A stretch of 64,000 nt of DNA from Myxococcota bacterium (GTDB lineage Bacteria; Myxococcota_A; Bradymonadia; UBA7976; UBA1532): contig CAUJDF010000044.1 in assembly GCA_963169045.1 (NCBI GenBank), forward strand, positions 496,001-560,000, written 5' to 3'. Below are positions 1 to 64,000 of the stretch, in pieces; positions within the stretch are counted from its first letter, which is position 1; the number at the start of each line of letters is the position of its first letter. A program made the translations under genes and the position numbers. Under the pieces are notes generated by a model. The model was given only the letters and a program-made list of their open reading frames with translations. It did no database searches and had not been told where the DNA came from.

Positions 1-633
1 GAGGCGCGCGCAGAGGTCGGCGTCGTGCGGGGCGAGCGCCACGGCCTCGCCGAAGTGCCGCATGGCCCCTTCCCAGTCGCCGAGGCAGCCGGCGACGTAG
101 CCCAGGCAGCCGAGGGGCCCCGGCTCGCGCGGCGCGCAGCGGCGGGCCTCACGGAAGGCCTGCGCGGCCTCGTCGAAGGCGCCGATGGCGAGACGGACGC
201 CGCCGCAGCCGAGCCACGCTTCGCCGTCGTCGGGGCAGAGGTCGAGATAGGCGCGGTAGAAGTCGAGCGCCTCGTGGGGGGCTACGGCGGCGCGCTGCTC
301 GGCGGCGAGCCGGTAGACCAGCGCCTGCTCGCGGAGGCTCGGCACGAGCACCGGCTCGAAGCCGGGCGGGACCGTCCGCGGCGGGGCGTCGGCGGCGAGG
401 CGTCGGCCGGCCTTGCGGCGCACGACGTCGCGCACGTCTTCGGCCGGCGGCGCCTCGGCGTCGACCGTCGTCGCGCCGGGTCGGGGCGCCTCGAACGCAA
501 ACTCGTCGAAGTGGGGCGCCGCGGGCGCCGCGACGGGCGCGCGTTTCGCGGGCTCGCTCGCGTCGACGGGCGGGTCGACTTCGAGAGTGGTTTCGGACGC
601 AGGCCGCCTGCGCCGCCAGAATCGCCAATCCAC
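1..633 (-). CDS. TPR-repeat protein, C-terminus cut by window edge
   Basis: The gene runs off the left edge, and 211 codons are visible. A GTG start at 633 is chosen because a GGGGAG ribosome site lies about 8 nt upstream. The N-terminus is short and basic (VDWRFWRRRRP) and is followed by about 60 residues of Pro/Ala/Asp-rich linker. From about residue 100 the sequence becomes helical with TPR character: FYRAYLDLCPDDGEAWLGCG, then two further 34-residue units ending in runs such as EPGPLGCLGYVAG and HFGEAVALAPHDADL. TPR units act as protein-interaction scaffolds, and no catalytic domain is visible. It diverges from the methyltransferase gene at 799. The partner and role are unknown. Confidence 0.75.
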   Translation of the reverse strand, partial: MDWRFWRRRRPASETTLEVDPPVDASEPAKRAPVAAPAAPHFDEFAFEAPRPGATTVDAEAPPAEDVRDVVRRKAGRRLAADAPPRTVPPGFEPVLVPSLREQALVYRLAAEQRAAVAPHEALDFYRAYLDLCPDDGEAWLGCGGVRLAIGAFDEAAQAFREARRCAPREPGPLGCLGYVAGCLGDWEGAMRHFGEAVALAPHDADLCARL

Positions 634-798
634 GGGGTAACTGCTCCCCCTACGGGGTCCGGTGCGGATTCAACACCACGCGACCCCTCCGTACAACCCC
701 GAAATCGGAGAGAAGGAAGCAGAAGGATCGCCACCAGGGCTTGAGCCCCGAGGGCGCGGTTCGTAACATCGCGCGGCCTTTCACACCGGAGTCACCGC

Positions 799-1803
799 AT
801 GAGCTCGCGCCCCGACCCAAACGCGATCGTCGCGCTCGCGACCGCCTACTGGGGGAGTGCCACGCTGATCGCGGCGGTGCGCCTCAAGCTGTTCACCCAC
901 CTCGCCGCCGGGGCCGCGTCGCCGGCGGAGGTCGCGGCGCGCGCCGGCACCGATCCGGTGGCCACCGACGCGCTGCTGACGGCCCTGGCCAGCGTCGGCC
1001 TCGTCCGCAAGGAGGGCGAGCGCTACACGAACGCCGCCGACGCCGACCTCTTCCTGGTGGAGGGCCGCCCGTCGTACCTCGGGCCGGCGCTCCTCTACAA
1101 CGGCGACGTCTACCCGCTGTGGAACCGGCTGGACGAGGTCGTGCGGACGGGCACGGTGCACGCTTCGCCCGACCAGTACCTCGGCGAGGACGCGAGCCGG
1201 ACGCGCAACTTCGTCTACGGCATGCACCACCGCGCGCTCGGCGTCGGCCGCGCGCTCGCCGAGGTGGTCGACCTGACCGGCCGTCACCGCCTCGCCGACG
1301 TCGGCGGCGGGCCGGGCACCTACTCGGCCATGCTCGCCCAGCGCACACCGGGCCTCGAGGCCGACGTCCTCGATCTGCCGGGAGTCGTCGCCATCTCGAC
1401 CGAGATCGTCACGCAGATGGGCGCGGCCGATCGCGTGCGCTGCCTGCCCTTCGACTACTACCGCGACGCGCTCCCGGGCCAGTACGACGCGGCGCTCATC
1501 TCGGGGGTGCTCCACCGGGAACAGCCTCCTCAAGTGCTTGAAATCATGAAGAAAGTCGCGGACGCCGTCCCCCCCGGCGGCGTGCTGTACATCAGCGACG
1601 TCATGCTCGACGACGACCGCGCCGGCCCGCAGTTCGCCGCCATGTTCGCGCTGAACATGCGCGTGCTCGCGCACGACGGCCGCTGCCACTCGGTGGCGGA
1701 GCAGCGCGAGTGGCTCGATGCGGTCGGCTTCACCGTCACCGACGTGCGCCACCTGCCGCCGCCGATCCACTACACCGTCATCCGCGCGGAGCGTCGCTCA
1801 TGA
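799..1803 (+). CDS. SAM-dependent O-methyltransferase-like protein
   Basis: 334 aa. The N-terminal 90 residues look like the winged-helix dimerisation domain of the acetylserotonin/plant O-methyltransferase family (LKLFTHLAAGAASPAEVAARAG, then VGLVRKEGERYTNA). The Rossmann SAM site follows, with motif I LADVGGGPGTYS near residue 172 and a later GGVLYISDVMLDDD acidic strand. Family members transfer a methyl group from SAM to hydroxyls of small molecules; the substrate here cannot be read. The ATG at 799 has GGAG 8-9 nt upstream. Its stop overlaps the next start as ATGA, so it is probably co-translated with the lipoprotein gene. The usual general-base HD pair is not obvious (GVLHREQ instead), so the acceptor chemistry is uncertain. 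Confidence 0.8.
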   Translation: MSSRPDPNAIVALATAYWGSATLIAAVRLKLFTHLAAGAASPAEVAARAGTDPVATDALLTALASVGLVRKEGERYTNAADADLFLVEGRPSYLGPALLYNGDVYPLWNRLDEVVRTGTVHASPDQYLGEDASRTRNFVYGMHHRALGVGRALAEVVDLTGRHRLADVGGGPGTYSAMLAQRTPGLEADVLDLPGVVAISTEIVTQMGAADRVRCLPFDYYRDALPGQYDAALISGVLHREQPPQVLEIMKKVADAVPPGGVLYISDVMLDDDRAGPQFAAMFALNMRVLAHDGRCHSVAEQREWLDAVGFTVTDVRHLPPPIHYTVIRAERRS

Positions 1804-2666
1804 GGCGCGCGTCCGGCATCTTCGTCCTCGCGCTCTCGCTTGGCGCCTGCACGTCCGAGGAGGCGAAGAAGGCGCCCACCGCGGCGGCGTCATCGGCGGC
1901 GTCGCCCGCCAGCACGGCCGCGCCCCCATCGGTGGCGGCGAAGAAGCCGAAGATCGAGCTGCCGCCGCCTTCGTTGCCGCCTCCGGGCGCGGAGCCGCCG
2001 CCGGCGCCGCCGACGATCGAGCGCATCGACGAGCACCGCGCCCGCATCGGGCAGGTCCTCGTCGACCGCCAGAGGCGGCGCGTCGAGGTGCCCGGGCGGC
2101 TCAACATGACCGAGGGCATCCTCGAGTACTACGCCGTGGGTCCCAACGGGAAGCTGCACGAGTCGGTGCTCGAGCTTTCCGGCGTGCCCAGCCACCTGCA
2201 CGTGGGGCTGTTGCTGATCGGCCTCGATCCGAACACCTACCGCGACACGTCGACGGGCATGCGCGAGGTGGTCAAGCCCGGCGGACGCATGCGCCTGTTC
2301 GTCGAGTGGACGGATCCCAAGTCGGGCAAGCACCGCCGCGAGCCCGCCGAGAGCTGGCTCTATAACCGTGAGCGCAAGAAGGCGCCGCCCGCGGGGGACT
2401 GGCAGTTCCTGGGCAGCAGCTTCTGGAACGGCCGCTACTCCGCCGACGACGGCCGCAGCATCGTGGCGCTCATCCCCGACGAGTCGTGCGTGGTGGGCGT
2501 CGTCGGCGATGCCGGCAACCCGTACCGCGGCGCCACGATGGGCTACGAGGTGAACACCAAGGTCGTGCCGCCGCTCCACACGCCGCTGACGCTCGCGTTC
2601 GAGGCGGTCGCCGACGCGCCCGCCGCCCCGACCGGCCTCGCCCCCGCCCCGCAAAGCGGGCCCTGA
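1800..2666 (+). CDS. YdjY-like domain lipoprotein
   Basis: 288 aa starting at the ATG that overlaps the upstream stop (ATGA). The first 17 residues form a lipoprotein signal with a lipobox ending LGAC, so the mature protein should be acylated at that Cys. A Pro/Ala-rich low-complexity linker follows to about residue 75. The globular part contains ESVLELSGVPSHLHVGLLLIGL and later GSSFWNGRYSADDGRSIVALIPDESCVV, a pattern I associate with the YdjY-like domain found in planctomycete and deltaproteobacterial envelope proteins. The function of that domain is not known. The gene ends one base before the convergent UbiA gene begins its stop codon. Confidence 0.75.
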   Translation: MRRASGIFVLALSLGACTSEEAKKAPTAAASSAASPASTAAPPSVAAKKPKIELPPPSLPPPGAEPPPAPPTIERIDEHRARIGQVLVDRQRRRVEVPGRLNMTEGILEYYAVGPNGKLHESVLELSGVPSHLHVGLLLIGLDPNTYRDTSTGMREVVKPGGRMRLFVEWTDPKSGKHRREPAESWLYNRERKKAPPAGDWQFLGSSFWNGRYSADDGRSIVALIPDESCVVGVVGDAGNPYRGATMGYEVNTKVVPPLHTPLTLAFEAVADAPAAPTGLAPAPQSGP

Positions 2667-3548
2667 TCAGGTCGCGTAGAACCAGCGTCCGAACAGTCGG
2701 CCGGGCACCAGCAGGCCGATCGCGACGGCCGCGGCCACGAAGCCACCCGCGGCGGCGGCGATGACGCCGTTGACCATCGCGATGCCGAAGATGCCCGCCA
2801 TGACGAGGCCGCGCACGGCGCCGGGCGAAGGCGTGGCGACGGCGCGCATCGCGGGCCGCCACAACCACACCACCGGGACGAGGACGAGCGCCGCGGCCCA
2901 CCGCACCGGGAGCAGGTCGGCGGCGGGCCACAAAGCGGGCAGGAGGGCGAGCGCGACCAGAGCCATCGCGCGCGGCCGGACCTGGGCGCGGGTCGCACCG
3001 GCGGCCTCGTGGCTCGAGACGGCAGTCACCGCGGCGGTGTACGCGAGGGTGCCCGCGGGGATGGCCCAGGCCAGCGGCGCTTCGGGCCAGGCACCGGCGG
3101 CGGCGAGGCCGATGGCCGCGTTGCCGTAGCGGCAGAGGCCCATCGCCGCGGGACCCAGCGGACCGCCCTTGAGCACGGCGTTGTAGAGCCACGTCGCCGT
3201 CGCCGTCCCGACCACGGCGATGACGGCCTCACGCCCCACGAAGGAGGCGATCGCGAGGGCCACGGCCTGGAGCAACAGGACGAGCGCCCATGCGGCGGGC
3301 AACGGGACCCGGCCTGACGGCAGCGGGCGTCCCGGCCGCTCGACGCGGTCGACGCGCAGATCGCAGAGGTCGTTGGCGGCCATGCCCGCGCAGTACAGCG
3401 CGGCGCTGGCGCCAACCAGCGCCGCGACGACGCCCGCGCTCGCGGGGCGGCCGAACGCGCCGGCGATGGCCGCCCCCGCGAGGACATCGGCCGGCGCGGT
3501 GAACACCGCCGGCAGGCGCACCAGTTCGAGGTAGGGCCGCAGGGCCAT
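2667..3548 (-). CDS. UbiA-superfamily prenyltransferase, EboC-like
   Basis: 293 aa with about eight to nine membrane segments. UbiA enzymes transfer a polyprenyl group from its diphosphate to an acceptor, using Mg2+ held by Asp-rich loops. The first loop is visible as NDLCDLRVDRVERPGRPLPSG, with N59, D60, D63 and D67. The second canonical DxxxD loop is not evident. Instead there is YNAVLKGGPLGPAAMGLCRYGN (about residues 160-182), a signature I associate with the EboC-type subgroup. It is the last gene of a three-gene minus-strand cassette, and its ATG overlaps the upstream stop (ATGA). The acceptor is unknown; the adjacent cyclitol synthase suggests a cyclitol, which is inference. Confidence 0.8.
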   Translation of the reverse strand: MALRPYLELVRLPAVFTAPADVLAGAAIAGAFGRPASAGVVAALVGASAALYCAGMAANDLCDLRVDRVERPGRPLPSGRVPLPAAWALVLLLQAVALAIASFVGREAVIAVVGTATATWLYNAVLKGGPLGPAAMGLCRYGNAAIGLAAAGAWPEAPLAWAIPAGTLAYTAAVTAVSSHEAAGATRAQVRPRAMALVALALLPALWPAADLLPVRWAAALVLVPVVWLWRPAMRAVATPSPGAVRGLVMAGIFGIAMVNGVIAAAAGGFVAAAVAIGLLVPGRLFGRWFYAT

Positions 3549-4729
3549 CAGGCCTCTCGGCGGATCCAGGCGAGCAGGTCCTCGTCCTGGCGAACGAGCC
3601 GCTGCTCCTCGGTGCCCATCGGGTCCTTGAAGAAGGAGGAGAGCGACGTCACCACCCCTCGCTCACCGCGGCGCTGCGCGAGCTCGACCAGGCGGACGAG
3701 GTCGATCACCAGCGGCGCGGCCAGGAGCGAGTCGCAGCCGTCCCAGGTGAACTGCATCTGCATGCGGCCGCCCAGGAAGCCCGAAAAGTGGATGTGATCC
3801 CAAGCGATCTTCCACTCGCCGAGGCTCTGGACGAAGTCGATGCCCACCCGCGTCTCGGGCGCGTAACCGAGGATGCGCCGGAGCAGGTGGTCCTTGGTGC
3901 GGATCTTCGAGGCCTTGTTCCGCGGATTCTCGAGGACGCGGCCGTCGTCGTTCCCGAGGATGTTCTGCCCGAACCAGGACAGGACGCGCAGGTTCCGGCG
4001 GGCGAAGAGCTCGCTGAGCACCGACTTCACGAGCGTCTCGCCGGTCTTGCCGTCCTTGCCCATGTGGACCGCGCCGCGGGCCTCGGCCAGCGCGCGCAGC
4101 GCCGGCACGTCGGAGCCGAGGCTCGGCGTGAAGTTCACGTACGCGTCGCCGCCGGAGAGCGCCGCCCAGGCGTAGAGCGCACTGGCCGGCAGCACGGGGG
4201 CCGTGCCGCGGGCGGCCGCCTCGAGGGCCGCGAGGTCGTCCCAGGCCGGCTGCGGATCCATCGGCGGCTCGGTGCTCGCCACGTTGACCATGACGATGCG
4301 GTCGAGGCCCTCGGCCGCCCGGAACGCATCGAGATCGGCGCGAATGCGCGCCATCGCCGCCGCGTCGGTGTCGACGGGCGCCGCGGCGTCGGCCATCGAG
4401 GCCACCGTGTCGCCCGCGCCGCGCACGATCCCCGGCCGGATGTGGCGATCGATCGCCGCGAGGTCCTCGCGCAACGCGTCGGCGAGGTAGGGCACGCGGC
4501 AGCTCTCGAGCACCGCCTTCGCGATGTCCGGCAGGGCGCCCGCGCGCACCTCGTGGCCACCGAAGACGAACGCCTCGGGCGCGGCGAGATCGCTCGCGCC
4601 GAACTCCGGACGCTGGGTGACGAGTCCCGCCAGCGGGGCGATGCCGCGCCGCGCTGCCGCGACGCCGGCCATGACGACCGACGCGATGCTGCCGCGCGCT
4701 CCGATGAGCCACACACCAGTCCGGCGCAC
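3548..4729 (-). CDS. Inositol-3-phosphate synthase family protein
   Basis: 393 aa. The family converts glucose-6-phosphate to myo-inositol-3-phosphate through an NAD-dependent cyclisation. Visible signatures are the N-terminal nucleotide loop VWLIGARGSIAS, then GKDGKTGETLVKSVL, NILGNDDGRVLENP, NKASKIRTKDHLL and CDSLLAAPLVIDLVRL, in the usual order. The lysines of the KTGETLVK and KSKIRTKD-like motifs that act in catalysis are present. The start is placed at the GTG at 4729 because AGAGGA lies 6 nt upstream and longer versions would run into the upstream gene. It overlaps the UbiA start by ATGA and follows the TIM-barrel gene by 25 nt. A related cyclitol product cannot be excluded. Confidence 0.85.
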   Translation of the reverse strand: MRRTGVWLIGARGSIASVVMAGVAAARRGIAPLAGLVTQRPEFGASDLAAPEAFVFGGHEVRAGALPDIAKAVLESCRVPYLADALREDLAAIDRHIRPGIVRGAGDTVASMADAAAPVDTDAAAMARIRADLDAFRAAEGLDRIVMVNVASTEPPMDPQPAWDDLAALEAAARGTAPVLPASALYAWAALSGGDAYVNFTPSLGSDVPALRALAEARGAVHMGKDGKTGETLVKSVLSELFARRNLRVLSWFGQNILGNDDGRVLENPRNKASKIRTKDHLLRRILGYAPETRVGIDFVQSLGEWKIAWDHIHFSGFLGGRMQMQFTWDGCDSLLAAPLVIDLVRLVELAQRRGERGVVTSLSSFFKDPMGTEEQRLVRQDEDLLAWIRREA

Positions 4730-4754
4730 TGGACTTCCTCTCGTCACCGGGGAA

Positions 4755-5624
4755 TCAGGGGATCGGCGGCACCGCCGCCGGACGCTCCGACCGGGCCGCA
4801 CCGAGGCGCGGGGCCAGGTGGGCCAGCGCCCGTCGGGCGGCGTCTTCCGCCCGATCCGCACAAGTATACAGCTCGACCGTCAGGAACCCGTCATACCCCA
4901 CCCGCCGCAGCGCGGCGAACACGCCGTCGAAATCGACGTCGCCCTCGCCGGGCACGAGGTGGTGGTGCTTCCGGCCCCGGATGTCCTCGAGGTGGACGTT
5001 CCAGATGTGGCGCCCCAGGCGCTCGATGCTCGTCACGGGATCCTCGCCCGCACAGACGGCATGACCCACGTCCAGATTGACCCCGAGTGCGGGATGACCC
5101 ACGCGGTCGATGACGGCGGCGGCCTCGTGGGCGCTCTCGACGAGGATGGCCGGCTCGTACTCGATGCCGACGCGGACACCCAGCGTGGCGGCGCGCTCGC
5201 AGACCACGGCGAGGCTGTCGGCGAACCAGCGAAAGCCCTCGGACGGCGGCACGTGCGCCTGCGTCCGGCCGCTGGCGACGCTGACGCAAGGCGCGCCCAC
5301 CGCCGCCGCGAGGTCGAGCGCGGCGAACGTGAAGTCGAGGCGCCGCCGGCGCACGGCGGGATCGCTGTTCGAGAGCGACGGCTCGAAGACCTGCTCGGGC
5401 GGCGGGTGGTCCCACAGGCAGACGGCGGTGTTCGCGTTCACGTTGGAGACGTGGAGGCCTGTGTCCGCCAGCGCGGCGCGGATCGGCTCGACGTCGTCGC
5501 CCGGGCGCCAGTGCGGCGCGTCGGCGAGGATCTCGGCGCCGGCGTAGCCGTGCGCGCCGATGCGCCGCAGCGCCGCCGGCAGATCGACCCGCGTGAATCC
5601 GTTCGTGCTATAGGCGAGCTTCAC
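4755..5624 (-). CDS. Sugar phosphate isomerase/epimerase-like TIM barrel protein, EboE-like
   Basis: 289 aa from a GTG start (weak GGGTGG upstream). The fold is the xylose-isomerase-like TIM barrel of the AP endonuclease 2 superfamily. Metal-site candidates are Glu in GIEYEP (about residue 154), Asp and His in NLDVGHA (about 187-191), His in WNVHLED and Glu in LTVELY. Members isomerise or epimerise sugars and cyclitols, or act on DNA; this one looks like the sugar branch. It is the first gene of the cassette with inositol-phosphate synthase and UbiA, so it may modify the cyclitol before prenyl transfer. That role is inferred only from context. Confidence 0.75.
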   Translation of the reverse strand: MKLAYSTNGFTRVDLPAALRRIGAHGYAGAEILADAPHWRPGDDVEPIRAALADTGLHVSNVNANTAVCLWDHPPPEQVFEPSLSNSDPAVRRRRLDFTFAALDLAAAVGAPCVSVASGRTQAHVPPSEGFRWFADSLAVVCERAATLGVRVGIEYEPAILVESAHEAAAVIDRVGHPALGVNLDVGHAVCAGEDPVTSIERLGRHIWNVHLEDIRGRKHHHLVPGEGDVDFDGVFAALRRVGYDGFLTVELYTCADRAEDAARRALAHLAPRLGAARSERPAAVPPIP

Positions 5625-5667
5625 CGCGCCACCCTAGCACACGCGCGCGGAGGCCACGTAGGTACAC

Positions 5668-8600
5668 CTACCCATCAACAGCGGCGAGGCCGAGCGCCCG
5701 GCGTGCCTCGAGGCACGCGTCGCCGGCGACGAAGCGCGCGACGTCGGCGGCGCCGGGCACCTCGGCCAGCGGCGCGGCGGCGTCTCGCGCGCTCTTGCGC
5801 AGCGCGTCCAGCGCCGGCACGACGCCGCCGCAGAGCAGGACGCCGATGCGGTTCGCCGTCTCGACGAAGCCCTCGAGCGCCGCAGCGAGATCGAGGTCGG
5901 GCAACAGGTGGCGCAGGTCGGGCAGCACCGTGCCGAGCTTTTGGCGCGCGCGGCGGTCGAGCGTCGCCACGAGCGTGCGGGCGCGTGGTTCGGGCTCGCC
6001 GGGGCCATCGATCGTCACGAGCGCCTCGAGCAGCCCCCGCAGGGCATCCGGCGACCAGGCGACGACGCCGGCGAGGCGGCGGCGCCCCAGGTGGAAGCCA
6101 CGCGCGAGGTGGAAGGTCCGCTCCCCCGCCCCGAGCCGTGACAGCGCCTCCGCCCCGAACACCACCGTCGGCGGTGGGCCGTCGAGCGCCCGCACACCGG
6201 CGCCCAGCGTCAGGTCGCCCTGGACGCGCGCCCCTTCGACGCCCACCAGCCCCGCCACCCGCGCTGCCAGCGCCTCGGTCTCTTCGGAGAGCGACTCGCG
6301 CACCGGCACCGACGGCGGCGCCGCGAACAGCCGCGGCAACGCGCGCGAGACACCGGCCAGCGCGTCGTCGAACATCGGCACCTCGCGCGGGCTGCGCACC
6401 GAGAGGCGCAGCGCCTCGTCGAGCGGCTGCCGCGGCCAGCGACCGACGCGATCGCGCCAGCGCTCGATCACGCGGCGCTCCTCGGGTCCCGCCTCTCGCA
6501 AGGCATGGATCAGCAATGCGATCTGGAACGCGCGATCCGGGCGCCCCGCCGCTTCGTCGAGACGGCGCAGCGCGCGCAGCGGCTCCACCGCGAACGGATC
6601 GCGGTCGAGGAGCCAGCGCACCGCGGCGACCGCGCGATCGAGGCCGTCTTCGAGCGCCTCGCAGGCGCGCGCCAGGAGAGCCCGTGGCGCCGGATCCGAC
6701 GGCGACGCGTCGATGACGTGGCGCACGAGGGCCTCCGCCTCGGCGGCGGCGCCGCGCTCGATCAGCAGCTCCGCGAAGCGCATGCGGAGACGCTGTGCCT
6801 CGACCTCGTCCTTCACCTCGGCGAGCGTCCGCCGCAGCAGGTCGGAGACGGCCTGCGCATCCGGCAGGTGTGCGGCGAGGCGGGTCGCCCCTTCGAGATC
6901 GCCGGGCGCCACCCGCAACAGCGCCGACCACGCATCGGGCTCGTCCCGCAGCTGCGCGAGTCGCCGCAGCAGGCCGGCGCGGGGCTCGAGCGCGACGGCC
7001 CGCTCGAGGCACTCGATCGCGAGGCGCGCGTCGCCGCCGCCCTCCTCAAGCGACGCGCGCCGCGAGAGCGCCTCGACGTCGCCCGGCGCGTCGGCGATCA
7101 CCGCGTCGAGGCAGGCGCGCGCCCGCTCGAGCGATGGCTGCTTGTCGGTGTAGATGGCGGCCAGGCGGTAGCCGACCGCCACGCGCATCGAGCGGTCCGT
7201 CGAGATCTCGCGCAGGCGCTCGTAGACGGTCGCGGCGTCCGCCCAGGCCTCGAGATCGGTGTAGAGGTCGGCGAGGCGCTGCAGCGCGACCGGCGACTGC
7301 ACCGCGAGGCTCGCGACGACGTGTCCCAGCAGCGCGGCGGCCCGCTGCGGATCGTCGAGGCGATCGACACACACCCGCGCCGCCTCCATGCGCAGGTCGG
7401 CCTGAGACGCGGGCAACGCCGACGCGAGCGCCTCGAGGGCGTCGACCAGCGCCTGCCAGCGCCCCGCCCGCTCGCAGAGGCGCCGGAGGGATGCGAGCGC
7501 CTCTTCGTCGGCCGGGTTGCGATGGAGCGCGCGCCGGTAGTCCTCGAGCGCACCGTCGACGTCGCGCAGCCGGTCCTCGCGGACGCGGCCGGCGGCCACC
7601 AGCAGGCCCGAGGCAGCGCTGGCGTCCTCGACGACGCCCCCCTCGCGCTCGGCCATGCGCAGCGCCTCGTCCCCGCGGCCCAGGCCGGCGTAGAGCTCGC
7701 GCAGGCCGCGCACGGCGGGCAGGCTCGTCGGATCGAGGCGCGCCGCCTCCTCGTAGCACAGCACCGCCTCGCGCGGGCGGTCGCTCTCCCGGAACAGATC
7801 ACCGCGGCGCAAGAGAATTCCGACTCGATCTCGCGGTTCGTCGGTGGTCTCGAGCCGGCGTCCGAGCACGTCGACGAGGGCCGCGGTGTCGCCGACGGCG
7901 CCGGCCAGGGCCTCGAGGCGCTCGAGCACCTCGGTGCGCGACGGATCCAGCTCGAGCGCGCGCCGGTATGCCTCGAACGCGCGCGCCGGCGCGTCGAGGT
8001 GCGCCTCGAGCAGTCGCGCCTGCTCCACGAGGTAGTCGGCGCGCGCCGACGGCGACGCGACCGCCTCGGCGAGGCGCCGGTACACCCCGGCCAGCCGGTC
8101 CAGCGAGCGCGTGGTCACCAACATGCGCTCGAGCCCCAGGAGCGCCCCGACGTGCCCCGGGTCGAGCGCGAGGACCGCCTCGTAGGCCTCGATCGCCTCC
8201 ACGGCGATGCCGATGCGCTCACCACACAGGCGGGCGACCTGGAGCCACGCCTCGATCGCCTGCGACGCCGTCGCCGCCGCGCGCGCCATTCGCCGCCACG
8301 CCGCGGCGAGGTCGTGGTCGTCACCGCGCCGCTCGTGCACCGCCACGAGCGCCGCCAGCGCCGGCGTGAAGCCCGGCTGCAGCTCGAGCACGCGCTCGAA
8401 CGCCTCCGTCGCCAGCTCGAGCTGCCCGAGCCGGAACTGGTACAGCTCGCCGAGCCGGTAGAGCAACGCCGCGCGCTCCCGCGGATCGCCGACGCATGTC
8501 GCCTCGACGGCGAGGATCTCGGCTTCGCGCGCCGCATCGCCCCGCCGCGCGAGCGCGTGCCCCAGCGCGCGCAACGTCGGCAGGTGGTCCGGGACGAGCT

Positions 8601-10602
8601 CGAGCGCCCGCTCGAAGGCCTGCACCGCGCCGTCGACGTCGCGCAGGCGGTCGCGCCGGATCACGCCGATGCGGAAGTGCAGCCGCGCCCCCTCGTCGGG
8701 CGACGTCGCCAGCTCGAGCTCGCGCCCGTGCAGCGCGACGAGGCCGGGCCAGTCGCCCTGCGCCGCGAGGAGGCGCCCGAGGCCGCGCAGGGCGGGTCCG
8801 TCGCCGGCGTCGAGCTCGAGCGCGCGCTCGAAGTACCCGCGGGCACGCTCGGGCTCGTCGTCGCACAGCCCGGCGTTGCGCACGAGCAGCGCGACGAGGT
8901 GCGCCTGCTCGCCCCCGAGCTCGATCTCCGCGTCGTTCATCTCGACGAGGGTGGCGCGGTCGCCGCTGCGGGCCGCCAGGCGGGCGATGCTGCGGATCGC
9001 CTCCACGTCGTCGGGCCGGAGCGCCAGCACCTGCCGCCAGAGCGCCATCGCGCGGACCGGCTGCGCCAACCGCGTCGCGACGCACTCGGCGGCGCGCTCG
9101 AGCAGCGTCGCGCGCTGCCGCGGGTTGCGCGCCCGGGCGGCGTCGTCCTCGAGCAGCGACACGTAGCTCTCCCAGTCGCCGAGCTCCTGAAGCACCCGCG
9201 CGAGTGCCCGCGACGCGGGCAGCACACCCGGCTGGAGCTCGACGGCTTCGGCGTAGGCGGCCCGCGCGGCGGCGGCGTCGCCGAGCCGCGTCTCGAGCAG
9301 CTCACCGAGCCGCAGCAGCAGCGCCCCCCGTCGCCGCGGGTCGTCCACGCGCGCCAGCTCGGCGCGATGCATCGCGGCCAGCTCGGCCCAGCGCCCGGCA
9401 CCGTCCAGCAGGCGGCCGAGCCGCTCCAGCGCCGCCGGCCAGGTGGGATCGTCGTCGAGCAGCGCCTGCAGCACCGGCACGACGGCGGTCGCGTCGTCGG
9501 GCAGCAGCTCCGCCTGCCGCCAACGCAGGCCCGCGCGCATCTGCGGGTCGGCCGACAGCGCGACGAGCCGCGAGAGCGTGGCGACCGCCGCCGGGACGTC
9601 CCCACGCCGCTCCTGTAGCTCGGCCAGCATATGCAGCGCCACCGCCGAGCGTGGATCGTCGGCGACCGCCCGCTCCAGGCACTCGGTGGCACCCGCCGCG
9701 TCGCCGAGCTGCTCGAGACGGAGGCGGGCGAGCCCGGCGAAGACCGCCGCGCGATCGGGTCCGGGGGCCTGCCGTTCCGCCAGGTCCTGCCGCAGATCGG
9801 TCAGCTCTCGCCAACGGCCGGCCCGTCGCCAGGCCCGCGCCAGCAGCTCCTGGGCCTCGACGTGGTCCGGCGCTGCCCGCAGCACCGCGCGCAGGAGCGA
9901 CTCGGCCCGTTCGTCGCCGGGCGCCCGTTCGAGCCGCAGCACGGCGGCGTCGATCAGCAGGCCCGCGCGGATCTGCGGGTCCTCCGCGGCCGCCGCGGCG
10001 CGCTCCAGCGCCTCCGCCGCCAGCGAGGCGTCGCCGAGCAGGGTCGCGGCGTGGCCGAGACCGCGGGCCGCCGCCCGGTCCGCCGGCACCAGCTCCAGCG
10101 CCGCGGCGAAGGAGCGCCGCGCCGCGTCCGGCCGATCGAACCGGGTCAGGTACACGTCGCCCTTCTCGACGAGCAGCCGCGCCCGCGCCGCCGCCTCGGG
10201 AACGGTGCGGATCTCGGCGTCGAGCAGGCGGAGCACCATCGCCCACTTGCCGGCCCGCGCGAAGATGCCCCGCGTGGCGCGCAGCGTGGCGACGTGCTGC
10301 GGATCACAGCGGAACGCGCGCTGGTAGTAGGCGATCGCTCGCCGGTCGTCGCGCAGCCGCGTCTCGTAGATCCGCCCCACCTCGAAGCACAGCGCCGCGC
10401 GCCGCCGCGGATCGACGGTGGCCGCGATCTCCCGCTCGTAACCGGCGAGGGTCTCGACGAGACGATCCCACGCCTCCGGCCGGAAGTCCGGCGCGCGAGC
10501 GCGCGGCGGCGCGGTCAGATCTTCGTCGTCCGATCCGGGGCGAGGTGTCAGATCGGCGGAGAACCAGGCGCGATCGATGTCGTCTTCGGGTTTCGCGGCC
10601 AT
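5668..10602 (-). CDS. Giant TPR-repeat protein (1644 aa)
   Basis: Almost the whole length is TPR solenoid, with dozens of roughly 34-residue helix pairs, many of the form ALELDPGDxxALRGLGRLL or RRAALLLRLGELLETRLGD. The mixed repeat pitch resembles the very long TPR proteins of myxobacteria and relatives. There is no signal peptide, and the N-terminus is acidic (MAAKPEDDIDRAWF). The last 300 residues leave the TPR pattern (from about SVRSPREVPMFDDALAG) and form a separate alpha/beta-looking domain that includes GERTFHLARGFHLGRRRLAG. It follows the zinc peptidase-like gene by 52 nt on the same strand. A scaffold role is likely, and no enzymatic motif is intact. The start ATG at 10602 is the first in frame after the upstream gene. 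Confidence 0.85.
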   Translation of the reverse strand: MAAKPEDDIDRAWFSADLTPRPGSDDEDLTAPPRARAPDFRPEAWDRLVETLAGYEREIAATVDPRRRAALCFEVGRIYETRLRDDRRAIAYYQRAFRCDPQHVATLRATRGIFARAGKWAMVLRLLDAEIRTVPEAAARARLLVEKGDVYLTRFDRPDAARRSFAAALELVPADRAAARGLGHAATLLGDASLAAEALERAAAAAEDPQIRAGLLIDAAVLRLERAPGDERAESLLRAVLRAAPDHVEAQELLARAWRRAGRWRELTDLRQDLAERQAPGPDRAAVFAGLARLRLEQLGDAAGATECLERAVADDPRSAVALHMLAELQERRGDVPAAVATLSRLVALSADPQMRAGLRWRQAELLPDDATAVVPVLQALLDDDPTWPAALERLGRLLDGAGRWAELAAMHRAELARVDDPRRRGALLLRLGELLETRLGDAAAARAAYAEAVELQPGVLPASRALARVLQELGDWESYVSLLEDDAARARNPRQRATLLERAAECVATRLAQPVRAMALWRQVLALRPDDVEAIRSIARLAARSGDRATLVEMNDAEIELGGEQAHLVALLVRNAGLCDDEPERARGYFERALELDAGDGPALRGLGRLLAAQGDWPGLVALHGRELELATSPDEGARLHFRIGVIRRDRLRDVDGAVQAFERALELVPDHLPTLRALGHALARRGDAAREAEILAVEATCVGDPRERAALLYRLGELYQFRLGQLELATEAFERVLELQPGFTPALAALVAVHERRGDDHDLAAAWRRMARAAATASQAIEAWLQVARLCGERIGIAVEAIEAYEAVLALDPGHVGALLGLERMLVTTRSLDRLAGVYRRLAEAVASPSARADYLVEQARLLEAHLDAPARAFEAYRRALELDPSRTEVLERLEALAGAVGDTAALVDVLGRRLETTDEPRDRVGILLRRGDLFRESDRPREAVLCYEEAARLDPTSLPAVRGLRELYAGLGRGDEALRMAEREGGVVEDASAASGLLVAAGRVREDRLRDVDGALEDYRRALHRNPADEEALASLRRLCERAGRWQALVDALEALASALPASQADLRMEAARVCVDRLDDPQRAAALLGHVVASLAVQSPVALQRLADLYTDLEAWADAATVYERLREISTDRSMRVAVGYRLAAIYTDKQPSLERARACLDAVIADAPGDVEALSRRASLEEGGGDARLAIECLERAVALEPRAGLLRRLAQLRDEPDAWSALLRVAPGDLEGATRLAAHLPDAQAVSDLLRRTLAEVKDEVEAQRLRMRFAELLIERGAAAEAEALVRHVIDASPSDPAPRALLARACEALEDGLDRAVAAVRWLLDRDPFAVEPLRALRRLDEAAGRPDRAFQIALLIHALREAGPEERRVIERWRDRVGRWPRQPLDEALRLSVRSPREVPMFDDALAGVSRALPRLFAAPPSVPVRESLSEETEALAARVAGLVGVEGARVQGDLTLGAGVRALDGPPPTVVFGAEALSRLGAGERTFHLARGFHLGRRRLAGVVAWSPDALRGLLEALVTIDGPGEPEPRARTLVATLDRRARQKLGTVLPDLRHLLPDLDLAAALEGFVETANRIGVLLCGGVVPALDALRKSARDAAAPLAEVPGAADVARFVAGDACLEARRALGLAAVDG

Positions 10603-10654
10603 GGCTTCGGGTGGGTAGCACCGCCGGAGGCCGGTGGCAATCGGGCGATCGACC

Positions 10655-11650
10655 TCAGTGGATCGTGGGCGGACGGCCGTCGTACGGGTCGTGGAGCGGC
10701 GGGCGGCGCATGGGCGGCGGCGGTGTGCCGGCGACGTGGATCTCGGGCATCGACGCCTCGGACTCCTGGGCTTCGAGGAGCGCGAGCCTGCGCTGATACT
10801 GGCGCCGGCGTCGACGCCAGGCGCCGACCAGCAGCAGCGCCGCCGCCACCCAGAGGGTCGTCGCGCCGAAGACGACCGGAATCCAGCCCCACCAGACCCG
10901 CAGGTCGCCGCGCCACTTCTGCTCGATCGACGCCAGCGGCTCGGCGAAGGCGCGCTCGACCGCCGCGGGGAACGTGGTGTCCGACTCGCGCAAGTTCGCG
11001 ATCAGACTTCGGAATCGGTCGTCGCCATACTGCTCGCGCAGGTAGCCGACGAAGTGCACGGCTTGCGCGTACGCCGTGCCGGCGCGCGATGCGCCCGCAG
11101 GGAATCCCCGGTCGAGCTCGTCGAGATCGATGAGGCCGTCCATGAGCGCGGCCTCGGTCAGCAACCGGATGCGCTCGAACGCCGCGCCCTCGGACAGCCG
11201 GATGGCCACGCCCTCGTGGAACCACCGCGGCACGCGCGCGTCGTCGGTGGCGACGCCGAGCGCCACGTGCACGATCTCGTGCTGCAGCGTGGTGAAGAGC
11301 TCGTCGCGGCCCGGCGACGCCTGCAGGTAGATCTGGCGCAGGCGCGGGTAAGCCAGGCCCGCGGCCCACTCCGGCGGCTGCCCAAGGCCACGCTCCCGGA
11401 CGATCGTCGTCATCGCCTCGACGTCGTCGACGAGGGTGATCTGCGAGCGCACCTCGGGATCGGCCCCGAGCGCCGCATAGATGCGCGCGTGCTGCGCCTC
11501 CACCTCCTCCATGAGGTATCCCGCGAAGCCGTCGAGACCGGGGCTCCACTCGAAGTCGTAGTGGGCCGTGCGGCCCTGACGCAGCTCGGCGGCGCCGGCG
11601 AGGGCGGGCGCGAGCCAGAGGACGAGCGCGGCGAAGAGTGCGCGTATCAC
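10655..11650 (-). CDS. Membrane-anchored gluzincin-like peptidase (peptidase MA-like)
   Basis: 331 aa from a GTG start at 11650 that overlaps the upstream stop (GTGA). The signal peptide is IRALFAALVLWLAPALAGAA. The zinc motif HEIVH sits in TTLQHEIVHVALGV, followed about 25 residues later by VPRWFHEGVAIRLSEG, the usual downstream Glu-containing helix of the peptidase MA-like clan. A TM helix near the C-terminus (WIPVVFGATTLWVAAALLLVG) and a basic cytoplasmic tail with PPPPMRRPP close the protein. The topology therefore puts the protease domain in the periplasm. It sits between DUF167 and the giant TPR gene in one run. The substrate is unknown. Confidence 0.8.
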   Translation of the reverse strand: MIRALFAALVLWLAPALAGAAELRQGRTAHYDFEWSPGLDGFAGYLMEEVEAQHARIYAALGADPEVRSQITLVDDVEAMTTIVRERGLGQPPEWAAGLAYPRLRQIYLQASPGRDELFTTLQHEIVHVALGVATDDARVPRWFHEGVAIRLSEGAAFERIRLLTEAALMDGLIDLDELDRGFPAGASRAGTAYAQAVHFVGYLREQYGDDRFRSLIANLRESDTTFPAAVERAFAEPLASIEQKWRGDLRVWWGWIPVVFGATTLWVAAALLLVGAWRRRRRQYQRRLALLEAQESEASMPEIHVAGTPPPPMRRPPLHDPYDGRPPTIH

Positions 11651-11949
11651 GGCGACAGCAACGCGCGAAGGCGCGCCCGCAATTCCTCCGGATCGAGCGT
11701 CGTGAACGCCACGGCCTTGTCTCGCCCCGTCTCGCCCCGGACGATGCGGAGAGACGACCGGGGCACACCGCACGCCTTCGCCAGGAAGTCGACGACGGCG
11801 CGGTTCGCCTCCCCGTCCACCGGCGGCGACGTGACCGCCAGCTTGAGCGCGTCCCCATGCAACCCAGCGAAACCATTCCGCTTTGCGCGCGGCTGCACGC
11901 GGAGCGAGAGCACCGCCCCCTGCGCGCCGCCTTCGATGCGCGGAAGCAC
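11647..11949 (-). CDS. DUF167/YggU family protein
   Basis: 100 aa from a GTG start one base after the DivIVA stop. The family signature is clear: LRVQPRAKRNGFAG, LKLAVTSPPVDGEANRAVVDFLAKA and LRIVRGETGRDKAVAF. Members are small alpha/beta proteins of unknown function. They are often encoded with yggS and proC, as here, which supports the assignment. Its stop overlaps the peptidase start as GTGA. Confidence 0.9.
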   Translation of the reverse strand: MLPRIEGGAQGAVLSLRVQPRAKRNGFAGLHGDALKLAVTSPPVDGEANRAVVDFLAKACGVPRSSLRIVRGETGRDKAVAFTTLDPEELRARLRALLSP

Positions 11950-11950
11950 G

Positions 11951-12457
11951 TCAGCCGCGCGTCCCGACGCGGCGGGGCACCTCGGGCGCGGCGGCTCCCG
12001 CCTCGCGGTCGAGCCCTTCGAGCGTGTCGAGCAGCCGCGCGTGGCCGTCGACGATCGAGCGGACCTCGGCGATGAGGCGCGCCTTCTGCAGGCGCAGGTC
12101 GCCCGCCTCCTCGCTGAGGCGCACGACCTTCTCCTGCGCGGAGGCGACGATCTTCTCGGCGCGCAGCTCGGCCTCGGCGGTGATCAGCTCCGCCTCCTTG
12201 CGCGCGCTCTCTTTGATCTCGTCGGTCATGCGGCCCGCGGAGACCAACGCCTCGCGCAGCTGCGTCTCGTGCTGCCGGTACTCGACCAGCTGCTGGTCGC
12301 GCCGCCGCAGTTCCTCCTTGAGCTGATTGTTCTCGCGGATGAGCTCCTCCATCTCGCGCGAGACAAGGTCGAGGAACCGGTGCACCTCCTCGGGGTCGCA
12401 GCCGCGGAAGACACGGTGGAACTGCTGCTGATCGACGTCGAGGGGCGTGATCTTCAC
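11951..12457 (-). CDS. DivIVA-like domain protein
   Basis: 168 aa from a GTG with GGAG 8 nt upstream; the start overlaps the proC stop (GTGA). The N-terminus ITPLDVDQQQFHRVFRGCDPEEVHRFLDLV matches the DivIVA/GpsB membrane-binding domain, where the [F/Y]-x-x-x-x-x-G turn and the following helix form the lipid-binding hook. The rest (about residues 35-150) is a long coiled coil rich in E, K, R and Q. DivIVA proteins sense negative membrane curvature and scaffold polar or septal complexes. DivIVA homologues are best known from Gram-positives but also occur in deltaproteobacteria beside yggS and proC. A septal or polar role here is inferred. Confidence 0.85.
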   Translation of the reverse strand: MKITPLDVDQQQFHRVFRGCDPEEVHRFLDLVSREMEELIRENNQLKEELRRRDQQLVEYRQHETQLREALVSAGRMTDEIKESARKEAELITAEAELRAEKIVASAQEKVVRLSEEAGDLRLQKARLIAEVRSIVDGHARLLDTLEGLDREAGAAAPEVPRRVGTRG

Positions 12458-13260
12458 GACTTCTCCATCAACTCTCGGGAACGGCGGGCGGCGGCGTCGA
12501 TCGCTTCGAGCAAGGCCGCCCGGAAGGCGCGCCGCTCGAGCGCCTGCAAGCCGTGAATGGTGGTGCCGCCCGGCGAAGCGACCTCGTCCTTGAGGCGCGC
12601 CGGGTGGGCGTCGGGTCCGCAGGCGAGCGCGGCCGCGCCGGCGACCGTCTGCGCCGCCAGGCGACGCGCCGCCTCGCGCGGGAGCCCGGCGAGGACCGCC
12701 CCGTCGGCCAGCGCCTCGAGCGCGACGAAGACGAACGCCGGACCGCTGCCGACGAGCGCGGTCGCGACGTGGAACAGGCTCTCGTCGGCCAGCGCCTCGA
12801 CGTGACCCGCCGCCGAGAACAGGTGCTCGACGAGCGCGACGTCGCCGGCGTCGTCGTCGGGGCCCGCCAGGACGCAGGTGACGCCCCGTCCGATGCGGCA
12901 AGGCGTGTTCGGCATCGTGCGGGCCACGCGCGCGGGGGTCGCGGCCCGCGCAAGCCGGTCGCGCGTCACGCCGGCGACGACGGAGATGAGCAGCTGCTCC
13001 GACCGGAACGCCAGCCCGTCGAGGGCGGTCAGCGCCTGGGCCGGCTTCACGGCCAGGATCACCACGTCGCACTCGCGGACCACGTCCGCCGCCGTCGCGG
13101 CGCGCACGCCGAAGCGCTGCGCCGTGGCCTCGGCGGAGCGCTTCGCGGCGACGAGCACCTGATCCGCGCGCACGCGTCCGCCGTCCAGCCAGCCAGCGAG
13201 CAGCGCGCGACCGATCTGGCCACAGCCGAGGAAGCCCAACTTCGTGAAGGCGCGGGTCAC
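12454..13260 (-). CDS. proC: Pyrroline-5-carboxylate reductase
   Basis: 268 aa from the GTG at 13260. It catalyses the last step of proline synthesis, reducing 1-pyrroline-5-carboxylate with NAD(P)H. The Rossmann start LGFLGCGQIGRALLAGW, the middle AVKPAQALTAL and VVAGVTRDRL, and the C-terminal signature (GSGPAFVFVALEALADGAVLAGL, then LKDEVASPGGTTIHGLQALE) are all present in order. Length is normal for the family. It lies between the Maf-YggS fusion gene and the DivIVA-like gene, the classic yggS-proC neighbourhood. Confidence 0.95.
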   Translation of the reverse strand: MTRAFTKLGFLGCGQIGRALLAGWLDGGRVRADQVLVAAKRSAEATAQRFGVRAATAADVVRECDVVILAVKPAQALTALDGLAFRSEQLLISVVAGVTRDRLARAATPARVARTMPNTPCRIGRGVTCVLAGPDDDAGDVALVEHLFSAAGHVEALADESLFHVATALVGSGPAFVFVALEALADGAVLAGLPREAARRLAAQTVAGAAALACGPDAHPARLKDEVASPGGTTIHGLQALERRAFRAALLEAIDAAARRSRELMEKS

Positions 13261-13273
13261 GGCCCGCAGCCTA

Positions 13274-14536
13274 TCACTGGGGCCGCGGCCCGAAAAGCGC
13301 AGTGCCGACGCGCACGTGCGTGGCCCCCTCGGCGATCGCCCCGTCGAAGTCCCCCGACATGCCCATCGACAAGACCGGGAGCGGGCTGTCGGCTGTGGCG
13401 TGCACGTCCCGCAGGGCACGTAGTCGGGCGAAGTGCCGCCGCGCCTCGCCCGGACCCGACGGCGGCGGCAGCGTCATCAGCCCGCGAAGGTCGATGCCGG
13501 GCACGCCGCGGACGGCGTCGAGCAGCGCCCCGAGCGCCTGGGGCGCCACGCCCGCCTTCGTGACTTCGCCAGCGACGTTCACCTGCGCCAGCACGCCCAC
13601 CGTCCGGCCCGCGGCGGCCCGCCCCAGCGCTTCCGCCGTGCGCGCGTCGTCGATGCCGTGCACCAGCGCCACGCCGTCCGCCAGCAGCTTCGCCTTGTTC
13701 CGCTGCACGTGCCCGATGAAGTGCCACTCGGGCCCGGTCGCGAGCGCCCCCGCCTTTGCGCGCCACTCCTGGACGTAGCTCTCGCCGAAGACGCGCTGAC
13801 CGGCGGCCATCGCGGCGCCGATCGCCTCCACCGACTGCTTCTTCGAGACCGCGACGAGCGTGATCTCCTCGCCGGACCGACCTGCGCCGCGGGCCGCCGC
13901 CTCGATGCGCCCGCGAATGACGGCAAGTCGGAGCGCGATCTCGGACGCGAACGGCGGCGCCGCGCTGCACGCGACGAGCGCCCGCAGCACGGGCGCCACG
14001 GGGAGCCCGACGACGACGTCGAAGTCTCCCTCGAGATGGGCGACGAAGCGCCCCGCACCGCCCTGGATGCCGTAACCACCAGCCTTGTCGAGCGGATCGC
14101 CCGTCGCCACGTAGGCCTCGATCTCGTTCGCGGTGATCGGACGGAAGGTGACGGCGGCGACCTCGTGCCCCTCCTGGGCGACGCCGGCGCGCGACGCCAG
14201 CGTCCAGGCGGTGACCACCTCGTGCCGGCGGCCCGACAGGCGCGCGAGCAGGGCGGCGGCCTCGCCGGGGTGCGCGGGCTTGCCGAGGACCTCGCCTTCG
14301 AGCGCGACCACGGTGTCGCTGCCGAGCGCCCACTCCGGGTCACCGTCCCGCAGCGCCGCCGCACCCGCCTGCGCCTTGGCGCGCGCCAGGCGTCGCGCGA
14401 GTGAGACGGCGTCCTCGCCCGGTCGCTGCGTCTCGTCGGCCCCGGCGGGCCGGACGACGAACGCCAGGCCGGCGCCGCTCAACAGCTCGCGCCGACGGGG
14501 CGATCCCGAGGCGAGAACGAACACCGCCTGACTCAT
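13274..14536 (-). CDS. Maf nucleotide pyrophosphatase fused to YggS PLP-homeostasis protein
   Basis: One uninterrupted 420-aa reading frame. Residues 1-190 are Maf: ASGSPRRRELL near the start, WALGSDTVV with the catalytic Asp, GKPAHP and GYGIQG. Maf enzymes hydrolyse non-canonical or excess nucleoside triphosphates. Residues 200-420 are YggS/PROSC: IRGRIEAAARGAGRSGEE, ITLVAVSKKQ with the PLP lysine at 232, FGESYVQEW, HFIGHVQRNKAK, and LSMGMSGDFDGAIAEG followed by VRVGTALFGPR. YggS binds PLP and keeps B6 vitamers balanced. No stop lies at the junction and no ATG or GTG immediately precedes the YggS part, so two separate genes are unlikely. The gene is transcribed divergently from lexA, and its promoter may be touched by the LexA boxes. 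Confidence 0.85.
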   Translation of the reverse strand: MSQAVFVLASGSPRRRELLSGAGLAFVVRPAGADETQRPGEDAVSLARRLARAKAQAGAAALRDGDPEWALGSDTVVALEGEVLGKPAHPGEAAALLARLSGRRHEVVTAWTLASRAGVAQEGHEVAAVTFRPITANEIEAYVATGDPLDKAGGYGIQGGAGRFVAHLEGDFDVVVGLPVAPVLRALVACSAAPPFASEIALRLAVIRGRIEAAARGAGRSGEEITLVAVSKKQSVEAIGAAMAAGQRVFGESYVQEWRAKAGALATGPEWHFIGHVQRNKAKLLADGVALVHGIDDARTAEALGRAAAGRTVGVLAQVNVAGEVTKAGVAPQALGALLDAVRGVPGIDLRGLMTLPPPSGPGEARRHFARLRALRDVHATADSPLPVLSMGMSGDFDGAIAEGATHVRVGTALFGPRPQ

Positions 14537-14540
14537 GGCG

Positions 14541-14570
14541 TTGACTTCCTGATCTCTCGTTCAGTAGTGT
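14541..14570 (+). promoter_or_regulatory. Putative lexA promoter
   Basis: TTGACT at 14541-14546 and TAGTGT at 14565-14570 are separated by 18 nt. The first LexA box fills the spacer. The hexamers are weak to moderate, so this is a reasoned guess supported by the position of the operators. Confidence 0.4.
14549..14565 (+). promoter_or_regulatory. LexA box 1 (myxobacterial type)
   Basis: CTGATCTCTCGTTCAGT matches the motif known for Myxococcus LexA, CTRHAMRYBYGTTCAGS, at 14 of 17 positions including the full GTTCAG core. It lies between the putative -35 and -10 of lexA, where bound repressor would block RNA polymerase. Autoregulation is the expected role. Confidence 0.6.
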
Positions 14571-14580
14571 CCACGCTCAC

Positions 14581-14597
14581 ATGAAACTCCGTTCAGT
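14581..14597 (+). promoter_or_regulatory. LexA box 2 (myxobacterial type)
   Basis: ATGAAACTCCGTTCAGT matches CTRHAMRYBYGTTCAGS at 14 of 17 positions with an intact GTTCAG core. It is in the same orientation as box 1, 32 bp downstream (about three helical turns). It lies between the expected transcription start and the lexA start codon. Confidence 0.6.
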
Positions 14598-14606
14598 GGG
14601 GCCGTG

Positions 14607-15221
14607 ATGAAGGGCCTGACCCGTCGGCAGGGCGAAATCCTCGAATACATCAACGCGTCGATCCAGGAGCGGGGCTACCCGCCCACGATCCGAGAGATCG
14701 GCCACCACATGGGCATCCGCTCCACCAACGGCGTCAACGACCACTTGAAGGCGCTCGAGCGCAAGGGGTTCCTGGCCCGCGACGACCTCAAGAGCCGCGC
14801 GCTGCGTCCGGTCCACGCCGACGATGACGACCTGATCGAGATCCCCGTCCTCGGCAAGGTGGCCGCGGGCGCGCCGATCCTCGCCATCGAGCAGGCCGAG
14901 GACACGGTCAAGATCGATCGCTTCTTCGTCGGCGGCGAGCGCGAAGTGTTCGCTCTGCGCATCACCGGCGAGTCGATGATCGAGGACGGCATTTTCGACG
15001 GCGACTTCGTCTTCATCAAGAAGACGCCGACCGCGCGCCCGGGCGACATCGTCATCGCGCTCATCGGCGACGAAGCCACCTGCAAGCGCTACTTCCCCGA
15101 GGGCGATCGCATCCGCTTCCAGCCTGCCAACGCGGCCATGGCGCCCATCTACGTCGCGCGCAGCGAGTTCCGCGAGACGCAGATCCTGGGCAAGGTGATC
15201 GGCGTCTACCGCCGCTACTGA
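14607..15221 (+). CDS. lexA: LexA SOS repressor
   Basis: 204 aa from the ATG at 14607; a GTG three bases earlier is an alternative start. The N-terminal winged helix ([50 protein letters not shown]) binds the operator. The S24 peptidase domain follows. Self-cleavage is expected at Ala87-Gly88 (GKVAAGAP), with Ser123 in [15 protein letters not shown] and Lys160 in [10 protein letters not shown] as the catalytic dyad. RecA filaments trigger cleavage after DNA damage. Two LexA boxes in its own upstream region indicate autoregulation. Length and motifs are normal. Confidence 0.97.
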
Positions 15222-15225
15222 ACGT

Positions 15226-15273
15226 TGGCAGGCGCGCCCAGCGACTGCTAGCAGTCCCCCACCCCCTCTGCCA
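15226..15273. repeat. Nested inverted repeat downstream of lexA
   Basis: A perfect 14-bp palindrome, GACTGCTAGCAGTC (15243-15256), is enclosed by a second inverted pair, TGGCAG (15226-15231) and CTGCCA (15268-15273). It directly follows the lexA stop. It may form the lexA transcript end or act as a protein site, but there is no adjacent T-run typical of an intrinsic terminator. Confidence 0.45.
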
Positions 15274-15339
15274 GCCGACCCGCTCCATCGCCCCGTTTTT
15301 CAATGGTTTGCGCGCGTCGAAAAATTTCTGGGGGCGCCC

Positions 15340-15367
15340 TTGACACCCCCTGCCCCGTGGTTAGAGT
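15340..15367 (+). promoter_or_regulatory. Sigma-70-type promoter of groESL
   Basis: TTGACA (15340-15345), 16 nt, TAGAGT (15362-15367). An A/T tract (AAAAATTT, about 15320) lies upstream where an UP element would be. No CIRCE sequence (TTAGCACTC-N9-GAGTGCTAA) is present, so HrcA control of the usual kind is not supported. Confidence 0.6.
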
Positions 15368-15382
15368 TGCGCGCCGTACGGT

Positions 15383-15411
15383 GCCGGAGACGGACGATGA
15401 GACGCTCCGGC
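15383..15411. repeat. Inverted repeat in the groESL leader
   Basis: GCCGGAG (15383-15389) and CTCCGGC (15405-15411) form a 7-bp inverted repeat with a 15-nt spacer, placed just after the expected transcription start. It could be an operator or a leader hairpin controlling heat induction. No known regulator motif is recognised. Confidence 0.35.
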
Positions 15412-15459
15412 TCCGGTGTCGCGATCGACTACCGAACGTCCCATTGTGGGAGGGCTGTC

Positions 15460-15750
15460 ATGAACATCAGGCCGTTGTACGACCGCATCATCGTGAAGCG
15501 CGTCGAAGCGGAGACCACCAGCAAGGGTGGCATCATCATCCCCGACACCGCCAAGGAGAAGCCGATCGAGGGCGAGGTCGTCGCCGTCGGCAACGGCAAG
15601 GTCCTGGAGGACGGCACGCAGCGCGGCCTCGAGGTCAAGAAGGGTGACCGCATCCTGTTCGGCAAGTACAGCGGCACCGAGATCAAGATCGAGGGCGTAG
15701 AGCACCTGATCCTCCGCGAGGACGAGGTCCTCGCCATCGTCGAGCGCTGA
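15460..15750 (+). CDS. groES: Co-chaperonin GroES
   Basis: 96 aa with GGAGG 7 nt before the ATG. GroES caps the GroEL barrel and closes the folding chamber. The mobile-loop region ([20 protein letters not shown]), the [11 protein letters not shown] strand and the C-terminal [13 protein letters not shown] are standard. It is followed after 13 nt by groEL with its own GGAG site, as a normal two-gene operon. Confidence 0.97.
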
Positions 15751-15760
15751 GGAGAACTGA

Positions 15761-17398
<1,638 letters not shown>

Positions 17399-17405
17399 GA
17401 GCGTC

Positions 17406-17469
17406 CGGGCGCTCGCGAAGCGCCCGCGCGTGAGCAAAAGCCTCGGCCTCGGTCGGGGCTTTTGCTTTT
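17406..17469 (+). terminator. groEL terminator region (two hairpins)
   Basis: The first hairpin has stem CGGGCGCT / AGCGCCCG with a 5-nt loop (17406-17426). The second is a 10-bp stem, AGCAAAAGCC / GGCTTTTGCT (17433-17442 and 17457-17466), followed by TTT. The second fits a rho-independent terminator. Its A-rich left arm means it could also serve the convergent PilZ gene. Confidence 0.75.
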
Positions 17470-17482
17470 CAGACTGGTGGAC

Positions 17483-18148
17483 CTACACGAACCAGTCGAA
17501 GGGGTCGCTCTCGGCGTGAATCGGGCTCCGCTCGAGGCCGGCCAGGATCAGGTGCAGCCAGAGCACCAGATCGTGGTCGGTGCACGGACGACAGCCGATG
17601 GCCAGGCCGTCGCCGCGTCGCGCCACCACCCGACCGTCGAGCGTCACCGCGGCGCCGTCGCCGAGGCGCACGGAGACCTCGACCGCCGTGCCCGGCGCGA
17701 GCTCCGGGGCCGGCGCCAGCCACAGCCCGTAGAGCGATACGTCCCGCGCCCGCGCCGGCGCTGCCCCGACGCGCGCGGCCAGGTCGACACGGACTCGCGG
17801 CTGGCGGCGCAGATTTCGCGGTTCGTTGGCGACCTCGGCGATGTGATGCGCCAGCTCGTCGGCTGGCGGTCCGACGACGAGGCGCATGGCGTCTGCGGGC
17901 AGCGCCTCGTCCTCTTCGGCAAGCGCCAGCACCGGCAGGGCGGACAGGTGCGGGCGAGCCAACAGCGCCGCGCCAGCGGGATCCGCCGCATCGACGAGCA
18001 CAAGGCCGCGGCCGTCGTACGTGGCCTCCGCAAGCGCCTCGATCCGATCATGCGTGGACGTCGTGACTTCGAGCCCCGTGGCGCGGAGCGCGCTCGAGAG
18101 GCCGGGCGCGCGCGCAAGGCAGCCGACGACGCGGACGACGGGCTTCAC
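17483..18148 (-). CDS. PilZ-domain protein with N-terminal receiver-like region
   Basis: 221 aa from a GTG start that overlaps the MinD-like stop (GTGA). The C-terminal half has the c-di-GMP-binding PilZ signature: RNLRRQPRVRVD (RxxxR-type) and ARDVSLYGLWLAP (DxSxxG), followed by GTAVEVSVRL and DGRVVARRGDGLAIGC. The N-terminal 110 residues (VVGCLARAPGLSSALRATG, LVLVDAADPAG, LPVLALAEEDEALPADAM) look like a degenerate response-regulator receiver fold. Coupling to the upstream ATPase gene suggests c-di-GMP input to that ATPase; this is inference. Confidence 0.8.
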   Translation of the reverse strand: MKPVVRVVGCLARAPGLSSALRATGLEVTTSTHDRIEALAEATYDGRGLVLVDAADPAGAALLARPHLSALPVLALAEEDEALPADAMRLVVGPPADELAHHIAEVANEPRNLRRQPRVRVDLAARVGAAPARARDVSLYGLWLAPAPELAPGTAVEVSVRLGDGAAVTLDGRVVARRGDGLAIGCRPCTDHDLVLWLHLILAGLERSPIHAESDPFDWFV

Positions 18149-21100
18149 GCCGCCGCTCCGGCTCGCGCGGAGCGGACCGACCACTGCGCGAGGGCGATCG
18201 GACCTCCGCGACGGACGCGGCCGACTGCCTCGGCGTGGAGCATGGCCACCCGGCGGGCCACGATGTCGGGCGCGAGCGCCAGTCCGTCCGGACCGAACAG
18301 GTCGCGGTAGGGCGCATCGACGTGGGCGAGCAGCTGGCCGTCGCGCCAGGCGCTGCAGCGTACGACCGCCGCCGTCGGGGCGAGGTCCCAGGTCTGCACG
18401 TGGATCGGCCCCTCCGGCGACTGCACGAGCTCGTCCAGTCCGGCGACGACATGTCCCGGCGGATCCGGCAGCGGTTGTGTGTCGACGCCGAGCCGTGCCG
18501 GCAGCGGCGTGCGCTCCCCGCCGATCTGCAGTTCGGACCACGGATCGAGCTCCGCCGGGAGCGATGCCGCGCGTGGCGGTCCGGCGAGCGCCTCGCGCGC
18601 GAGCATCGCCAGGATGCGGCCGCCCAGCCCGCCGCTCGCCATGGGTGCGGGCGCGGTGCCAGGTGGGGCCGACGCTGCCGCCGAGTCTGCGGGCGTCGGA
18701 GGGCTCGTGCGTGACGGTGGCCCCGCTTCGGCATCGAGCTGCGCCCAGAGCTCGTCCATCTCGACCGGCGCCGGGAAGCCCGACGTCGATGGGATGTCCG
18801 CGAATGGTGACTCCGGACCGCCGTCGATCACCTCGGCGATCGCGTCGACGGCGGCGTCCAGCTCATCGGGAGAGGGCGCCTGCGCCCACAACGGCTCATC
18901 GTCCGCGGCGGCGTCCTCGAGAGGCCCCAGATCCCAATCGTCCTCGCCGGATGCGCCCTCGTCCGGTCCGTCACTCTCTCCGGCGGACGCGCTGGGCGAC
19001 TCCGCTCCGACGTCAGCATCCCCGCGCGTGACGTCGCTCGGCGCGTCCGGCTCTGCACCCTCGAGGGAGGCGTCATCGTCAGACGGTCCTCCGGCGCCGA
19101 CGGCGGCCTCTGCGGGCGTCCCCTCGTGCGCGACCGCATGGTCCGACGGCAGCGCCATCTCTTCGGCGCGGGTGGGGTGCAGCTCGTCGTCCCCGTGGGT
19201 CGCAGGCACCTCCGGCTCGCCGACCGAAGTGCATGGCGCTTCGTCGGCCGCGCTCGCGACCGGCGTCGCATCCGCGGCGCTCGGCACCGACGCGGCCGGA
19301 CCGACCGACCAGACCGGCTCGGCGTAGGGCTCGAACGCCGGCGCCGACGCCCAGGTCGCCGCTTCGAACGAGGGCACGGCGGAGGCGGCGCGCGCATCTC
19401 CGGCGCTGCCAGAGGATTCCTCGGCGTCAAGCGCCGGCGGCGTTCCGGCGTCCGCGGCGTCGCTCTCCTCGCCCGTGGCGTCGCCGATCTCGACGAGCCC
19501 GAACGAAGGATCCGCCCCCACCTGCGCCGACCAGGTGAGGCCGGCGGCCTCGTCGGACGCCGCATCCGCCCCTTCCCATGACGTCGCCGAAGACGATCCG
19601 AACGCATCGGCCTCCTGCGGCTCGTGAACAACGCCAGCCTCGGTCTCGCCGACGCTGGAATGTGCGGCGGCGATGTCGCCATCAGCGGGAGCGACCTCTC
19701 CGGACCACGCGAGCAGCTCATCGACCGCCCGCTCCAGATCGGCCACGATCTCGTCCGGGGCGGGGGCATCGGTCCACACGGACACGTCGTCGTCCGGCGC
19801 GGCGGCGTCTGCGAGTGGACCGTCTACGCTCCGTGAGGTCGCGTCGTCACCGCCAGCGGGCGAGTCCGCGCCTGCCCCGTCACCGAACGCCGTGGAGGCG
19901 ACGGTCTCCGCCTCGCAGGGCCCATCACCGGTCCAGGCGGCTGCGTCGTCTGCGCCGGCGGAGGCTGGCTCGTCAGTCCATCCGATCGCGTCTCCCGCGC
20001 CGGCGTCGGCGGCGTCGCCGGTGTTCGTTGCGCCGGTGTCCGCTGCATCGACGCCCCAGGCGACAGTGCCCTCGGCGCCAGATTCCAGCGCCTCTTCCGT
20101 CCAGGCGGCGACGCTCCTGGCGCTCGCCTCGAACGCCTCGTCAGTCCACGCGGCGACGTCCGCCGCGCCGGCCTCGGCCGCCTCGTTCGTCCAGGCGGCG
20201 ACCGCCTCTGCGCCGGCTTCGGCCGCCTCGTCCGTCCACGCGGCGACGTCCGCTGCGCCGGCCTCGGCCGCCCCGTCCGTCCACGCGGCGACGTCCGCTG
20301 CGCCGGCCTCAGCCGCCTCGTCCGTCCACGCGGCGACGTCCTCTGCCCCGGCCTCCGCCGCCTCCGCCGTCCAGGCGCCGGCGTCCTCTCCGCCGGCCTC
20401 GGCCGCCTCGTCCGTCCACGCGGCGACGTCCTCCGCCCCGGCCTCCGCCGCCTCGTCCGTCCACGCGGCGACGTCCTCTGCCCCGGCCTCGGCCGCCGCC
20501 GTCCAGGCGCCGACATCGTCTGCGCAGGCCTCGGCCGCCTCGTCCGTCCACGCGCCGACGTTTTCAGCGCCGGCCTCCGCCGCCTCGTCCATCCACGCGT
20601 CCGCGCCCTCTCCGCCGGCCTCGGCCGCCTCGTTCGACCACGTGCCGGCGTCCTCTGCGCCGGCCTCCGCCACCTCGTCCGTCCATGCGTCGACCGCCTC
20701 TGCGCCGGCCTCCGCCGCCTCGTCCATCCACGCGTCCGCGCCCTCTGCGTCCGCGTCGGCCACCCCGTCCGTTCCGGTGGGGGCTTCTCGGGCGCCGTCG
20801 TCGCTCCCATCGGGCGGGTCGTCGGCGAGCGGCTCGGCCATGGACGAGGCCACGCCCGGCCACGCGGGCAGCTCCTCGTCGAGCGACGGCACGCTCCGGT
20901 CCTCCCCGAGGGAGGCGAAGGCCGCCCAGGCGGACTCGCCCGTCGCATCGAACCCCGGCAGTGAGCTGTCGGCCCCACCAGCGTCGCCGCTCGTTCCCGA
21001 CGCTTGGACGTCCGTCGGCGTCGGCGCCGATGCGGCCTCGCCTGCCTGCGGCTCGACGGCGCCGTCACACGCGGCGACCGCGTCCCCGCATGCCGCCGAC

Positions 21101-22653
21101 GGCTCGAACTCACGGTTCGTCGCATCCTCGGCCGGCGCCGACTCGGCGGCCGATGTGGCCGAGGACGCCGTCTGCCGCGGCTTCTCACCGAAGATCGCCG
21201 ACGGCCAATCGTCGGCTGTGTCGACATCCTCGCCATCCGGAGGCTCGAGCGCGGGCGAAAGCGAAGCGGCGCCCTCCTCCTCGCGGCTCACCGCTGGTGA
21301 CGCCGGTTCCGCCGACACGTCGAACGCCCCCCAGCCGGGCGCGGCCTCCGCGGCCTCGTCGCCCGACGGCGGGAGCGACTCCTCGGATCGGGCGGCCACC
21401 GTCGTGCGCTCTTCCGCGCCCCAGTCGGGATCGGACGGCGCCGGCTCTCGGTCATCGCGGAAGAGCGACGGCGTGAGCACGGTCGCCTCCGCCCAGCCAT
21501 CATCGGCGTCCCGCGCGGGTGGGGCGCAGGCGGGCGACTGCCCTTCGTCGCTCCCGGCTGCCGGCGAAGTCGGCTCCGGCGTCGACTCCGCACGGCGGCC
21601 GACGCCAGCCTGCCGCAGCGCCTCCGCCATGGACGTCGGCGCCTCGGTCGCCAGCGAGGGCGCCGGTCGGGGCGCCGCCTCCGCCTCCTCGATGGCGCTG
21701 ACGTCCGCGAATTCCGGCGCGGCCGTCACCGCCTCCGGACGCGCCGCGCGCTGGGAAGTCAGAAGGCGATCCACGAGGCCTTCGATCGCCGCGGCGAACC
21801 CGCTGGCGGCGACATCCCTCAGCACCGGACGCATCCGCCGAACCGCCAGCGCGACCTCCGGGTCGGCGGGCAGCGAGCCGAGCAGCTCGAGGTCGTAGTC
21901 GAGATAGCGTCGGCAGACCACGCCGAGCGCGCCCACCACCCTCTTCACGTCGCGAGGCCCGGCCTGATTCACCACCAGGCCGGCACGGAAGTCGGACAGG
22001 AGGCCGCGGGCGACGGCGGCTGCCGCCGGGTCGTTCGCGTCGAGCGCGGCGAGCAGCGATCTCATGGTGTCCAGGTCGCCCGCCGCCCGCGGGTGCACCG
22101 CACGCTGCACGAAGGCGCGGCTCTCGGGAAACGCCACGAGGGCCCGCTCGACCGAGCGGTACAGCGACGCCTTCACGAACGCATACGCGTTCTGGATCGA
22201 CGTCGGCTCGGGGCCGGTGACGACGACGCCCTCGGCGGCGAGGTTGAAGAAGTCGAGCGTGTTGTAGTGGGTGCCGGCGCCGAGATCGATCAGGATGTGG
22301 TCCGCGTCGAGCAGCGCGAGGGCGCGCGCGAGACGCACCCTCTCCGTCGGCCGCGGGTGCGCGGCGCGCAGGATGGCGGCGGCGCCGCTGACGATGCGCA
22401 GTCCGTCGACCTCGGTGGGCAGACAGACCTCGTCGAGCGTCGTCGCGCGCCCGGTGAAGAAGTCGTCGAGCGTCCGCTCGGGATGGAGGACACCAACCAG
22501 CGTGTGCAGGTTGGCCGCGCCGAGATCCGCGTCGAGCGCGACGACGCGCCGGCCGCGGCGCGCGAGCACCGTCCCGACGGAGGCGCAGACGAGCGACTTG
22601 CCGACCCCACCTTTGCCGCCGCCGAAGGCCCAGATGCGCGCGCTCGCCGCCAT
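18145..22653 (-). CDS. MinD/FlhG-like ATPase with roughly 1200-residue acidic repeat tail
   Basis: 1502 aa. Residues 1-303 are a MinD/ParA-type ATPase with the deviant Walker A GGGKGGVGKS (11-20), DADLGAANLH (41-50), Walker B HILIDLGAG (119-127) and the FlhG-like TGPEPTSIQNAYAFVKASLYR. Such ATPases position flagella, septa or other polar machines. From about 304 to 1300 the protein is acidic and low in complexity, including sixteen 15-residue tandem repeats (consensus AAWTDEAAEAGAEDV, residues 640-878). A compact C-terminal region, about 1380-1502, resumes ordered sequence (IHVQTWDLAPTAAVV, DIVARRVAMLHAEAVGRV). No amphipathic C-terminal membrane helix is evident. The start at 22653 directly precedes the ATPase domain; longer starts add an unlikely extension. 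It overlaps the PilZ gene start. Confidence 0.85.
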   Translation of the reverse strand: MAASARIWAFGGGKGGVGKSLVCASVGTVLARRGRRVVALDADLGAANLHTLVGVLHPERTLDDFFTGRATTLDEVCLPTEVDGLRIVSGAAAILRAAHPRPTERVRLARALALLDADHILIDLGAGTHYNTLDFFNLAAEGVVVTGPEPTSIQNAYAFVKASLYRSVERALVAFPESRAFVQRAVHPRAAGDLDTMRSLLAALDANDPAAAAVARGLLSDFRAGLVVNQAGPRDVKRVVGALGVVCRRYLDYDLELLGSLPADPEVALAVRRMRPVLRDVAASGFAAAIEGLVDRLLTSQRAARPEAVTAAPEFADVSAIEEAEAAPRPAPSLATEAPTSMAEALRQAGVGRRAESTPEPTSPAAGSDEGQSPACAPPARDADDGWAEATVLTPSLFRDDREPAPSDPDWGAEERTTVAARSEESLPPSGDEAAEAAPGWGAFDVSAEPASPAVSREEEGAASLSPALEPPDGEDVDTADDWPSAIFGEKPRQTASSATSAAESAPAEDATNREFEPSAACGDAVAACDGAVEPQAGEAASAPTPTDVQASGTSGDAGGADSSLPGFDATGESAWAAFASLGEDRSVPSLDEELPAWPGVASSMAEPLADDPPDGSDDGAREAPTGTDGVADADAEGADAWMDEAAEAGAEAVDAWTDEVAEAGAEDAGTWSNEAAEAGGEGADAWMDEAAEAGAENVGAWTDEAAEACADDVGAWTAAAEAGAEDVAAWTDEAAEAGAEDVAAWTDEAAEAGGEDAGAWTAEAAEAGAEDVAAWTDEAAEAGAADVAAWTDGAAEAGAADVAAWTDEAAEAGAEAVAAWTNEAAEAGAADVAAWTDEAFEASARSVAAWTEEALESGAEGTVAWGVDAADTGATNTGDAADAGAGDAIGWTDEPASAGADDAAAWTGDGPCEAETVASTAFGDGAGADSPAGGDDATSRSVDGPLADAAAPDDDVSVWTDAPAPDEIVADLERAVDELLAWSGEVAPADGDIAAAHSSVGETEAGVVHEPQEADAFGSSSATSWEGADAASDEAAGLTWSAQVGADPSFGLVEIGDATGEESDAADAGTPPALDAEESSGSAGDARAASAVPSFEAATWASAPAFEPYAEPVWSVGPAASVPSAADATPVASAADEAPCTSVGEPEVPATHGDDELHPTRAEEMALPSDHAVAHEGTPAEAAVGAGGPSDDDASLEGAEPDAPSDVTRGDADVGAESPSASAGESDGPDEGASGEDDWDLGPLEDAAADDEPLWAQAPSPDELDAAVDAIAEVIDGGPESPFADIPSTSGFPAPVEMDELWAQLDAEAGPPSRTSPPTPADSAAASAPPGTAPAPMASGGLGGRILAMLAREALAGPPRAASLPAELDPWSELQIGGERTPLPARLGVDTQPLPDPPGHVVAGLDELVQSPEGPIHVQTWDLAPTAAVVRCSAWRDGQLLAHVDAPYRDLFGPDGLALAPDIVARRVAMLHAEAVGRVRRGGPIALAQWSVRSARAGAAA
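20020..20736 (-). repeat. 45-bp in-frame tandem repeat array, 16 units
   Basis: Sixteen consecutive units encode variants of AAWTDEAAEAGAEDV. Fifteen are 45 bp, and the sixth has lost one codon (42 bp). Two more degenerate units continue down to about 19935. Each unit keeps a Trp at the third residue. Synonymous and non-synonymous variation is enough that the array is not a very recent expansion, though neighbouring units 7-13 are close to one another. Confidence 0.9.
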
Positions 22654-22706
22654 GCGCCCCCCGCCGTCTCCTGCCGTGGAACCCCGCCCGATGCGGGTCT
22701 CCACTG

Positions 22707-22734
22707 GATACACGGGGTGCCCCAGGCTGTCCAA
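22707..22734 (-). promoter_or_regulatory. Putative promoter of the MinD-like gene
   Basis: On the minus strand, TTGGAC (22734-22729), 16 nt, TGTATC (22712-22707). It lies about 55 nt upstream of the chosen start codon in the 100-bp gap after the barrel gene. Confidence 0.35.
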
Positions 22735-22753
22735 TCGGACGCCCCGAAGCGAC

Positions 22754-23512
22754 TCAGTTGCTGGTCTGGGGGAGCTGGGGGAAGTAGAAGGCGGCGCCGA
22801 TGGTCACGGCGAAGTTGTTGCTGATCTCGTCGCTGGCGGAGGTGTCCGTGCCGCCGCCCTCGTTGTTCTCGGTGACCGCGTTGATCGCGGACGAGTAGAT
22901 GTAGTCGCGCAGCGACAGGTTCACCGAGAACCAGTCGTTGATGAACGTACGCATCCCGATGCCCGCCACCGGCGCGAAGGAGAATCCTTCGACGTCCTTG
23001 GTGCCGGAGACCGAGGCGCCGCCGACGCCCAGCAACAGGTGCAGGTCGTAGTGGAGGACGTTGCGACCGAAGAGCGCGAACTTGCCGATCAGCGGCGAGT
23101 AGTAGACGTCGAGGGAGCCGAGCAGGCCGACGTTGGAGAAGGCTTCGTCCCCATCGACCTTCTCGGGCCGCTTGGACTTGACGTCGTCGGCGAGGCCGGT
23201 CGTGACCCCCAGGCCGCCGAACACGGTGGCACCGAGCGCCCAGCTCTCCGTGAAGTGGTACGTCAGCTGACCGCCGAGAAGGACGTTGCGCGAGAACGCG
23301 TCTCCCAGCGTGAAGCCCACCGCAGGCGCCGCCTCGAAGCGGCCACCGCGCAGCAGCACGCGCTTGCGCACCGCGTCGCCTTCCTCGAGCTTGTCGAGCG
23401 CGCTCTTCTTGTCGCCGGTGATGCCGCCAGCCGCGTGGGCCGACCCGGCCGCCGCGAGCAGGCTCGCAAGCACGAACGCCAGGCGCTGCATCCGGGAGGA
23501 CTCGTTTCGCAT
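22754..23512 (-). CDS. Outer-membrane beta-barrel protein, first of a pair
   Basis: 252 aa. A signal peptide (MQRLAFVLASLLAAAGSAHAA) follows a short N-terminal extension. A second ATG at 23491 is an alternative start, and neither start has a clear ribosome site. The mature part alternates polar and hydrophobic residues in barrel strands and resembles the myxobacterial outer-membrane beta-barrel domain family (LLGGQLTYHFTESWALGATVFGG, GKFALFGRNVLHYDLHLLLGVG, RTFINDWFSVNLSLRDYIY, FAVTIGAAFYFP). It lies 11 nt downstream of a paralogue with the same strand order. Such barrels occur with envelope or gliding machinery, but the role here is unknown. Confidence 0.75.
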   Translation of the reverse strand: MRNESSRMQRLAFVLASLLAAAGSAHAAGGITGDKKSALDKLEEGDAVRKRVLLRGGRFEAAPAVGFTLGDAFSRNVLLGGQLTYHFTESWALGATVFGGLGVTTGLADDVKSKRPEKVDGDEAFSNVGLLGSLDVYYSPLIGKFALFGRNVLHYDLHLLLGVGGASVSGTKDVEGFSFAPVAGIGMRTFINDWFSVNLSLRDYIYSSAINAVTENNEGGGTDTSASDEISNNFAVTIGAAFYFPQLPQTSN

Positions 23513-23523
23513 CGAGGGCTCGC

Positions 23524-24333
23524 TCACTTCAGCGTGGTGTACTCGAAGTCGGGCGGCAGGAAGAAGCCGACGCCCGCCGAGAAGACGAGGTTGTTCACCA
23601 GCTCGCTGCCCGAGGGGTAGCTCTCGTTGTAGATGGAGTCGCGCAGCTCGAAGCAGAGGTTGAACCAGCGGCTCATGAAGAACCGGTTGCCCACGCCGGC
23701 AGCCAGCGTCGGATGACCGTCGAGCTCCGTCTTGGTGTAGCCCGCGCCGAGCACGGCATAGATGTCCCAGGGGATGATCCAGGAATTGAACATGGCGAAC
23801 TTGCCGTACACGGGCACGTACTGGAACTGCACGCCCGCGTACCACTGGACCTGGGCCACCTCGGGGAAGAGCTCGTAGTCCTCGATGACCTTGTCGAACA
23901 GGTCGGACTCGGAGCCCAGCGAGTAGCCGCCGTAGACCCCGACGGCCATCACCTCGGTGATGTGATAGTTGAGGTTGCCGCCGGCGACGAACGACTGCAC
24001 CAGCGGATCGTTGATGTTCGTGCCCAGCAGCGGGCTGACCTCGACGCGCTGCCGACGCAGGAACGGCCTCCGCTGAATGACGCGGATCAGGTCGAGCTCG
24101 GCCTTGCGGTCGCGCTCGATCTCAGCGGCGGCCTTGTCGGTGTCGATCACGTCGAAGTTGAGGGAGTCGTCGCCCCCCGCCGGCGCGCCTTGCCCGTCGG
24201 CAGGCGGCTGCTGCGCGTCCCCTCCCTGCAGGTCTTCGGGAGAGAAGGTCATATCGGTGTCCTGCGCCTGCGCCAGACCGGCGGTCAGGACCACGCTCAG
24301 GACGACCAGCTTCGAGCAGACGCTCAGGCTCAT
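23524..24333 (-). CDS. Outer-membrane beta-barrel protein, second of a pair
   Basis: 269 aa with GGAGG 4 nt before the ATG at 24333. A signal peptide ending GLAQAQ is followed by a Pro/Gly/Gln-rich stretch and a charged helix (AAAEIERDRKAELDLIRVIQ). The barrel then shows the same landmarks as its neighbour: VAGGNLNYHITEVMAVGVYGGY, GKFAMFNSWIIPWDIYAVLGAGY, RFFMSRWFNLCFELRDSIY and LVFSAGVGFFLP. The pair probably arose by duplication. It follows ftsY by 87 nt on the same strand. Confidence 0.78.
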   Translation of the reverse strand: MSLSVCSKLVVLSVVLTAGLAQAQDTDMTFSPEDLQGGDAQQPPADGQGAPAGGDDSLNFDVIDTDKAAAEIERDRKAELDLIRVIQRRPFLRRQRVEVSPLLGTNINDPLVQSFVAGGNLNYHITEVMAVGVYGGYSLGSESDLFDKVIEDYELFPEVAQVQWYAGVQFQYVPVYGKFAMFNSWIIPWDIYAVLGAGYTKTELDGHPTLAAGVGNRFFMSRWFNLCFELRDSIYNESYPSGSELVNNLVFSAGVGFFLPPDFEYTTLK

Positions 24334-24420
24334 GTCCTCCGTCCCGCAGTAACAGGACTTCGGCGGTGTTATCACGCCCGGTGAGCGGCGGACAACAAAA
24401 AGGGGCCGAGGCCGCGCGGC

Positions 24421-25725
24421 TCAGGCGTCGGCGAAGAGCGCGTCGGCGAATGCGCGCGGATCGAACGAACGAAGGTCCTCGACCTTCTCGCCGATGCCGA
24501 CGTAGCGCACGGGCAGGCGCATCTCGTCGCAGATGCCGATGACCACGCCCCCCTTCGCCGTCCCGTCGAGCTTCGTGAGGATGATGCCGGTCACCTTCAC
24601 GGCCTGAGTGAACTCCTTCGCCTGGGCGATGGCGTTCTGACCGTTGGTGGCGTCGAGGACGAGCCAGACCTCGTGGGGCGCGTCGGGCACCGCTTTGCTC
24701 ATGACGCGGTGCACCTTCGACAGCTCGTCCATGAGCTCCTTGCGGGCGTGCAGGCGGCCGGCCGTGTCGCAGATGACCACGTCGAACCCCTCGTCGAGGC
24801 CCCGCTTGCAGCCTTCGAAGGCCACGCTGGCCGGATCCTGACCCTCGCGACCCCGCACCACCGGTACGCCGGCGCGTTCGCCCCAGACCTCGAGCTGCTC
24901 CACCGCCGCCGCGCGGAAGGTGTCGCCCGCCGCCAGCAGCACCTTGCGGCCCTCGGCGCGGAACTGACGCGCCAGCTTGCCGATCGTCGTCGTCTTCCCG
25001 GCGCCGTTCACGCCGACGACCATGATCACGAACGGCTTCTTCCGAGCGACGTCCACCGGCGGCGCCTCGACGGCCAGGATGGTGCCCACCTCGTGCTTCA
25101 GGTGGTCCCACACGCGCGCGGGATCTTTCAGGTCCTTCTTGCCGAGGTCCTGGTGCACCATCTCGACGAGCTTCTGGCTCGTGCGCACGCCGATGTCGGC
25201 GGTGAAGAGCGTCTCCTCGAGCTCCGCCAACAGGTCGTCGTCGATCGCCTTGGCGCTGCCGAACAGCTTGCCGAGGCGCTTCACGAAGCCGTCGTTGGTG
25301 CGCGCCAGCCCTTCGCGGAGGGTCTTGCCGGCGGCCTCCAGCGGCGCGGCGGGCGCAGGAGCCTTGGGTCGGGCGGGCTCAGGCGATGGCGGGCGCAGCT
25401 TCGGCTTCTCGGCCGGCGGCACCCGCACCTGCGCCTCTTGATCGGCGCCGGGGACGAGCACCTGCGGCGAGCGGAAGGTCTGCCGCGCCTGCGCGTCGAT
25501 CTCCGCCTGGGTCGGCGCCTTCTCGGAGGGCGGCGGCCCGGGTGGCGGCGCGGGCTCGTGCTTGCGCCGTCGGCCACCCCGCAGCCCCTGCACCACCAGG
25601 AACAGGATGAAGAGGGCGATCACGCCGTAGACGACATACTCGACCCACGGCGCGGCCGACGTCACAGGCGCGGGCGGGGCGTCGGTCTGGGCGACCGCGC
25701 CCTGGACCAGGATCTGTTCCAGCAT
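24421..25725 (-). CDS. ftsY: Signal recognition particle receptor FtsY
   Basis: 434 aa from the ATG at 25725, 11 nt after the smc stop. FtsY docks SRP-ribosome complexes at the inner membrane and hydrolyses GTP. The N-terminus has an uncommon real TM helix ([20 protein letters not shown]) and then a Pro/Ala/Glu-rich linker; in many bacteria this region is only amphipathic. The NG domain is complete: [54 protein letters not shown] and [12 protein letters not shown]. The smc-ftsY order is common in bacteria. Confidence 0.96.
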
Positions 25726-25736
25726 CCGGAGGCCCC

Positions 25737-29252
<3,516 letters not shown>

Positions 29253-29282
29253 CCGGGACCGGCGCGACGGGGCGGCGCGCGG

Positions 29283-30110
29283 TTATAGCACGCCCGTTCC
29301 GCGCACGATCATCCCGATCGCCAGCACGCCCGCGACGACCCCGAGCGCCAGCGCGAGCTCCCGCCACTGGGGACGCACGAGCGCCCCGAGGCCCGCCGCG
29401 CCCGCCACGCCGAGGAAGGGCAGCGCCGGCAGGGGGAGGCCGAGCGTCAGCAGCCCCAGCAGGCACAGCCCGAAGCCGACCGCGAAGCCGAGGCAGAGGC
29501 GCGCCATCGGCAGACCCAGCGCGCGCACGGCGCCGACCAGGAAGCCGACGAACGTCACGTCGCCCACGCCCAGCAGCGGCTTCACGCCCACGCCGGGGAC
29601 CGGCACGGCCAGCACCAGCATGTTCAGCGCGACCGGCGCATGGCCCTCGACGATCTGTCGAGTGATGCCCTCGGGCGCCAGCACGCTCCACAGATCGGCA
29701 CCGGCGGCGACGATGACGAGCGGCCAGATGTAGCGGGCGTGCCCCACGCGCCCGCCGAGGGTCACACCGGCCCAGGTGCCGGCCAGCAGCAGGCCCAGGC
29801 CGGCCACCAGGGCCGCCAGCGCCTCGGGCCGCACCCAGGTGGCCGCGGCGTACGAGGCGAGCGCACCGAGGCCCACCGCGGCGACGGCGACCGATGGGCG
29901 GGGCGGACGCAGCGCCCGGCCCGCCGCCGCGGCGACCACCACCGCGCCGGTCGCGGCGAACGCGAGGACGAAGCCCGGCAGGGCATCCAGCGACGTACGC
30001 GCCAGCGCCAGCAGCAGGCCGAACGCGCCGGCCCACGCCGCGACGCCGACCCACGGCGCCGCCGGCCCCCACGCGTCCCTCGCTGGTCCGGCGCCCGACA
30101 TGCGGCGCAT
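29283..30110 (-). CDS. Presenilin-family (A22) intramembrane aspartyl protease homologue
   Basis: 275 aa with about nine to ten hydrophobic helices. Three landmarks of presenilins are present in order. First is a TM6-like segment ADLWSVLAPEGITRQIVE, with D139, comparable to the presenilin YDLVAVLCPKGPLRMLVE. Second is VKPLLGVGDVTFVGFLVG, with D184 in a GxGD motif. Third is GLCLLGLLTLGLPLPALPFL, carrying the PAL(P) motif at 228-231. The two Asp residues and PAL form the active site of this family, which cuts helices inside the membrane. The usual Tyr before the first Asp is Ala here. The start at 30110 is chosen; an ATG at 30101 is possible. It lies 30 nt upstream of smc on the same strand. 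Substrates are unknown. Confidence 0.75.
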   Translation of the reverse strand: MRRMSGAGPARDAWGPAAPWVGVAAWAGAFGLLLALARTSLDALPGFVLAFAATGAVVVAAAAGRALRPPRPSVAVAAVGLGALASYAAATWVRPEALAALVAGLGLLLAGTWAGVTLGGRVGHARYIWPLVIVAAGADLWSVLAPEGITRQIVEGHAPVALNMLVLAVPVPGVGVKPLLGVGDVTFVGFLVGAVRALGLPMARLCLGFAVGFGLCLLGLLTLGLPLPALPFLGVAGAAGLGALVRPQWRELALALGVVAGVLAIGMIVRGTGVL

Positions 30111-30164
30111 CGTGCCACAAGACCGCGTTGCGGGGCGCGCCCGCCGCACCGTACCCTCGCCGCG

Positions 30165-31784
30165 ATGCGCGCCCTCACCGCCGTTTTGCTCCTCCTGCTG
30201 CCGCTGTCGGCGCCGGCGGAGCCCCGCGTGTCGGTGAAGGCCCGGCCGTGGTTCGACGGCCTGCGGGCGGTCGCGCGCGGCCTCGAGGTCACCGTCGAGG
30301 GCCAGCTCCGCGACAACCTGGGCCAGCCGTTGCCCGCCACGCCGGTGCGCGTGGTGCCCGAGCGCGGTGCCGGAACGGTGGCCACCGTGACCGCACCGGA
30401 CGGCCGCTTCCGCGCAGTGTTGCGCTTCGCCGGCGAGGGCAGCCGGACGCTCCGTGTCGAACATCCAGGCGGTGCGCTCCTCGGTCCTGCGGGCGCCGAG
30501 CTGACAGTGGTCGTCGGCCGCACCCTCGTGGACCTGTCGCTCGCCCTGCCCGAGCCCGTCCCGGCGGGCGAGATCGCCACCGCAGTGGTCGAGGCGAAGG
30601 ACGCCGCCGGCTGGCCCGTCGCCGAGCTGCCGCTCGTCGTGACTCTCGACGGCAAGGAGGGCGCCGAGGTCCGCACCGACGGCGCCGGCCGCGCGTCGCT
30701 CGCGCTCGAGGGCCTTCGTCCCGGGCGGCACACGCTGGTCGTGACGTGGAGCGGCGACGACCGGCGCCTCCCGGCTCGCCTCGAGGAGCAGTTCGTCGCC
30801 GCGGCGACGCTCGGCGTCGAGCTCCGCGCCGAGGCCGCCGCGCCACCGACCCCCGGGGCGCCGATCGCCCTCGCAGGGCAGGTCGAGGGCGCGCCCGGTC
30901 TCGAGATCTCGGTCATTGTCACCGCCGACGGCCGGCCCGTGCTCGCGACGCGGGCCGACCGGAACGGCCGTTTCCGCGTCGACGTCGAGCCCGAGGACGT
31001 GAGGCCCGGCCGCGTTGTCTTCCGGGCGCTCGCCCGCGCAGACGAGCCCGCCTGGCGCGACGGGCACTCCGCCGCCCTCGAGATCGACGTGCCGGCGGCG
31101 CCGCCGCGCTCTCCGCTCTGGACATGGGCGCCCGCCGCCATCGCCGCGTTGTCGCTGGCGGGCGCCGCCTGGCGACGCCGGGCCCAGGCGCCCGCGCCGC
31201 GGAGCACCCCCACCCGCCCGGCCCCGCCGCCGCTCCCGCCGTTCGAGCGGCGCCCCGTGCCCACCGCGGCGAACGAGGCGCTGGACCTGCTGGTGCTCGA
31301 CGCGATCGACGGACGCCCGCTGACGGCGCGCGTGGTGCTGCTGGGCGCCGACGCGACGACGCCCGACGTGACGCGGCTCGACGCGCCGCCCGGTCCGACC
31401 TTCGCGACCGGCCCCGATGGACGGGCGCGCCTGACCGGCACCGCGACGCGCCTCTGGGTGGGCGCCGACGGCTACGCGCCCTCGTGCCACGTCTGCCCGT
31501 TGCCCCCGGGCGGCCGCGCCGTGGTCCGCCTGCTCCCCGTCCGCGCGCACATCCAGCGCGTGTACGAGGCGGTGCTGCGCGCCGCCGGCCGCCCGCCAAT
31601 CCGCTTCGGCCGCGAGACGCCGCGCCAGGCGGCCTCCGCGCTGACGGCCCGCGGCGGCGCGGCGCCGAGCGTCGACGCGCTCACCCGGATCGTCGAGGCC
31701 GCCTGCTTCGGCCCCGACGAGCCGGGCCCGGAGGCGCTGACGGCGGCGCACTCCCTCGCGGAACGCTGGAAGATTCAGCCATGA
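30165..31784 (+). CDS. Secreted/membrane Ig-like protein with DUF4129-like C-terminus
   Basis: 539 aa. A signal peptide (MRALTAVLLLLLPLSAPAEP) is followed by three to four bacterial Ig-like/carboxypeptidase-regulatory-like modules (TVEGQLRDNLGQPLPATPVRV, VVEAKDAAGWPVAELPLVV, IALAGQVEGAPGLEISVIV, each with a GRF/GRA turn). A TM helix lies at about 315-335 (LWTWAPAAIAALSLAGAAW) and a further module follows. The last 75 residues (IQRVYEAVLRAAGRPPIRFGRETPRQAASAL) look like the DUF4129 segment that accompanies MoxR operons. It is the first gene of a four-gene ATGA-coupled operon with DUF4350, MoxR and DUF58. A role in envelope assembly or protein maturation is inferred. Confidence 0.75.
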   Translation: MRALTAVLLLLLPLSAPAEPRVSVKARPWFDGLRAVARGLEVTVEGQLRDNLGQPLPATPVRVVPERGAGTVATVTAPDGRFRAVLRFAGEGSRTLRVEHPGGALLGPAGAELTVVVGRTLVDLSLALPEPVPAGEIATAVVEAKDAAGWPVAELPLVVTLDGKEGAEVRTDGAGRASLALEGLRPGRHTLVVTWSGDDRRLPARLEEQFVAAATLGVELRAEAAAPPTPGAPIALAGQVEGAPGLEISVIVTADGRPVLATRADRNGRFRVDVEPEDVRPGRVVFRALARADEPAWRDGHSAALEIDVPAAPPRSPLWTWAPAAIAALSLAGAAWRRRAQAPAPRSTPTRPAPPPLPPFERRPVPTAANEALDLLVLDAIDGRPLTARVVLLGADATTPDVTRLDAPPGPTFATGPDGRARLTGTATRLWVGADGYAPSCHVCPLPPGGRAVVRLLPVRAHIQRVYEAVLRAAGRPPIRFGRETPRQAASALTARGGAAPSVDALTRIVEAACFGPDEPGPEALTAAHSLAERWKIQP

Positions 31785-32788
31785 AGTCGTTGATCTTCCT
31801 GATGTTCTCCGTGGGCACCGCCTGGGCTGGAGCCGGCGATCTCGAGCCGCGTGGCGCCGACTGGAACGGACTGTCGCGCCTCGTCGGCGCCTTCGAGAGG
31901 TCCGGGGTGAAGGTGGAGACGCCGCCGGCGCTGGACCTCGCGCACCTCCGGGCGGACCAGGGTCTCGCCTGGCTCGATCCCGACGGCGGCGAGCCGATGG
32001 GTCCGCAGGGCGCGTCGGCCGCCGACGTGCGCCGCTTCGTCCAGGACGGCGGTCGCCTGCTGCTCGCCGCCGAAGGGCCCGGCGCGGACGCCCTGCTCGC
32101 CGAGCTCGGGCTGCGCCGAGCCGAGGCTCCGCTCGCGGGCGAGGCGAAGCTCGGGGGCCACCCCGCGCTCGTCGTCCTGCGCGCGCCCGACGCCGGCCTG
32201 CTCACCGGGGTCCGCGACGTGGTCGCCAACCACCCCGGCGCGCTCGCCGGGCCCGAAGGCCTCGCGCCGGCCCTCACGTTCTCGGACGGGACGCCGTTCC
32301 TCTATCACCTGCGCCTCGGCGCCGGCGAAGCGGTGGTGCTCGGCGACGCCAGTCTCTTCATCAACCTCATGCAGGACGCCGGCGACAATGCCCGCCTGGC
32401 TGCCGCCCTCGGGGCCTGGCTCGCGGGCGGCGGGGAGCGCTCCGTCGTGATCGCCGCTGGCGCCACGCCGCTCACGGGCCGCTACCGCGGCATCGCCCCT
32501 CCCCCCGCCGAGGGGGTGCGCGACCGCATGAACGCCGCGCTCGAGGCCCTGCGCGTCGCCACGCCCGACAGCCTCGCCGTGCGCTTCTTCGTGGCGCTCG
32601 CGCTCGCCGGCACGGTGCTGTACGCCTTCACGGTGTTCCCGGGCGGCGGCCGCTCCCGGAGACGTCCCGTCGGACCGGCACGTCGCCCCGCGCGGGCGGA
32701 CGCGCGGGCCGGGCGGCCCGGCGGGCCGGCGGCCCCCGACCCCACCCCGTCCAAGTCACCGGAGAAACAGGAGCGCGAGGTCGCATGA
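31781..32788 (+). CDS. DUF4350-like membrane protein
   Basis: 335 aa. The ATG overlaps the previous stop (ATGA). The signal is MKSLIFLMFSVGTAWAGAG. The periplasmic part resembles DUF4350: AADVRRFVQDGGRLLLAAEGPGADALLAELG, then YHLRLGAGEAVVLGDASLFINLMQDAGDNARLAAALGAWL. A TM helix (VRFFVALALAGTVLYAFTVF) is followed by a basic, proline-rich cytosolic tail. DUF4350 proteins are typically encoded with MoxR and DUF58, as here. Molecular function is unknown. Confidence 0.7.
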   Translation: MKSLIFLMFSVGTAWAGAGDLEPRGADWNGLSRLVGAFERSGVKVETPPALDLAHLRADQGLAWLDPDGGEPMGPQGASAADVRRFVQDGGRLLLAAEGPGADALLAELGLRRAEAPLAGEAKLGGHPALVVLRAPDAGLLTGVRDVVANHPGALAGPEGLAPALTFSDGTPFLYHLRLGAGEAVVLGDASLFINLMQDAGDNARLAAALGAWLAGGGERSVVIAAGATPLTGRYRGIAPPPAEGVRDRMNAALEALRVATPDSLAVRFFVALALAGTVLYAFTVFPGGGRSRRRPVGPARRPARADARAGRPGGPAAPDPTPSKSPEKQEREVA

Positions 32789-33756
32789 CGCAGGAACTCG
32801 ACGCCGGCGGGCGCGCCGCCGCACTCCGCGCGCGCGTCCACGAGCAGATCGCCCGGGTCTTCATCGGCCCCTCCCGCACGATCGACCTGCTGCTGACGGC
32901 GGTGCTGGCCCCCGGGCACGTCCTGCTCGAGGGCGTGCCCGGCGTGGCCAAGACGACCCTCGCCAAGGCGTTCAGCCAGACGCTCGGCTGCGACTTCCGA
33001 AGGGTCCAATTCACGCCCGACCTGATGCCCGCCGACATCACCGGCACGTACATCCTCGAGTCGCGCGAGCACCGGTTCGTCCTGCGCAAGGGACCCGTCT
33101 TCGCGCAGATCCTGCTCGGCGACGAGATCAACCGGGCGCCGGCGAAGACGCAGTCCGCGCTGCTCGAGGCGATGCAGGAGCAGCAGGTCACGCTCGACGG
33201 CGAGACGCTGCCGCTGCCGGACCCGTTCCTCGTGCTGGCGACGCAGAACCCGCTCGAGCAGGAGGGCGTCTACCCGCTGCCCGAGGCGCAGGTCGATCGC
33301 TTCCTGTTGAAGGTCGAGATGGGCTACCCGACCGCAGCCGACGAGATGCGAATGCTCGCGACCTACGACCGCGCGGCGCCGCCGATCGCCGCCGTCCTCG
33401 ATCCGGCGCAGGTGCTCTCGCTGCGGGCCGAGGCGGCGGCCGTCCACGTGGCGGAGGGGCTGCGCGAGTACCTCGTCGAGTTGTCGGCCTTCACGCGCAA
33501 GCACCCGCGCGTCCATCTCGGCGCCAGCCCTCGCGCCACGCTCGGGCTCATGCGTGCCGCCAAGGCGCACGCCCTCCTGCACGGGCGCGCGTTCGTTCTG
33601 CCCGACGACGTGCGTGCGCTCGCGCCCTCGGTGATGAGCCACCGCCTCGTGATGACGCCGGAGGCCGAGCTCGACGGCGTCGCCGCGCGCCACGTCGTCG
33701 CCGAAGCGCTCGAGAAGGTCGCCTACCGCGGTCCTGCCGACGGCCGGGGGGCATGA
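32785..33756 (+). CDS. MoxR-type AAA+ ATPase
   Basis: 323 aa, start overlapping the previous stop. MoxR ATPases act as chaperone-like activators, often of VWA or DUF58 partners. Walker A is GVPGVAKTTLAKAF (50-63), Walker B is ILLGDEINRAPAKTQSALLEAM (about 109-130), sensor 1 is VLATQNPLEQEGVYPLPEAQVDRFL, and sensor 2/arginine is near GASPRATLGLMRAAKA. All key residues are present. Coupled by ATGA to the DUF58 gene. Confidence 0.93.
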   Translation: MTQELDAGGRAAALRARVHEQIARVFIGPSRTIDLLLTAVLAPGHVLLEGVPGVAKTTLAKAFSQTLGCDFRRVQFTPDLMPADITGTYILESREHRFVLRKGPVFAQILLGDEINRAPAKTQSALLEAMQEQQVTLDGETLPLPDPFLVLATQNPLEQEGVYPLPEAQVDRFLLKVEMGYPTAADEMRMLATYDRAAPPIAAVLDPAQVLSLRAEAAAVHVAEGLREYLVELSAFTRKHPRVHLGASPRATLGLMRAAKAHALLHGRAFVLPDDVRALAPSVMSHRLVMTPEAELDGVAARHVVAEALEKVAYRGPADGRGA

Positions 33757-35309
33757 CCGGCCTCCGCGCTTCGCTCACGAAGACCGGCCGCGCCGCCCTC
33801 GTCGGATCGGTGGGCCTGCTCTTCGGCGCCGGCACGTCCGGACAGGTGTTGGCGGCCGCGGCCGGCGCGCTGCTGCTCGGGCTCGTCGCCGGCGCACTCC
33901 TGGCGACGCGTCGCGCTGGGCCGGCGCTCGATCACCTCCTCCTCGAGCTCCACGTGCCCGACGCGCCGGCGCCGCGCCGCGGCCAGCCCGTCCGCCTCGA
34001 CCTCGTGGTCACCAACACGAGCGAGCGGGACCTGCGCGACGTGCGCCTCCGCGTGGCGGGGAGCGGCGAGCCCCAGCCCGCGCCCGCCGCGAGCTTCGAC
34101 GCGCCCGCCCGGGCGCGCGGCCGCGTCCCGCTCACCTTCTCGCTGGAACGCGCGGGCCACTGGCGCACGCACGGCGCCGAGCTGCAGCTCCTCGGGCCGC
34201 TGGGGATGGCTGTCGCCGAGCGCTACGTCCCGCTCGAGCGACCGATCCACGTCCAACCCGCGCGCCTCGCCCCGGGTCTGCTCCGCCGCGTCCTCGCCCC
34301 CGTCGGCGCGGTGCGCGACCGCGAGGGCCGCCACCTGAGCCACGAGAACGGATCCGGCCTCGAGCTGCGCGAGCTGCGCGACTATGTGCCCGGCGATCCG
34401 CTGAAGAGCCTCGCCTGGAAGGCGACCGCGCGCCGTCGCAAGCCGCTGGTCCGCGTCTTCGAGGAAGAGACGGTCCGGCGCGTGCAACTCCTCGTGGACG
34501 CCGGCCCGACGATGCGCGGCGGGGATCCGGGCGCCTCGCCGCTCGACCACGCGATCGACCTCGCCGCCGCCGTCGCCGACCTCGGCCTCGAGGACCGCCT
34601 CGGCGTCACGACGTTCGACCTCCGCGTGTTCGGGCACCTGCGCGCCGGCACCGGCCGCGAGCACGTGCAGCGCGTCCTGCAGCACCTCCTCGACCTGAGC
34701 CGCGTCGTCGACGAGGACCTCACCGAGATCACCGACGCCGAGCTGCTCGCGCTCGTCGGCCGCTTCCTCGAGCGACAGCACGGCCTGCGGCTGCGCGCCA
34801 ACGAGGCCGATCCCGACCGCATGCGCAGCGCGCGCGACCTGTCGGACCCCCTCTGGGAGCTGTACGACTCCGGCGCCGTGTTCGCGATCGTGACCGCCTA
34901 CCTCGCCGAAGACCGCGATCGCGGGCACGCAGTGTTGCACGCGAAGGCACGCCCGGCGAAGGACCTGCTCGCCGCGCGCCTCCGCCTCTTCTGCGCGCTG
35001 CGCGGTATCGCGCTGCCCTACCGCCTCACGGGGCCGCTCGACGCCCGGGAGCGCGGCCTCGTCGCCGCGGTGTCCCGCAACCTCGGCGGCGGCGCCGCGG
35101 AGACGCTGCTGGTGCTGACCGACCTGCGCGGCCTCGCGCCCGACGGCCCCGGCGTGCGCGCGTTGCGGCTCGCCGTCGCCCACAAGCGCCGCGTCATCGT
35201 CGTGCGGCTCGGTGACGTTCCGCCGGCCGACGCCGTGGTCGAGACGCTCCGCGCGGCGCGCGTCCTCGTCGTCGATGGGCGCCGGCTCAGGCCCGCTTCA
35301 GCTTCCTGA
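33753..35309 (+). CDS. DUF58 (VWA-like) protein, MoxR partner
   Basis: 518 aa. Two TM segments occur in the first 50 residues ([33 protein letters not shown]). A beta-rich region follows ([21 protein letters not shown]). The DUF58 hallmark [33 protein letters not shown] lies near residues 207-240, and a VWA-like segment begins with [14 protein letters not shown]. The MIDAS DxSxS is altered to DAGPTM, so metal binding is doubtful. The 3' end overlaps the convergent activator gene by 23 bp. Confidence 0.88.
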
Positions 35310-36738
35310 GCAAAGTGTTGCGCCCGATGCCGAGCGCGCGCGCGGCGGCGCTGCGGTTGCCGTCGAAGCGCTCGACGACGAAGCGGACGTAGTCGCGCTC
35401 GACGTCCTCGAGCGGGCGCACCACGGTCACGAACTCGTGGCCGCCCGCGACGCCGCGGACGCGCGCCGCGTCCAGCCGCAGGTGTTCCGCGTCGATGGCC
35501 GGACCCGGCGCGAGCACGACCGCCGACTCGAGGCAGTTCTCGAGCTCGCGGACGTTGCCGGGCCACGCGTGGCCGTGGAGCGCCGCCCGCGCCCCGGGCG
35601 TCAGCCGCAGCTCCGGCCGCACGTGCCGTCGCGTGAACTCGAAGAGGAAGTGATCGATCAGGCGGTCGAGGTCGGCGGCGCCGCGCGCGCGCAGCGGCGG
35701 GACGCCGATCTCCACCACCCGCAGCCGGTAGTAGAGGTCCTGCCGGAAGCGCCCCGCGACGACCTCGGCCTCGAGATCGCGGTGCGTCGCGCAGACGAAG
35801 CGCACGTCGGCGCGGATCGGCTTCGTCCCGCCCACCCGCAGGAACGCCTTGTCCTGCAGCAGCCGCAGCAGCTTGCCCTGGACGGGCCCCGGCAGCTCGC
35901 CGACCTCGTCGAGGAAGAGCGTGCCGCCATCCGCCGCCCCCACCTTGCCGTCCGCGGGGGCGTCCGCGCCGGTGTAGGCGCCGCGCTCATGCCCGAAGAG
36001 CTCGTTTTCGATGAGGTTCTCGGGGAGGGCGGCGCAGTCGACCTTCACGAAGGGGCCGTCGCGCCGCGGCGAGTTGCAGTGGACGGCGCGCGCGAACGCC
36101 TCCTTGCCCGACCCGCTCTCGCCGCGGATGAGCACGGTGGCCTCCGTCCGCGCGGCGCGCGCCGTCAGCTCGTACGCGGCGCGCATCCCCGCCGACTCGC
36201 CGACGATGTGGTTGAAGCGGAAGTCGAGCGACCACGGGTTCTCGGGACGCAGCTGGCTCCGCAGGCTGGTCGCCTCGAGCAGCTTCGCCACCTGCTCCGC
36301 GAGCGCCGCGAGGTGCTCCTCGTCGGCGCGATCGAAGCGGCCGCCGCGCTTGTTGAGCACCTGCAGCACGCCGATCACCCGCTCGCCGCGGACGGGCACG
36401 GCGAGCAGGCTCTCGGTGCGGTAGCCGGTCTGCCGGTCGATGCGGGCGGTGAAGCGCGGATCAGGTGTGCCCGAGGGCACGTTGACGCGCTCGCCGGTGC
36501 GCGCCACCCACCCGGCCACCCCTTCGCCGAGCCGCAGCCGGATCTCGGCCAGCTCGGGGAGGTGCGCCACGCGGCTCACCAGCTCGCCGCGCGCGTGATC
36601 GATCAGGTAGAGGGTGCAGCGATCGGCGTCGAGCCGCGCGGTCACCTCGTCGACGACGCGGCGCAGGACCTCCTGCAGGTCCACGGGGCGCTCCGGCCGG
36701 AGCGACCGCAGCACCTCCAGCTGGTCTTCCCTGGGCAT
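35287..36738 (-). CDS. Sigma-54-dependent activator with GAF domain and Fis-type HTH
   Basis: 483 aa from the ATG at 36738 (GGGGAG 4-9 nt upstream). A TTG at 36810, overlapping the upstream stop as TTGA, would add 24 residues. The N-terminal GAF domain (about 20-170: [49 protein letters not shown]) senses a small ligand. The AAA+ core has [26 protein letters not shown] (a GAYTGA variant of the sigma-54 contact loop), [13 protein letters not shown] and [13 protein letters not shown]. The Fis helix-turn-helix is [22 protein letters not shown]. Target promoters are not visible here. Confidence 0.93.
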
Positions 36739-36806
36739 CGGCTCCCCGGCCGCGCCGAGCGCGCGGCGCACGACCGCGGCAGCGTACTCGGCGGCCCCGA
36801 CGGCGG

Positions 36807-37625
36807 TCAAAGCGCCACCGCCAGGCCCTCGCGAGCGGCGAACGCCCCCGCGAAGCGGCGCCTCGCGTCCGCCTCGATCACCGCCACCGCGTCGTCGTCG
36901 CGGGCCGGGTCGTGGTGGAACAGCGCCACCCGGGACGCGGCGGCCCGCACCGCCACCTCGACCGCCTCCGTCCACATGGAGTGACCCCAGCCGCGGCGCG
37001 GCGGCCCCGCGCGACCCTCGTACTCGTCGGGGGTGTACTGCGCGTCGTGCACGAGCAGGTCGGCGCCCTCTGTGAGCGCGATGAGACGACCGTCCGGCGC
37101 GCCGCCGTGCTCCGTGTCCGTCGCGAAGACGAGCGCGCGGCCGCCGGCCTCGACGCGGTACGCGACGACGCCGTCCGGGTGATGCTGCTCGAGCGGCGTG
37201 ACGCGGAAGGGCCCGAACTCATGGACGTCCATGCCCGGCAGGTCGACGAAGCGTCGCGCGCCGCGCAACATCTCGAGCCCAACGGGGAACTGCGGCGGAC
37301 GCATCTGCAGCGCCAGCGCGTCGCGCAGGCATCCCGTCTCGCGCGCGATCCCGGCGAACGTCAGATCGCTGTCCGGGTGGAACGCCGGCGTGAAGAACGG
37401 CACGCCCTGGATGTGGTCCCAGTGCAGATGGCTGAAGAGGAGCGTCGCCCGGACGGGCGCGAAGCCCAGCGCCTCGCCCAGGCCGCGCAGCCCGGTGCCA
37501 CCATCGAGGATGAGGCGCTCGCCGTCGTGCACGACCTCGACGCATGTCGTGTTGCCGCCGGTCCGCGCGTAGCGCGCCCCGCTGACCGCGATGCTCCCCC
37601 GCACACCCCAGAACCTGATCTCCAT
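36807..37625 (-). CDS. Metallo-beta-lactamase-fold hydrolase
   Basis: 272 aa from the ATG at 37625 with GGGAGG 7-8 nt upstream. An earlier in-frame ATG would only add a low-complexity leader. The fold begins [16 protein letters not shown] and carries the zinc motif [15 protein letters not shown] (HxHxDH), then [31 protein letters not shown] and the final LFHHDP. It resembles the PhnP/RNase Z-like branch that often acts on cyclic phosphodiesters or nucleotides. The specific substrate is unknown. The sigma-54 activator follows closely, so the two may be co-transcribed. Confidence 0.85.
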
Positions 37626-37797
37626 GTATCGCCTCCCGGTCCCGCCCGTCGTGGTGGTCGCCATCGACCCGGGTGGGTCGCCGCGACTGCCTCGGGCCCG
37701 AGAGCAAGGCACGCGCCACGGCGTCCGGAGCCCGTACCACGGGCCCCGGGGCGCGCCGACTGCGCCGAAACGGATCAGGTGGGTGCGCCGGAACCGA

Positions 37798-38121
37798 TCA
37801 GGCGGCGGCGACGAAGTCGGCGAGCAGCGAGCGCGTATCGATCTCGCCCGGCCGCAGCGCGATGCCCAGCCCGGCGCTGCGCCCGCGCGTGCGCCGAACG
37901 ACGTCGCCCTTCAGCAGACACAGGCGCCACGCGCCGCCCAGGTTCAGCGGCAGGAAGACCTTCACCGCCGCCCCCGGCTTCAGTCGCGCCGAAGTCTTCA
38001 GGAAGAGGCCGTCGCTGGACACGTCCACGACATCCTCGCAGCGGCAGCGGCCCTCGAAGGTCAGGTACGCCTTGCCCTGGTAGTTCAGGCGAGGCTGGGC
38101 GCGGCGTTCGGCGTGCTGCAT
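37798..38121 (-). CDS. Single-domain PilZ protein
   Basis: 107 aa with a strong AGGAGGT site 7 nt before the ATG at 38121. The sequence is one PilZ domain: ERRAQPRLNYQGKAYLTFEG (RxxxR-like RRAQPR), DVVDVSSDGLFLKTSARL (DxSxxG) and GIALRPGEIDTRSLLADF. c-di-GMP binding is expected. It is isolated: 172 bp without a recognisable feature separate it from the metallo-beta-lactamase gene, and it diverges from the oxidoreductase gene. Confidence 0.88.
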   Translation of the reverse strand: MQHAERRAQPRLNYQGKAYLTFEGRCRCEDVVDVSSDGLFLKTSARLKPGAAVKVFLPLNLGGAWRLCLLKGDVVRRTRGRSAGLGIALRPGEIDTRSLLADFVAAA

Positions 38122-38235
38122 GGGACACCTCCTGTCGAACACCATATCCCACATTGACACACCCCACAAAAAACGCCGCGCTCGCCGGACGCCGCGGTGC
38201 TAAGGTCCGCGCGAATCGTCTCCCGGGAGGGCGCG

Positions 38236-39279
38236 ATGTACGCGTTCGGATTCCGCACGCACGGCGGTCCCGAAGTGATCGAGGCGCTCGACCTCGAGGC
38301 GCCGACCCCGCGCGCGGGCGAGCTCCGGGTGCGGGTGATGGCCTGCGGCATCAACCACCTCGACCTGTGGGTACGCCGCGGGCTGCCGAACCTGAAGCTG
38401 CACCTGCCGCATGTGGGCGGCGGCGACGTGGCGGGCGTGGTCGAGGCGACCGGCGCCGACGTGAGGCACGTCAAGGAAGGCGACCGGGTGGTCCTCAACC
38501 CCGGCGTATCCTGCGGCGTCTGCTCGCAGTGCCTCGCCGGGGCCGACAACCTGTGCCCGCAGTACGGCATCCTCGGCGAACATCGCTGGGGCGGCCACGC
38601 CGAGTACGTCGTCGTCCCCGCCGCGAACGCGGTGCCCCTGCCCGCCGGTGTGTCCTTCGAAGACGCGGCGTGCCTGCCGGTCACCTTCGTGACCGCCTGG
38701 CAGATGGTCGCGAAGAAGGCGCAGGTCGGACCCGGCGACATCGTGCTCGTCCAGGCGGCGGCGAGCGGCGTCGGCGTCGCGCTCGTCCAGATGGCGCGGC
38801 TCTTCGGCGCCACGGTGATCGCCACCGCCGGCACCGCCGAGAAGCGGGCGCGCCTGCCCGCGCTCGGCGCGCACCACGTGCTCGACAGCGCCGACCCCGA
38901 CCTGCCGAGGGCGGTCAAGGCGGTCGCCGGCAGCGTGGACGTCGTCTTCGACCACGTCGGGGTCGCCACCTGGGACCGCTCCCTGCGCTGCCTGCGCTAC
39001 GGCGGCAAGCTCGTCACCTGCGGCGCCACCACGGGCTTCGACGCGCGCCTCGATCTGCGCGTGCTCTTCTGGAAGCAGCTACAACTCCTCGGGAGCACCA
39101 TGGGGAGCAAGGGCGACTTCATCGCCGCGCTCGAGCACGTGGCCGCCGGTCGCCTCCGGGCCGTGCCGGACGTCGTCCTGCCGCTCGATCGGCTGCGCGA
39201 AGCGCACGAGCGGCTGGAAGCCCGCGAGCACTTCGGTAAAATCGTGTTGACTCCGCTCAAGACCGAGGATCCCCGATGA
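38236..39279 (+). CDS. Zinc-type alcohol dehydrogenase / quinone oxidoreductase (MDR family)
   Basis: 347 aa with GGGAGG 5 nt before the ATG. It is a medium-chain dehydrogenase/reductase. The N-terminal catalytic domain contains VMACGINHLDLWVRRG (catalytic Cys) and PHVGGGDVAGVVEATG, and a structural-zinc lobe NPGVSCGVCSQCLAGADNLC with four cysteines. The NAD(P) fold follows: QAAASGVGVALVQMARLFGA, VDVVFDHVGVATW and GGKLVTCGATTG. The substrate cannot be inferred. The stop overlaps the NuoI-like start (ATGA), suggesting an electron-transfer partnership. Confidence 0.88.
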   Translation: MYAFGFRTHGGPEVIEALDLEAPTPRAGELRVRVMACGINHLDLWVRRGLPNLKLHLPHVGGGDVAGVVEATGADVRHVKEGDRVVLNPGVSCGVCSQCLAGADNLCPQYGILGEHRWGGHAEYVVVPAANAVPLPAGVSFEDAACLPVTFVTAWQMVAKKAQVGPGDIVLVQAAASGVGVALVQMARLFGATVIATAGTAEKRARLPALGAHHVLDSADPDLPRAVKAVAGSVDVVFDHVGVATWDRSLRCLRYGGKLVTCGATTGFDARLDLRVLFWKQLQLLGSTMGSKGDFIAALEHVAAGRLRAVPDVVLPLDRLREAHERLEAREHFGKIVLTPLKTEDPR

Positions 39280-39809
39280 TCGAGACCAAGGTGATGCAGC
39301 GCCACGGCGATGGCGTTGCCGATCGCATCTACCTCCCCGCGATCTGGGACGGCCTGAAGGTGACGACCCGCCACTTCGTGCGGAACCTGTTCGGCAAGAA
39401 GGACACGGTCACGATCAGCTACCCGGACGTGAAGGTCCCCTACTCGCCCCGGTGGCGCGGCATGCACCGCCTCGTCCAGCGCGAGGACGGCCAGCCTCGC
39501 TGCGTGGCCTGCTTCATGTGCTCGACGGCGTGCCCGGCCCGCTGCATCCACATCGTCGCCGGCGAGCACGACGACAAGGGGCGCGAGAAGTATCCGGTGC
39601 GCTTCGAGATCGACGAGCTGCGCTGCATCTACTGCGGCCTGTGCGAGGAGGCTTGCCCCTGCGACGCCATCCGCATGGACACGGGCATCCACGCGAAGCC
39701 CGTCTACCACCGCGAGGAGTCGTGGGTGCGCAAGGAACAGCTGCTCGCCCGCCAGCCGCGCGACTATCAGGTGCGCGACGTGGCCGAAGGCCCGCCCTGC
39801 GCGATCTGA
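39276..39809 (+). CDS. NuoI-like 2x[4Fe-4S] ferredoxin subunit (orphan)
   Basis: 177 aa. The sequence matches complex I subunit NuoI from end to end: LKVTTRHFVRNLFGKKDTVTISYPD, RGMHRLVQREDGQPRCVACFMCSTACPARCI and FEIDELRCIYCGLCEEACPCDAI. Both CxxCxxCxxxCP clusters are complete. NuoI carries clusters N6a and N6b between NuoG and NuoB. No other nuo gene lies nearby. The upstream dehydrogenase is coupled by ATGA, so this copy may serve that enzyme, or the nuo genes are scattered. Confidence 0.85.
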   Translation: MIETKVMQRHGDGVADRIYLPAIWDGLKVTTRHFVRNLFGKKDTVTISYPDVKVPYSPRWRGMHRLVQREDGQPRCVACFMCSTACPARCIHIVAGEHDDKGREKYPVRFEIDELRCIYCGLCEEACPCDAIRMDTGIHAKPVYHREESWVRKEQLLARQPRDYQVRDVAEGPPCAI

Positions 39810-39817
39810 GTCGCCCT

Positions 39818-40396
39818 TCAGCGCTTCGGCCGGAAGCCGGGGCGCGCGGCCGGCACGGTCTCGCGCTCCTCGGACTTCGCCGTCAGCTGATTGCGCTGGT
39901 GCTTCTTGAGCGCGCGCGTCCGCACCAGGTGCGAGACGTGGTCGACCATCACCACGCCCTTGAGGTGGTCGATCTCGTGGAGGATGGCCCTCGCGCCGAG
40001 CCCCTCGCCCTCGAGCTCGTGGGGCTGTCCGTTCGCGTCGAGGGCGCGGATGCGGACGCGCTTCGGTCGCTCGACGGGGATGTACACCCCCGGGAACGAC
40101 AGGCAGCCCTCCTCGGCGAGGATCTTCTCCTCGCTCTGCCAAACGATCTCGGGGTTGATCACGACGACGTTCGGCTTTCCGCGCCCCGCGTCGCCTTCGA
40201 AGGCGTAGGGGTCGAGGATGAGCAGCTGCAGATCGCTGCCGATCTGCGTGGCGGCGAGGCCCAGGCCCTCCTCGGCGGCCATGGTCTCCTCCATGTCGGC
40301 CACGAGGCGCCGCAGCTCGTCATCGAACTGCTCCACGCGCTTCGCCGCCTTCCGCAGGAAGGGGTTGGGATAGGCCAGGACCGGCAGGACCGCCAT
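39818..40396 (-). CDS. def: Peptide deformylase
   Basis: 192 aa. It removes the formyl group from nascent N-termini using a metal bound by Cys and two His. The three motifs are intact: GLGLAATQIG, EEGCLSFPGVY and LHEIDHLKGVVMVD. A 20-residue basic tail (RNQLTAKSEERETVPAARP onward) extends past the core. It converges with the NuoI-like gene and diverges from the CSD-like gene at 40459. Confidence 0.95.
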   Translation of the reverse strand: MAVLPVLAYPNPFLRKAAKRVEQFDDELRRLVADMEETMAAEEGLGLAATQIGSDLQLLILDPYAFEGDAGRGKPNVVVINPEIVWQSEEKILAEEGCLSFPGVYIPVERPKRVRIRALDANGQPHELEGEGLGARAILHEIDHLKGVVMVDHVSHLVRTRALKKHQRNQLTAKSEERETVPAARPGFRPKR

Positions 40397-40458
40397 TGCA
40401 TCGGCTCCGAAGTTCGTACTAACGAGTCGTCGGTACTATAGAGACGTAGGACATCACC

Positions 40459-40821
40459 GTGAAGTCGCGCCGACCCGAGCCCCGACGCCGCGAGCCCGCC
40501 GCAACCGATATCGCGCGCCTGGCCGACGAGGACGCCACCGAGGCGGACCTCGACGCGCTGCTCGCCGCCGTCGCCCAGCGCTATACCGGTCGCGTCTCGC
40601 AGTTCCAGCCGCAGCGCGGCGTCGGGCAGATCGAGGCCGCCGGCGGCCGCATGCTGCCCTTCGCGCTGAGCCTGCTGACCATGGGCGGCGGCGCCGAGCA
40701 GGCGCGTCGGCTGCGCCGCGGCGCGCGCGTCCGCTACGACGTGACGCTCACCGCCCAGGGTCCCCAGGTCAGCGCGCTGTGGCTCGACGAAGGGGCGCCA
40801 CGCCGGTCCGCCTCAGAGTGA
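40459..40821 (+). CDS. Cold-shock-domain-like small protein
   Basis: 120 aa from a GTG start. A basic N-terminus (KSRRPEPRRREP) and acidic helix precede an OB-fold-like stretch, YTGRVSQFQPQRGVGQIEAAGGRMLPFAL. This aligns with the TGxVKWFNxxKGFGFI start of cold-shock proteins but lacks the RNP1 aromatic residues. A later RGARVRYDVTLTAQGPQVSALWL matches the last CSD strands. Nucleic-acid binding is possible but weakened. The 3' end overlaps the convergent bcp gene by 9 bp. Confidence 0.6.
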   Translation: MKSRRPEPRRREPAATDIARLADEDATEADLDALLAAVAQRYTGRVSQFQPQRGVGQIEAAGGRMLPFALSLLTMGGGAEQARRLRRGARVRYDVTLTAQGPQVSALWLDEGAPRRSASE

Positions 40822-41277
40822 GGCGAGCGCGTCGAGCACCGCGTCGGCGTGTCCCTTGACCTTGACGCTGGTCCAGACCTTTCGCACCGCCCCCTCCGAG
40901 TCCACCAGCACCGTCGTCCGCAGCGGACCGATCGACTTGCGGCCGTAGAGCGTCTTCTCGCCCCACGCGCCGTAGAGCTGGTGCACCCGCGCGTCGGGGT
41001 CGGAGAGCAGCGGGAACGTCAGGCCGTACTTCGCGCGGAACTTCTCGTGGCTCTTCAGCGAGTCGCGGCTGATGCCGAGGACGATCGCGCCGGTGGCCTG
41101 GACGCGATCCATCCGGTCGCGGAAGTCGCAGGCCTCGGTCGTGCAACCGGGGGTGTCGTCCTTCGGATAGAAGTAGACGACCACCGGCCGCCCGCGCAGG
41201 CCGCTCAGGCGCACGGGGCCTTCGTGGTCGGACTCGAGGGCGAAGTCGGGCGCGGAAAGACCGATCTCAAGCGTCAT
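40813..41277 (-). CDS. bcp: Thioredoxin-dependent thiol peroxidase (Bcp/PrxQ)
   Basis: 154 aa. It reduces H2O2 and organic peroxides. The peroxidatic Cys is in YPKDDTPGCTTEACDFRD, and a second possible resolving Cys follows five residues later in that motif (TEAC), as in the PrxQ type. GISRDSLKSHEKFRAKYGLTFPLLSDP and TVLVDSEGAVRKVW are typical. Length is normal. It converges with and overlaps the CSD-like gene. Confidence 0.95.
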   Translation of the reverse strand: MTLEIGLSAPDFALESDHEGPVRLSGLRGRPVVVYFYPKDDTPGCTTEACDFRDRMDRVQATGAIVLGISRDSLKSHEKFRAKYGLTFPLLSDPDARVHQLYGAWGEKTLYGRKSIGPLRTTVLVDSEGAVRKVWTSVKVKGHADAVLDALASL

Positions 41278-41375
41278 GGATCACTCCTCGTTCGAATTCA
41301 CGGCGCGTTGACACCCGGCGAGCGTGGATGGAATCATGCCCGGCTCTCCGGCCCTCCTACTTCTACGGTGACGCG

Positions 41376-42221
41376 ATGAAGGGTAACCCCTATCCGGTCG
41401 ATCTGCACGCGCACAGCACGTGCTCCGACGGGGCTCTGGCCCCGTCAGCCGTGGTGCGTCTGGCGGTCGAATCGGGGGTGAAGGCGCTGGCGCTCACCGA
41501 CCACGACACGGTCGAGGGGCTGGCGGAGGCGCGCGTCGTCGCGTCCGACTGCGGTCTGGAGCTCGTCGACGGCGTCGAGATCTCCTGCTGGTACGGCCGC
41601 GAGATCCACGTCCTGGCGTACTTCGTCGACCCCGACGACCCGCACTTGCGCGCCACCCTCGCCGAGCGCAAGGCGGCGCGGCTCGAGCGGGCCCACGCCA
41701 TGGGCGACCGGCTCGCCCGTCTCGGCGCGCCGATCGACGTCAAGAAGCTCATCGCCAGCGCCGAGGGCAACGTGGGCCGGCCGCACGTCGCGCGCGCGCT
41801 GCTCGATGCCGGGCACGTGCGCACGTTCGACGAGGCGTTCACGCGCTTCCTCGGTCGCGACGCGCCGGGCTATGTCGCCCCCTCCCGCTTCGAGTCCGCC
41901 GACGCGATCACGCTGATTCACGAGTGGGGTGGCGTGGCCGTGCTCGCCCACCCGGGGGTCGAGGGCATCGACGACTCGCTGCTCCGCCTCGTCGAGATGG
42001 GGCTCGACGGCATCGAGGTGGTCCACCCGGCACATGACGAGGGACAGCGGCGGAAGTACCGGCGGCTCGCCGAGAGGTACGGGCTCGTCGCCACCGGCGG
42101 CAGCGACTTCCACGGGCCGAACGAGAGCTACCGGCCCGGCACTTGCGGCGTCGGTCTCGACACGCTCGAGGCGCTGCAGCGGCGCCGGCCCGCGACCCGC
42201 TCCCCCGCTCGCGCATCGTAG
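41376..42221 (+). CDS. PHP-domain phosphoesterase (YciV/RNase AM-like)
   Basis: 281 aa. PHP proteins hydrolyse phosphoesters with two or three metals. Ligand motifs are VDLHAHSTCSDG, LTDHDTVEG, DGVEISCWYGREIHVLAYF, VLAHPGVEG and TGGSDFHGPN, all intact and in the order seen in the YciV/TrpH branch, which acts as a 5'-3' exonuclease or on nucleoside 3',5'-bisphosphates. Upstream of the ATG there is no strong ribosome site. The 3' neighbour starts 30 nt later. Confidence 0.88.
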   Translation: MKGNPYPVDLHAHSTCSDGALAPSAVVRLAVESGVKALALTDHDTVEGLAEARVVASDCGLELVDGVEISCWYGREIHVLAYFVDPDDPHLRATLAERKAARLERAHAMGDRLARLGAPIDVKKLIASAEGNVGRPHVARALLDAGHVRTFDEAFTRFLGRDAPGYVAPSRFESADAITLIHEWGGVAVLAHPGVEGIDDSLLRLVEMGLDGIEVVHPAHDEGQRRKYRRLAERYGLVATGGSDFHGPNESYRPGTCGVGLDTLEALQRRRPATRSPARAS

Positions 42222-42251
42222 GCGGGTACCGGCACCAATTCGGAGGCAGGT

Positions 42252-42581
42252 TTGGGGTCCCCCAACCGGGCGATCTATGGCGACTACCAGCGCCTCGTCG
42301 CGATCCGCGTGCGCGGGCACGTCTTCGAAGTGCCCGAAGGCATCCCGCTCATCCGCGCGTTCCAGTTCATCCAGTTCGAGCTCGGCCGGATGACCTGCGA
42401 CTGGAGCCTGTTCTGCTTCAACGATACGATCGGGTGTTGCACGTTCGAGTTCCGTCCGCCCACGGCCGCCGAGGCGTCCTGGGGGCGCGCATGCTGCGAG
42501 CGCGTCACCGAAGGGCTCGAGGTCACCACCCTGCCGGAGGGGAGCGTGCTGTTCGACGAGCAGGGGCGACCGGTCCCGTGA
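42252..42581 (+). CDS. 2Fe-2S ferredoxin-like small protein (Fer2_4-like)
   Basis: 109 aa from a TTG start with GGAGGCAGG immediately upstream; no better start is in frame. The sequence RVRGHVFEVPEGIPLIRAFQFIQFELG resembles the beta-grasp N-terminal ferredoxin domain of NuoG or hydrogenase proteins. Cysteines at 49, 55, 62, 63, 81 and 82 could hold a cluster, but the spacing differs from the usual Cx11CxxCx13C. A GTGA overlap couples it to folE. Electron transfer is plausible but the partner is unknown. Confidence 0.6.
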   Translation: MGSPNRAIYGDYQRLVAIRVRGHVFEVPEGIPLIRAFQFIQFELGRMTCDWSLFCFNDTIGCCTFEFRPPTAAEASWGRACCERVTEGLEVTTLPEGSVLFDEQGRPVP

Positions 42582-43126
42582 GCGCCATCCCGTCTGTGGA
42601 AGCGGCCGTCGAAGCCTTCCTGCGCGCCCTCGGCGCCCCCCATGACGACCCGGAGACCGCCGACACGCCGCGCCGCGTGGCCGCGCTCTGGCGCGAGAAC
42701 CTGCTCTCCGGGCAGGGCGCCGACGCGGCGGCCATCCTCGCCGAGACGATCCCCGACGAGGGCGGCGCCGTCGTCACCGTCACCGGCATCCCGTTCCACG
42801 CGATCTGCCCGCACCACCTCCTGCCGGTCCACGGCGTCGTCCACCTGGCCTACGCGCCGGCCGGGCGCGTCGTCGGCCTGGGCCGCCTCGAGGCGCTCGT
42901 GGCGGGGCTGTCGCGGCGTCTGGTGCTGCAGGAGCGGCTGACGCTGGAGCTCGCCGAGGCGCTGATGCGGCACCTGGGCGCCCGCGGCGCGGCCTGCGCG
43001 GTCGACGCCGAGCACCTGTGCATGGTGCTGCAGGGGCGGGAGCCGCGCCAGGCGCGGGTCCACACGCGGCTGGCGCTCGGCGTCCTCGAGGGTCGCGCCG
43101 ACGTCCTGCCGCCAGTGCCCGCGTGA
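42578..43126 (+). CDS. folE: GTP cyclohydrolase I
   Basis: 182 aa from a GTG start in a GTGA overlap. It converts GTP to 7,8-dihydroneopterin triphosphate, the first step of folate synthesis. The zinc ligands are in FHAICPHHLLPVHG (Cys and His) and EHLCMVLQGR (Cys). GRVVGLGRLEALVAGLSRRLVLQERLT is the conserved middle. It is slightly short at the N-terminus compared with the usual 190-220 aa but complete in the catalytic core. Coupled by GTGA to the SDR gene, which could be a pteridine reductase-like partner. Confidence 0.9.
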   Translation: MSAIPSVEAAVEAFLRALGAPHDDPETADTPRRVAALWRENLLSGQGADAAAILAETIPDEGGAVVTVTGIPFHAICPHHLLPVHGVVHLAYAPAGRVVGLGRLEALVAGLSRRLVLQERLTLELAEALMRHLGARGAACAVDAEHLCMVLQGREPRQARVHTRLALGVLEGRADVLPPVPA

Positions 43127-43797
43127 AGGGCGAGGTCGTCCTCGTCACCGGCGGGAGCCGCGGCATCGGCGCCGCGGCCGCTCGCCGCTTCGCCGCCGAG
43201 GGCGCTCGCGTGGCGGTGCTCTCGCGCCGGCTCGCCGACGCAGAGGCGGTGGCCGCCGAGGTCGGCGGGCTCGCCGTCGCGGCGGACGTCGCCGACGAGG
43301 TCGCCGTCGGCCGCGCCGTCGACGCGGTCGAGGCGGCGCTTGGGCCGGTCGGCGTGCTCGTCAACAACGCCGGGGTCGTCGCCCGTCATCCGGTCGAAGG
43401 GCACCCCGTCGACGTCTGGGATCGCGTCCTGGCCGTGAACCTGCGCGGCGCCTTCCTGGTGGCGCGCGCCGTGCTGCCGGGCATGCTCGCCGCCGGCCGC
43501 GGCCGCATCCTCAACGTCAGCAGCATCAGTGGCCGCCTCGGGACGGCCGAGCTCTCGGCCTACTGCGCGAGCAAGTGGGGCCTGATCGGCTTCACCAAGG
43601 CGCTCGCCGCCGAGGTGAAAGGTCGCGGCGTGGTCGTGACCGCGCTGTGCCCCGGCAGCGTCGACACCGCGATGTTGCGCGCCACCGACCTGGGGTTCGC
43701 CCCCGACATGACCCCCGCCGACGTCGCCGAAGCGCTCCTGATGTTGGCTCGCGCGCCGGCGGCCATCGCGGGCGCCGCCGTCGACCTCTTCGGCTGA
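43123..43797 (+). CDS. Short-chain dehydrogenase/reductase
   Basis: 224 aa. The cofactor loop is VTGGSRGIGAAAARRF, then VNNAGVVARHP, and the catalytic residues are Ser in ILNVSSISGRLG and Tyr-x-x-x-Lys in AYCASKWGLIGFTKAL. The ending SVDTAMLRATDLG and LFG is classical. Position 37-40 (LSRR) suggests NADPH preference. The GTGA overlap with folE hints at a pteridine or folate role (for example dihydropteridine reduction), but the family is broad. Confidence 0.88.
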   Translation: MKGEVVLVTGGSRGIGAAAARRFAAEGARVAVLSRRLADAEAVAAEVGGLAVAADVADEVAVGRAVDAVEAALGPVGVLVNNAGVVARHPVEGHPVDVWDRVLAVNLRGAFLVARAVLPGMLAAGRGRILNVSSISGRLGTAELSAYCASKWGLIGFTKALAAEVKGRGVVVTALCPGSVDTAMLRATDLGFAPDMTPADVAEALLMLARAPAAIAGAAVDLFG

Positions 43798-43810
43798 TGG
43801 TCGGCGGCCC

Positions 43811-43839
43811 TTGCGTCGATTTCCGGCGAGGGTTACCGT
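43811..43839 (+). promoter_or_regulatory. Possible promoter of the DHH phosphoesterase gene
   Basis: TTGCGT (43811-43816), 17 nt, TACCGT (43834-43839). The -35 is fair and the -10 is weak. It is in the 94-bp gap ahead of the gene. Confidence 0.3.
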
Positions 43840-43891
43840 TTCGCGACCGCCGCTCGTGCGCGATCCGCACGACGTGACGACTGGAGCGCCC

Positions 43892-45058
43892 ATGGCCACT
43901 CTGCACCGCAGGTCGGCGCCCACCGGGGAGCACGCCGCCCTCGTGACCGGCAACGGCGAGATGGGTCCGCAGGCCCGTCCGATGCCGACGGGCTACTGCG
44001 AGGCCCCCGAGAAGCTGGATCAGCTGCTCTCCACGCTCGAGGAGGCGCGAGGCTCGCGCCTGCTGATCGTGATCAAGGGCCACCCCGATCCGGACAGCAT
44101 CGCCAGCGCCATCGCCCAGCGGGCCTTGGCCCGGGCGTTCGACATCTCGAGCACAATCATCTACTTCGACGAGATCAGCCACCCCGAGAACCGGGCGCTG
44201 GTGAAGAGCCTCGACGCCGACCTGCGCCAGTTCCGCGAGGACATGAACCTGTCGGACTTCGACTGGATGTCCTTCGTCGACACCCAGACGCCGCACCTCA
44301 ACGTGCGCATCGCCAAGCCGCCGCCCATCCTGACGTTCGTCGACCACCACGCCGTGGTCGGCGGCTTCGAGGCGCGGTTCGTCGACATCCGCGAGGACGC
44401 CGGCGCCACGAGCAGCATCTACGCCGAGTACCTCGAGCACTCGGGCATCGGCTTGCGGCCGGGCAACGTCGAGGACGTCCGCCTGGCGACGGCGCTGATG
44501 CACGGCATCCGGACCGACACCGACCAGATGCTGCTGGCGTGGCCCATCGACTTCCGGGCCGCCGCGTACCTGCGCCAGTTCCTCGACGTGGATCTGCTCC
44601 GCATGGTGAGCCGCCAGTCGATCGGCGCGCGCACCATGGAGGTCATCCAGCGCGCGCTCAACAACAAGGTCATCCGGGGCACCTTCCTCATGGCCGGCGT
44701 CGGGTTCGTGCGCGAGGAGGATCGCGACGGCATCGGTCAGGCCGCCGACTTCCTGCTGCGCCACGAGGGCGTGGAGACGGCGCTGGCGTTCGGCATCGTC
44801 AACGGCGACGTCGTCGACGGTTCGCTGCGCACCAACAGCCACACCATCGATCCCGATGCCTGGCTGAAGGCGCTGTTCGGCGCCGACGCCGCGGGCCGCC
44901 ACTACGGCGGCGGCCGCCGCAACAAGGGCGGGTTCCGCATTCCGCTGGGTCTGTTCGCCCGCTGCCGCGATCGCGACGTCCTGTGGACGATCACGAAGAA
45001 GACCATCGAAGATCTCGTCTTCGACAAGATCGGCGTCGACTCCCAAGACGAAGACTGA
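43892..45058 (+). CDS. DHH-family phosphoesterase
   Basis: 388 aa with GGAG 8-11 nt before the ATG. DHH enzymes cleave phosphodiester bonds in short oligonucleotides, cyclic dinucleotides or pyrophosphate. Metal motifs are LIVIKGHPDPDSIASAIAQ, FVDTQTP, TFVDHHAVVGG (DHH) and TALMHGIRTDTDQM. The DHHA1-like C-terminal region contains GTFLMAGVGFVREED, VNGDVVDGSLRTN and GGGRRNKGGFRIPLG, the latter resembling the GGG substrate loop. The N-terminal 45 residues are not conserved. Confidence 0.9.
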   Translation: MATLHRRSAPTGEHAALVTGNGEMGPQARPMPTGYCEAPEKLDQLLSTLEEARGSRLLIVIKGHPDPDSIASAIAQRALARAFDISSTIIYFDEISHPENRALVKSLDADLRQFREDMNLSDFDWMSFVDTQTPHLNVRIAKPPPILTFVDHHAVVGGFEARFVDIREDAGATSSIYAEYLEHSGIGLRPGNVEDVRLATALMHGIRTDTDQMLLAWPIDFRAAAYLRQFLDVDLLRMVSRQSIGARTMEVIQRALNNKVIRGTFLMAGVGFVREEDRDGIGQAADFLLRHEGVETALAFGIVNGDVVDGSLRTNSHTIDPDAWLKALFGADAAGRHYGGGRRNKGGFRIPLGLFARCRDRDVLWTITKKTIEDLVFDKIGVDSQDED

Positions 45059-45098
45059 CGCGCCTGCCTTCCGAATAAACCCGCCGCCGGCCCGTCCA

Positions 45099-45127
45099 TT
45101 GAATCGAGGTGGACCGCCGACTATGCT
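45099..45127 (+). promoter_or_regulatory. Sigma-70-type promoter of the lpoB-like operon
   Basis: TTGAAT (45099-45104), 17 nt, TATGCT (45122-45127), 40 bp upstream of the lipoprotein start. Both hexamers are good for a GC-rich genome. Confidence 0.6.
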
Positions 45128-45166
45128 CGGCGCGCTTTCACCGATTCCAGCAGAGGGGACGTGTTC

Positions 45167-45778
45167 ATGCGCACTTCCAACGTCGCGGGTCTGCTCGCCC
45201 TGGTGGCCGTGCTCTTCGTGGCGGGTTGCGGCGGCCCCGCCTACGTCCGCGGCAAGGACAACCCGGAGATCGACGAGTACGCGATGTCGACCGGGCTCGA
45301 CAAGAAGGACCTCGAGGACCTCTTCGACCAGAACTCGAAGAGCCTGCTCGACAGCGGCGCGATGAAGCGCTGGAAGGACGCCTCGCGCGACGGCAAGGAA
45401 GAGACCGTCGCCATCTTCCAGGTGAAGAACGAGACGAGCGAGCACATCGACAGCCAGCTCGACGCGCTGCTCTCGAAGTTCGAGACGCAGCTGGTCAACA
45501 GCGGCTACGTCACGGTGATCAGCCACGAGCGGCAGCGCCAGCTCGTCGAGGAGCTCAAGCTGCAGCAGTCGGCGGCGTTCGACCCCGACAAGGCCGCGCA
45601 GCTCGGTCGTCAGCTCGGCGCCAAGTACTTCGTGACCGGCAAGGTCTACGACGCCGCCGAGAAGACGGGCGACGAGCGCCGCGTCCAGTACTTCCTCTTC
45701 ATGCAAGCGGTCGAGACCGAGACGGGCGCGATCCGCTGGCAGAACGAGGCGAACCTCACCAAGGGCCTCGTGAAGTAA
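45167..45778 (+). CDS. LpoB-like lipoprotein (penicillin-binding protein activator)
   Basis: 203 aa from the ATG at 45167 (GAGGGG 8 nt upstream; a GTG six bases earlier is possible). The lipobox ends VAGC. The mature protein matches the LpoB/YcfM pattern: YVRGKDNPEIDEYAMSTGL, IFQVKNETSEHIDSQLDALLSKFETQL, VISHERQRQLVEELKLQQ and LGAKYFVTGKVYDA. LpoB is an outer-membrane lipoprotein that stimulates a bifunctional peptidoglycan synthase. Its neighbour is a COG3014-like lipoprotein, a common pairing. Confidence 0.82.
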   Translation: MRTSNVAGLLALVAVLFVAGCGGPAYVRGKDNPEIDEYAMSTGLDKKDLEDLFDQNSKSLLDSGAMKRWKDASRDGKEETVAIFQVKNETSEHIDSQLDALLSKFETQLVNSGYVTVISHERQRQLVEELKLQQSAAFDPDKAAQLGRQLGAKYFVTGKVYDAAEKTGDERRVQYFLFMQAVETETGAIRWQNEANLTKGLVK

Positions 45779-45782
45779 GACC

Positions 45783-47135
45783 TTGCGCCTCTTCGCCCCC
45801 CTCTTCGCCGCCCTGCTCATGGCGGGCTGCGGCGGGTACGCCTCCACCAGCGAGGCCTTCCGCCGTTCGCTCACCGACGGCAAGCCCGACCACGCGCTTG
45901 AGCGGGTGAATCAGGCCCTCGGCGTGCCCAGGGCCGAGGACCTGCCCAAGGACCCACAGGCCGACACGCCGCTGCTGCTGCTCGAGCGCGCGACGATCCT
46001 GCAGGCGATGCAGCGCTACGACCTGTCCGCGCGCGACTTCCAAGCGGCGGACGCGAAGCTCGAGGTGCTCGACTACACGAACGACACCGCGGGCGAGATC
46101 GGCAAGTACCTCTTCTCCGACGACGCCACCCAGTACAAGGCGGCGCCGTACGAGAAGCTGCTCCTCAACACGCTCAACATCGTGAACTACCTGGCGCGAG
46201 GCGACGTGTCCGGCGCCAAGGTCGAGGCGCGCCGCCTCACCGTGAACCAGCGCTTCCTGAAGGACGAGGAAGGCCGCCGCAAGTCCATGATGGCGCTGGG
46301 GAACTACCTCGCCGGCTTCGCGTTCGAGATGGACGGCGACGACGGCGAGGCGATGCGCCACTACGCGGAGGCCTACGAGTCGGGCGGCGTGCCGACGCTG
46401 ATCGACGCGGCCCGCCGGCTCGCGGCCAGGATGGGCAGCGTCGATCCGCGCCTGCGGGAGGCCATCGGCGAGATCCCGGAGCGCCGCGACGACGACGAGA
46501 AGCGCGGCGAGCTGCTGGTCGTCGTGCAGACGGGCATGGCGCCCTTCCGCGTGCCGGAGCGGCTGCCCATCGGCGCGGCGGTCGTCGCCGCCAGCTCGCC
46601 CGGACCCGGCGCGCGCCTGAGCGCCGACGAACAGCGCCGCGCCAACGTCTTCGCCGCCAAGGGCGTCCTGAAGTGGGTGAATTATCCGCGGCTGGCGCGC
46701 GTCCGGGGATCGAAGCGCACGGTCGAGGCGAGCGTCGGGCGGGAAGCGATGCCCGGAGGTGAAGCGCTCGACGTCGAGGAGCGGGTGTCCGGCTACTTCA
46801 AGGAGATCGAAGGCGGGTTGATCGCGGCGTCGGTCGTCCGCCTCATCAGCCGCGCCGCCGCCGGCGAGATCAGCCAGGCGGTGACGAAGAAGGCCGGCGG
46901 CGGCGGCATCGGCTCGCTCCTCGTCGGGCTGGCCGTCGAGGGCGCGATGACGGCCGCCGATACCCCCGACACCCGCAGCTGGGTCACCCTGCCCGCGCGC
47001 GTCCACGTCGCCCGCCGCCGCGTCTCGGCCGGCGAGCACACGGTGGAGGTGCGGCTCGGCGGGCAGGTCCGCCGGGCGCGGGTGAAGGTGCCCGCCGGCG
47101 GCTTCGCCGTGTTGAACTTCTCGGATCTTCGCTGA
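45783..47135 (+). CDS. COG3014-like lipoprotein
   Basis: 450 aa from a TTG start, 4 nt after the previous stop. No ATG or GTG fits the signal peptide (MRLFAPLFAALLMAGC, lipobox LMAGC). Helical repeats follow: LLLLERATILQAMQRYDLSARDF, then ATQYKAAPYEKLLLNTLNIVNYLARGDVSGAKVEARR, which is characteristic of COG3014. The C-terminal 120 residues contain AGGGGIGSLL and a beta-rich end (GEHTVEVRLGGQVRRARVKVPAGG). The family occurs with LpoB; its molecular function is unknown. Confidence 0.78.
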   Translation: MRLFAPLFAALLMAGCGGYASTSEAFRRSLTDGKPDHALERVNQALGVPRAEDLPKDPQADTPLLLLERATILQAMQRYDLSARDFQAADAKLEVLDYTNDTAGEIGKYLFSDDATQYKAAPYEKLLLNTLNIVNYLARGDVSGAKVEARRLTVNQRFLKDEEGRRKSMMALGNYLAGFAFEMDGDDGEAMRHYAEAYESGGVPTLIDAARRLAARMGSVDPRLREAIGEIPERRDDDEKRGELLVVVQTGMAPFRVPERLPIGAAVVAASSPGPGARLSADEQRRANVFAAKGVLKWVNYPRLARVRGSKRTVEASVGREAMPGGEALDVEERVSGYFKEIEGGLIAASVVRLISRAAAGEISQAVTKKAGGGGIGSLLVGLAVEGAMTAADTPDTRSWVTLPARVHVARRRVSAGEHTVEVRLGGQVRRARVKVPAGGFAVLNFSDLR

Positions 47136-47154
47136 ACGAGTTGGGGAAGCAGTG

Positions 47155-47679
47155 ATGAAGACCAGATGGATGGCGGCGGCGACGGCGGTGGTGGTGCTGG
47201 GCAGCGCGGGCAGCGCGTGGGCGCTCGACGCCTACCGTGACCGGCGCGGCCTGATGTACGGCCTCACGGTGGGCTTCGGCGGCGGCAAGTCCGACGTCGA
47301 GGGCGACGAGCGGCGCATCGGCCTGAACTTCCACGGGCGGCTGGGCGGCGGCGTCACGCAGAACCTGGTGCTCGACGCCGACCTCGGCCTGCACCGCGTC
47401 ATCGAGGACGACGCCGGCACGAACCTCTACACGGGCTTCGTCGGCGCCAACCTCTTCGTCGTCGACAACGTCTACCTGCGCGCCATGGGCGGCCTGTCGC
47501 ACGCCTCGCCGAAAGAGGGCGACAGCGCCACCGGCATCGCGGTCGGTGGCGGCCTGGGGTACGAGTTCTTCGCGAACGCCGACCTGGCGATCGGCGGCCT
47601 CGTCGACTTCCAGCAGCACTTCTACGACGACTACGGCTTCAACATCCTGAACTTCGGCGTCACGGTGACCATGTACTGA
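47155..47679 (+). CDS. Small outer-membrane beta-barrel protein
   Basis: 174 aa from the ATG at 47155 (GGGGAAG upstream). A signal peptide ends GSAWA. Eight amphipathic strands follow (LMYGLTVGFGGGKS, IGLNFHGRLGGGV, NLYTGFVGANLFVVDNVYLRAMGG, GIAVGGGLGYEFF, FNILNFGVTVTMY), with the C-terminal Tyr typical of outer-membrane proteins recognised by BamA. It is the last gene of the lpoB-like run. No specific family is recognised. Confidence 0.75.
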   Translation: MKTRWMAAATAVVVLGSAGSAWALDAYRDRRGLMYGLTVGFGGGKSDVEGDERRIGLNFHGRLGGGVTQNLVLDADLGLHRVIEDDAGTNLYTGFVGANLFVVDNVYLRAMGGLSHASPKEGDSATGIAVGGGLGYEFFANADLAIGGLVDFQQHFYDDYGFNILNFGVTVTMY

Positions 47680-47695
47680 CGCCGCGCATCTCCTC

Positions 47696-47724
47696 TTGCG
47701 TCACCTGCCCGTCATCCCTAGATT
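47696..47724 (+). promoter_or_regulatory. Putative prfB promoter
   Basis: TTGCGT (47696-47701), 17 nt, TAGATT (47719-47724), 32 bp upstream of the prfB ATG. The -35 is moderate and the -10 good. Confidence 0.5.
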
Positions 47725-47755
47725 TCCCGCCCTGCCCGACGCAAAGGAGCATCCC

Positions 47756-48899
47756 ATGGAAGCGATCACTGCGAGCCGCATCAAGGAGCTGGAGGGCCGC
47801 ATCGAGGCCCTTCGCGAGCGTCTGCTCAAGCTCCGGAGGTTTCTTTGACGCGGACCGCAAGCGTGAGCGCGTCGCCGAGCTCGACCACCTGAGCGGCCAA
47901 CCCGAGTTCTGGAACGACGCCGACCGTGCGCAGGGCCTGCTCAGGGAGCGCACCACGCTCAAGACCGTGCTCGACAAGCTCGACGACCGCGCGCGGCAGC
48001 TCGACGACGCCGCCGTCCTGCTCGAGATGGCGGCCGAGCTCGAGGGCAGCGACGCCAGCGACAGTCTGAACGAGGCCGTCGGCACGCTCGACGCCTGCGA
48101 CAAGGCCCTGCGCGAGCAGGAGCTGCAGCGCATGCTCAGCGGCCAGCACGACGACAAGAGCGCGTTCGTCAGCATCAACGCCGGCGCCGGCGGCACCGAG
48201 TCCCAGGATTGGGCCGAGATGCTGATGCGCATGCTGCTGAAGTACTGCGACCGTCGCGGCTGGAAGGCCGAGATCACCGACTACCTCGCCGGCGAGGAGG
48301 CGGGCATCAAGAGCTGCACCCTCCGCGTCGAGGGCGAGTACGCGTTCGGCTATCTGAAGGCCGAGAACGGCGTGCATCGCCTGGTGCGCATCTCGCCCTT
48401 CGACGCCAACAAGCGCCGACAGACGAGCTTCGCCAGCGTGGCGGTGCTGCCCGAGATCGACGACGAGATCGAGATCGAGGTCAACGAGAACGATCTGCGC
48501 GTCGACACCTACCGGTCGAGCGGCGCCGGCGGGCAGCACGTCAACAAGACCGACTCGGCGGTGCGCCTCACGCACCTGCCCACCGGCATCGTCGTGGCGT
48601 GTCAGGCGGAGCGCAGCCAACACAAGAACCGTTCGACGGCGATGAAGCTGCTGAAGGCCAAGCTGTACGAGCAGGAGCTGCAGAAGCGCGAGGCCGAGCG
48701 CGACGCGATGTACGCGGGCAAGGCGAAGATCGACTTCGGCAGCCAGATCCGCAGCTATGTCCTGCAGCCGTATCAGATGGTCAAGGATCTGCGCACCGGC
48801 TACGAGACGGGCAACCCCCAGGCGTTCCTCGACGGCGACCTCGACGATGCCATCGAGGCGTTCTTGCTGGCCCACGCGGGCGACGCGCCCACCCCGTAA
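47756..48899 (+). CDS. prfB: Peptide chain release factor 2, with programmed +1 frameshift
   Basis: About 380 aa read in two frames. RF2 recognises UGA and UAA stops. The first 30 codons from the ATG at 47756 end at CTT TGA (TGA at 47846-47848). Skipping one base resumes at GAC (47847) and reads through to 48899. The slippery CTT-TGA-C and the upstream GGAGG are the classical autoregulatory site: little RF2 means slow termination and more frameshifting. Domain landmarks are [13 protein letters not shown], the SPF stop-codon tripeptide in [12 protein letters not shown] and the GGQ loop in [21 protein letters not shown]. Full length and intact. Confidence 0.95.
47834..47849 (+). promoter_or_regulatory. 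prfB programmed +1 frameshift site
   Basis: CGGAGGTTTCTTTGAC. The internal Shine-Dalgarno-like GGAGG sits 5 nt before the slippery CTT, followed by the in-frame UGA and C, the weak-termination context known from Escherichia coli prfB. The shift rate is controlled by RF2 level. Confidence 0.92.
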
Positions 48900-48911
48900 G
48901 ACTCTTCCGAA

Positions 48912-48935
48912 TTTCTCCACAGGTTTGTCCACAGG
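48912..48935 (+). promoter_or_regulatory. Tandem DnaA-box-like repeats
   Basis: TTTCTCCACAGG followed directly by TTTGTCCACAGG, a 12-bp tandem repeat with one mismatch. Each contains a DnaA box: TTCTCCACA (one mismatch to TTATCCACA) and TTGTCCACA (the form preferred by DnaA of GC-rich actinomycetes such as Streptomyces). Confidence 0.45.
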
Positions 48936-49127
48936 CCCCGCCGGGGGTGGGTCTGCGACACCTCGCTGTCACTCGCCGGTCGCGCGGGCGCAAAGGCCTT
49001 CTGGTGCCTGCGTTCCCGCCGGATCTTAGAGAAAAGAAGCTCTCAACTCGCGCGACCATGGCCGACGTGCCTGTCACCGGCCGGTCGATCAGCCACCCGG
49101 CGCGGCATCTCGCCGCTGTGGGTGGCC

Positions 49128-49136
49128 TGTGGATAA
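49128..49136 (-). promoter_or_regulatory. Perfect DnaA box
   Basis: TGTGGATAA on the plus strand is the exact complement of the DnaA box TTATCCACA. It lies about 200 bp downstream of the tandem pair and points the opposite way. Confidence 0.45.
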
Positions 49137-49251
49137 CTTGGGGGAACATCGCCGCGTGCGCCCGGTTGCAATCGTCCGGGACGCAAGCTACCTTCCGCGC
49201 CTTCCGCGTCCCGGGCCCGCCGGCCCGCTCGCCGCGCCAGGGAGGTCACAG

Positions 49252-50727
<1,476 letters not shown>

Positions 50728-50731
50728 GGCC

Positions 50732-52299
50732 TTGCCTCTCGCCGGCTACGAGGGCGTCGTCGGCTGGCGCTACCTCCTGCGCGTGCGCCGCCGTCCCCAG
50801 GTGCTGCTCCTCGGGATCGGCGTCCTGTTGGCGGCGGCGACGGTCGGCTTCATCGGCTACCGCATGCAACAGTCCACCGGCGCCCAGCTCAGCGTCTTCG
50901 CGACACAGGGGGACGCCGGTCGCACCGTGATGGGCATCGGCGCCGGCGTCGGCGCGGTCGGCGGCTGTCTCTTCCTCTTCGGCGCGATGAACACCTTCAT
51001 GACGGCGTTCAGCGCGTTCAGCGCCTTCATGGTCAGCATCGGCGTGGCGGTGGTCATCCTGGTGCTCGGCGTGATGAACGGGTTCCAGGCCGATCTCCGC
51101 GGAAAGATCATCGACACCAACGCGCACGTCGTCGTCGAAGCCGCGAGACACGGCGAATACATCGCGGACTACCGGGAGATCGCCGGGCGGGTGCGCGGCG
51201 TCGAGGGCGTCGTCGGCGCGACGCCCTACCTCACGACCGAGGTGATGCTCACGTCCCCGACGAACTTGTCTCCGGCGGTGCTCGAAGGCATCGACGTCGA
51301 GACGATCGGCGAGGCGACGAAGCTGCCGCAGTTCCTGAAGCACGGGACGCTGAGGGCGCTGGTCGACCCAACGCTGATCGACGCGTTCGACCTCGGCGAG
51401 GGGCGCCCGAAGGCGCCGGCGCCGGCCAGCGAGGACGCTCCGCCGCCGCAGGACACCGCCGACCTCGACCGGTTCGGCATGGGCGTCCCCGCGCCCGCCG
51501 CGAAGCCGCGACCGCTGCCGGCGGTCTTCGTCGGCGCCGAGCTCCGCCGCAACCTGAACCTGTGGCCCGGCGAGATGCTCACCATCGTCTCGCCGATGGG
51601 CGAGCTCGGGCCCACCGGACCGAGCCCGAAGACACGGGCGTTCCGGCTCGCCGGCTGGTTCGAGTCCGGCATGCTCGAGTTCGACTCGCGCCTGGCCTAC
51701 GCCGGCCTGCCCGAGGTTCAGCGTTACCTGGGAGTGTCGGACGTGGCCGAGGCGGTTTCGGTGCGCGTGAGCGACCTCGACGCCGCCCCGCTCGTACGCG
51801 ACCGCCTGCAGACCGCCCTCGGCGAGCGCTTCCACGTCACCGACTGGCAGCAACGCAACCGCAACCTCTTCAGCGCCCTGAAGCTGGAGAAGGTCGCGAT
51901 GTTCTCGGTGCTCTCCATCAACATCCTGCTGGCGGCGTTCGCCATCGTCGTGACGCTCGTCATGACCGTGATGGAGCGCAAGCAGGAGGTGGCCATCCTG
52001 ATGGCGATGGGCGCCTCGCCCGGCGGCATCCTGCGCATCTTCATGAGCCAGGGCGCCTTCACCGGCGCCGTGGGCGCCGTCGTCGGCACCGTCGTCGGGG
52101 TGGGGTTCGGCACGCTCCTGGCCAACTTGGAGTTGCCGATGAACCCCGACGTCTATTACATCTCCGCCATTCCCGTGGACCTCCGGGCCACCGACGTGCT
52201 GGCGATCGTCGTGGTGGCGATCCTGGTGAGCCTGGCTTCGGCCATCTATCCCGCGCTGTACGCCGCCGCGCTGCGCCCCGTCGAAGGTCTGAGCGCCGA

Positions 52300-52303
<4 letters not shown>
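50732..52303 (+). CDS. lolC: Lipoprotein-releasing ABC permease LolC/LolE-type
   Basis: 523 aa from a TTG with GGAGG 9 nt upstream. With LolD it extracts lipoproteins from the inner membrane for transfer to the outer membrane. The core has [22 protein letters not shown], a periplasmic domain, and the three-helix C-terminal FtsX-like permease ([48 protein letters not shown]). About 100 extra residues at the N-terminus add two hydrophobic helices ([39 protein letters not shown]). This is longer than the roughly 400 aa of gammaproteobacterial LolC. An Ala/Pro-rich insert occurs near 225-260. Confidence 0.88.
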
Positions 52304-52994
<691 letters not shown>

Positions 52995-52998
<4 letters not shown>

Positions 52999-55322
52999 GG
53001 GCGTTCCGCCTCTTCGCCTGGCTGTTCATGGCGGTGCTCGTGCCGGCGCTGGCGCGCCACGCGAGCGCGCAGGCGCCCGCCCCCGAGGCGCAGGGCACGA
53101 CCATCGACGAGGTGCGCGTCGAAGGCACGCGACGCTCCGAGCCCGAGGCCGTCCGCAGCGTCGTCGCCTCGCGCGAGGGCACGAAGCTCGACCGGGCGCG
53201 CCTGCGTGCCGACATCCGCGCCATCTTCAACCTCGGCTTCTACACCGACGTGCGCGCCGACCTCTCCGTCGTCGACGGCAAGTCGGTGCTGACGTTCCTC
53301 GTCGAGGAGAAACCGTCCATCCGGGCGATCGTCTTCGAGGGCAACGACGAGCTCGACGACGAGGACGTCTCCGCCGTCGTCGACCTGCGCGTCGACGGCA
53401 TCCTCGATCGCGCGAAGGTGCAGGCCAACGCAGAGAAGATCCGCGACCTCTACACCGAGAAGGGCTACTTCCTCGCCGAGGTCGACTGGGACGTCCAGCG
53501 GCTGCCCGACAACCAGGTCGACGTCGTCTTCCGCATCTCGGAGAAGCAGGAGGTGAAGGTCGCCCGCGTCACCATCGTCGGCAACCAGGCGCTGCCCGAC
53601 GCCGAGATCAAGGAGCTCCTCGAGACGCGCGAGGACAGCTACCTGGCGTTCCTCACCGGCGCCGGCACGTTCAAGAACGAGGCGCTCGAGCGGGACACCC
53701 AGCGCGTGCACCTGTTCTACCTCGATCGCGGCTACATCAACGTCCGCGTGGGCCAGCCCACCACCGAGCTCAGCGGCGACAAGACGCGGCTCTTCGTGAG
53801 CATCCCGGTGGAGGAGGGCGAGCGCTTCCGCACCGGCGATCTCGACGTCGCCGGCGACATGCTCATCCCCAAAGAAGAGCTGATGGCGATGATCCGCCTG
53901 CAGACGGGCGAGTGGTTCTCGCACGCCCAGATGCGCGAGACGCTCGAGGCCATCGGCGAGCTCTACAAGGATCAGGGCTACGCCTACGTGAACGTGGTGC
54001 CGGCGACGCGCGTCGATCCGGACACGCGCATCGTCCACCTCACGTTCGAGATCGACCGCGGCGAGAAGGTGCGCTTCGGGCGCATCAACGTCGTGGGCAA
54101 CACGCGCACCCGCGACAAGGTCATCCGCCGCGAGCTGCGCATCTACGAGGGCGAGTACTACACCTCGACGGGCATCAAGCGGTCGAAGGCGCTCGTCACC
54201 CGCCTCGGCTTCTTCGAGACCGTCGAGATCACCACCAAGCGCGGCGCGACGCCCGACACGATGGACGTCGTCGTCGAGGTCAAGGAGAAGCCGACCGGCA
54301 CGTTCCAGGTGGGCGCCGGCTTCTCGTCGCTCGAGAGCTTCATCGCCCAGGCGCAGATCGCCCAGAACAACCTGTTCGGCCGCGGGCAGAGCCTCAGCCT
54401 GCAGGCGCAGATCTCGAAGATCCGCACCATCGCCAACGTGCGCTTCGCCGACGACTACTTCCTCGACAGCCAGTTCCGCTTCGCGATCGACCTGTTCCGC
54501 TTCGAGACGGCCTTCGAGGACTTCACGCGGTCCAGCTACGGCGGCAGCGTGACCCTCGGCTACCCGCTGAGCGACGACTGGAGCGTCGCGTCGACGTACA
54601 CGCTCGAGGAGGTCTCGGTCTCGGCCGGCGGCTTCGACGACCGGACGGCGCCCAGCATCGCCAACCTCTACAACGACGGCACGACGAGCTCCGTGCAGCT
54701 CGCGCTCTACTATGACACGCGCGACAACCGGCTCTTCCCGAGCTCCGGCTGGTTCATCAGCGGCAGCGTCGAGGAGGCCTCCGAGTACTTCGCGTCCGAG
54801 AACCTGTTCACGCGCTACCGGACGCGCGCGCGCTACTACTACCCGCTGGGCTGGGACATCGTCCTCAAGACGAACGCGGAGTGGGGCCTCATCACGAGCC
54901 CGGAGCGCACCGGCGTGCCGATCTTCGAGCGCTTCTTCGTCGGCGGCCCGCTCTCGGTGCGCGGCTTCCGCCGCAACACGCTCGGCCCCGAGATCGCGGT
55001 GCCCGCGTCGCGCTTCCCCGACGCGCCGACCTTCGGCCAGGACATCGGCGGCACGGAACAACTCATCCTGAACGCCGAGTTCGAGTACCCGATCTTCCAG
55101 AAGGTGGGCATCCGCGGCGTGTTCTTCCTCGACGGCGGCAACGCGTTCGACCGGCGCGATCCGATCGCGGACAAGCTCGAAGACCTGCGCTACTCGTGGG
55201 GCTTCGGCATCCGCTGGATCTCGCCCATCGGTCCCTTGCGCTTCGAGTGGGGCTTCCCCTTCTCGCCACGCGCGGGCGAGGAGTCCTCGGTGTTCGACTT
55301 CTCGATCGGCAACTTCTTCTAG
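52995..55322 (+). CDS. bamA: Outer membrane protein assembly factor BamA
   Basis: 775 aa, start in an ATGA overlap. A signal peptide ends HASAQA. Five POTRA domains follow (for example [83 protein letters not shown] and [23 protein letters not shown]). The 16-strand barrel begins near residue 430 with [15 protein letters not shown], contains the lid motif LSVRGFRRN and ends in FDFSIGNFF, a normal C-terminal Phe. BamA inserts barrel proteins such as those encoded elsewhere in this window. Confidence 0.97.
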
Positions 55323-55354
55323 CGCTCGCCCGGCTTCTCCAAAGGAGGCTCCCC

Positions 55355-55888
55355 ATGCTCCGCGCTTCGTTCGTCGCCTTCGCCCTCTTGCTCGGCGGCT
55401 TCGCGACCGCGACCGCCCAGTCCAAGAACCCCGTCGCCTTCGTCGACATGCAGCGCGCCATGCTGGACGTCGACGACGGCAAGCAGGCCAAGGCCGCGCT
55501 CGAGAAGATGAAGACGGAGCGGCAGAAGTCCCTCGACGCGCAGCAGGACAAGCTGCGCGAGATGCAGAAGAACCTCGAGGCCCAGAAGCAGTTCATGAAG
55601 GAGGACGTGCGGCAGGCCAAGGAGGAGGAGTTCCGGACGAAGCTCGGCGAGCTGCAGATGACCTACGCCAAGCTGCAGAAGGAGCTGGCCGTCGAGGAGC
55701 AGAAGCTCACGAAGGACATCCTCGCGCGCATGTCGCGGATCCTGGGCAAGATGGGCGAGGAGGGCGGCTACTCGATGATCTTCGAGAAGACCGAGTCGTC
55801 GGTGCTCTGGGCGCCGCAGCACCTCGACCTCACCAACGAGCTCATCCGCCGCTACAACGCCGGCGAGGGCAAGACCGCGAAGAAGTAG
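55355..55888 (+). CDS. skp: Periplasmic chaperone Skp/OmpH
   Basis: 177 aa with AAAGGAGG 6-7 nt before the ATG. A signal peptide ends TATAQS. The start of the mature protein ([33 protein letters not shown]) and two long charged helices form the tentacles of Skp. Trimeric Skp holds unfolded outer-membrane proteins on their way to BamA. It is in the usual place between bamA and lpxD. Confidence 0.93.
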
Positions 55889-55895
55889 GCGGGGC

Positions 55896-56867
55896 ATGCG
55901 CCTGACCGTCCTCGCCGCCGCCATCGGCGCCCGCGTCGACGGGTCGGCCGACCCCGAGCTCACGGGCGTGGCGGAGCTTCCCTCCGCCGGTCCCGGCGAT
56001 CTCACCGCGCTCTTCGAGCCGCGCTGGCGTCGCTTCGCCGCCGGGACCCGCGCCGGCGCCGCCGTCGTGACCCCGGCGCTCGCCTCCGCGCTCCCCGCAC
56101 GCTGCGGGCGCCTCGTGTGCGACGACGCCCGCACCGCCTGGGGCCGTGCGCTGCGCGTCCTCTTTCCCGCCCCCGAGATCGCGCTCCCTCCGCTCGGTCT
56201 CGACGCCCGCGCCGCGGTCGACGACACCGCGACGATCGCGCCCGACGCCCGGATCGGTCCCTTCTGCGTCATCGGCCCCGGCGCCGTCGTCGGCCCGGGC
56301 GCGGCGCTGTGTGCCGGCGTCTACGTGGGCGCGGCGGCGCGCATCGGGGCCGGCGCTGTCCTCCACCCGCACGCCGTCGTGCTCGACGGCTGCGTCGTCG
56401 GCGCCGGCGCGCGCCTCGGCAGCGGCGCCGTCGTCGGCAGCCCCGGCTTCGGCGTCGACGCCGGCGGTCGCGTGCCCCAGGTGGGCATCGCCGTCCTCGA
56501 GGACGGCGTCACGCTCGGCGCGCACACCTGCGTCGACCGCGCCACCGTCGGCGAGACGCGGATCGGCGCCGGCAGCCACCTCGACAACCTCGTGCAGGTC
56601 GGCCACAACGCGCGCGTCGGCCGCGGCGTGGTCCTCTGCGGGCAGGTGGGCGTCGCCGGCGGCGCGGTCATCGAAGACGGCGCGGTCCTCGGCGGCCAGG
56701 CCGGCGTGACCGGCCACGTGACGGTGGGGGCGCGCGCGCGGATCGCCGCCCAGGCCGGCGTGACGAAGTCGCTGCCCGGCGGCGCCGAGTACAGCGGCCA
56801 CCCCGCCGAGCCCAACCGGGAGCGCCTTCGCCGCGAGGCGCGCCTGCGCAAGCTGGTGACGCCGTGA
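55896..56867 (+). CDS. lpxD: UDP-3-O-acyl-glucosamine N-acyltransferase
   Basis: 323 aa. It adds the second 3-hydroxyacyl chain in lipid A synthesis. The N-terminal uridine-binding domain ([28 protein letters not shown]) is followed by hexapeptide repeats of the left-handed beta helix. The catalytic His lies in [14 protein letters not shown], and GSPGFGVD and [10 protein letters not shown] are characteristic. The N-terminal domain is somewhat short. The stop overlaps lpxA (GTGA). Confidence 0.93.
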
Positions 56868-57676
56868 CGCTGCGTCCTTTCGCCCTGCCCGGCGTGCACG
56901 AGACCGCCGTCGTCCATCCCACCGCGCGCGTCGCGCCCGGCGCCGTCGTCGGCGCCCACAGCGTGATCGGGCCGGACTGCGTCCTCGACACGTACGCCGT
57001 CGTCGGCCCCTACACCACGCTCGGCGCGCGCTGCCGCGTCCACCCGTTCGCCGTCGTCGGCGGCCCGGCGCAGGACCGCCGCACCGATCCGGACGCCCCA
57101 TTCCGCCTGACCTGCGGCGACGACGTGCTCTTCCGCGAGGGCGCGACCGTCTCGCGCGGCACCGCGCACGGCGGCGGCGAGACGCGCGTCGGCAGCCGCG
57201 TGCTGCTGATGGCGCAGAGCCACGTCGGCCACGACGGTCTCGTCGGCGACGACGTGACGCTGGCCAACGGCGTGAGCCTCGCGGGACACGTGACCCTCGG
57301 CGACGGCGCGACGCTCGGGGGACACGCGGCGGTCCACCAGTTCGCGCGCGTCGGCGATCTGGCCTTCATCGCCGCCAACGCGATGGTCAGTCGGGACGTG
57401 CCGCCCTACTGCCTCGCCGCCGGCGATCGGGCGCGCCTGTACGGCCTCAACGTGACCGGCCTGCGCCGCGCCGGCATGGGCCCCGCCGAGCGACGCGCGC
57501 TGAAGGCCGCGTTCCGGGCCCTCTTCGGGGCAGGCGCGCGCCGGGAGGTCGCCGCGGCGCTCTCCTCGAGCGACGTCGACCCGGTCGCGCGCCTCGCCCG
57601 CTTCGTGCTCGCCTCGACACGCGGCGTCTGCCGCCGCGCCGGCGGCCCGTTGACACCCGAAGACGACCGCGAATAA
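56864..57676 (+). CDS. lpxA: UDP-N-acetylglucosamine O-acyltransferase
   Basis: 270 aa from a GTG. It starts lipid A synthesis by 3-O-acylation of UDP-GlcNAc. Hexapeptide repeats run from about residue 10 to 190, with [38 protein letters not shown] (catalytic His) and [45 protein letters not shown]. The helical C-terminus is present. The fabZ gene that usually lies between lpxD and lpxA is absent. Confidence 0.95.
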
Positions 57677-57679
57677 CCT
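57650..57679 (+). promoter_or_regulatory. Putative promoter of the SCP2-CoA transferase pair
   Basis: A perfect TTGACA at 57650-57655, 18 nt, TAACCT at 57674-57679, in the last codons of lpxA. It would start a transcript about 55 bp before the SCP2 gene. Confidence 0.4.
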
Positions 57680-57741
57680 CGCGCCTCTCGCTCCCGTCTC
57701 GCGGGGGCACCTGTCCGAGACGCTCCAACCGTCGCGAGGAA

Positions 57742-58074
57742 ATGATGACGCCCAAGACCATCTTCGAAGAGCAGATCGCCGGCCGCCTCGCCGATCCCGA
57801 CAGCGGCCCGAAGGCCCGCGAGATCGACTCGGTCTATCAGTTCAACGTCACCGGCGACGAGGGCGGCTCCTGGGTGGTCGACCTGAAGGAAGGCAAGGTC
57901 GAGCAGGGCACGCGCGACAGCGCCGACTGCACCATCACCATCGGCGACCAGGACCTCGTGAACCTCGTCGAGGGCAAGGTGCCCGGCTTCCAGCTCTGGT
58001 CGATGGGCCGCCTGCAGGTCCAGGGCAACATCGGCCTGGCGATGAAGCTCGGCCAGGTGCTCGGCGCGGCGTAA
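57742..58074 (+). CDS. SCP2 sterol-carrier-like domain protein
   Basis: 110 aa with GAGGA just before the ATG; a second ATG three bases later is an alternative start. The SCP2 fold is evident in IDSVYQFNVTGDEGGSWVVDLKEGKVEQG, DCTITIGDQDLVNLVEGKVPGFQLWSMGRLQVQGNIGLAMKLGQVL. SCP2 domains bind lipids or acyl-CoA in a hydrophobic tunnel. The next gene encodes an AMACR-like enzyme 8 nt away, which suggests a branched-acyl or sterol side-chain function. Confidence 0.9.
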   Translation: MMTPKTIFEEQIAGRLADPDSGPKAREIDSVYQFNVTGDEGGSWVVDLKEGKVEQGTRDSADCTITIGDQDLVNLVEGKVPGFQLWSMGRLQVQGNIGLAMKLGQVLGAA

Positions 58075-58082
58075 GGCCCGCC

Positions 58083-59297
58083 ATGGCCCGCCCCCTCGAG
58101 GGACTCCGCGTCCTCGACCTCTCCCGGCTCCTCCCCGGTCCGTTCGCCACGCTGCTGCTCGCCGATCTCGGCGCCGACGTCGTCAAGGTCGAAGACACGC
58201 AGGGCGGCGACTACGCGCGCTACTACCCGCCGCTCGCCGGCGGCGGCCCGGGCGCGGTGTCGGCCATCTTCGCCGCGCTGAACCGCGACAAGCGGAGCGT
58301 GGCGCTGAACCTGAAGCGGCCGGAGGCGGTCGAAGCGCTGCGGCGGCTCGCGGTCGAGGCGGACGTGCTCGTCGAGAGCTTCCGCCCGGGCGTGATGGCG
58401 CGGCTCGGCGTCGGGCCCGAGCAGCTGCGGGCCGTGAACCCACGCCTCATCTACTGCGCGATCAGCGGCTACGGGCAGACGGGACCTCTCGCGCACCGCG
58501 CCGGGCACGACCTGAACTACCTGGCGCTGGCGGGCGTCGCCGCCCTCACGGGGCGCGCCGGCGAGGTGGTGCCGCCCGGGTTCCAGGCGGCGGACGTGGC
58601 CGGCGGCTCGCTGTTCGCCGTCGTCGGCATCCTGGCGGCGCTCCACGAGCGCGCCCGCACCGGCGAGGGCCGCCTCGTCGACGCGTCGATGACCGACGGC
58701 GTGGCCGGGCTGGCGATGATGGTGCACGCGCGTCAGTTCAGCGGCGGCGCGGCCGTCGGACCCGGCGACGATGACCTGGCCGGCGCGCGGCTGTGTTACC
58801 GACCCTGGCGGTGCGCCGACGGGCGCGCCCTCGCCGTGGGCGCGCTCGAGCCGAAGTTCTGGGGCGCGCTCTGCCAGGCGATCGGGCGGCCGGACCTCTT
58901 CGGCGACGGCTTCGCCGAGGGCGAGCGCAAGGCGCGGGTCGAGGCCGAGCTGGCGGCCGTGTTCGCGGCGAAGACGCGCGACGAGTGGGTGGCGCTGCTG
59001 GCGTCGCACGACGTCTGCGTCGAGCCGGTGCTCGATCCGGCCGAGGCGCGGCAAAGCGAGCACGCGCGCGCGCGCGGTCTGTTCGGAACGCACCGGCACG
59101 AAGGCGCGGGCGCCGAGGTGTTCCACCAGTACCCGAATCCGCGTCTGCTGCCCGGGGCGGAGCCGCCGGCCACGCCGCGGCCGTCGCCGGGCCTCGGCGA
59201 GCACACCAGCGAGGTGCTGCGCGCGGCCGGCTACGACGACGACGCGCTGCGCGCGCTCGTCGCGGCCGGCGCGATCGCCGGCCCGGGGCTCCCGTAG
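58083..59297 (+). CDS. CaiB/BaiF CoA-transferase family, AMACR-like
   Basis: 404 aa. Family members either move CoA between acids or racemise 2-methylacyl-CoA. The racemase branch is favoured by RAGHDLNYLALAGVAALTG (the His/Asp pair of AMACR), by LEGLRVLDLSRLLPGPFATLLLADLGADVVKVED at the start, and by DASMTDGVAGLAMMVH. The coupling to an SCP2 protein fits branched fatty acid or steroid side-chain degradation, since racemisation prepares substrates for beta-oxidation. The substrate remains unproven. Confidence 0.87.
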   Translation: MARPLEGLRVLDLSRLLPGPFATLLLADLGADVVKVEDTQGGDYARYYPPLAGGGPGAVSAIFAALNRDKRSVALNLKRPEAVEALRRLAVEADVLVESFRPGVMARLGVGPEQLRAVNPRLIYCAISGYGQTGPLAHRAGHDLNYLALAGVAALTGRAGEVVPPGFQAADVAGGSLFAVVGILAALHERARTGEGRLVDASMTDGVAGLAMMVHARQFSGGAAVGPGDDDLAGARLCYRPWRCADGRALAVGALEPKFWGALCQAIGRPDLFGDGFAEGERKARVEAELAAVFAAKTRDEWVALLASHDVCVEPVLDPAEARQSEHARARGLFGTHRHEGAGAEVFHQYPNPRLLPGAEPPATPRPSPGLGEHTSEVLRAAGYDDDALRALVAAGAIAGPGLP

Positions 59298-59316
59298 GCC
59301 GGCGCGATCGCGGTGC

Positions 59317-59460
59317 CTGCAGGGTCGGACCCTGCCGCGCCCCCTCCGTTCGTGGGGTCTGCAGGGTCGGACCCTGCAACGCCCCATCCGTTCGTGGGGC
59401 CTGCAGGGTCGGACCCTGCAACGCCCCGTCCGTTCGTGGTGCTCGCAGGGTCGCGCCGCG
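59317..59460. repeat. 42-bp tandem array carrying a palindrome (REP-like)
   Basis: Three copies of CTGCAGGGTCGGACCCTGC begin at 59317, 59359 and 59401, exactly 42 bp apart. A broken fourth begins near 59443 (GCAGGGTCG). Each copy is a hairpin with an 8-bp stem, GCAGGGTC / GACCCTGC, and a one-base centre. The intervening sequence (CCGTTCGTGG) is also repeated. The array fills the gap between convergent genes, a typical place for REP-like elements. Confidence 0.85.
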
Positions 59461-59466
59461 TTCGAC

Positions 59467-60018
59467 TCAGAAGAACGCGCCGGCGAAGAACATCAGCTGG
59501 TGGTTCTTGAAGTCGCTGCCTTCGGCGGTGTCGGAGAGCTGGCGCTCGTAGCGGATCTCGCCGTTGAGCGTGAGCACCTGTAGGTCGATCGTTGCGCCGA
59601 GCACCACCGGCAGGTACCAGATCGCGCTCTTCTGCTCCTCGCCCCCGAACTTGTCGCCGTCGAGCAGGAAACGCGGCTCGACGCCGGCGCCGACTTCGAG
59701 GCCGAGGATCGGCACCGGCGAGATGTCGAGGCGCGCGGTGACCGGCAGCGCGAGGCGGTTCTCCTTCAGCTCCTCGTCGCCGACCTCGTAGGTGTTGCGC
59801 CAGTAGAGCGCGTCGGCCTCGAGGGCCAGCATGGCCAGGTCGAACCGGAACGCCGCGCCCGCCGCGAACGGGACGCCGCCGTCGACGTCGTCGGCACCCT
59901 CGCCGTCGGGGAACGACGCGCCGGTGCCGACGCGCACGCCGAACTGCCCGAGCGCCATCGCCGACGTGCTGGCCAGCAGGCCGGCGCCCACGACCATCCC
60001 ACTCAGAATCCTCCGCAT
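59467..60018 (-). CDS. Outer-membrane beta-barrel protein
   Basis: 183 aa with GGGAGGA 6 nt before the ATG at 60018. A signal peptide ends STSAMA. The mature protein is made of strands FGVRVGTGASFP, VPFAAGAAFRFDLAMLALEADALYWRN, LGLEVGAGVEPRFLLDGD, AIWYLPVVLGATIDLQVLTLNGEIRYERQL and ends FFAGAFF with the terminal Phe. No specific family is recognised. It diverges from the PNPase gene. Confidence 0.75.
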   Translation of the reverse strand: MRRILSGMVVGAGLLASTSAMALGQFGVRVGTGASFPDGEGADDVDGGVPFAAGAAFRFDLAMLALEADALYWRNTYEVGDEELKENRLALPVTARLDISPVPILGLEVGAGVEPRFLLDGDKFGGEEQKSAIWYLPVVLGATIDLQVLTLNGEIRYERQLSDTAEGSDFKNHQLMFFAGAFF

Positions 60019-60148
60019 CGCGTCCTCCCGTGATTGCTGAAACGTCTCGGGCCGATTCCTGCCGCGGCGCTCCGGTCGCCGTCCTGGCACTTCCCGCACG
60101 CGGATGAATCCCCTACTCTCCGCCTCCGACGCAAGGGGGCCCGTGTCT

Positions 60149-62224
60149 ATGCACACCGAAGAGATCCGTATCGGCGAAGCGTCGCTCGTCCTCGAGACGG
60201 GGCGCATCGCCCGCCAGGCGCACGGCGCCCTCGTGGTGCGGCACGGCCGCTCCTTCGTGCTGGGCACGGTGGTCGGCGCCGACCGGCCGAGCGGCGAGGG
60301 CGACTTCTTCCCGCTGACCGTGGAGTACCGCGAGCGCCTCGCGGCGGGCGGCCGCATCCCCGGCGCCTACGGCCGTCGCGAGGGCCGCATCACGGACCGC
60401 GAGGTGCTGACGAGCCGCCTGATCGATCGCACGCTGCGTCCGCTGTTCCCCAAGGGGTTCACGCACGAGGTCCAGGTGCAGGTGACCGTCTTCAGCGCCG
60501 ACGCCGAGAGCGACCTCGAGAGCCTGGGCCTCATCGCCGCCGCCGGCGCGGTGCACCTGTCCGACCTGCCGTTCCGCGGACCGGTGGCCGGCCTGCGGAT
60601 CGTCCGCCGCGACAAGCGCTTCGTCGCGCTGCCCGCCGCGGCGGAACGCCCCCTCGGCCACCTCGACTTCGTGGTCGCCGGCAGCCGCGACGGCGTGGTG
60701 ATGGTCGAGGGCGCCGCCGACCGCATCGGCGATGAAGAGGTGATCGAGGCGCTCGACGCCGCCGCCGGCGAGCTCGCGCCCCTGCTCGACGCCTTCGACC
60801 GGCTGCGCGAGCGCGCCGGCCGGCCGAAGCGGGCGTTCGCGCCCGAGGCGCCGCCCCCGCTCCTCGCCGAGGCGGTGCGCGAGGTGGCCGACGCGCTGAT
60901 CCACGCGGCGCTGGCCCACGACGACAAGACGGCGCGCCGGCGCGCGCTCGCCGAGGGCGAGGCGCTGGTGCTCGGCACGGTGGAGGGCGATCCGAAGGCC
61001 ATCGCCGCGCTGTACGAGGCCGAGGTGAAGCGCGTCGCCCGGCAACGCATCCTCGACGGCAAGCGCATCGGCGGCCGCGCGCACGACCGCGTGCGCGACA
61101 TCGCGATCGACGTCGGCCTCTTGCGCGCGAACCACGGCTCGGCGCTCTTCACGCGGGGCGAGACGCAGGCGCTCGTGAGCGCGACGCTCGGCACGCGGCG
61201 CGACGTCGCGGACGTCGAGACGGTGCTCGGCATGGTGCAGGAGCGCTTCCTGCTCCACTACAACTTCCCGGCGTTCTCGGTCGGCGAGGTGCGCGCGGCC
61301 AAGGGGCCGGGCCGCCGCGAGATCGGCCACGGCCACCTGGCGCTGCGCGCGCTGGCCGCCGTCATGCCCGACCACAAGGCCTATCCGTACACGGTGCGCG
61401 TCGTCTCCGACATCACCGAGTCGAACGGCTCCTCCTCGATGGCGACCGTCTGCGGCGGCTGCCTCGCGCTGATCGACGCCGGCGTGCCGATCCGGGAGCC
61501 GGTGGCCGGCATCGCGATGGGCCTCATCCGGGAGGGCGACCGCACGGCGATCCTGAGCGACATCCTCGGCGACGAGGACCACCTCGGCGACATGGACTTC
61601 AAGGTCGCCGGCACCGCCCACGGCATCACCGCGGTCCAGATGGACAACAAGCTGGGCAGCCTGCCCCGCGAGGTGCTCGCACGCGCGCTGGCCCAGGCCG
61701 GCGACGGCCGCCGCCACATCCTCGAGGTGATGCGCGCCGCCATCCAGGCCGCCGGCGAGTCGACCGAGCCATCGCTCCACACGCAGCTGCGCGTCAACCC
61801 GAGCCGTATCGGCGCCATCATCGGCAGCGGCGGCTCCACCATCCGCGAGATCCAGGAGGCGACGCGCACCAAGATCGACGTGCACGACGACGGCTTCGTG
61901 ATGGTGTTCGGCACCGACGAACGCGGCACGCGCGAGGCGACCCGGCGCATCCAGAAGCTGGCGCTCGAGCTGAAGAAGGACGGCCTCTACGTGGGCGAGG
62001 TCGTCTCGATCAAGGAGTTCGGCTGCTTCGTGCGCATCGCCGACCATGAGGGGCTCGTGCACGTCTCGGAGCTCGACGACAAGCGGGTGGAGAGCGTCGA
62101 GAGCGTCGTCCAGCAGGGCCAGGAGATCCTGGTGCGCGTGCTCGGCGCCGACGAGCGCGGTCGCCTCAAGTTGAGCCGACGGGCCGCCCTCGGGGAGAGC
62201 CGCGACGCCGCCATCAACGCCTGA
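60149..62224 (+). CDS. pnp: Polyribonucleotide nucleotidyltransferase (PNPase)
   Basis: 691 aa from the ATG at 60149 (GGGGGC upstream; a GTG six bases earlier is possible). It degrades RNA 3'-5' with phosphate. Two RNase PH domains are seen: the first contains GDFFPLTVEYRERLAAGGRIPGAYGRREGRITDREVLTSRLIDR, and the catalytic second contains SDITESNGSSSMATVCGGCLALIDAGVP and ILGDEDHLGDMDFKVAGT. A KH domain (RIGAIIGSGGSTIREIQEAT) and an S1 domain (YVGEVVSIKEFGCFVRI) follow. The usual upstream rpsO is missing from this locus. Confidence 0.96.
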   Translation: MHTEEIRIGEASLVLETGRIARQAHGALVVRHGRSFVLGTVVGADRPSGEGDFFPLTVEYRERLAAGGRIPGAYGRREGRITDREVLTSRLIDRTLRPLFPKGFTHEVQVQVTVFSADAESDLESLGLIAAAGAVHLSDLPFRGPVAGLRIVRRDKRFVALPAAAERPLGHLDFVVAGSRDGVVMVEGAADRIGDEEVIEALDAAAGELAPLLDAFDRLRERAGRPKRAFAPEAPPPLLAEAVREVADALIHAALAHDDKTARRRALAEGEALVLGTVEGDPKAIAALYEAEVKRVARQRILDGKRIGGRAHDRVRDIAIDVGLLRANHGSALFTRGETQALVSATLGTRRDVADVETVLGMVQERFLLHYNFPAFSVGEVRAAKGPGRREIGHGHLALRALAAVMPDHKAYPYTVRVVSDITESNGSSSMATVCGGCLALIDAGVPIREPVAGIAMGLIREGDRTAILSDILGDEDHLGDMDFKVAGTAHGITAVQMDNKLGSLPREVLARALAQAGDGRRHILEVMRAAIQAAGESTEPSLHTQLRVNPSRIGAIIGSGGSTIREIQEATRTKIDVHDDGFVMVFGTDERGTREATRRIQKLALELKKDGLYVGEVVSIKEFGCFVRIADHEGLVHVSELDDKRVESVESVVQQGQEILVRVLGADERGRLKLSRRAALGESRDAAINA

Positions 62225-62236
62225 CGGGGCGGTGCG

Positions 62237-62722
62237 TCAGCGGCCGTTCCAGACGCGGAGCCACGCCGGATCGATCTCGGCGACCCGACGGGCGGTGTCG
62301 CCGTCGACGATCGACCACTCGCCCTCCGGGCTCTCGGTGATCGCGGCGCCGCCGCGCTCGAGGCGCTGGGCGACGTCGTCGGTCACCTCGAGGCACGGCA
62401 GGCGGTCGTCGCGGGTGACGAAATAGAAGCGCCGCGGCCCGCGCGTCTTCTCGAGGCGACCGGAGGCGATCGTCTGGCGCAGTCGATTCTCGGTCTCGCG
62501 ATCGAGGACGCGCTCGCGGCGGGCGCTCTCGCGGGCCCGATCGGACTCGCGCTTCGCCTGTTGCTCGGCTTCGACCTTGTGCTTGCGCTGCTCACGTTCG
62601 GCCTCGACGCCCTGGCGGCCCTGCTGCTTGCGGTCGACCCGCTGCGCATGGGCCGCCTGGCGCGCCTGCTTCTCGCTGACGAGGCCGGCCTTGAGGAGCT
62701 GGTCGCGGAGGCTGTCGCTCAC
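62237..62722 (-). CDS. DUF2058 (YaiL-like) protein
   Basis: 161 aa from a GTG with GGGAGG upstream. The N-terminus SDSLRDQLLKAGLVSEKQARQAAHAQRVDRKQ is the family signature. It is followed by a highly charged coiled helix (EREQRKHKVEAEQQAKRESD) and a small C-terminal domain with GPRRFYFVTRDDRLPCLEVTDDVAQRL. The family is described as nucleoprotein/polynucleotide-associated and its role is not established. It converges with pnp. Confidence 0.85.
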   Translation of the reverse strand: MSDSLRDQLLKAGLVSEKQARQAAHAQRVDRKQQGRQGVEAEREQRKHKVEAEQQAKRESDRARESARRERVLDRETENRLRQTIASGRLEKTRGPRRFYFVTRDDRLPCLEVTDDVAQRLERGGAAITESPEGEWSIVDGDTARRVAEIDPAWLRVWNGR

Positions 62723-62750
62723 GTCCGACCCTCCCGGATGCGGAGGCCAG

Positions 62751-62781
62751 AAAAACGAAAGCCCCGACCGGGGTCGGGGCT
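62751..62781 (-). terminator. Rho-independent terminator of tRNA-Val
   Basis: On the minus strand, AGCCCCGACC / GGTCGGGGCT forms a 10-bp stem with a two-base loop. It is followed by TTCGTTTTT. It lies 9 nt after the tRNA 3' end and before the DUF2058 gene. Confidence 0.85.
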
Positions 62782-62789
62782 TCTGGCGG

Positions 62790-62861
62790 TGGGCGATGCA
62801 GGATTTGAACCTGCGACTTCTTCCGTGTGAAGGAAGCACTCTCCCGCTGAGTTAATCGCCC
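62790..62861 (-). tRNA. tRNA-Val (anticodon CAC)
   Basis: The 72-nt cloverleaf begins GGGCGATTAACTCAGCGGGA on the minus strand. The acceptor stem GGGCGAT pairs with ATCGCCC. The anticodon stem CTTCC / GGAAG encloses TTCACAC, giving anticodon CAC (Val). The T arm is GCAGG-TTCAAAT-CCTGC. The discriminator is A and CCA is not encoded (the gene reads ACCG at the end). Read from its own promoter at 62876-62904. Confidence 0.93.
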
Positions 62862-62875
62862 ATCGGGTGTCGGGT

Positions 62876-62904
62876 CTTCTATCAGCGGTGATCGGGAAAG
62901 GCAA
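62876..62904 (-). promoter_or_regulatory. Promoter of tRNA-Val
   Basis: Minus strand: TTGCCT (62904-62899), 17 nt, TAGAAG (62881-62876). The expected start falls about 8 nt before the tRNA 5' end. Confidence 0.55.
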
Positions 62905-62982
62905 GCGAAAAACCCCGAGTTGGATTACCCTGCCGCGCGAACACATCCATCAGGCGTCCAGCCGGAGCCGGTCACCCCGCCC

Positions 62983-63870
62983 ATGAACCACCTGCGCGCG
63001 CTGCGCCCCCACCAGTGGATCAAGAACTTCTTCGTCTTCGCGGCGCTCGTCTTCTCGCGGAGGCTCACCGATCCCGATGCGGCGCTGCGCACGCTGGTCG
63101 CCTTCGGGGCGTTCTGCGCGGTCGCCAGCGCCATCTACCTCGTCAACGACGTCGCCGACTACGAGCGCGACCGCGTCCACCCGACGAAGCGGAACCGGCC
63201 CATCGCCAGCGGCGCCATCTCGCGCGGGACGGCGCTGGTCATGGCCGCGCTGCTCGCGCCCCTCGGCGCCGCGGCCGCCTTCTGGCTCAACGTCCCGACG
63301 GGCGTGATCATCAGCTGCTATGGCGTGATCAACCTCACGTACTCGCTCTGGCTGAAGCACGTCGTGCTGCTGGACGTGTTCATCATCGCGCTCGGCTTCC
63401 TCCTGCGCGTGACCGTCGGCGCGGTGTCGATCCCCGTCCCCATCAGCCCGTGGCTGCTCATCTGCACGTTCTTCATCGCCCTGTTCCTGGGCATCTGCAA
63501 GCGGCGGCACGAGCTGGTCACGCTCGGCGAGGACGCGGCGAGCCACCGCGGCATCCTGGCGCACTACAACACGCCCTTCATCGACAAGATGGTCTCGGCG
63601 CTGGCCGGCATGACGGTGATGAGCTACGCGCTGTACACCATCGACCCCCGCGTCGCCGCGCGCCTCGGCACGGACGGCCTGGTGCTGACGGTGCCGTTCG
63701 TGCTGTTCGGGATCTTCCGGTACCTGTACCTCGTGCACCTGCGGCAGAAGGGCGGCTCGCCGACCGAGGTCGTGCTGACGGACCCGGGCATGCAGACGAC
63801 CATCGCCCTCTACCTCGGGCTGACGCTCGTCCTCATCTACTTCAACGTGAACCTCGGCCTGACGGGCTGA
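62983..63870 (+). CDS. Decaprenyl-phosphate phosphoribosyltransferase-like UbiA protein
   Basis: 295 aa, about eight to nine TM helices. The start HLRALRPHQWIKNFFVFAALVFS and the Asp loop NDVADYERDRVHPTKRNRPIASG (N55, D56, D59, D63) identify the DPPR-synthase branch of UbiA. That enzyme transfers phosphoribose to polyprenyl phosphate on the way to decaprenyl-phosphoryl-arabinose. The second loop is seen near GICKRRHELVTLGEDAASHRG. In Gram-negatives related genes occur in polysaccharide loci. The ATG at 62983 lacks a close ribosome site, so the start is uncertain. It is not closely related to the UbiA gene at 2667. Confidence 0.85.
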   Translation: MNHLRALRPHQWIKNFFVFAALVFSRRLTDPDAALRTLVAFGAFCAVASAIYLVNDVADYERDRVHPTKRNRPIASGAISRGTALVMAALLAPLGAAAAFWLNVPTGVIISCYGVINLTYSLWLKHVVLLDVFIIALGFLLRVTVGAVSIPVPISPWLLICTFFIALFLGICKRRHELVTLGEDAASHRGILAHYNTPFIDKMVSALAGMTVMSYALYTIDPRVAARLGTDGLVLTVPFVLFGIFRYLYLVHLRQKGGSPTEVVLTDPGMQTTIALYLGLTLVLIYFNVNLGLTG

Positions 63871-63876
63871 CGCCGC

Positions 63877-64000
63877 TCAGGGCCCGATCGGCACCCACGC
63901 CGTCGCGTACACCACGAGCAGGTCCTCGGCCTCGCAGGCCTCGCCGTCGAAGTCGACGTGGTGCTCGGCGATCGCGTGGAGCGTGTACGGGCCCTCGCCC
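63877..64000 (-). CDS. Unknown protein, C-terminal end only
   Basis: Only the last 40 codons lie in the window, ending at a TGA (63879-63877). The readable end is GEGPYTLHAIAEHH, then VDFDGEACEAEDLLVVYATAWVPIGP. The beta-strand pattern GPYTLHAIAEHHVDFDG suggests the end of an Ig-like or similar extracellular domain, but this is too short for a family call. It converges with the DPPR-synthase-like gene. Confidence 0.5.
   Translation of the reverse strand, partial: GEGPYTLHAIAEHHVDFDGEACEAEDLLVVYATAWVPIGP

What the first reader, a model, noticed from the sequence alone, without database searches (positions are those of the whole stretch)
2667..5624. Cyclitol-prenyl cassette resembling a reduced ebo cluster
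A TIM-barrel sugar isomerase, inositol-phosphate synthase and an EboC-like UbiA prenyltransferase are consecutive and coupled. In the known ebo cluster, EboC (UbiA), EboD (sugar phosphate cyclase of the dehydroquinate-synthase type) and EboE (TIM barrel) are combined with EboA, EboB and EboF. Here the cyclase slot is taken by an unrelated enzyme, inositol-phosphate synthase, that also makes a cyclitol. This suggests a route to a prenylated or lipid-linked cyclitol built from non-homologous parts.
Basis: partly seen in the sequence, partly recalled or inferred. Interest (0 to 1): 0.62.

Follow-up and report, generated by a model that had tools for sequence, protein, structure and literature searches.

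The report
Split ebo pathway with inositol-phosphate synthase
Three linked genes in a myxobacterium-like genome belong to a widespread but apparently undescribed version of the 'ebo' pathway, in which an inositol-phosphate synthase and a sugar isomerase stand in for the usual ring-making enzyme next to a membrane prenyltransferase; this hints that the unknown ebo product is a prenylated inositol-like compound.

Summary
On the minus strand a TIM-barrel epimerase (4755-5624), a myo-inositol-phosphate synthase (MIPS, 3548-4729) and an EboC/SCO3242-like UbiA prenyltransferase (2667-3548) are contiguous and coupled. The trio recurs far beyond this genome: of 69 named loci found only by UbiA similarity and with full flanks, 55 have MIPS and 63 the TIM beside UbiA. 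In Actinomycetota and Rokubacteria the usual order is MIPS-UbiA-TIM-EboA-EboB-EboE-EboF. MIPS and a dehydroquinate-synthase-type EboD never occur together, and Conexibacter carries EboD in the MIPS slot and lacks the TIM. The idea that an unrelated cyclase takes EboD's place is therefore well supported. Two corrections: the window TIM is not EboE but a separate family that travels with MIPS, and the ebo set is not reduced but dispersed. This genome holds single copies of EboE, EboA-EboB and EboF on three other contigs. I read it as a MIPS-type ebo variant; I found it in annotated records but in no paper of the library. The product, a prenyl (ether) inositol derivative, is inferred and not shown.

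The parts
4755..5624 (-). TIM-barrel sugar/inosose epimerase-like protein (289 aa, GTG start); SCO3241-type 'ebo TIM', not EboE
   Evidence: PF01261 150 bits; EboE model only 14.5 bits; it is the only hit in the genome for a profile of actinobacterial/Rokubacterial ebo TIMs (168.6 bits), and in 14 of 15 MIPS-type genomes its best genome-wide hit is the TIM in the ebo cluster (coordinates matched by hand)
3548..4729 (-). myo-inositol-phosphate synthase of the ebo-linked clade (393 aa; GTG 4729, alternative GTG 4747)
   Evidence: PF07994/PF01658; best solved relative A. fulgidus MIPS 1u1i, E 1e-78; the residues aligned with its K274, K278, K306, K367, D332 and N255 are kept and invariant; MIPS tree splits it from the genome's second MIPS with SH-aLRT 100
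2667..3548 (-). EboC/SCO3242-like UbiA intramembrane prenyltransferase (293 aa); NDxxDxxxD motif kept, second DxxxD motif replaced by T-x-x-S-x-x-E
   Evidence: NCBIfam EboC 157.8 / SCO3242 154.3 bits; tree; AlphaFold2 model pLDDT 95; nearest solved fold DGGGP synthase
5668..10602 (-). 1644-aa TPR-repeat protein, upstream and co-directional; probable first gene of the transcription unit, role unknown
   Evidence: Directly upstream of TIM in L014, L018, L019, L020 and directly upstream of UbiA in L021; 43-base gap to TIM; TPR models. Not found outside the family, so not counted as ebo

Best explanation
The trio is one part of a MIPS-type ebo pathway whose remaining genes lie elsewhere in this genome. 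Shown: MIPS and a dedicated TIM-barrel epimerase occupy the place of EboD next to an EboC-type prenyltransferase; EboA-EboB, EboE and EboF are present once each at three other loci; no gene is recognisable as EboD. Inferred: MIPS makes an inositol phosphate from glucose 6-phosphate. The TIM-barrel enzyme, a metal-dependent enolising ketose-epimerase type, re-sets or isomerises the keto form of a sugar or inosose. The UbiA protein, most like the archaeal DGGGP synthase that alkylates an alcohol of a glycerol phosphate, joins a polyprenyl chain to the cyclitol inside the membrane. EboA, EboB, EboE and EboF finish or use the product, by analogy with Nostoc, where ebo genes are needed to move a metabolite into the periplasm.
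For: Recurrent clusters: of 69 full-flank loci chosen only by UbiA similarity, 55 have MIPS and 63 TIM within 5 kb, and 54 have both. Annotated Streptomyces plasmids give MIPS-SCO3242-TIM-EboA-TatD-EboE-phosphatase; Natronococcus has a similar set. MIPS and EboD were never together (0 of 69), and Conexibacter L092 has a DHQS in the MIPS slot and no TIM there. This genome: EboE 365 bits, EboA 128 bits followed by an EboB-like TatD gene, EboF 633 bits. EboA, EboE, EboF and the UbiA are confined to the same order among 38 relatives. MIPS is a separate clade from the genome's housekeeping-like MIPS. Catalytic residues are kept. UbiA is nearest DGGGP synthase by profile (3e-23) and fold (2e-7). TIM fold is nearest to ketose 3-epimerases, with IolI among the hits.
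Against: No product of any ebo pathway is known. A studied EboC-group enzyme, Ubi-297, farnesylated aromatic quinolines in vitro (PMC9235831), not a cyclitol. The window UbiA falls short of both equivalog cut-offs. MIPS makes an alcohol, not the ketone a TIM epimerase needs, so the order of steps is unclear. Some relatives keep UbiA without neighbouring MIPS or TIM (L016, L021, f2 genomes), and five Streptomyces loci keep most ebo genes with no MIPS beside UbiA. Within the order, co-occurrence is not significant on its own.
Confidence: 0.75

Rival explanations
1. The MIPS homologue and the TIM enzyme make a carbocycle other than inositol (as the five-membered-cyclitol-phosphate synthase 6k96 does), so the ebo core is a non-inositol cyclitol that is still prenylated by the UbiA protein.
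For: 6k96, a MIPS-fold enzyme with another product, is among the solved relatives. MIPS is consistently paired with an extra epimerase, as if the substrate or product differed from ordinary inositol. EboD-type clusters, thought to use another sugar phosphate (PMC5133447), do the same job in the same slot.
Against: Sequence similarity to true MIPS is far higher (1u1i E 1e-78 against 6k96 E 9e-11) and all aligned catalytic lysines are kept.
Confidence: 0.2
2. MIPS and TIM are an ordinary inositol-supply pair that happens to share an operon with a prenyltransferase; the UbiA protein works on something unrelated.
For: Inositol synthesis is a common need; UbiA occurs without MIPS/TIM beside it in L016 and L021.
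Against: Adjacency recurs over six or more phyla in different orders. The genome already has a second, distinct MIPS. The same MIPS clade and TIM family sit beside EboA, EboB, EboE and EboF elsewhere.
Confidence: 0.1
3. The UbiA protein prenylates an aromatic or enolised acceptor at carbon, and MIPS/TIM provide an inosose-derived dione or phenol as that acceptor (an IolE-like dehydration).
For: Ubi-297, an EboC-group enzyme, farnesylates 8-hydroxyquinoline-2-carboxylic acid in vitro (PMC9235831). The TIM protein matches the IolE model (60 bits) and IolI. A UbiA farnesylation of a cyclitol-derived ring is reported for BE-40644 (PMC5133447).
Against: No inositol dehydrogenase is in the operon. 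Nearest solved relative is the O-alkylating DGGGP synthase, not an aromatic prenyltransferase.
Confidence: 0.2
4. The cassette makes an archaeal-type ether lipid with an inositol-phosphate head group, unrelated to ebo.
For: UbiA is closest to DGGGP synthase; inositol phosphate is a known lipid head group.
Against: The UbiA protein lies in the EboC/SCO3242 group, far above its score to the geranylgeranylglycerol-phosphate models (158 against 58 and 44 bits). No GGGP synthase or CDP-archaeol gene was seen in the operon (not searched genome-wide).
Confidence: 0.07

Closest known systems
Actinobacterial SCO3241-SCO3243-type cluster (SCO3242 family prenyltransferase; in the CDA region of Streptomyces coelicolor)
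   Same: MIPS, SCO3242-type UbiA and a TIM 'sugar phosphate isomerase' adjacent; MIPS 42-48% and TIM about 30% identical. SCO3242 and SCO3243 are listed as 'putative transferase' and 'myo-inositol phosphate synthase' (PMC3610822). That SCO3241 is the isomerase is from memory.
   Different: There EboA, EboB, EboE and EboF follow in the same operon; here they are on three other contigs. Gene order is TIM-MIPS-UbiA instead of MIPS-UbiA-TIM.
Classical ebo cluster EboA-EboF (eustigmatophyte/bacterial operon; scytonemin-linked in Nostoc punctiforme)
   Same: EboC-group UbiA; EboA, EboB, EboE and EboF homologues in the genome; proposed isoprenoid-cyclitol product (PMC5133447).
   Different: No recognisable EboD; MIPS plus an extra TIM enzyme instead; genes dispersed.
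Archaeal digeranylgeranylglyceryl phosphate synthase (6m31, 7bpu)
   Same: Nearest solved structure to the UbiA protein by profile and fold; prenylates an alcohol of a small phosphorylated polyol (from memory).
   Different: 18% identity; second Asp motif of the UbiA family replaced by a single Glu (E181) in the EboC/SCO3242 group.
Archaeoglobus fulgidus-type myo-inositol-phosphate synthase (1u1i)
   Same: Full-length match; aligned catalytic residues all kept.
   Different: Forms an ebo-linked clade apart from the genome's second MIPS.

Membership tests
Classical ebo cluster (EboABCDEF) | EboC-type UbiA prenyltransferase | tested here: inconclusive
   Best NCBIfam model is EboC (157.8 bits) but the equivalog cut-off is 250; SCO3242 nearly ties (154.3, cut-off 260). 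In the tree it lies inside the EboC/SCO3242 set, with E. coli UbiA and MenA outside.
Classical ebo cluster (EboABCDEF) | EboD, a DHQS-type sugar phosphate cyclase | tested here: not met
   None in the locus. Two DHQS-family genes in the genome: one beside aro genes (AroB), one fused to an NAD-epimerase and no closer to EboD (36%) than to AroB (38%).
Classical ebo cluster (EboABCDEF) | EboE TIM barrel next to EboC | tested here: not met
   Adjacent TIM is not EboE (14.5 bits); true EboE is on another contig, C14, 365 bits.
Classical ebo cluster (EboABCDEF) | EboA, EboB and EboF present in the genome | tested here: met
   EboA C24:543-965; EboB-like TatD directly after it; EboF C62:35115-36467, 633 bits.
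Classical ebo cluster (EboABCDEF) | Genes physically clustered | tested here: not met
   Four separate contigs, C14, C24, C44, C62. Planctomycetes were already noted as unclustered (PMC5133447).
Actinobacterial MIPS-type ebo cluster (SCO3241-3243 type) | MIPS, SCO3242/EboC-group UbiA and ebo TIM adjacent | tested here: met
   Window trio; TIM is the reciprocal best hit; ebo-clade MIPS.
Actinobacterial MIPS-type ebo cluster (SCO3241-3243 type) | EboA-EboB-EboE-EboF downstream | tested here: not met
   Not in the window; present elsewhere in the genome.
Myo-inositol-phosphate synthase | Catalytic residues of A. fulgidus MIPS (K274, K278, K306, K367, D332, N255; roles from memory) | tested here: met
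   Aligned residues kept in window MIPS and invariant in 12 sequences.
Myo-inositol-phosphate synthase | Converts glucose 6-phosphate to inositol phosphate | not testable with these tools
   Needs an enzyme assay.
UbiA superfamily | First Asp motif NDxxDxxxD and all-helical fold | tested here: met
   N59 D60 D63 D67 invariant in 35 sequences; AlphaFold2 model matches UbiA folds.
UbiA superfamily | Second Asp motif DxxxD (from memory) | tested here: not met
   Position taken by T175..E181 in the whole EboC/SCO3242 group sampled.

The most novel reading that the evidence does not exclude
EboD and MIPS plus a dedicated epimerase are interchangeable, non-homologous entries into one pathway, so the unidentified ebo product has a six-membered, inositol-level cyclitol core bearing an ether-linked prenyl chain. 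It would be a prenyl-cyclitol carrier or cofactor made across bacteria and haloarchaea and, in this myxobacterial order, encoded by scattered genes.
Probability: 0.42. Interest if true: 0.75.

Novelty: new variant of a known kind. Interest (0 to 1): 0.57.

Why it matters
The ebo pathway is widespread, is needed for scytonemin export in Nostoc and occurs in algal plastids, yet its product is unknown. If MIPS can fill EboD's place, the chemistry of MIPS narrows down the core of the product and gives a defined starting metabolite (glucose 6-phosphate) and a label (inositol) to look for. Streptomyces with the whole seven-gene operon are tractable hosts, so the question becomes directly testable. 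The dispersed set here also shows that the pathway can be missed by cluster-based searches.

Tried and rejected
Window TIM as EboE: rejected. EboE locus C14 as a second ebo cluster: its neighbours are Uma2, MutY-like and ABC-transporter genes, so EboE stands alone. Extra DHQS of the genome (C3) as EboD: rejected as unproven; it is fused to an NAD-epimerase, beside a ROK kinase, and no nearer EboD than AroB. UbiA as a ubiquinone or menaquinone enzyme: rejected. Plasmid search with the window UbiA found only weak UbiA-family hits; searching with MIPS instead found the Streptomyces clusters. Paper searches for EboE with inositol-3-phosphate synthase, and for MIPS with prenyltransferase and the calcium-dependent antibiotic, gave none; recent Ebo papers added nothing on MIPS.
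Full report
The observation. The finding lies on the minus strand. Three genes read in one direction: a TIM-barrel protein (5624 to 4755), a myo-inositol-phosphate synthase (MIPS) and a UbiA-family prenyltransferase (3548 to 2667). The MIPS stop codon and the UbiA start codon overlap by one base at 3548. The TIM stop is 25 bases before a GTG at 4729 that has a good ribosome-binding site; the first GTG, at 4747, is the alternative. A 1644-residue TPR-repeat protein lies 43 bases upstream in the same direction. A codon model trained on genes supported by homology also calls these frames, although the trio was part of its training set.

What the proteins are. The UbiA protein matches the NCBIfam models EboC (157.8 bits) and SCO3242 (154.3 bits) almost equally, both below the equivalog cut-offs, and the ubiquinone model far less (26 bits). 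The MIPS is full length, is most like the solved Archaeoglobus fulgidus enzyme (E 1e-78), and keeps the residues aligned with its catalytic lysines, aspartate and asparagine. The TIM protein belongs to the xylose-isomerase-like family. It is not EboE: that model gives only 14.5 bits. Its AlphaFold2 model (pLDDT 95) is nearest to metal-dependent ketose 3-epimerases, with IolI further down the list. The UbiA model (pLDDT 95) is nearest to digeranylgeranylglyceryl phosphate synthase, as is its sequence profile. The first aspartate motif of UbiA enzymes is invariant; the second is replaced by a single glutamate throughout the EboC/SCO3242 group sampled.

Conservation in relatives. In four relatives of the family the order TPR-TIM-MIPS-UbiA is kept. 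Two genomes of one genus keep MIPS-UbiA but not the TIM beside it; the one of these that was searched (G008) carries at another locus a TIM that fits the actinobacterial profile much better (345 bits). One relative has MIPS-TIM without UbiA beside it, one has TIM-UbiA without MIPS, and one has TPR followed directly by UbiA. A relative's contig is titled 'uncultured Myxococcales bacterium', which suggests that the window comes from that group.

Conservation beyond. Eighty named loci were fetched by UbiA similarity alone and annotated with profiles built here. Of 69 with at least 3 kb on both sides, 55 have MIPS, 63 the TIM and 54 both within 5 kb on the same strand. In Actinomycetota and Rokubacteria the usual order is MIPS-UbiA-TIM-EboA-EboB-EboE-EboF. 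Planctomycetes have MIPS-TIM-UbiA-TIM. Desulfobacteria have MIPS, TIM-UbiA, EboF and a second TIM. Annotated records show the same in Streptomyces plasmids and in the archaeon Natronococcus. By a rough estimate of mine, chance adjacency of MIPS and a given UbiA is well under 1%. The sample is biased towards relatives of the window UbiA, so the fractions describe that group and not all ebo clusters.

The cyclase slot. No locus with full flanks holds both MIPS and a dehydroquinate-synthase-type cyclase. Colwellia (L051) and a Fibrobacterium (L060) have the DHQS-type gene and no MIPS. Conexibacter (L092), whose UbiA falls among other Actinomycetota in the tree, has a DHQS gene (PF01761, 1e-31) where its relatives have MIPS, then UbiA-EboA-EboB-EboE-EboF, with no TIM in the cluster; its genome's best TIM hit is weaker and covers only part of the query. 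So MIPS plus the TIM, and EboD, look like alternatives in one operon. The TIM is not strictly tied to MIPS: the Fibrobacterium has a weaker TIM match next to its DHQS gene. The 2016 description of ebo reports that in Actinobacteria EboA can be fused to a xylose-isomerase-like domain but contains no mention of inositol (PMC5133447). No paper in the library holds both EboE and inositol-3-phosphate synthase.

The rest of the pathway in this genome. EboE is at C14:159504-160598 with unrelated neighbours. EboA is at C24:543-965, followed at once by an EboB-like TatD gene. EboF is at C62:35115-36467. The only EboC-like gene of real strength is the one in the window. Two DHQS-family genes exist: AroB beside aroE/K and aroC, and one fused to an NAD-epimerase. 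Thus all parts except EboD are present once each, spread over four contigs. Among 38 relatives EboA, EboE, EboF and the UbiA protein are confined to the same order. Over all 38 genomes the association is strong (Fisher p 3e-7 for UbiA with EboE), but this mostly reflects ancestry: inside the order it is not significant. Other members of the order also have scattered genes.

Orthology of the parts. The MIPS tree separates all MIPS genes beside ebo genes, plus a haloarchaeal one, from the genome's second MIPS and two others, with SH-aLRT 100. A profile of actinobacterial and Rokubacterial ebo TIMs finds a single match in this genome, the window TIM. In 14 of 15 MIPS-type genomes the window TIM's best genome-wide match is the TIM in the ebo cluster, and in the fifteenth, Desulfosarcina, it is a close second (coordinates matched by hand). 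The UbiA tree puts window and order in one clade (100/100) inside the EboC/SCO3242 set; the E. coli UbiA and MenA outgroups are on very long branches, so only the coarse placement is used.

How it most likely works. Shown: identity of the parts, their linkage elsewhere, the exchange with EboD, and conserved active sites. Inferred: MIPS makes inositol phosphate; the TIM enzyme adjusts a keto sugar or inosose; the UbiA enzyme attaches a prenyl chain, probably by an ether bond as DGGGP synthase does; the other Ebo proteins complete or use the product. The role in metabolite movement rests on Nostoc deletion mutants (PMC6282210). The in vitro farnesylation of quinolines by Ubi-297 (PMC9235831) is the main reason to keep an aromatic acceptor open.

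Verdict. A real and recurrent system, best filed as a new variant of a known kind (MIPS-type ebo), present in public annotation but apparently not described.

Noticed in passing
window 62920-63870 (+): A second UbiA-family protein, only 37 bits to EboC; by appearance a decaprenyl-phosphate phosphoribosyltransferase-like enzyme, unrelated to the trio.
   Followed up: partly
window 5668-10602 (-): 1644-residue TPR-repeat protein kept directly upstream of the trio in four family genomes (38-46% identity), and directly upstream of UbiA in G010; role unknown.
   Followed up: partly
window 799-1803 (+) and 1932-2666 (+): An O-methyltransferase (BchU/CrtF-like, Methyltransf_2) and a YdjY-domain lipoprotein converge on the UbiA gene; this neighbourhood is kept in six relatives, so a link to the pathway is possible.
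   Followed up: no
L149 785-2914 (-) (genome contig C3:97784-99913): NAD-epimerase fused to a dehydroquinate-synthase-type cyclase, beside a ROK-family kinase: looks like a separate cyclitol pathway.
   Followed up: partly
L092 3497-5971 (Conexibacter): DHQS-type EboD sits in the slot that MIPS fills in other Actinomycetota, with no TIM in the cluster: the clearest single case of exchange.
   Followed up: yes
L073, L094, L112 (Streptomyces): UbiA-TIM-EboA-EboB-EboE-EboF with an amine-oxidase-like flavoprotein upstream and no MIPS in the slot.
   Followed up: partly
L040, L047, L063 (Planctomycetes): Two TIM paralogues flank the UbiA gene; both are the best genome-wide matches of the window TIM in L047 and L063.
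   Followed up: partly
L054, L056, L062 (Herbidospora): Only UbiA-TIM-EboF of the ebo set at the locus; in L054 an oligopeptide ABC transporter gene lies just upstream.
   Followed up: no
L158 (G008 C61:45286-46104): A genome that lost the TIM beside MIPS-UbiA carries at another locus a TIM much closer to the actinobacterial profile (345 bits against about 170 for its relatives), as if acquired to replace it.
   Followed up: partly
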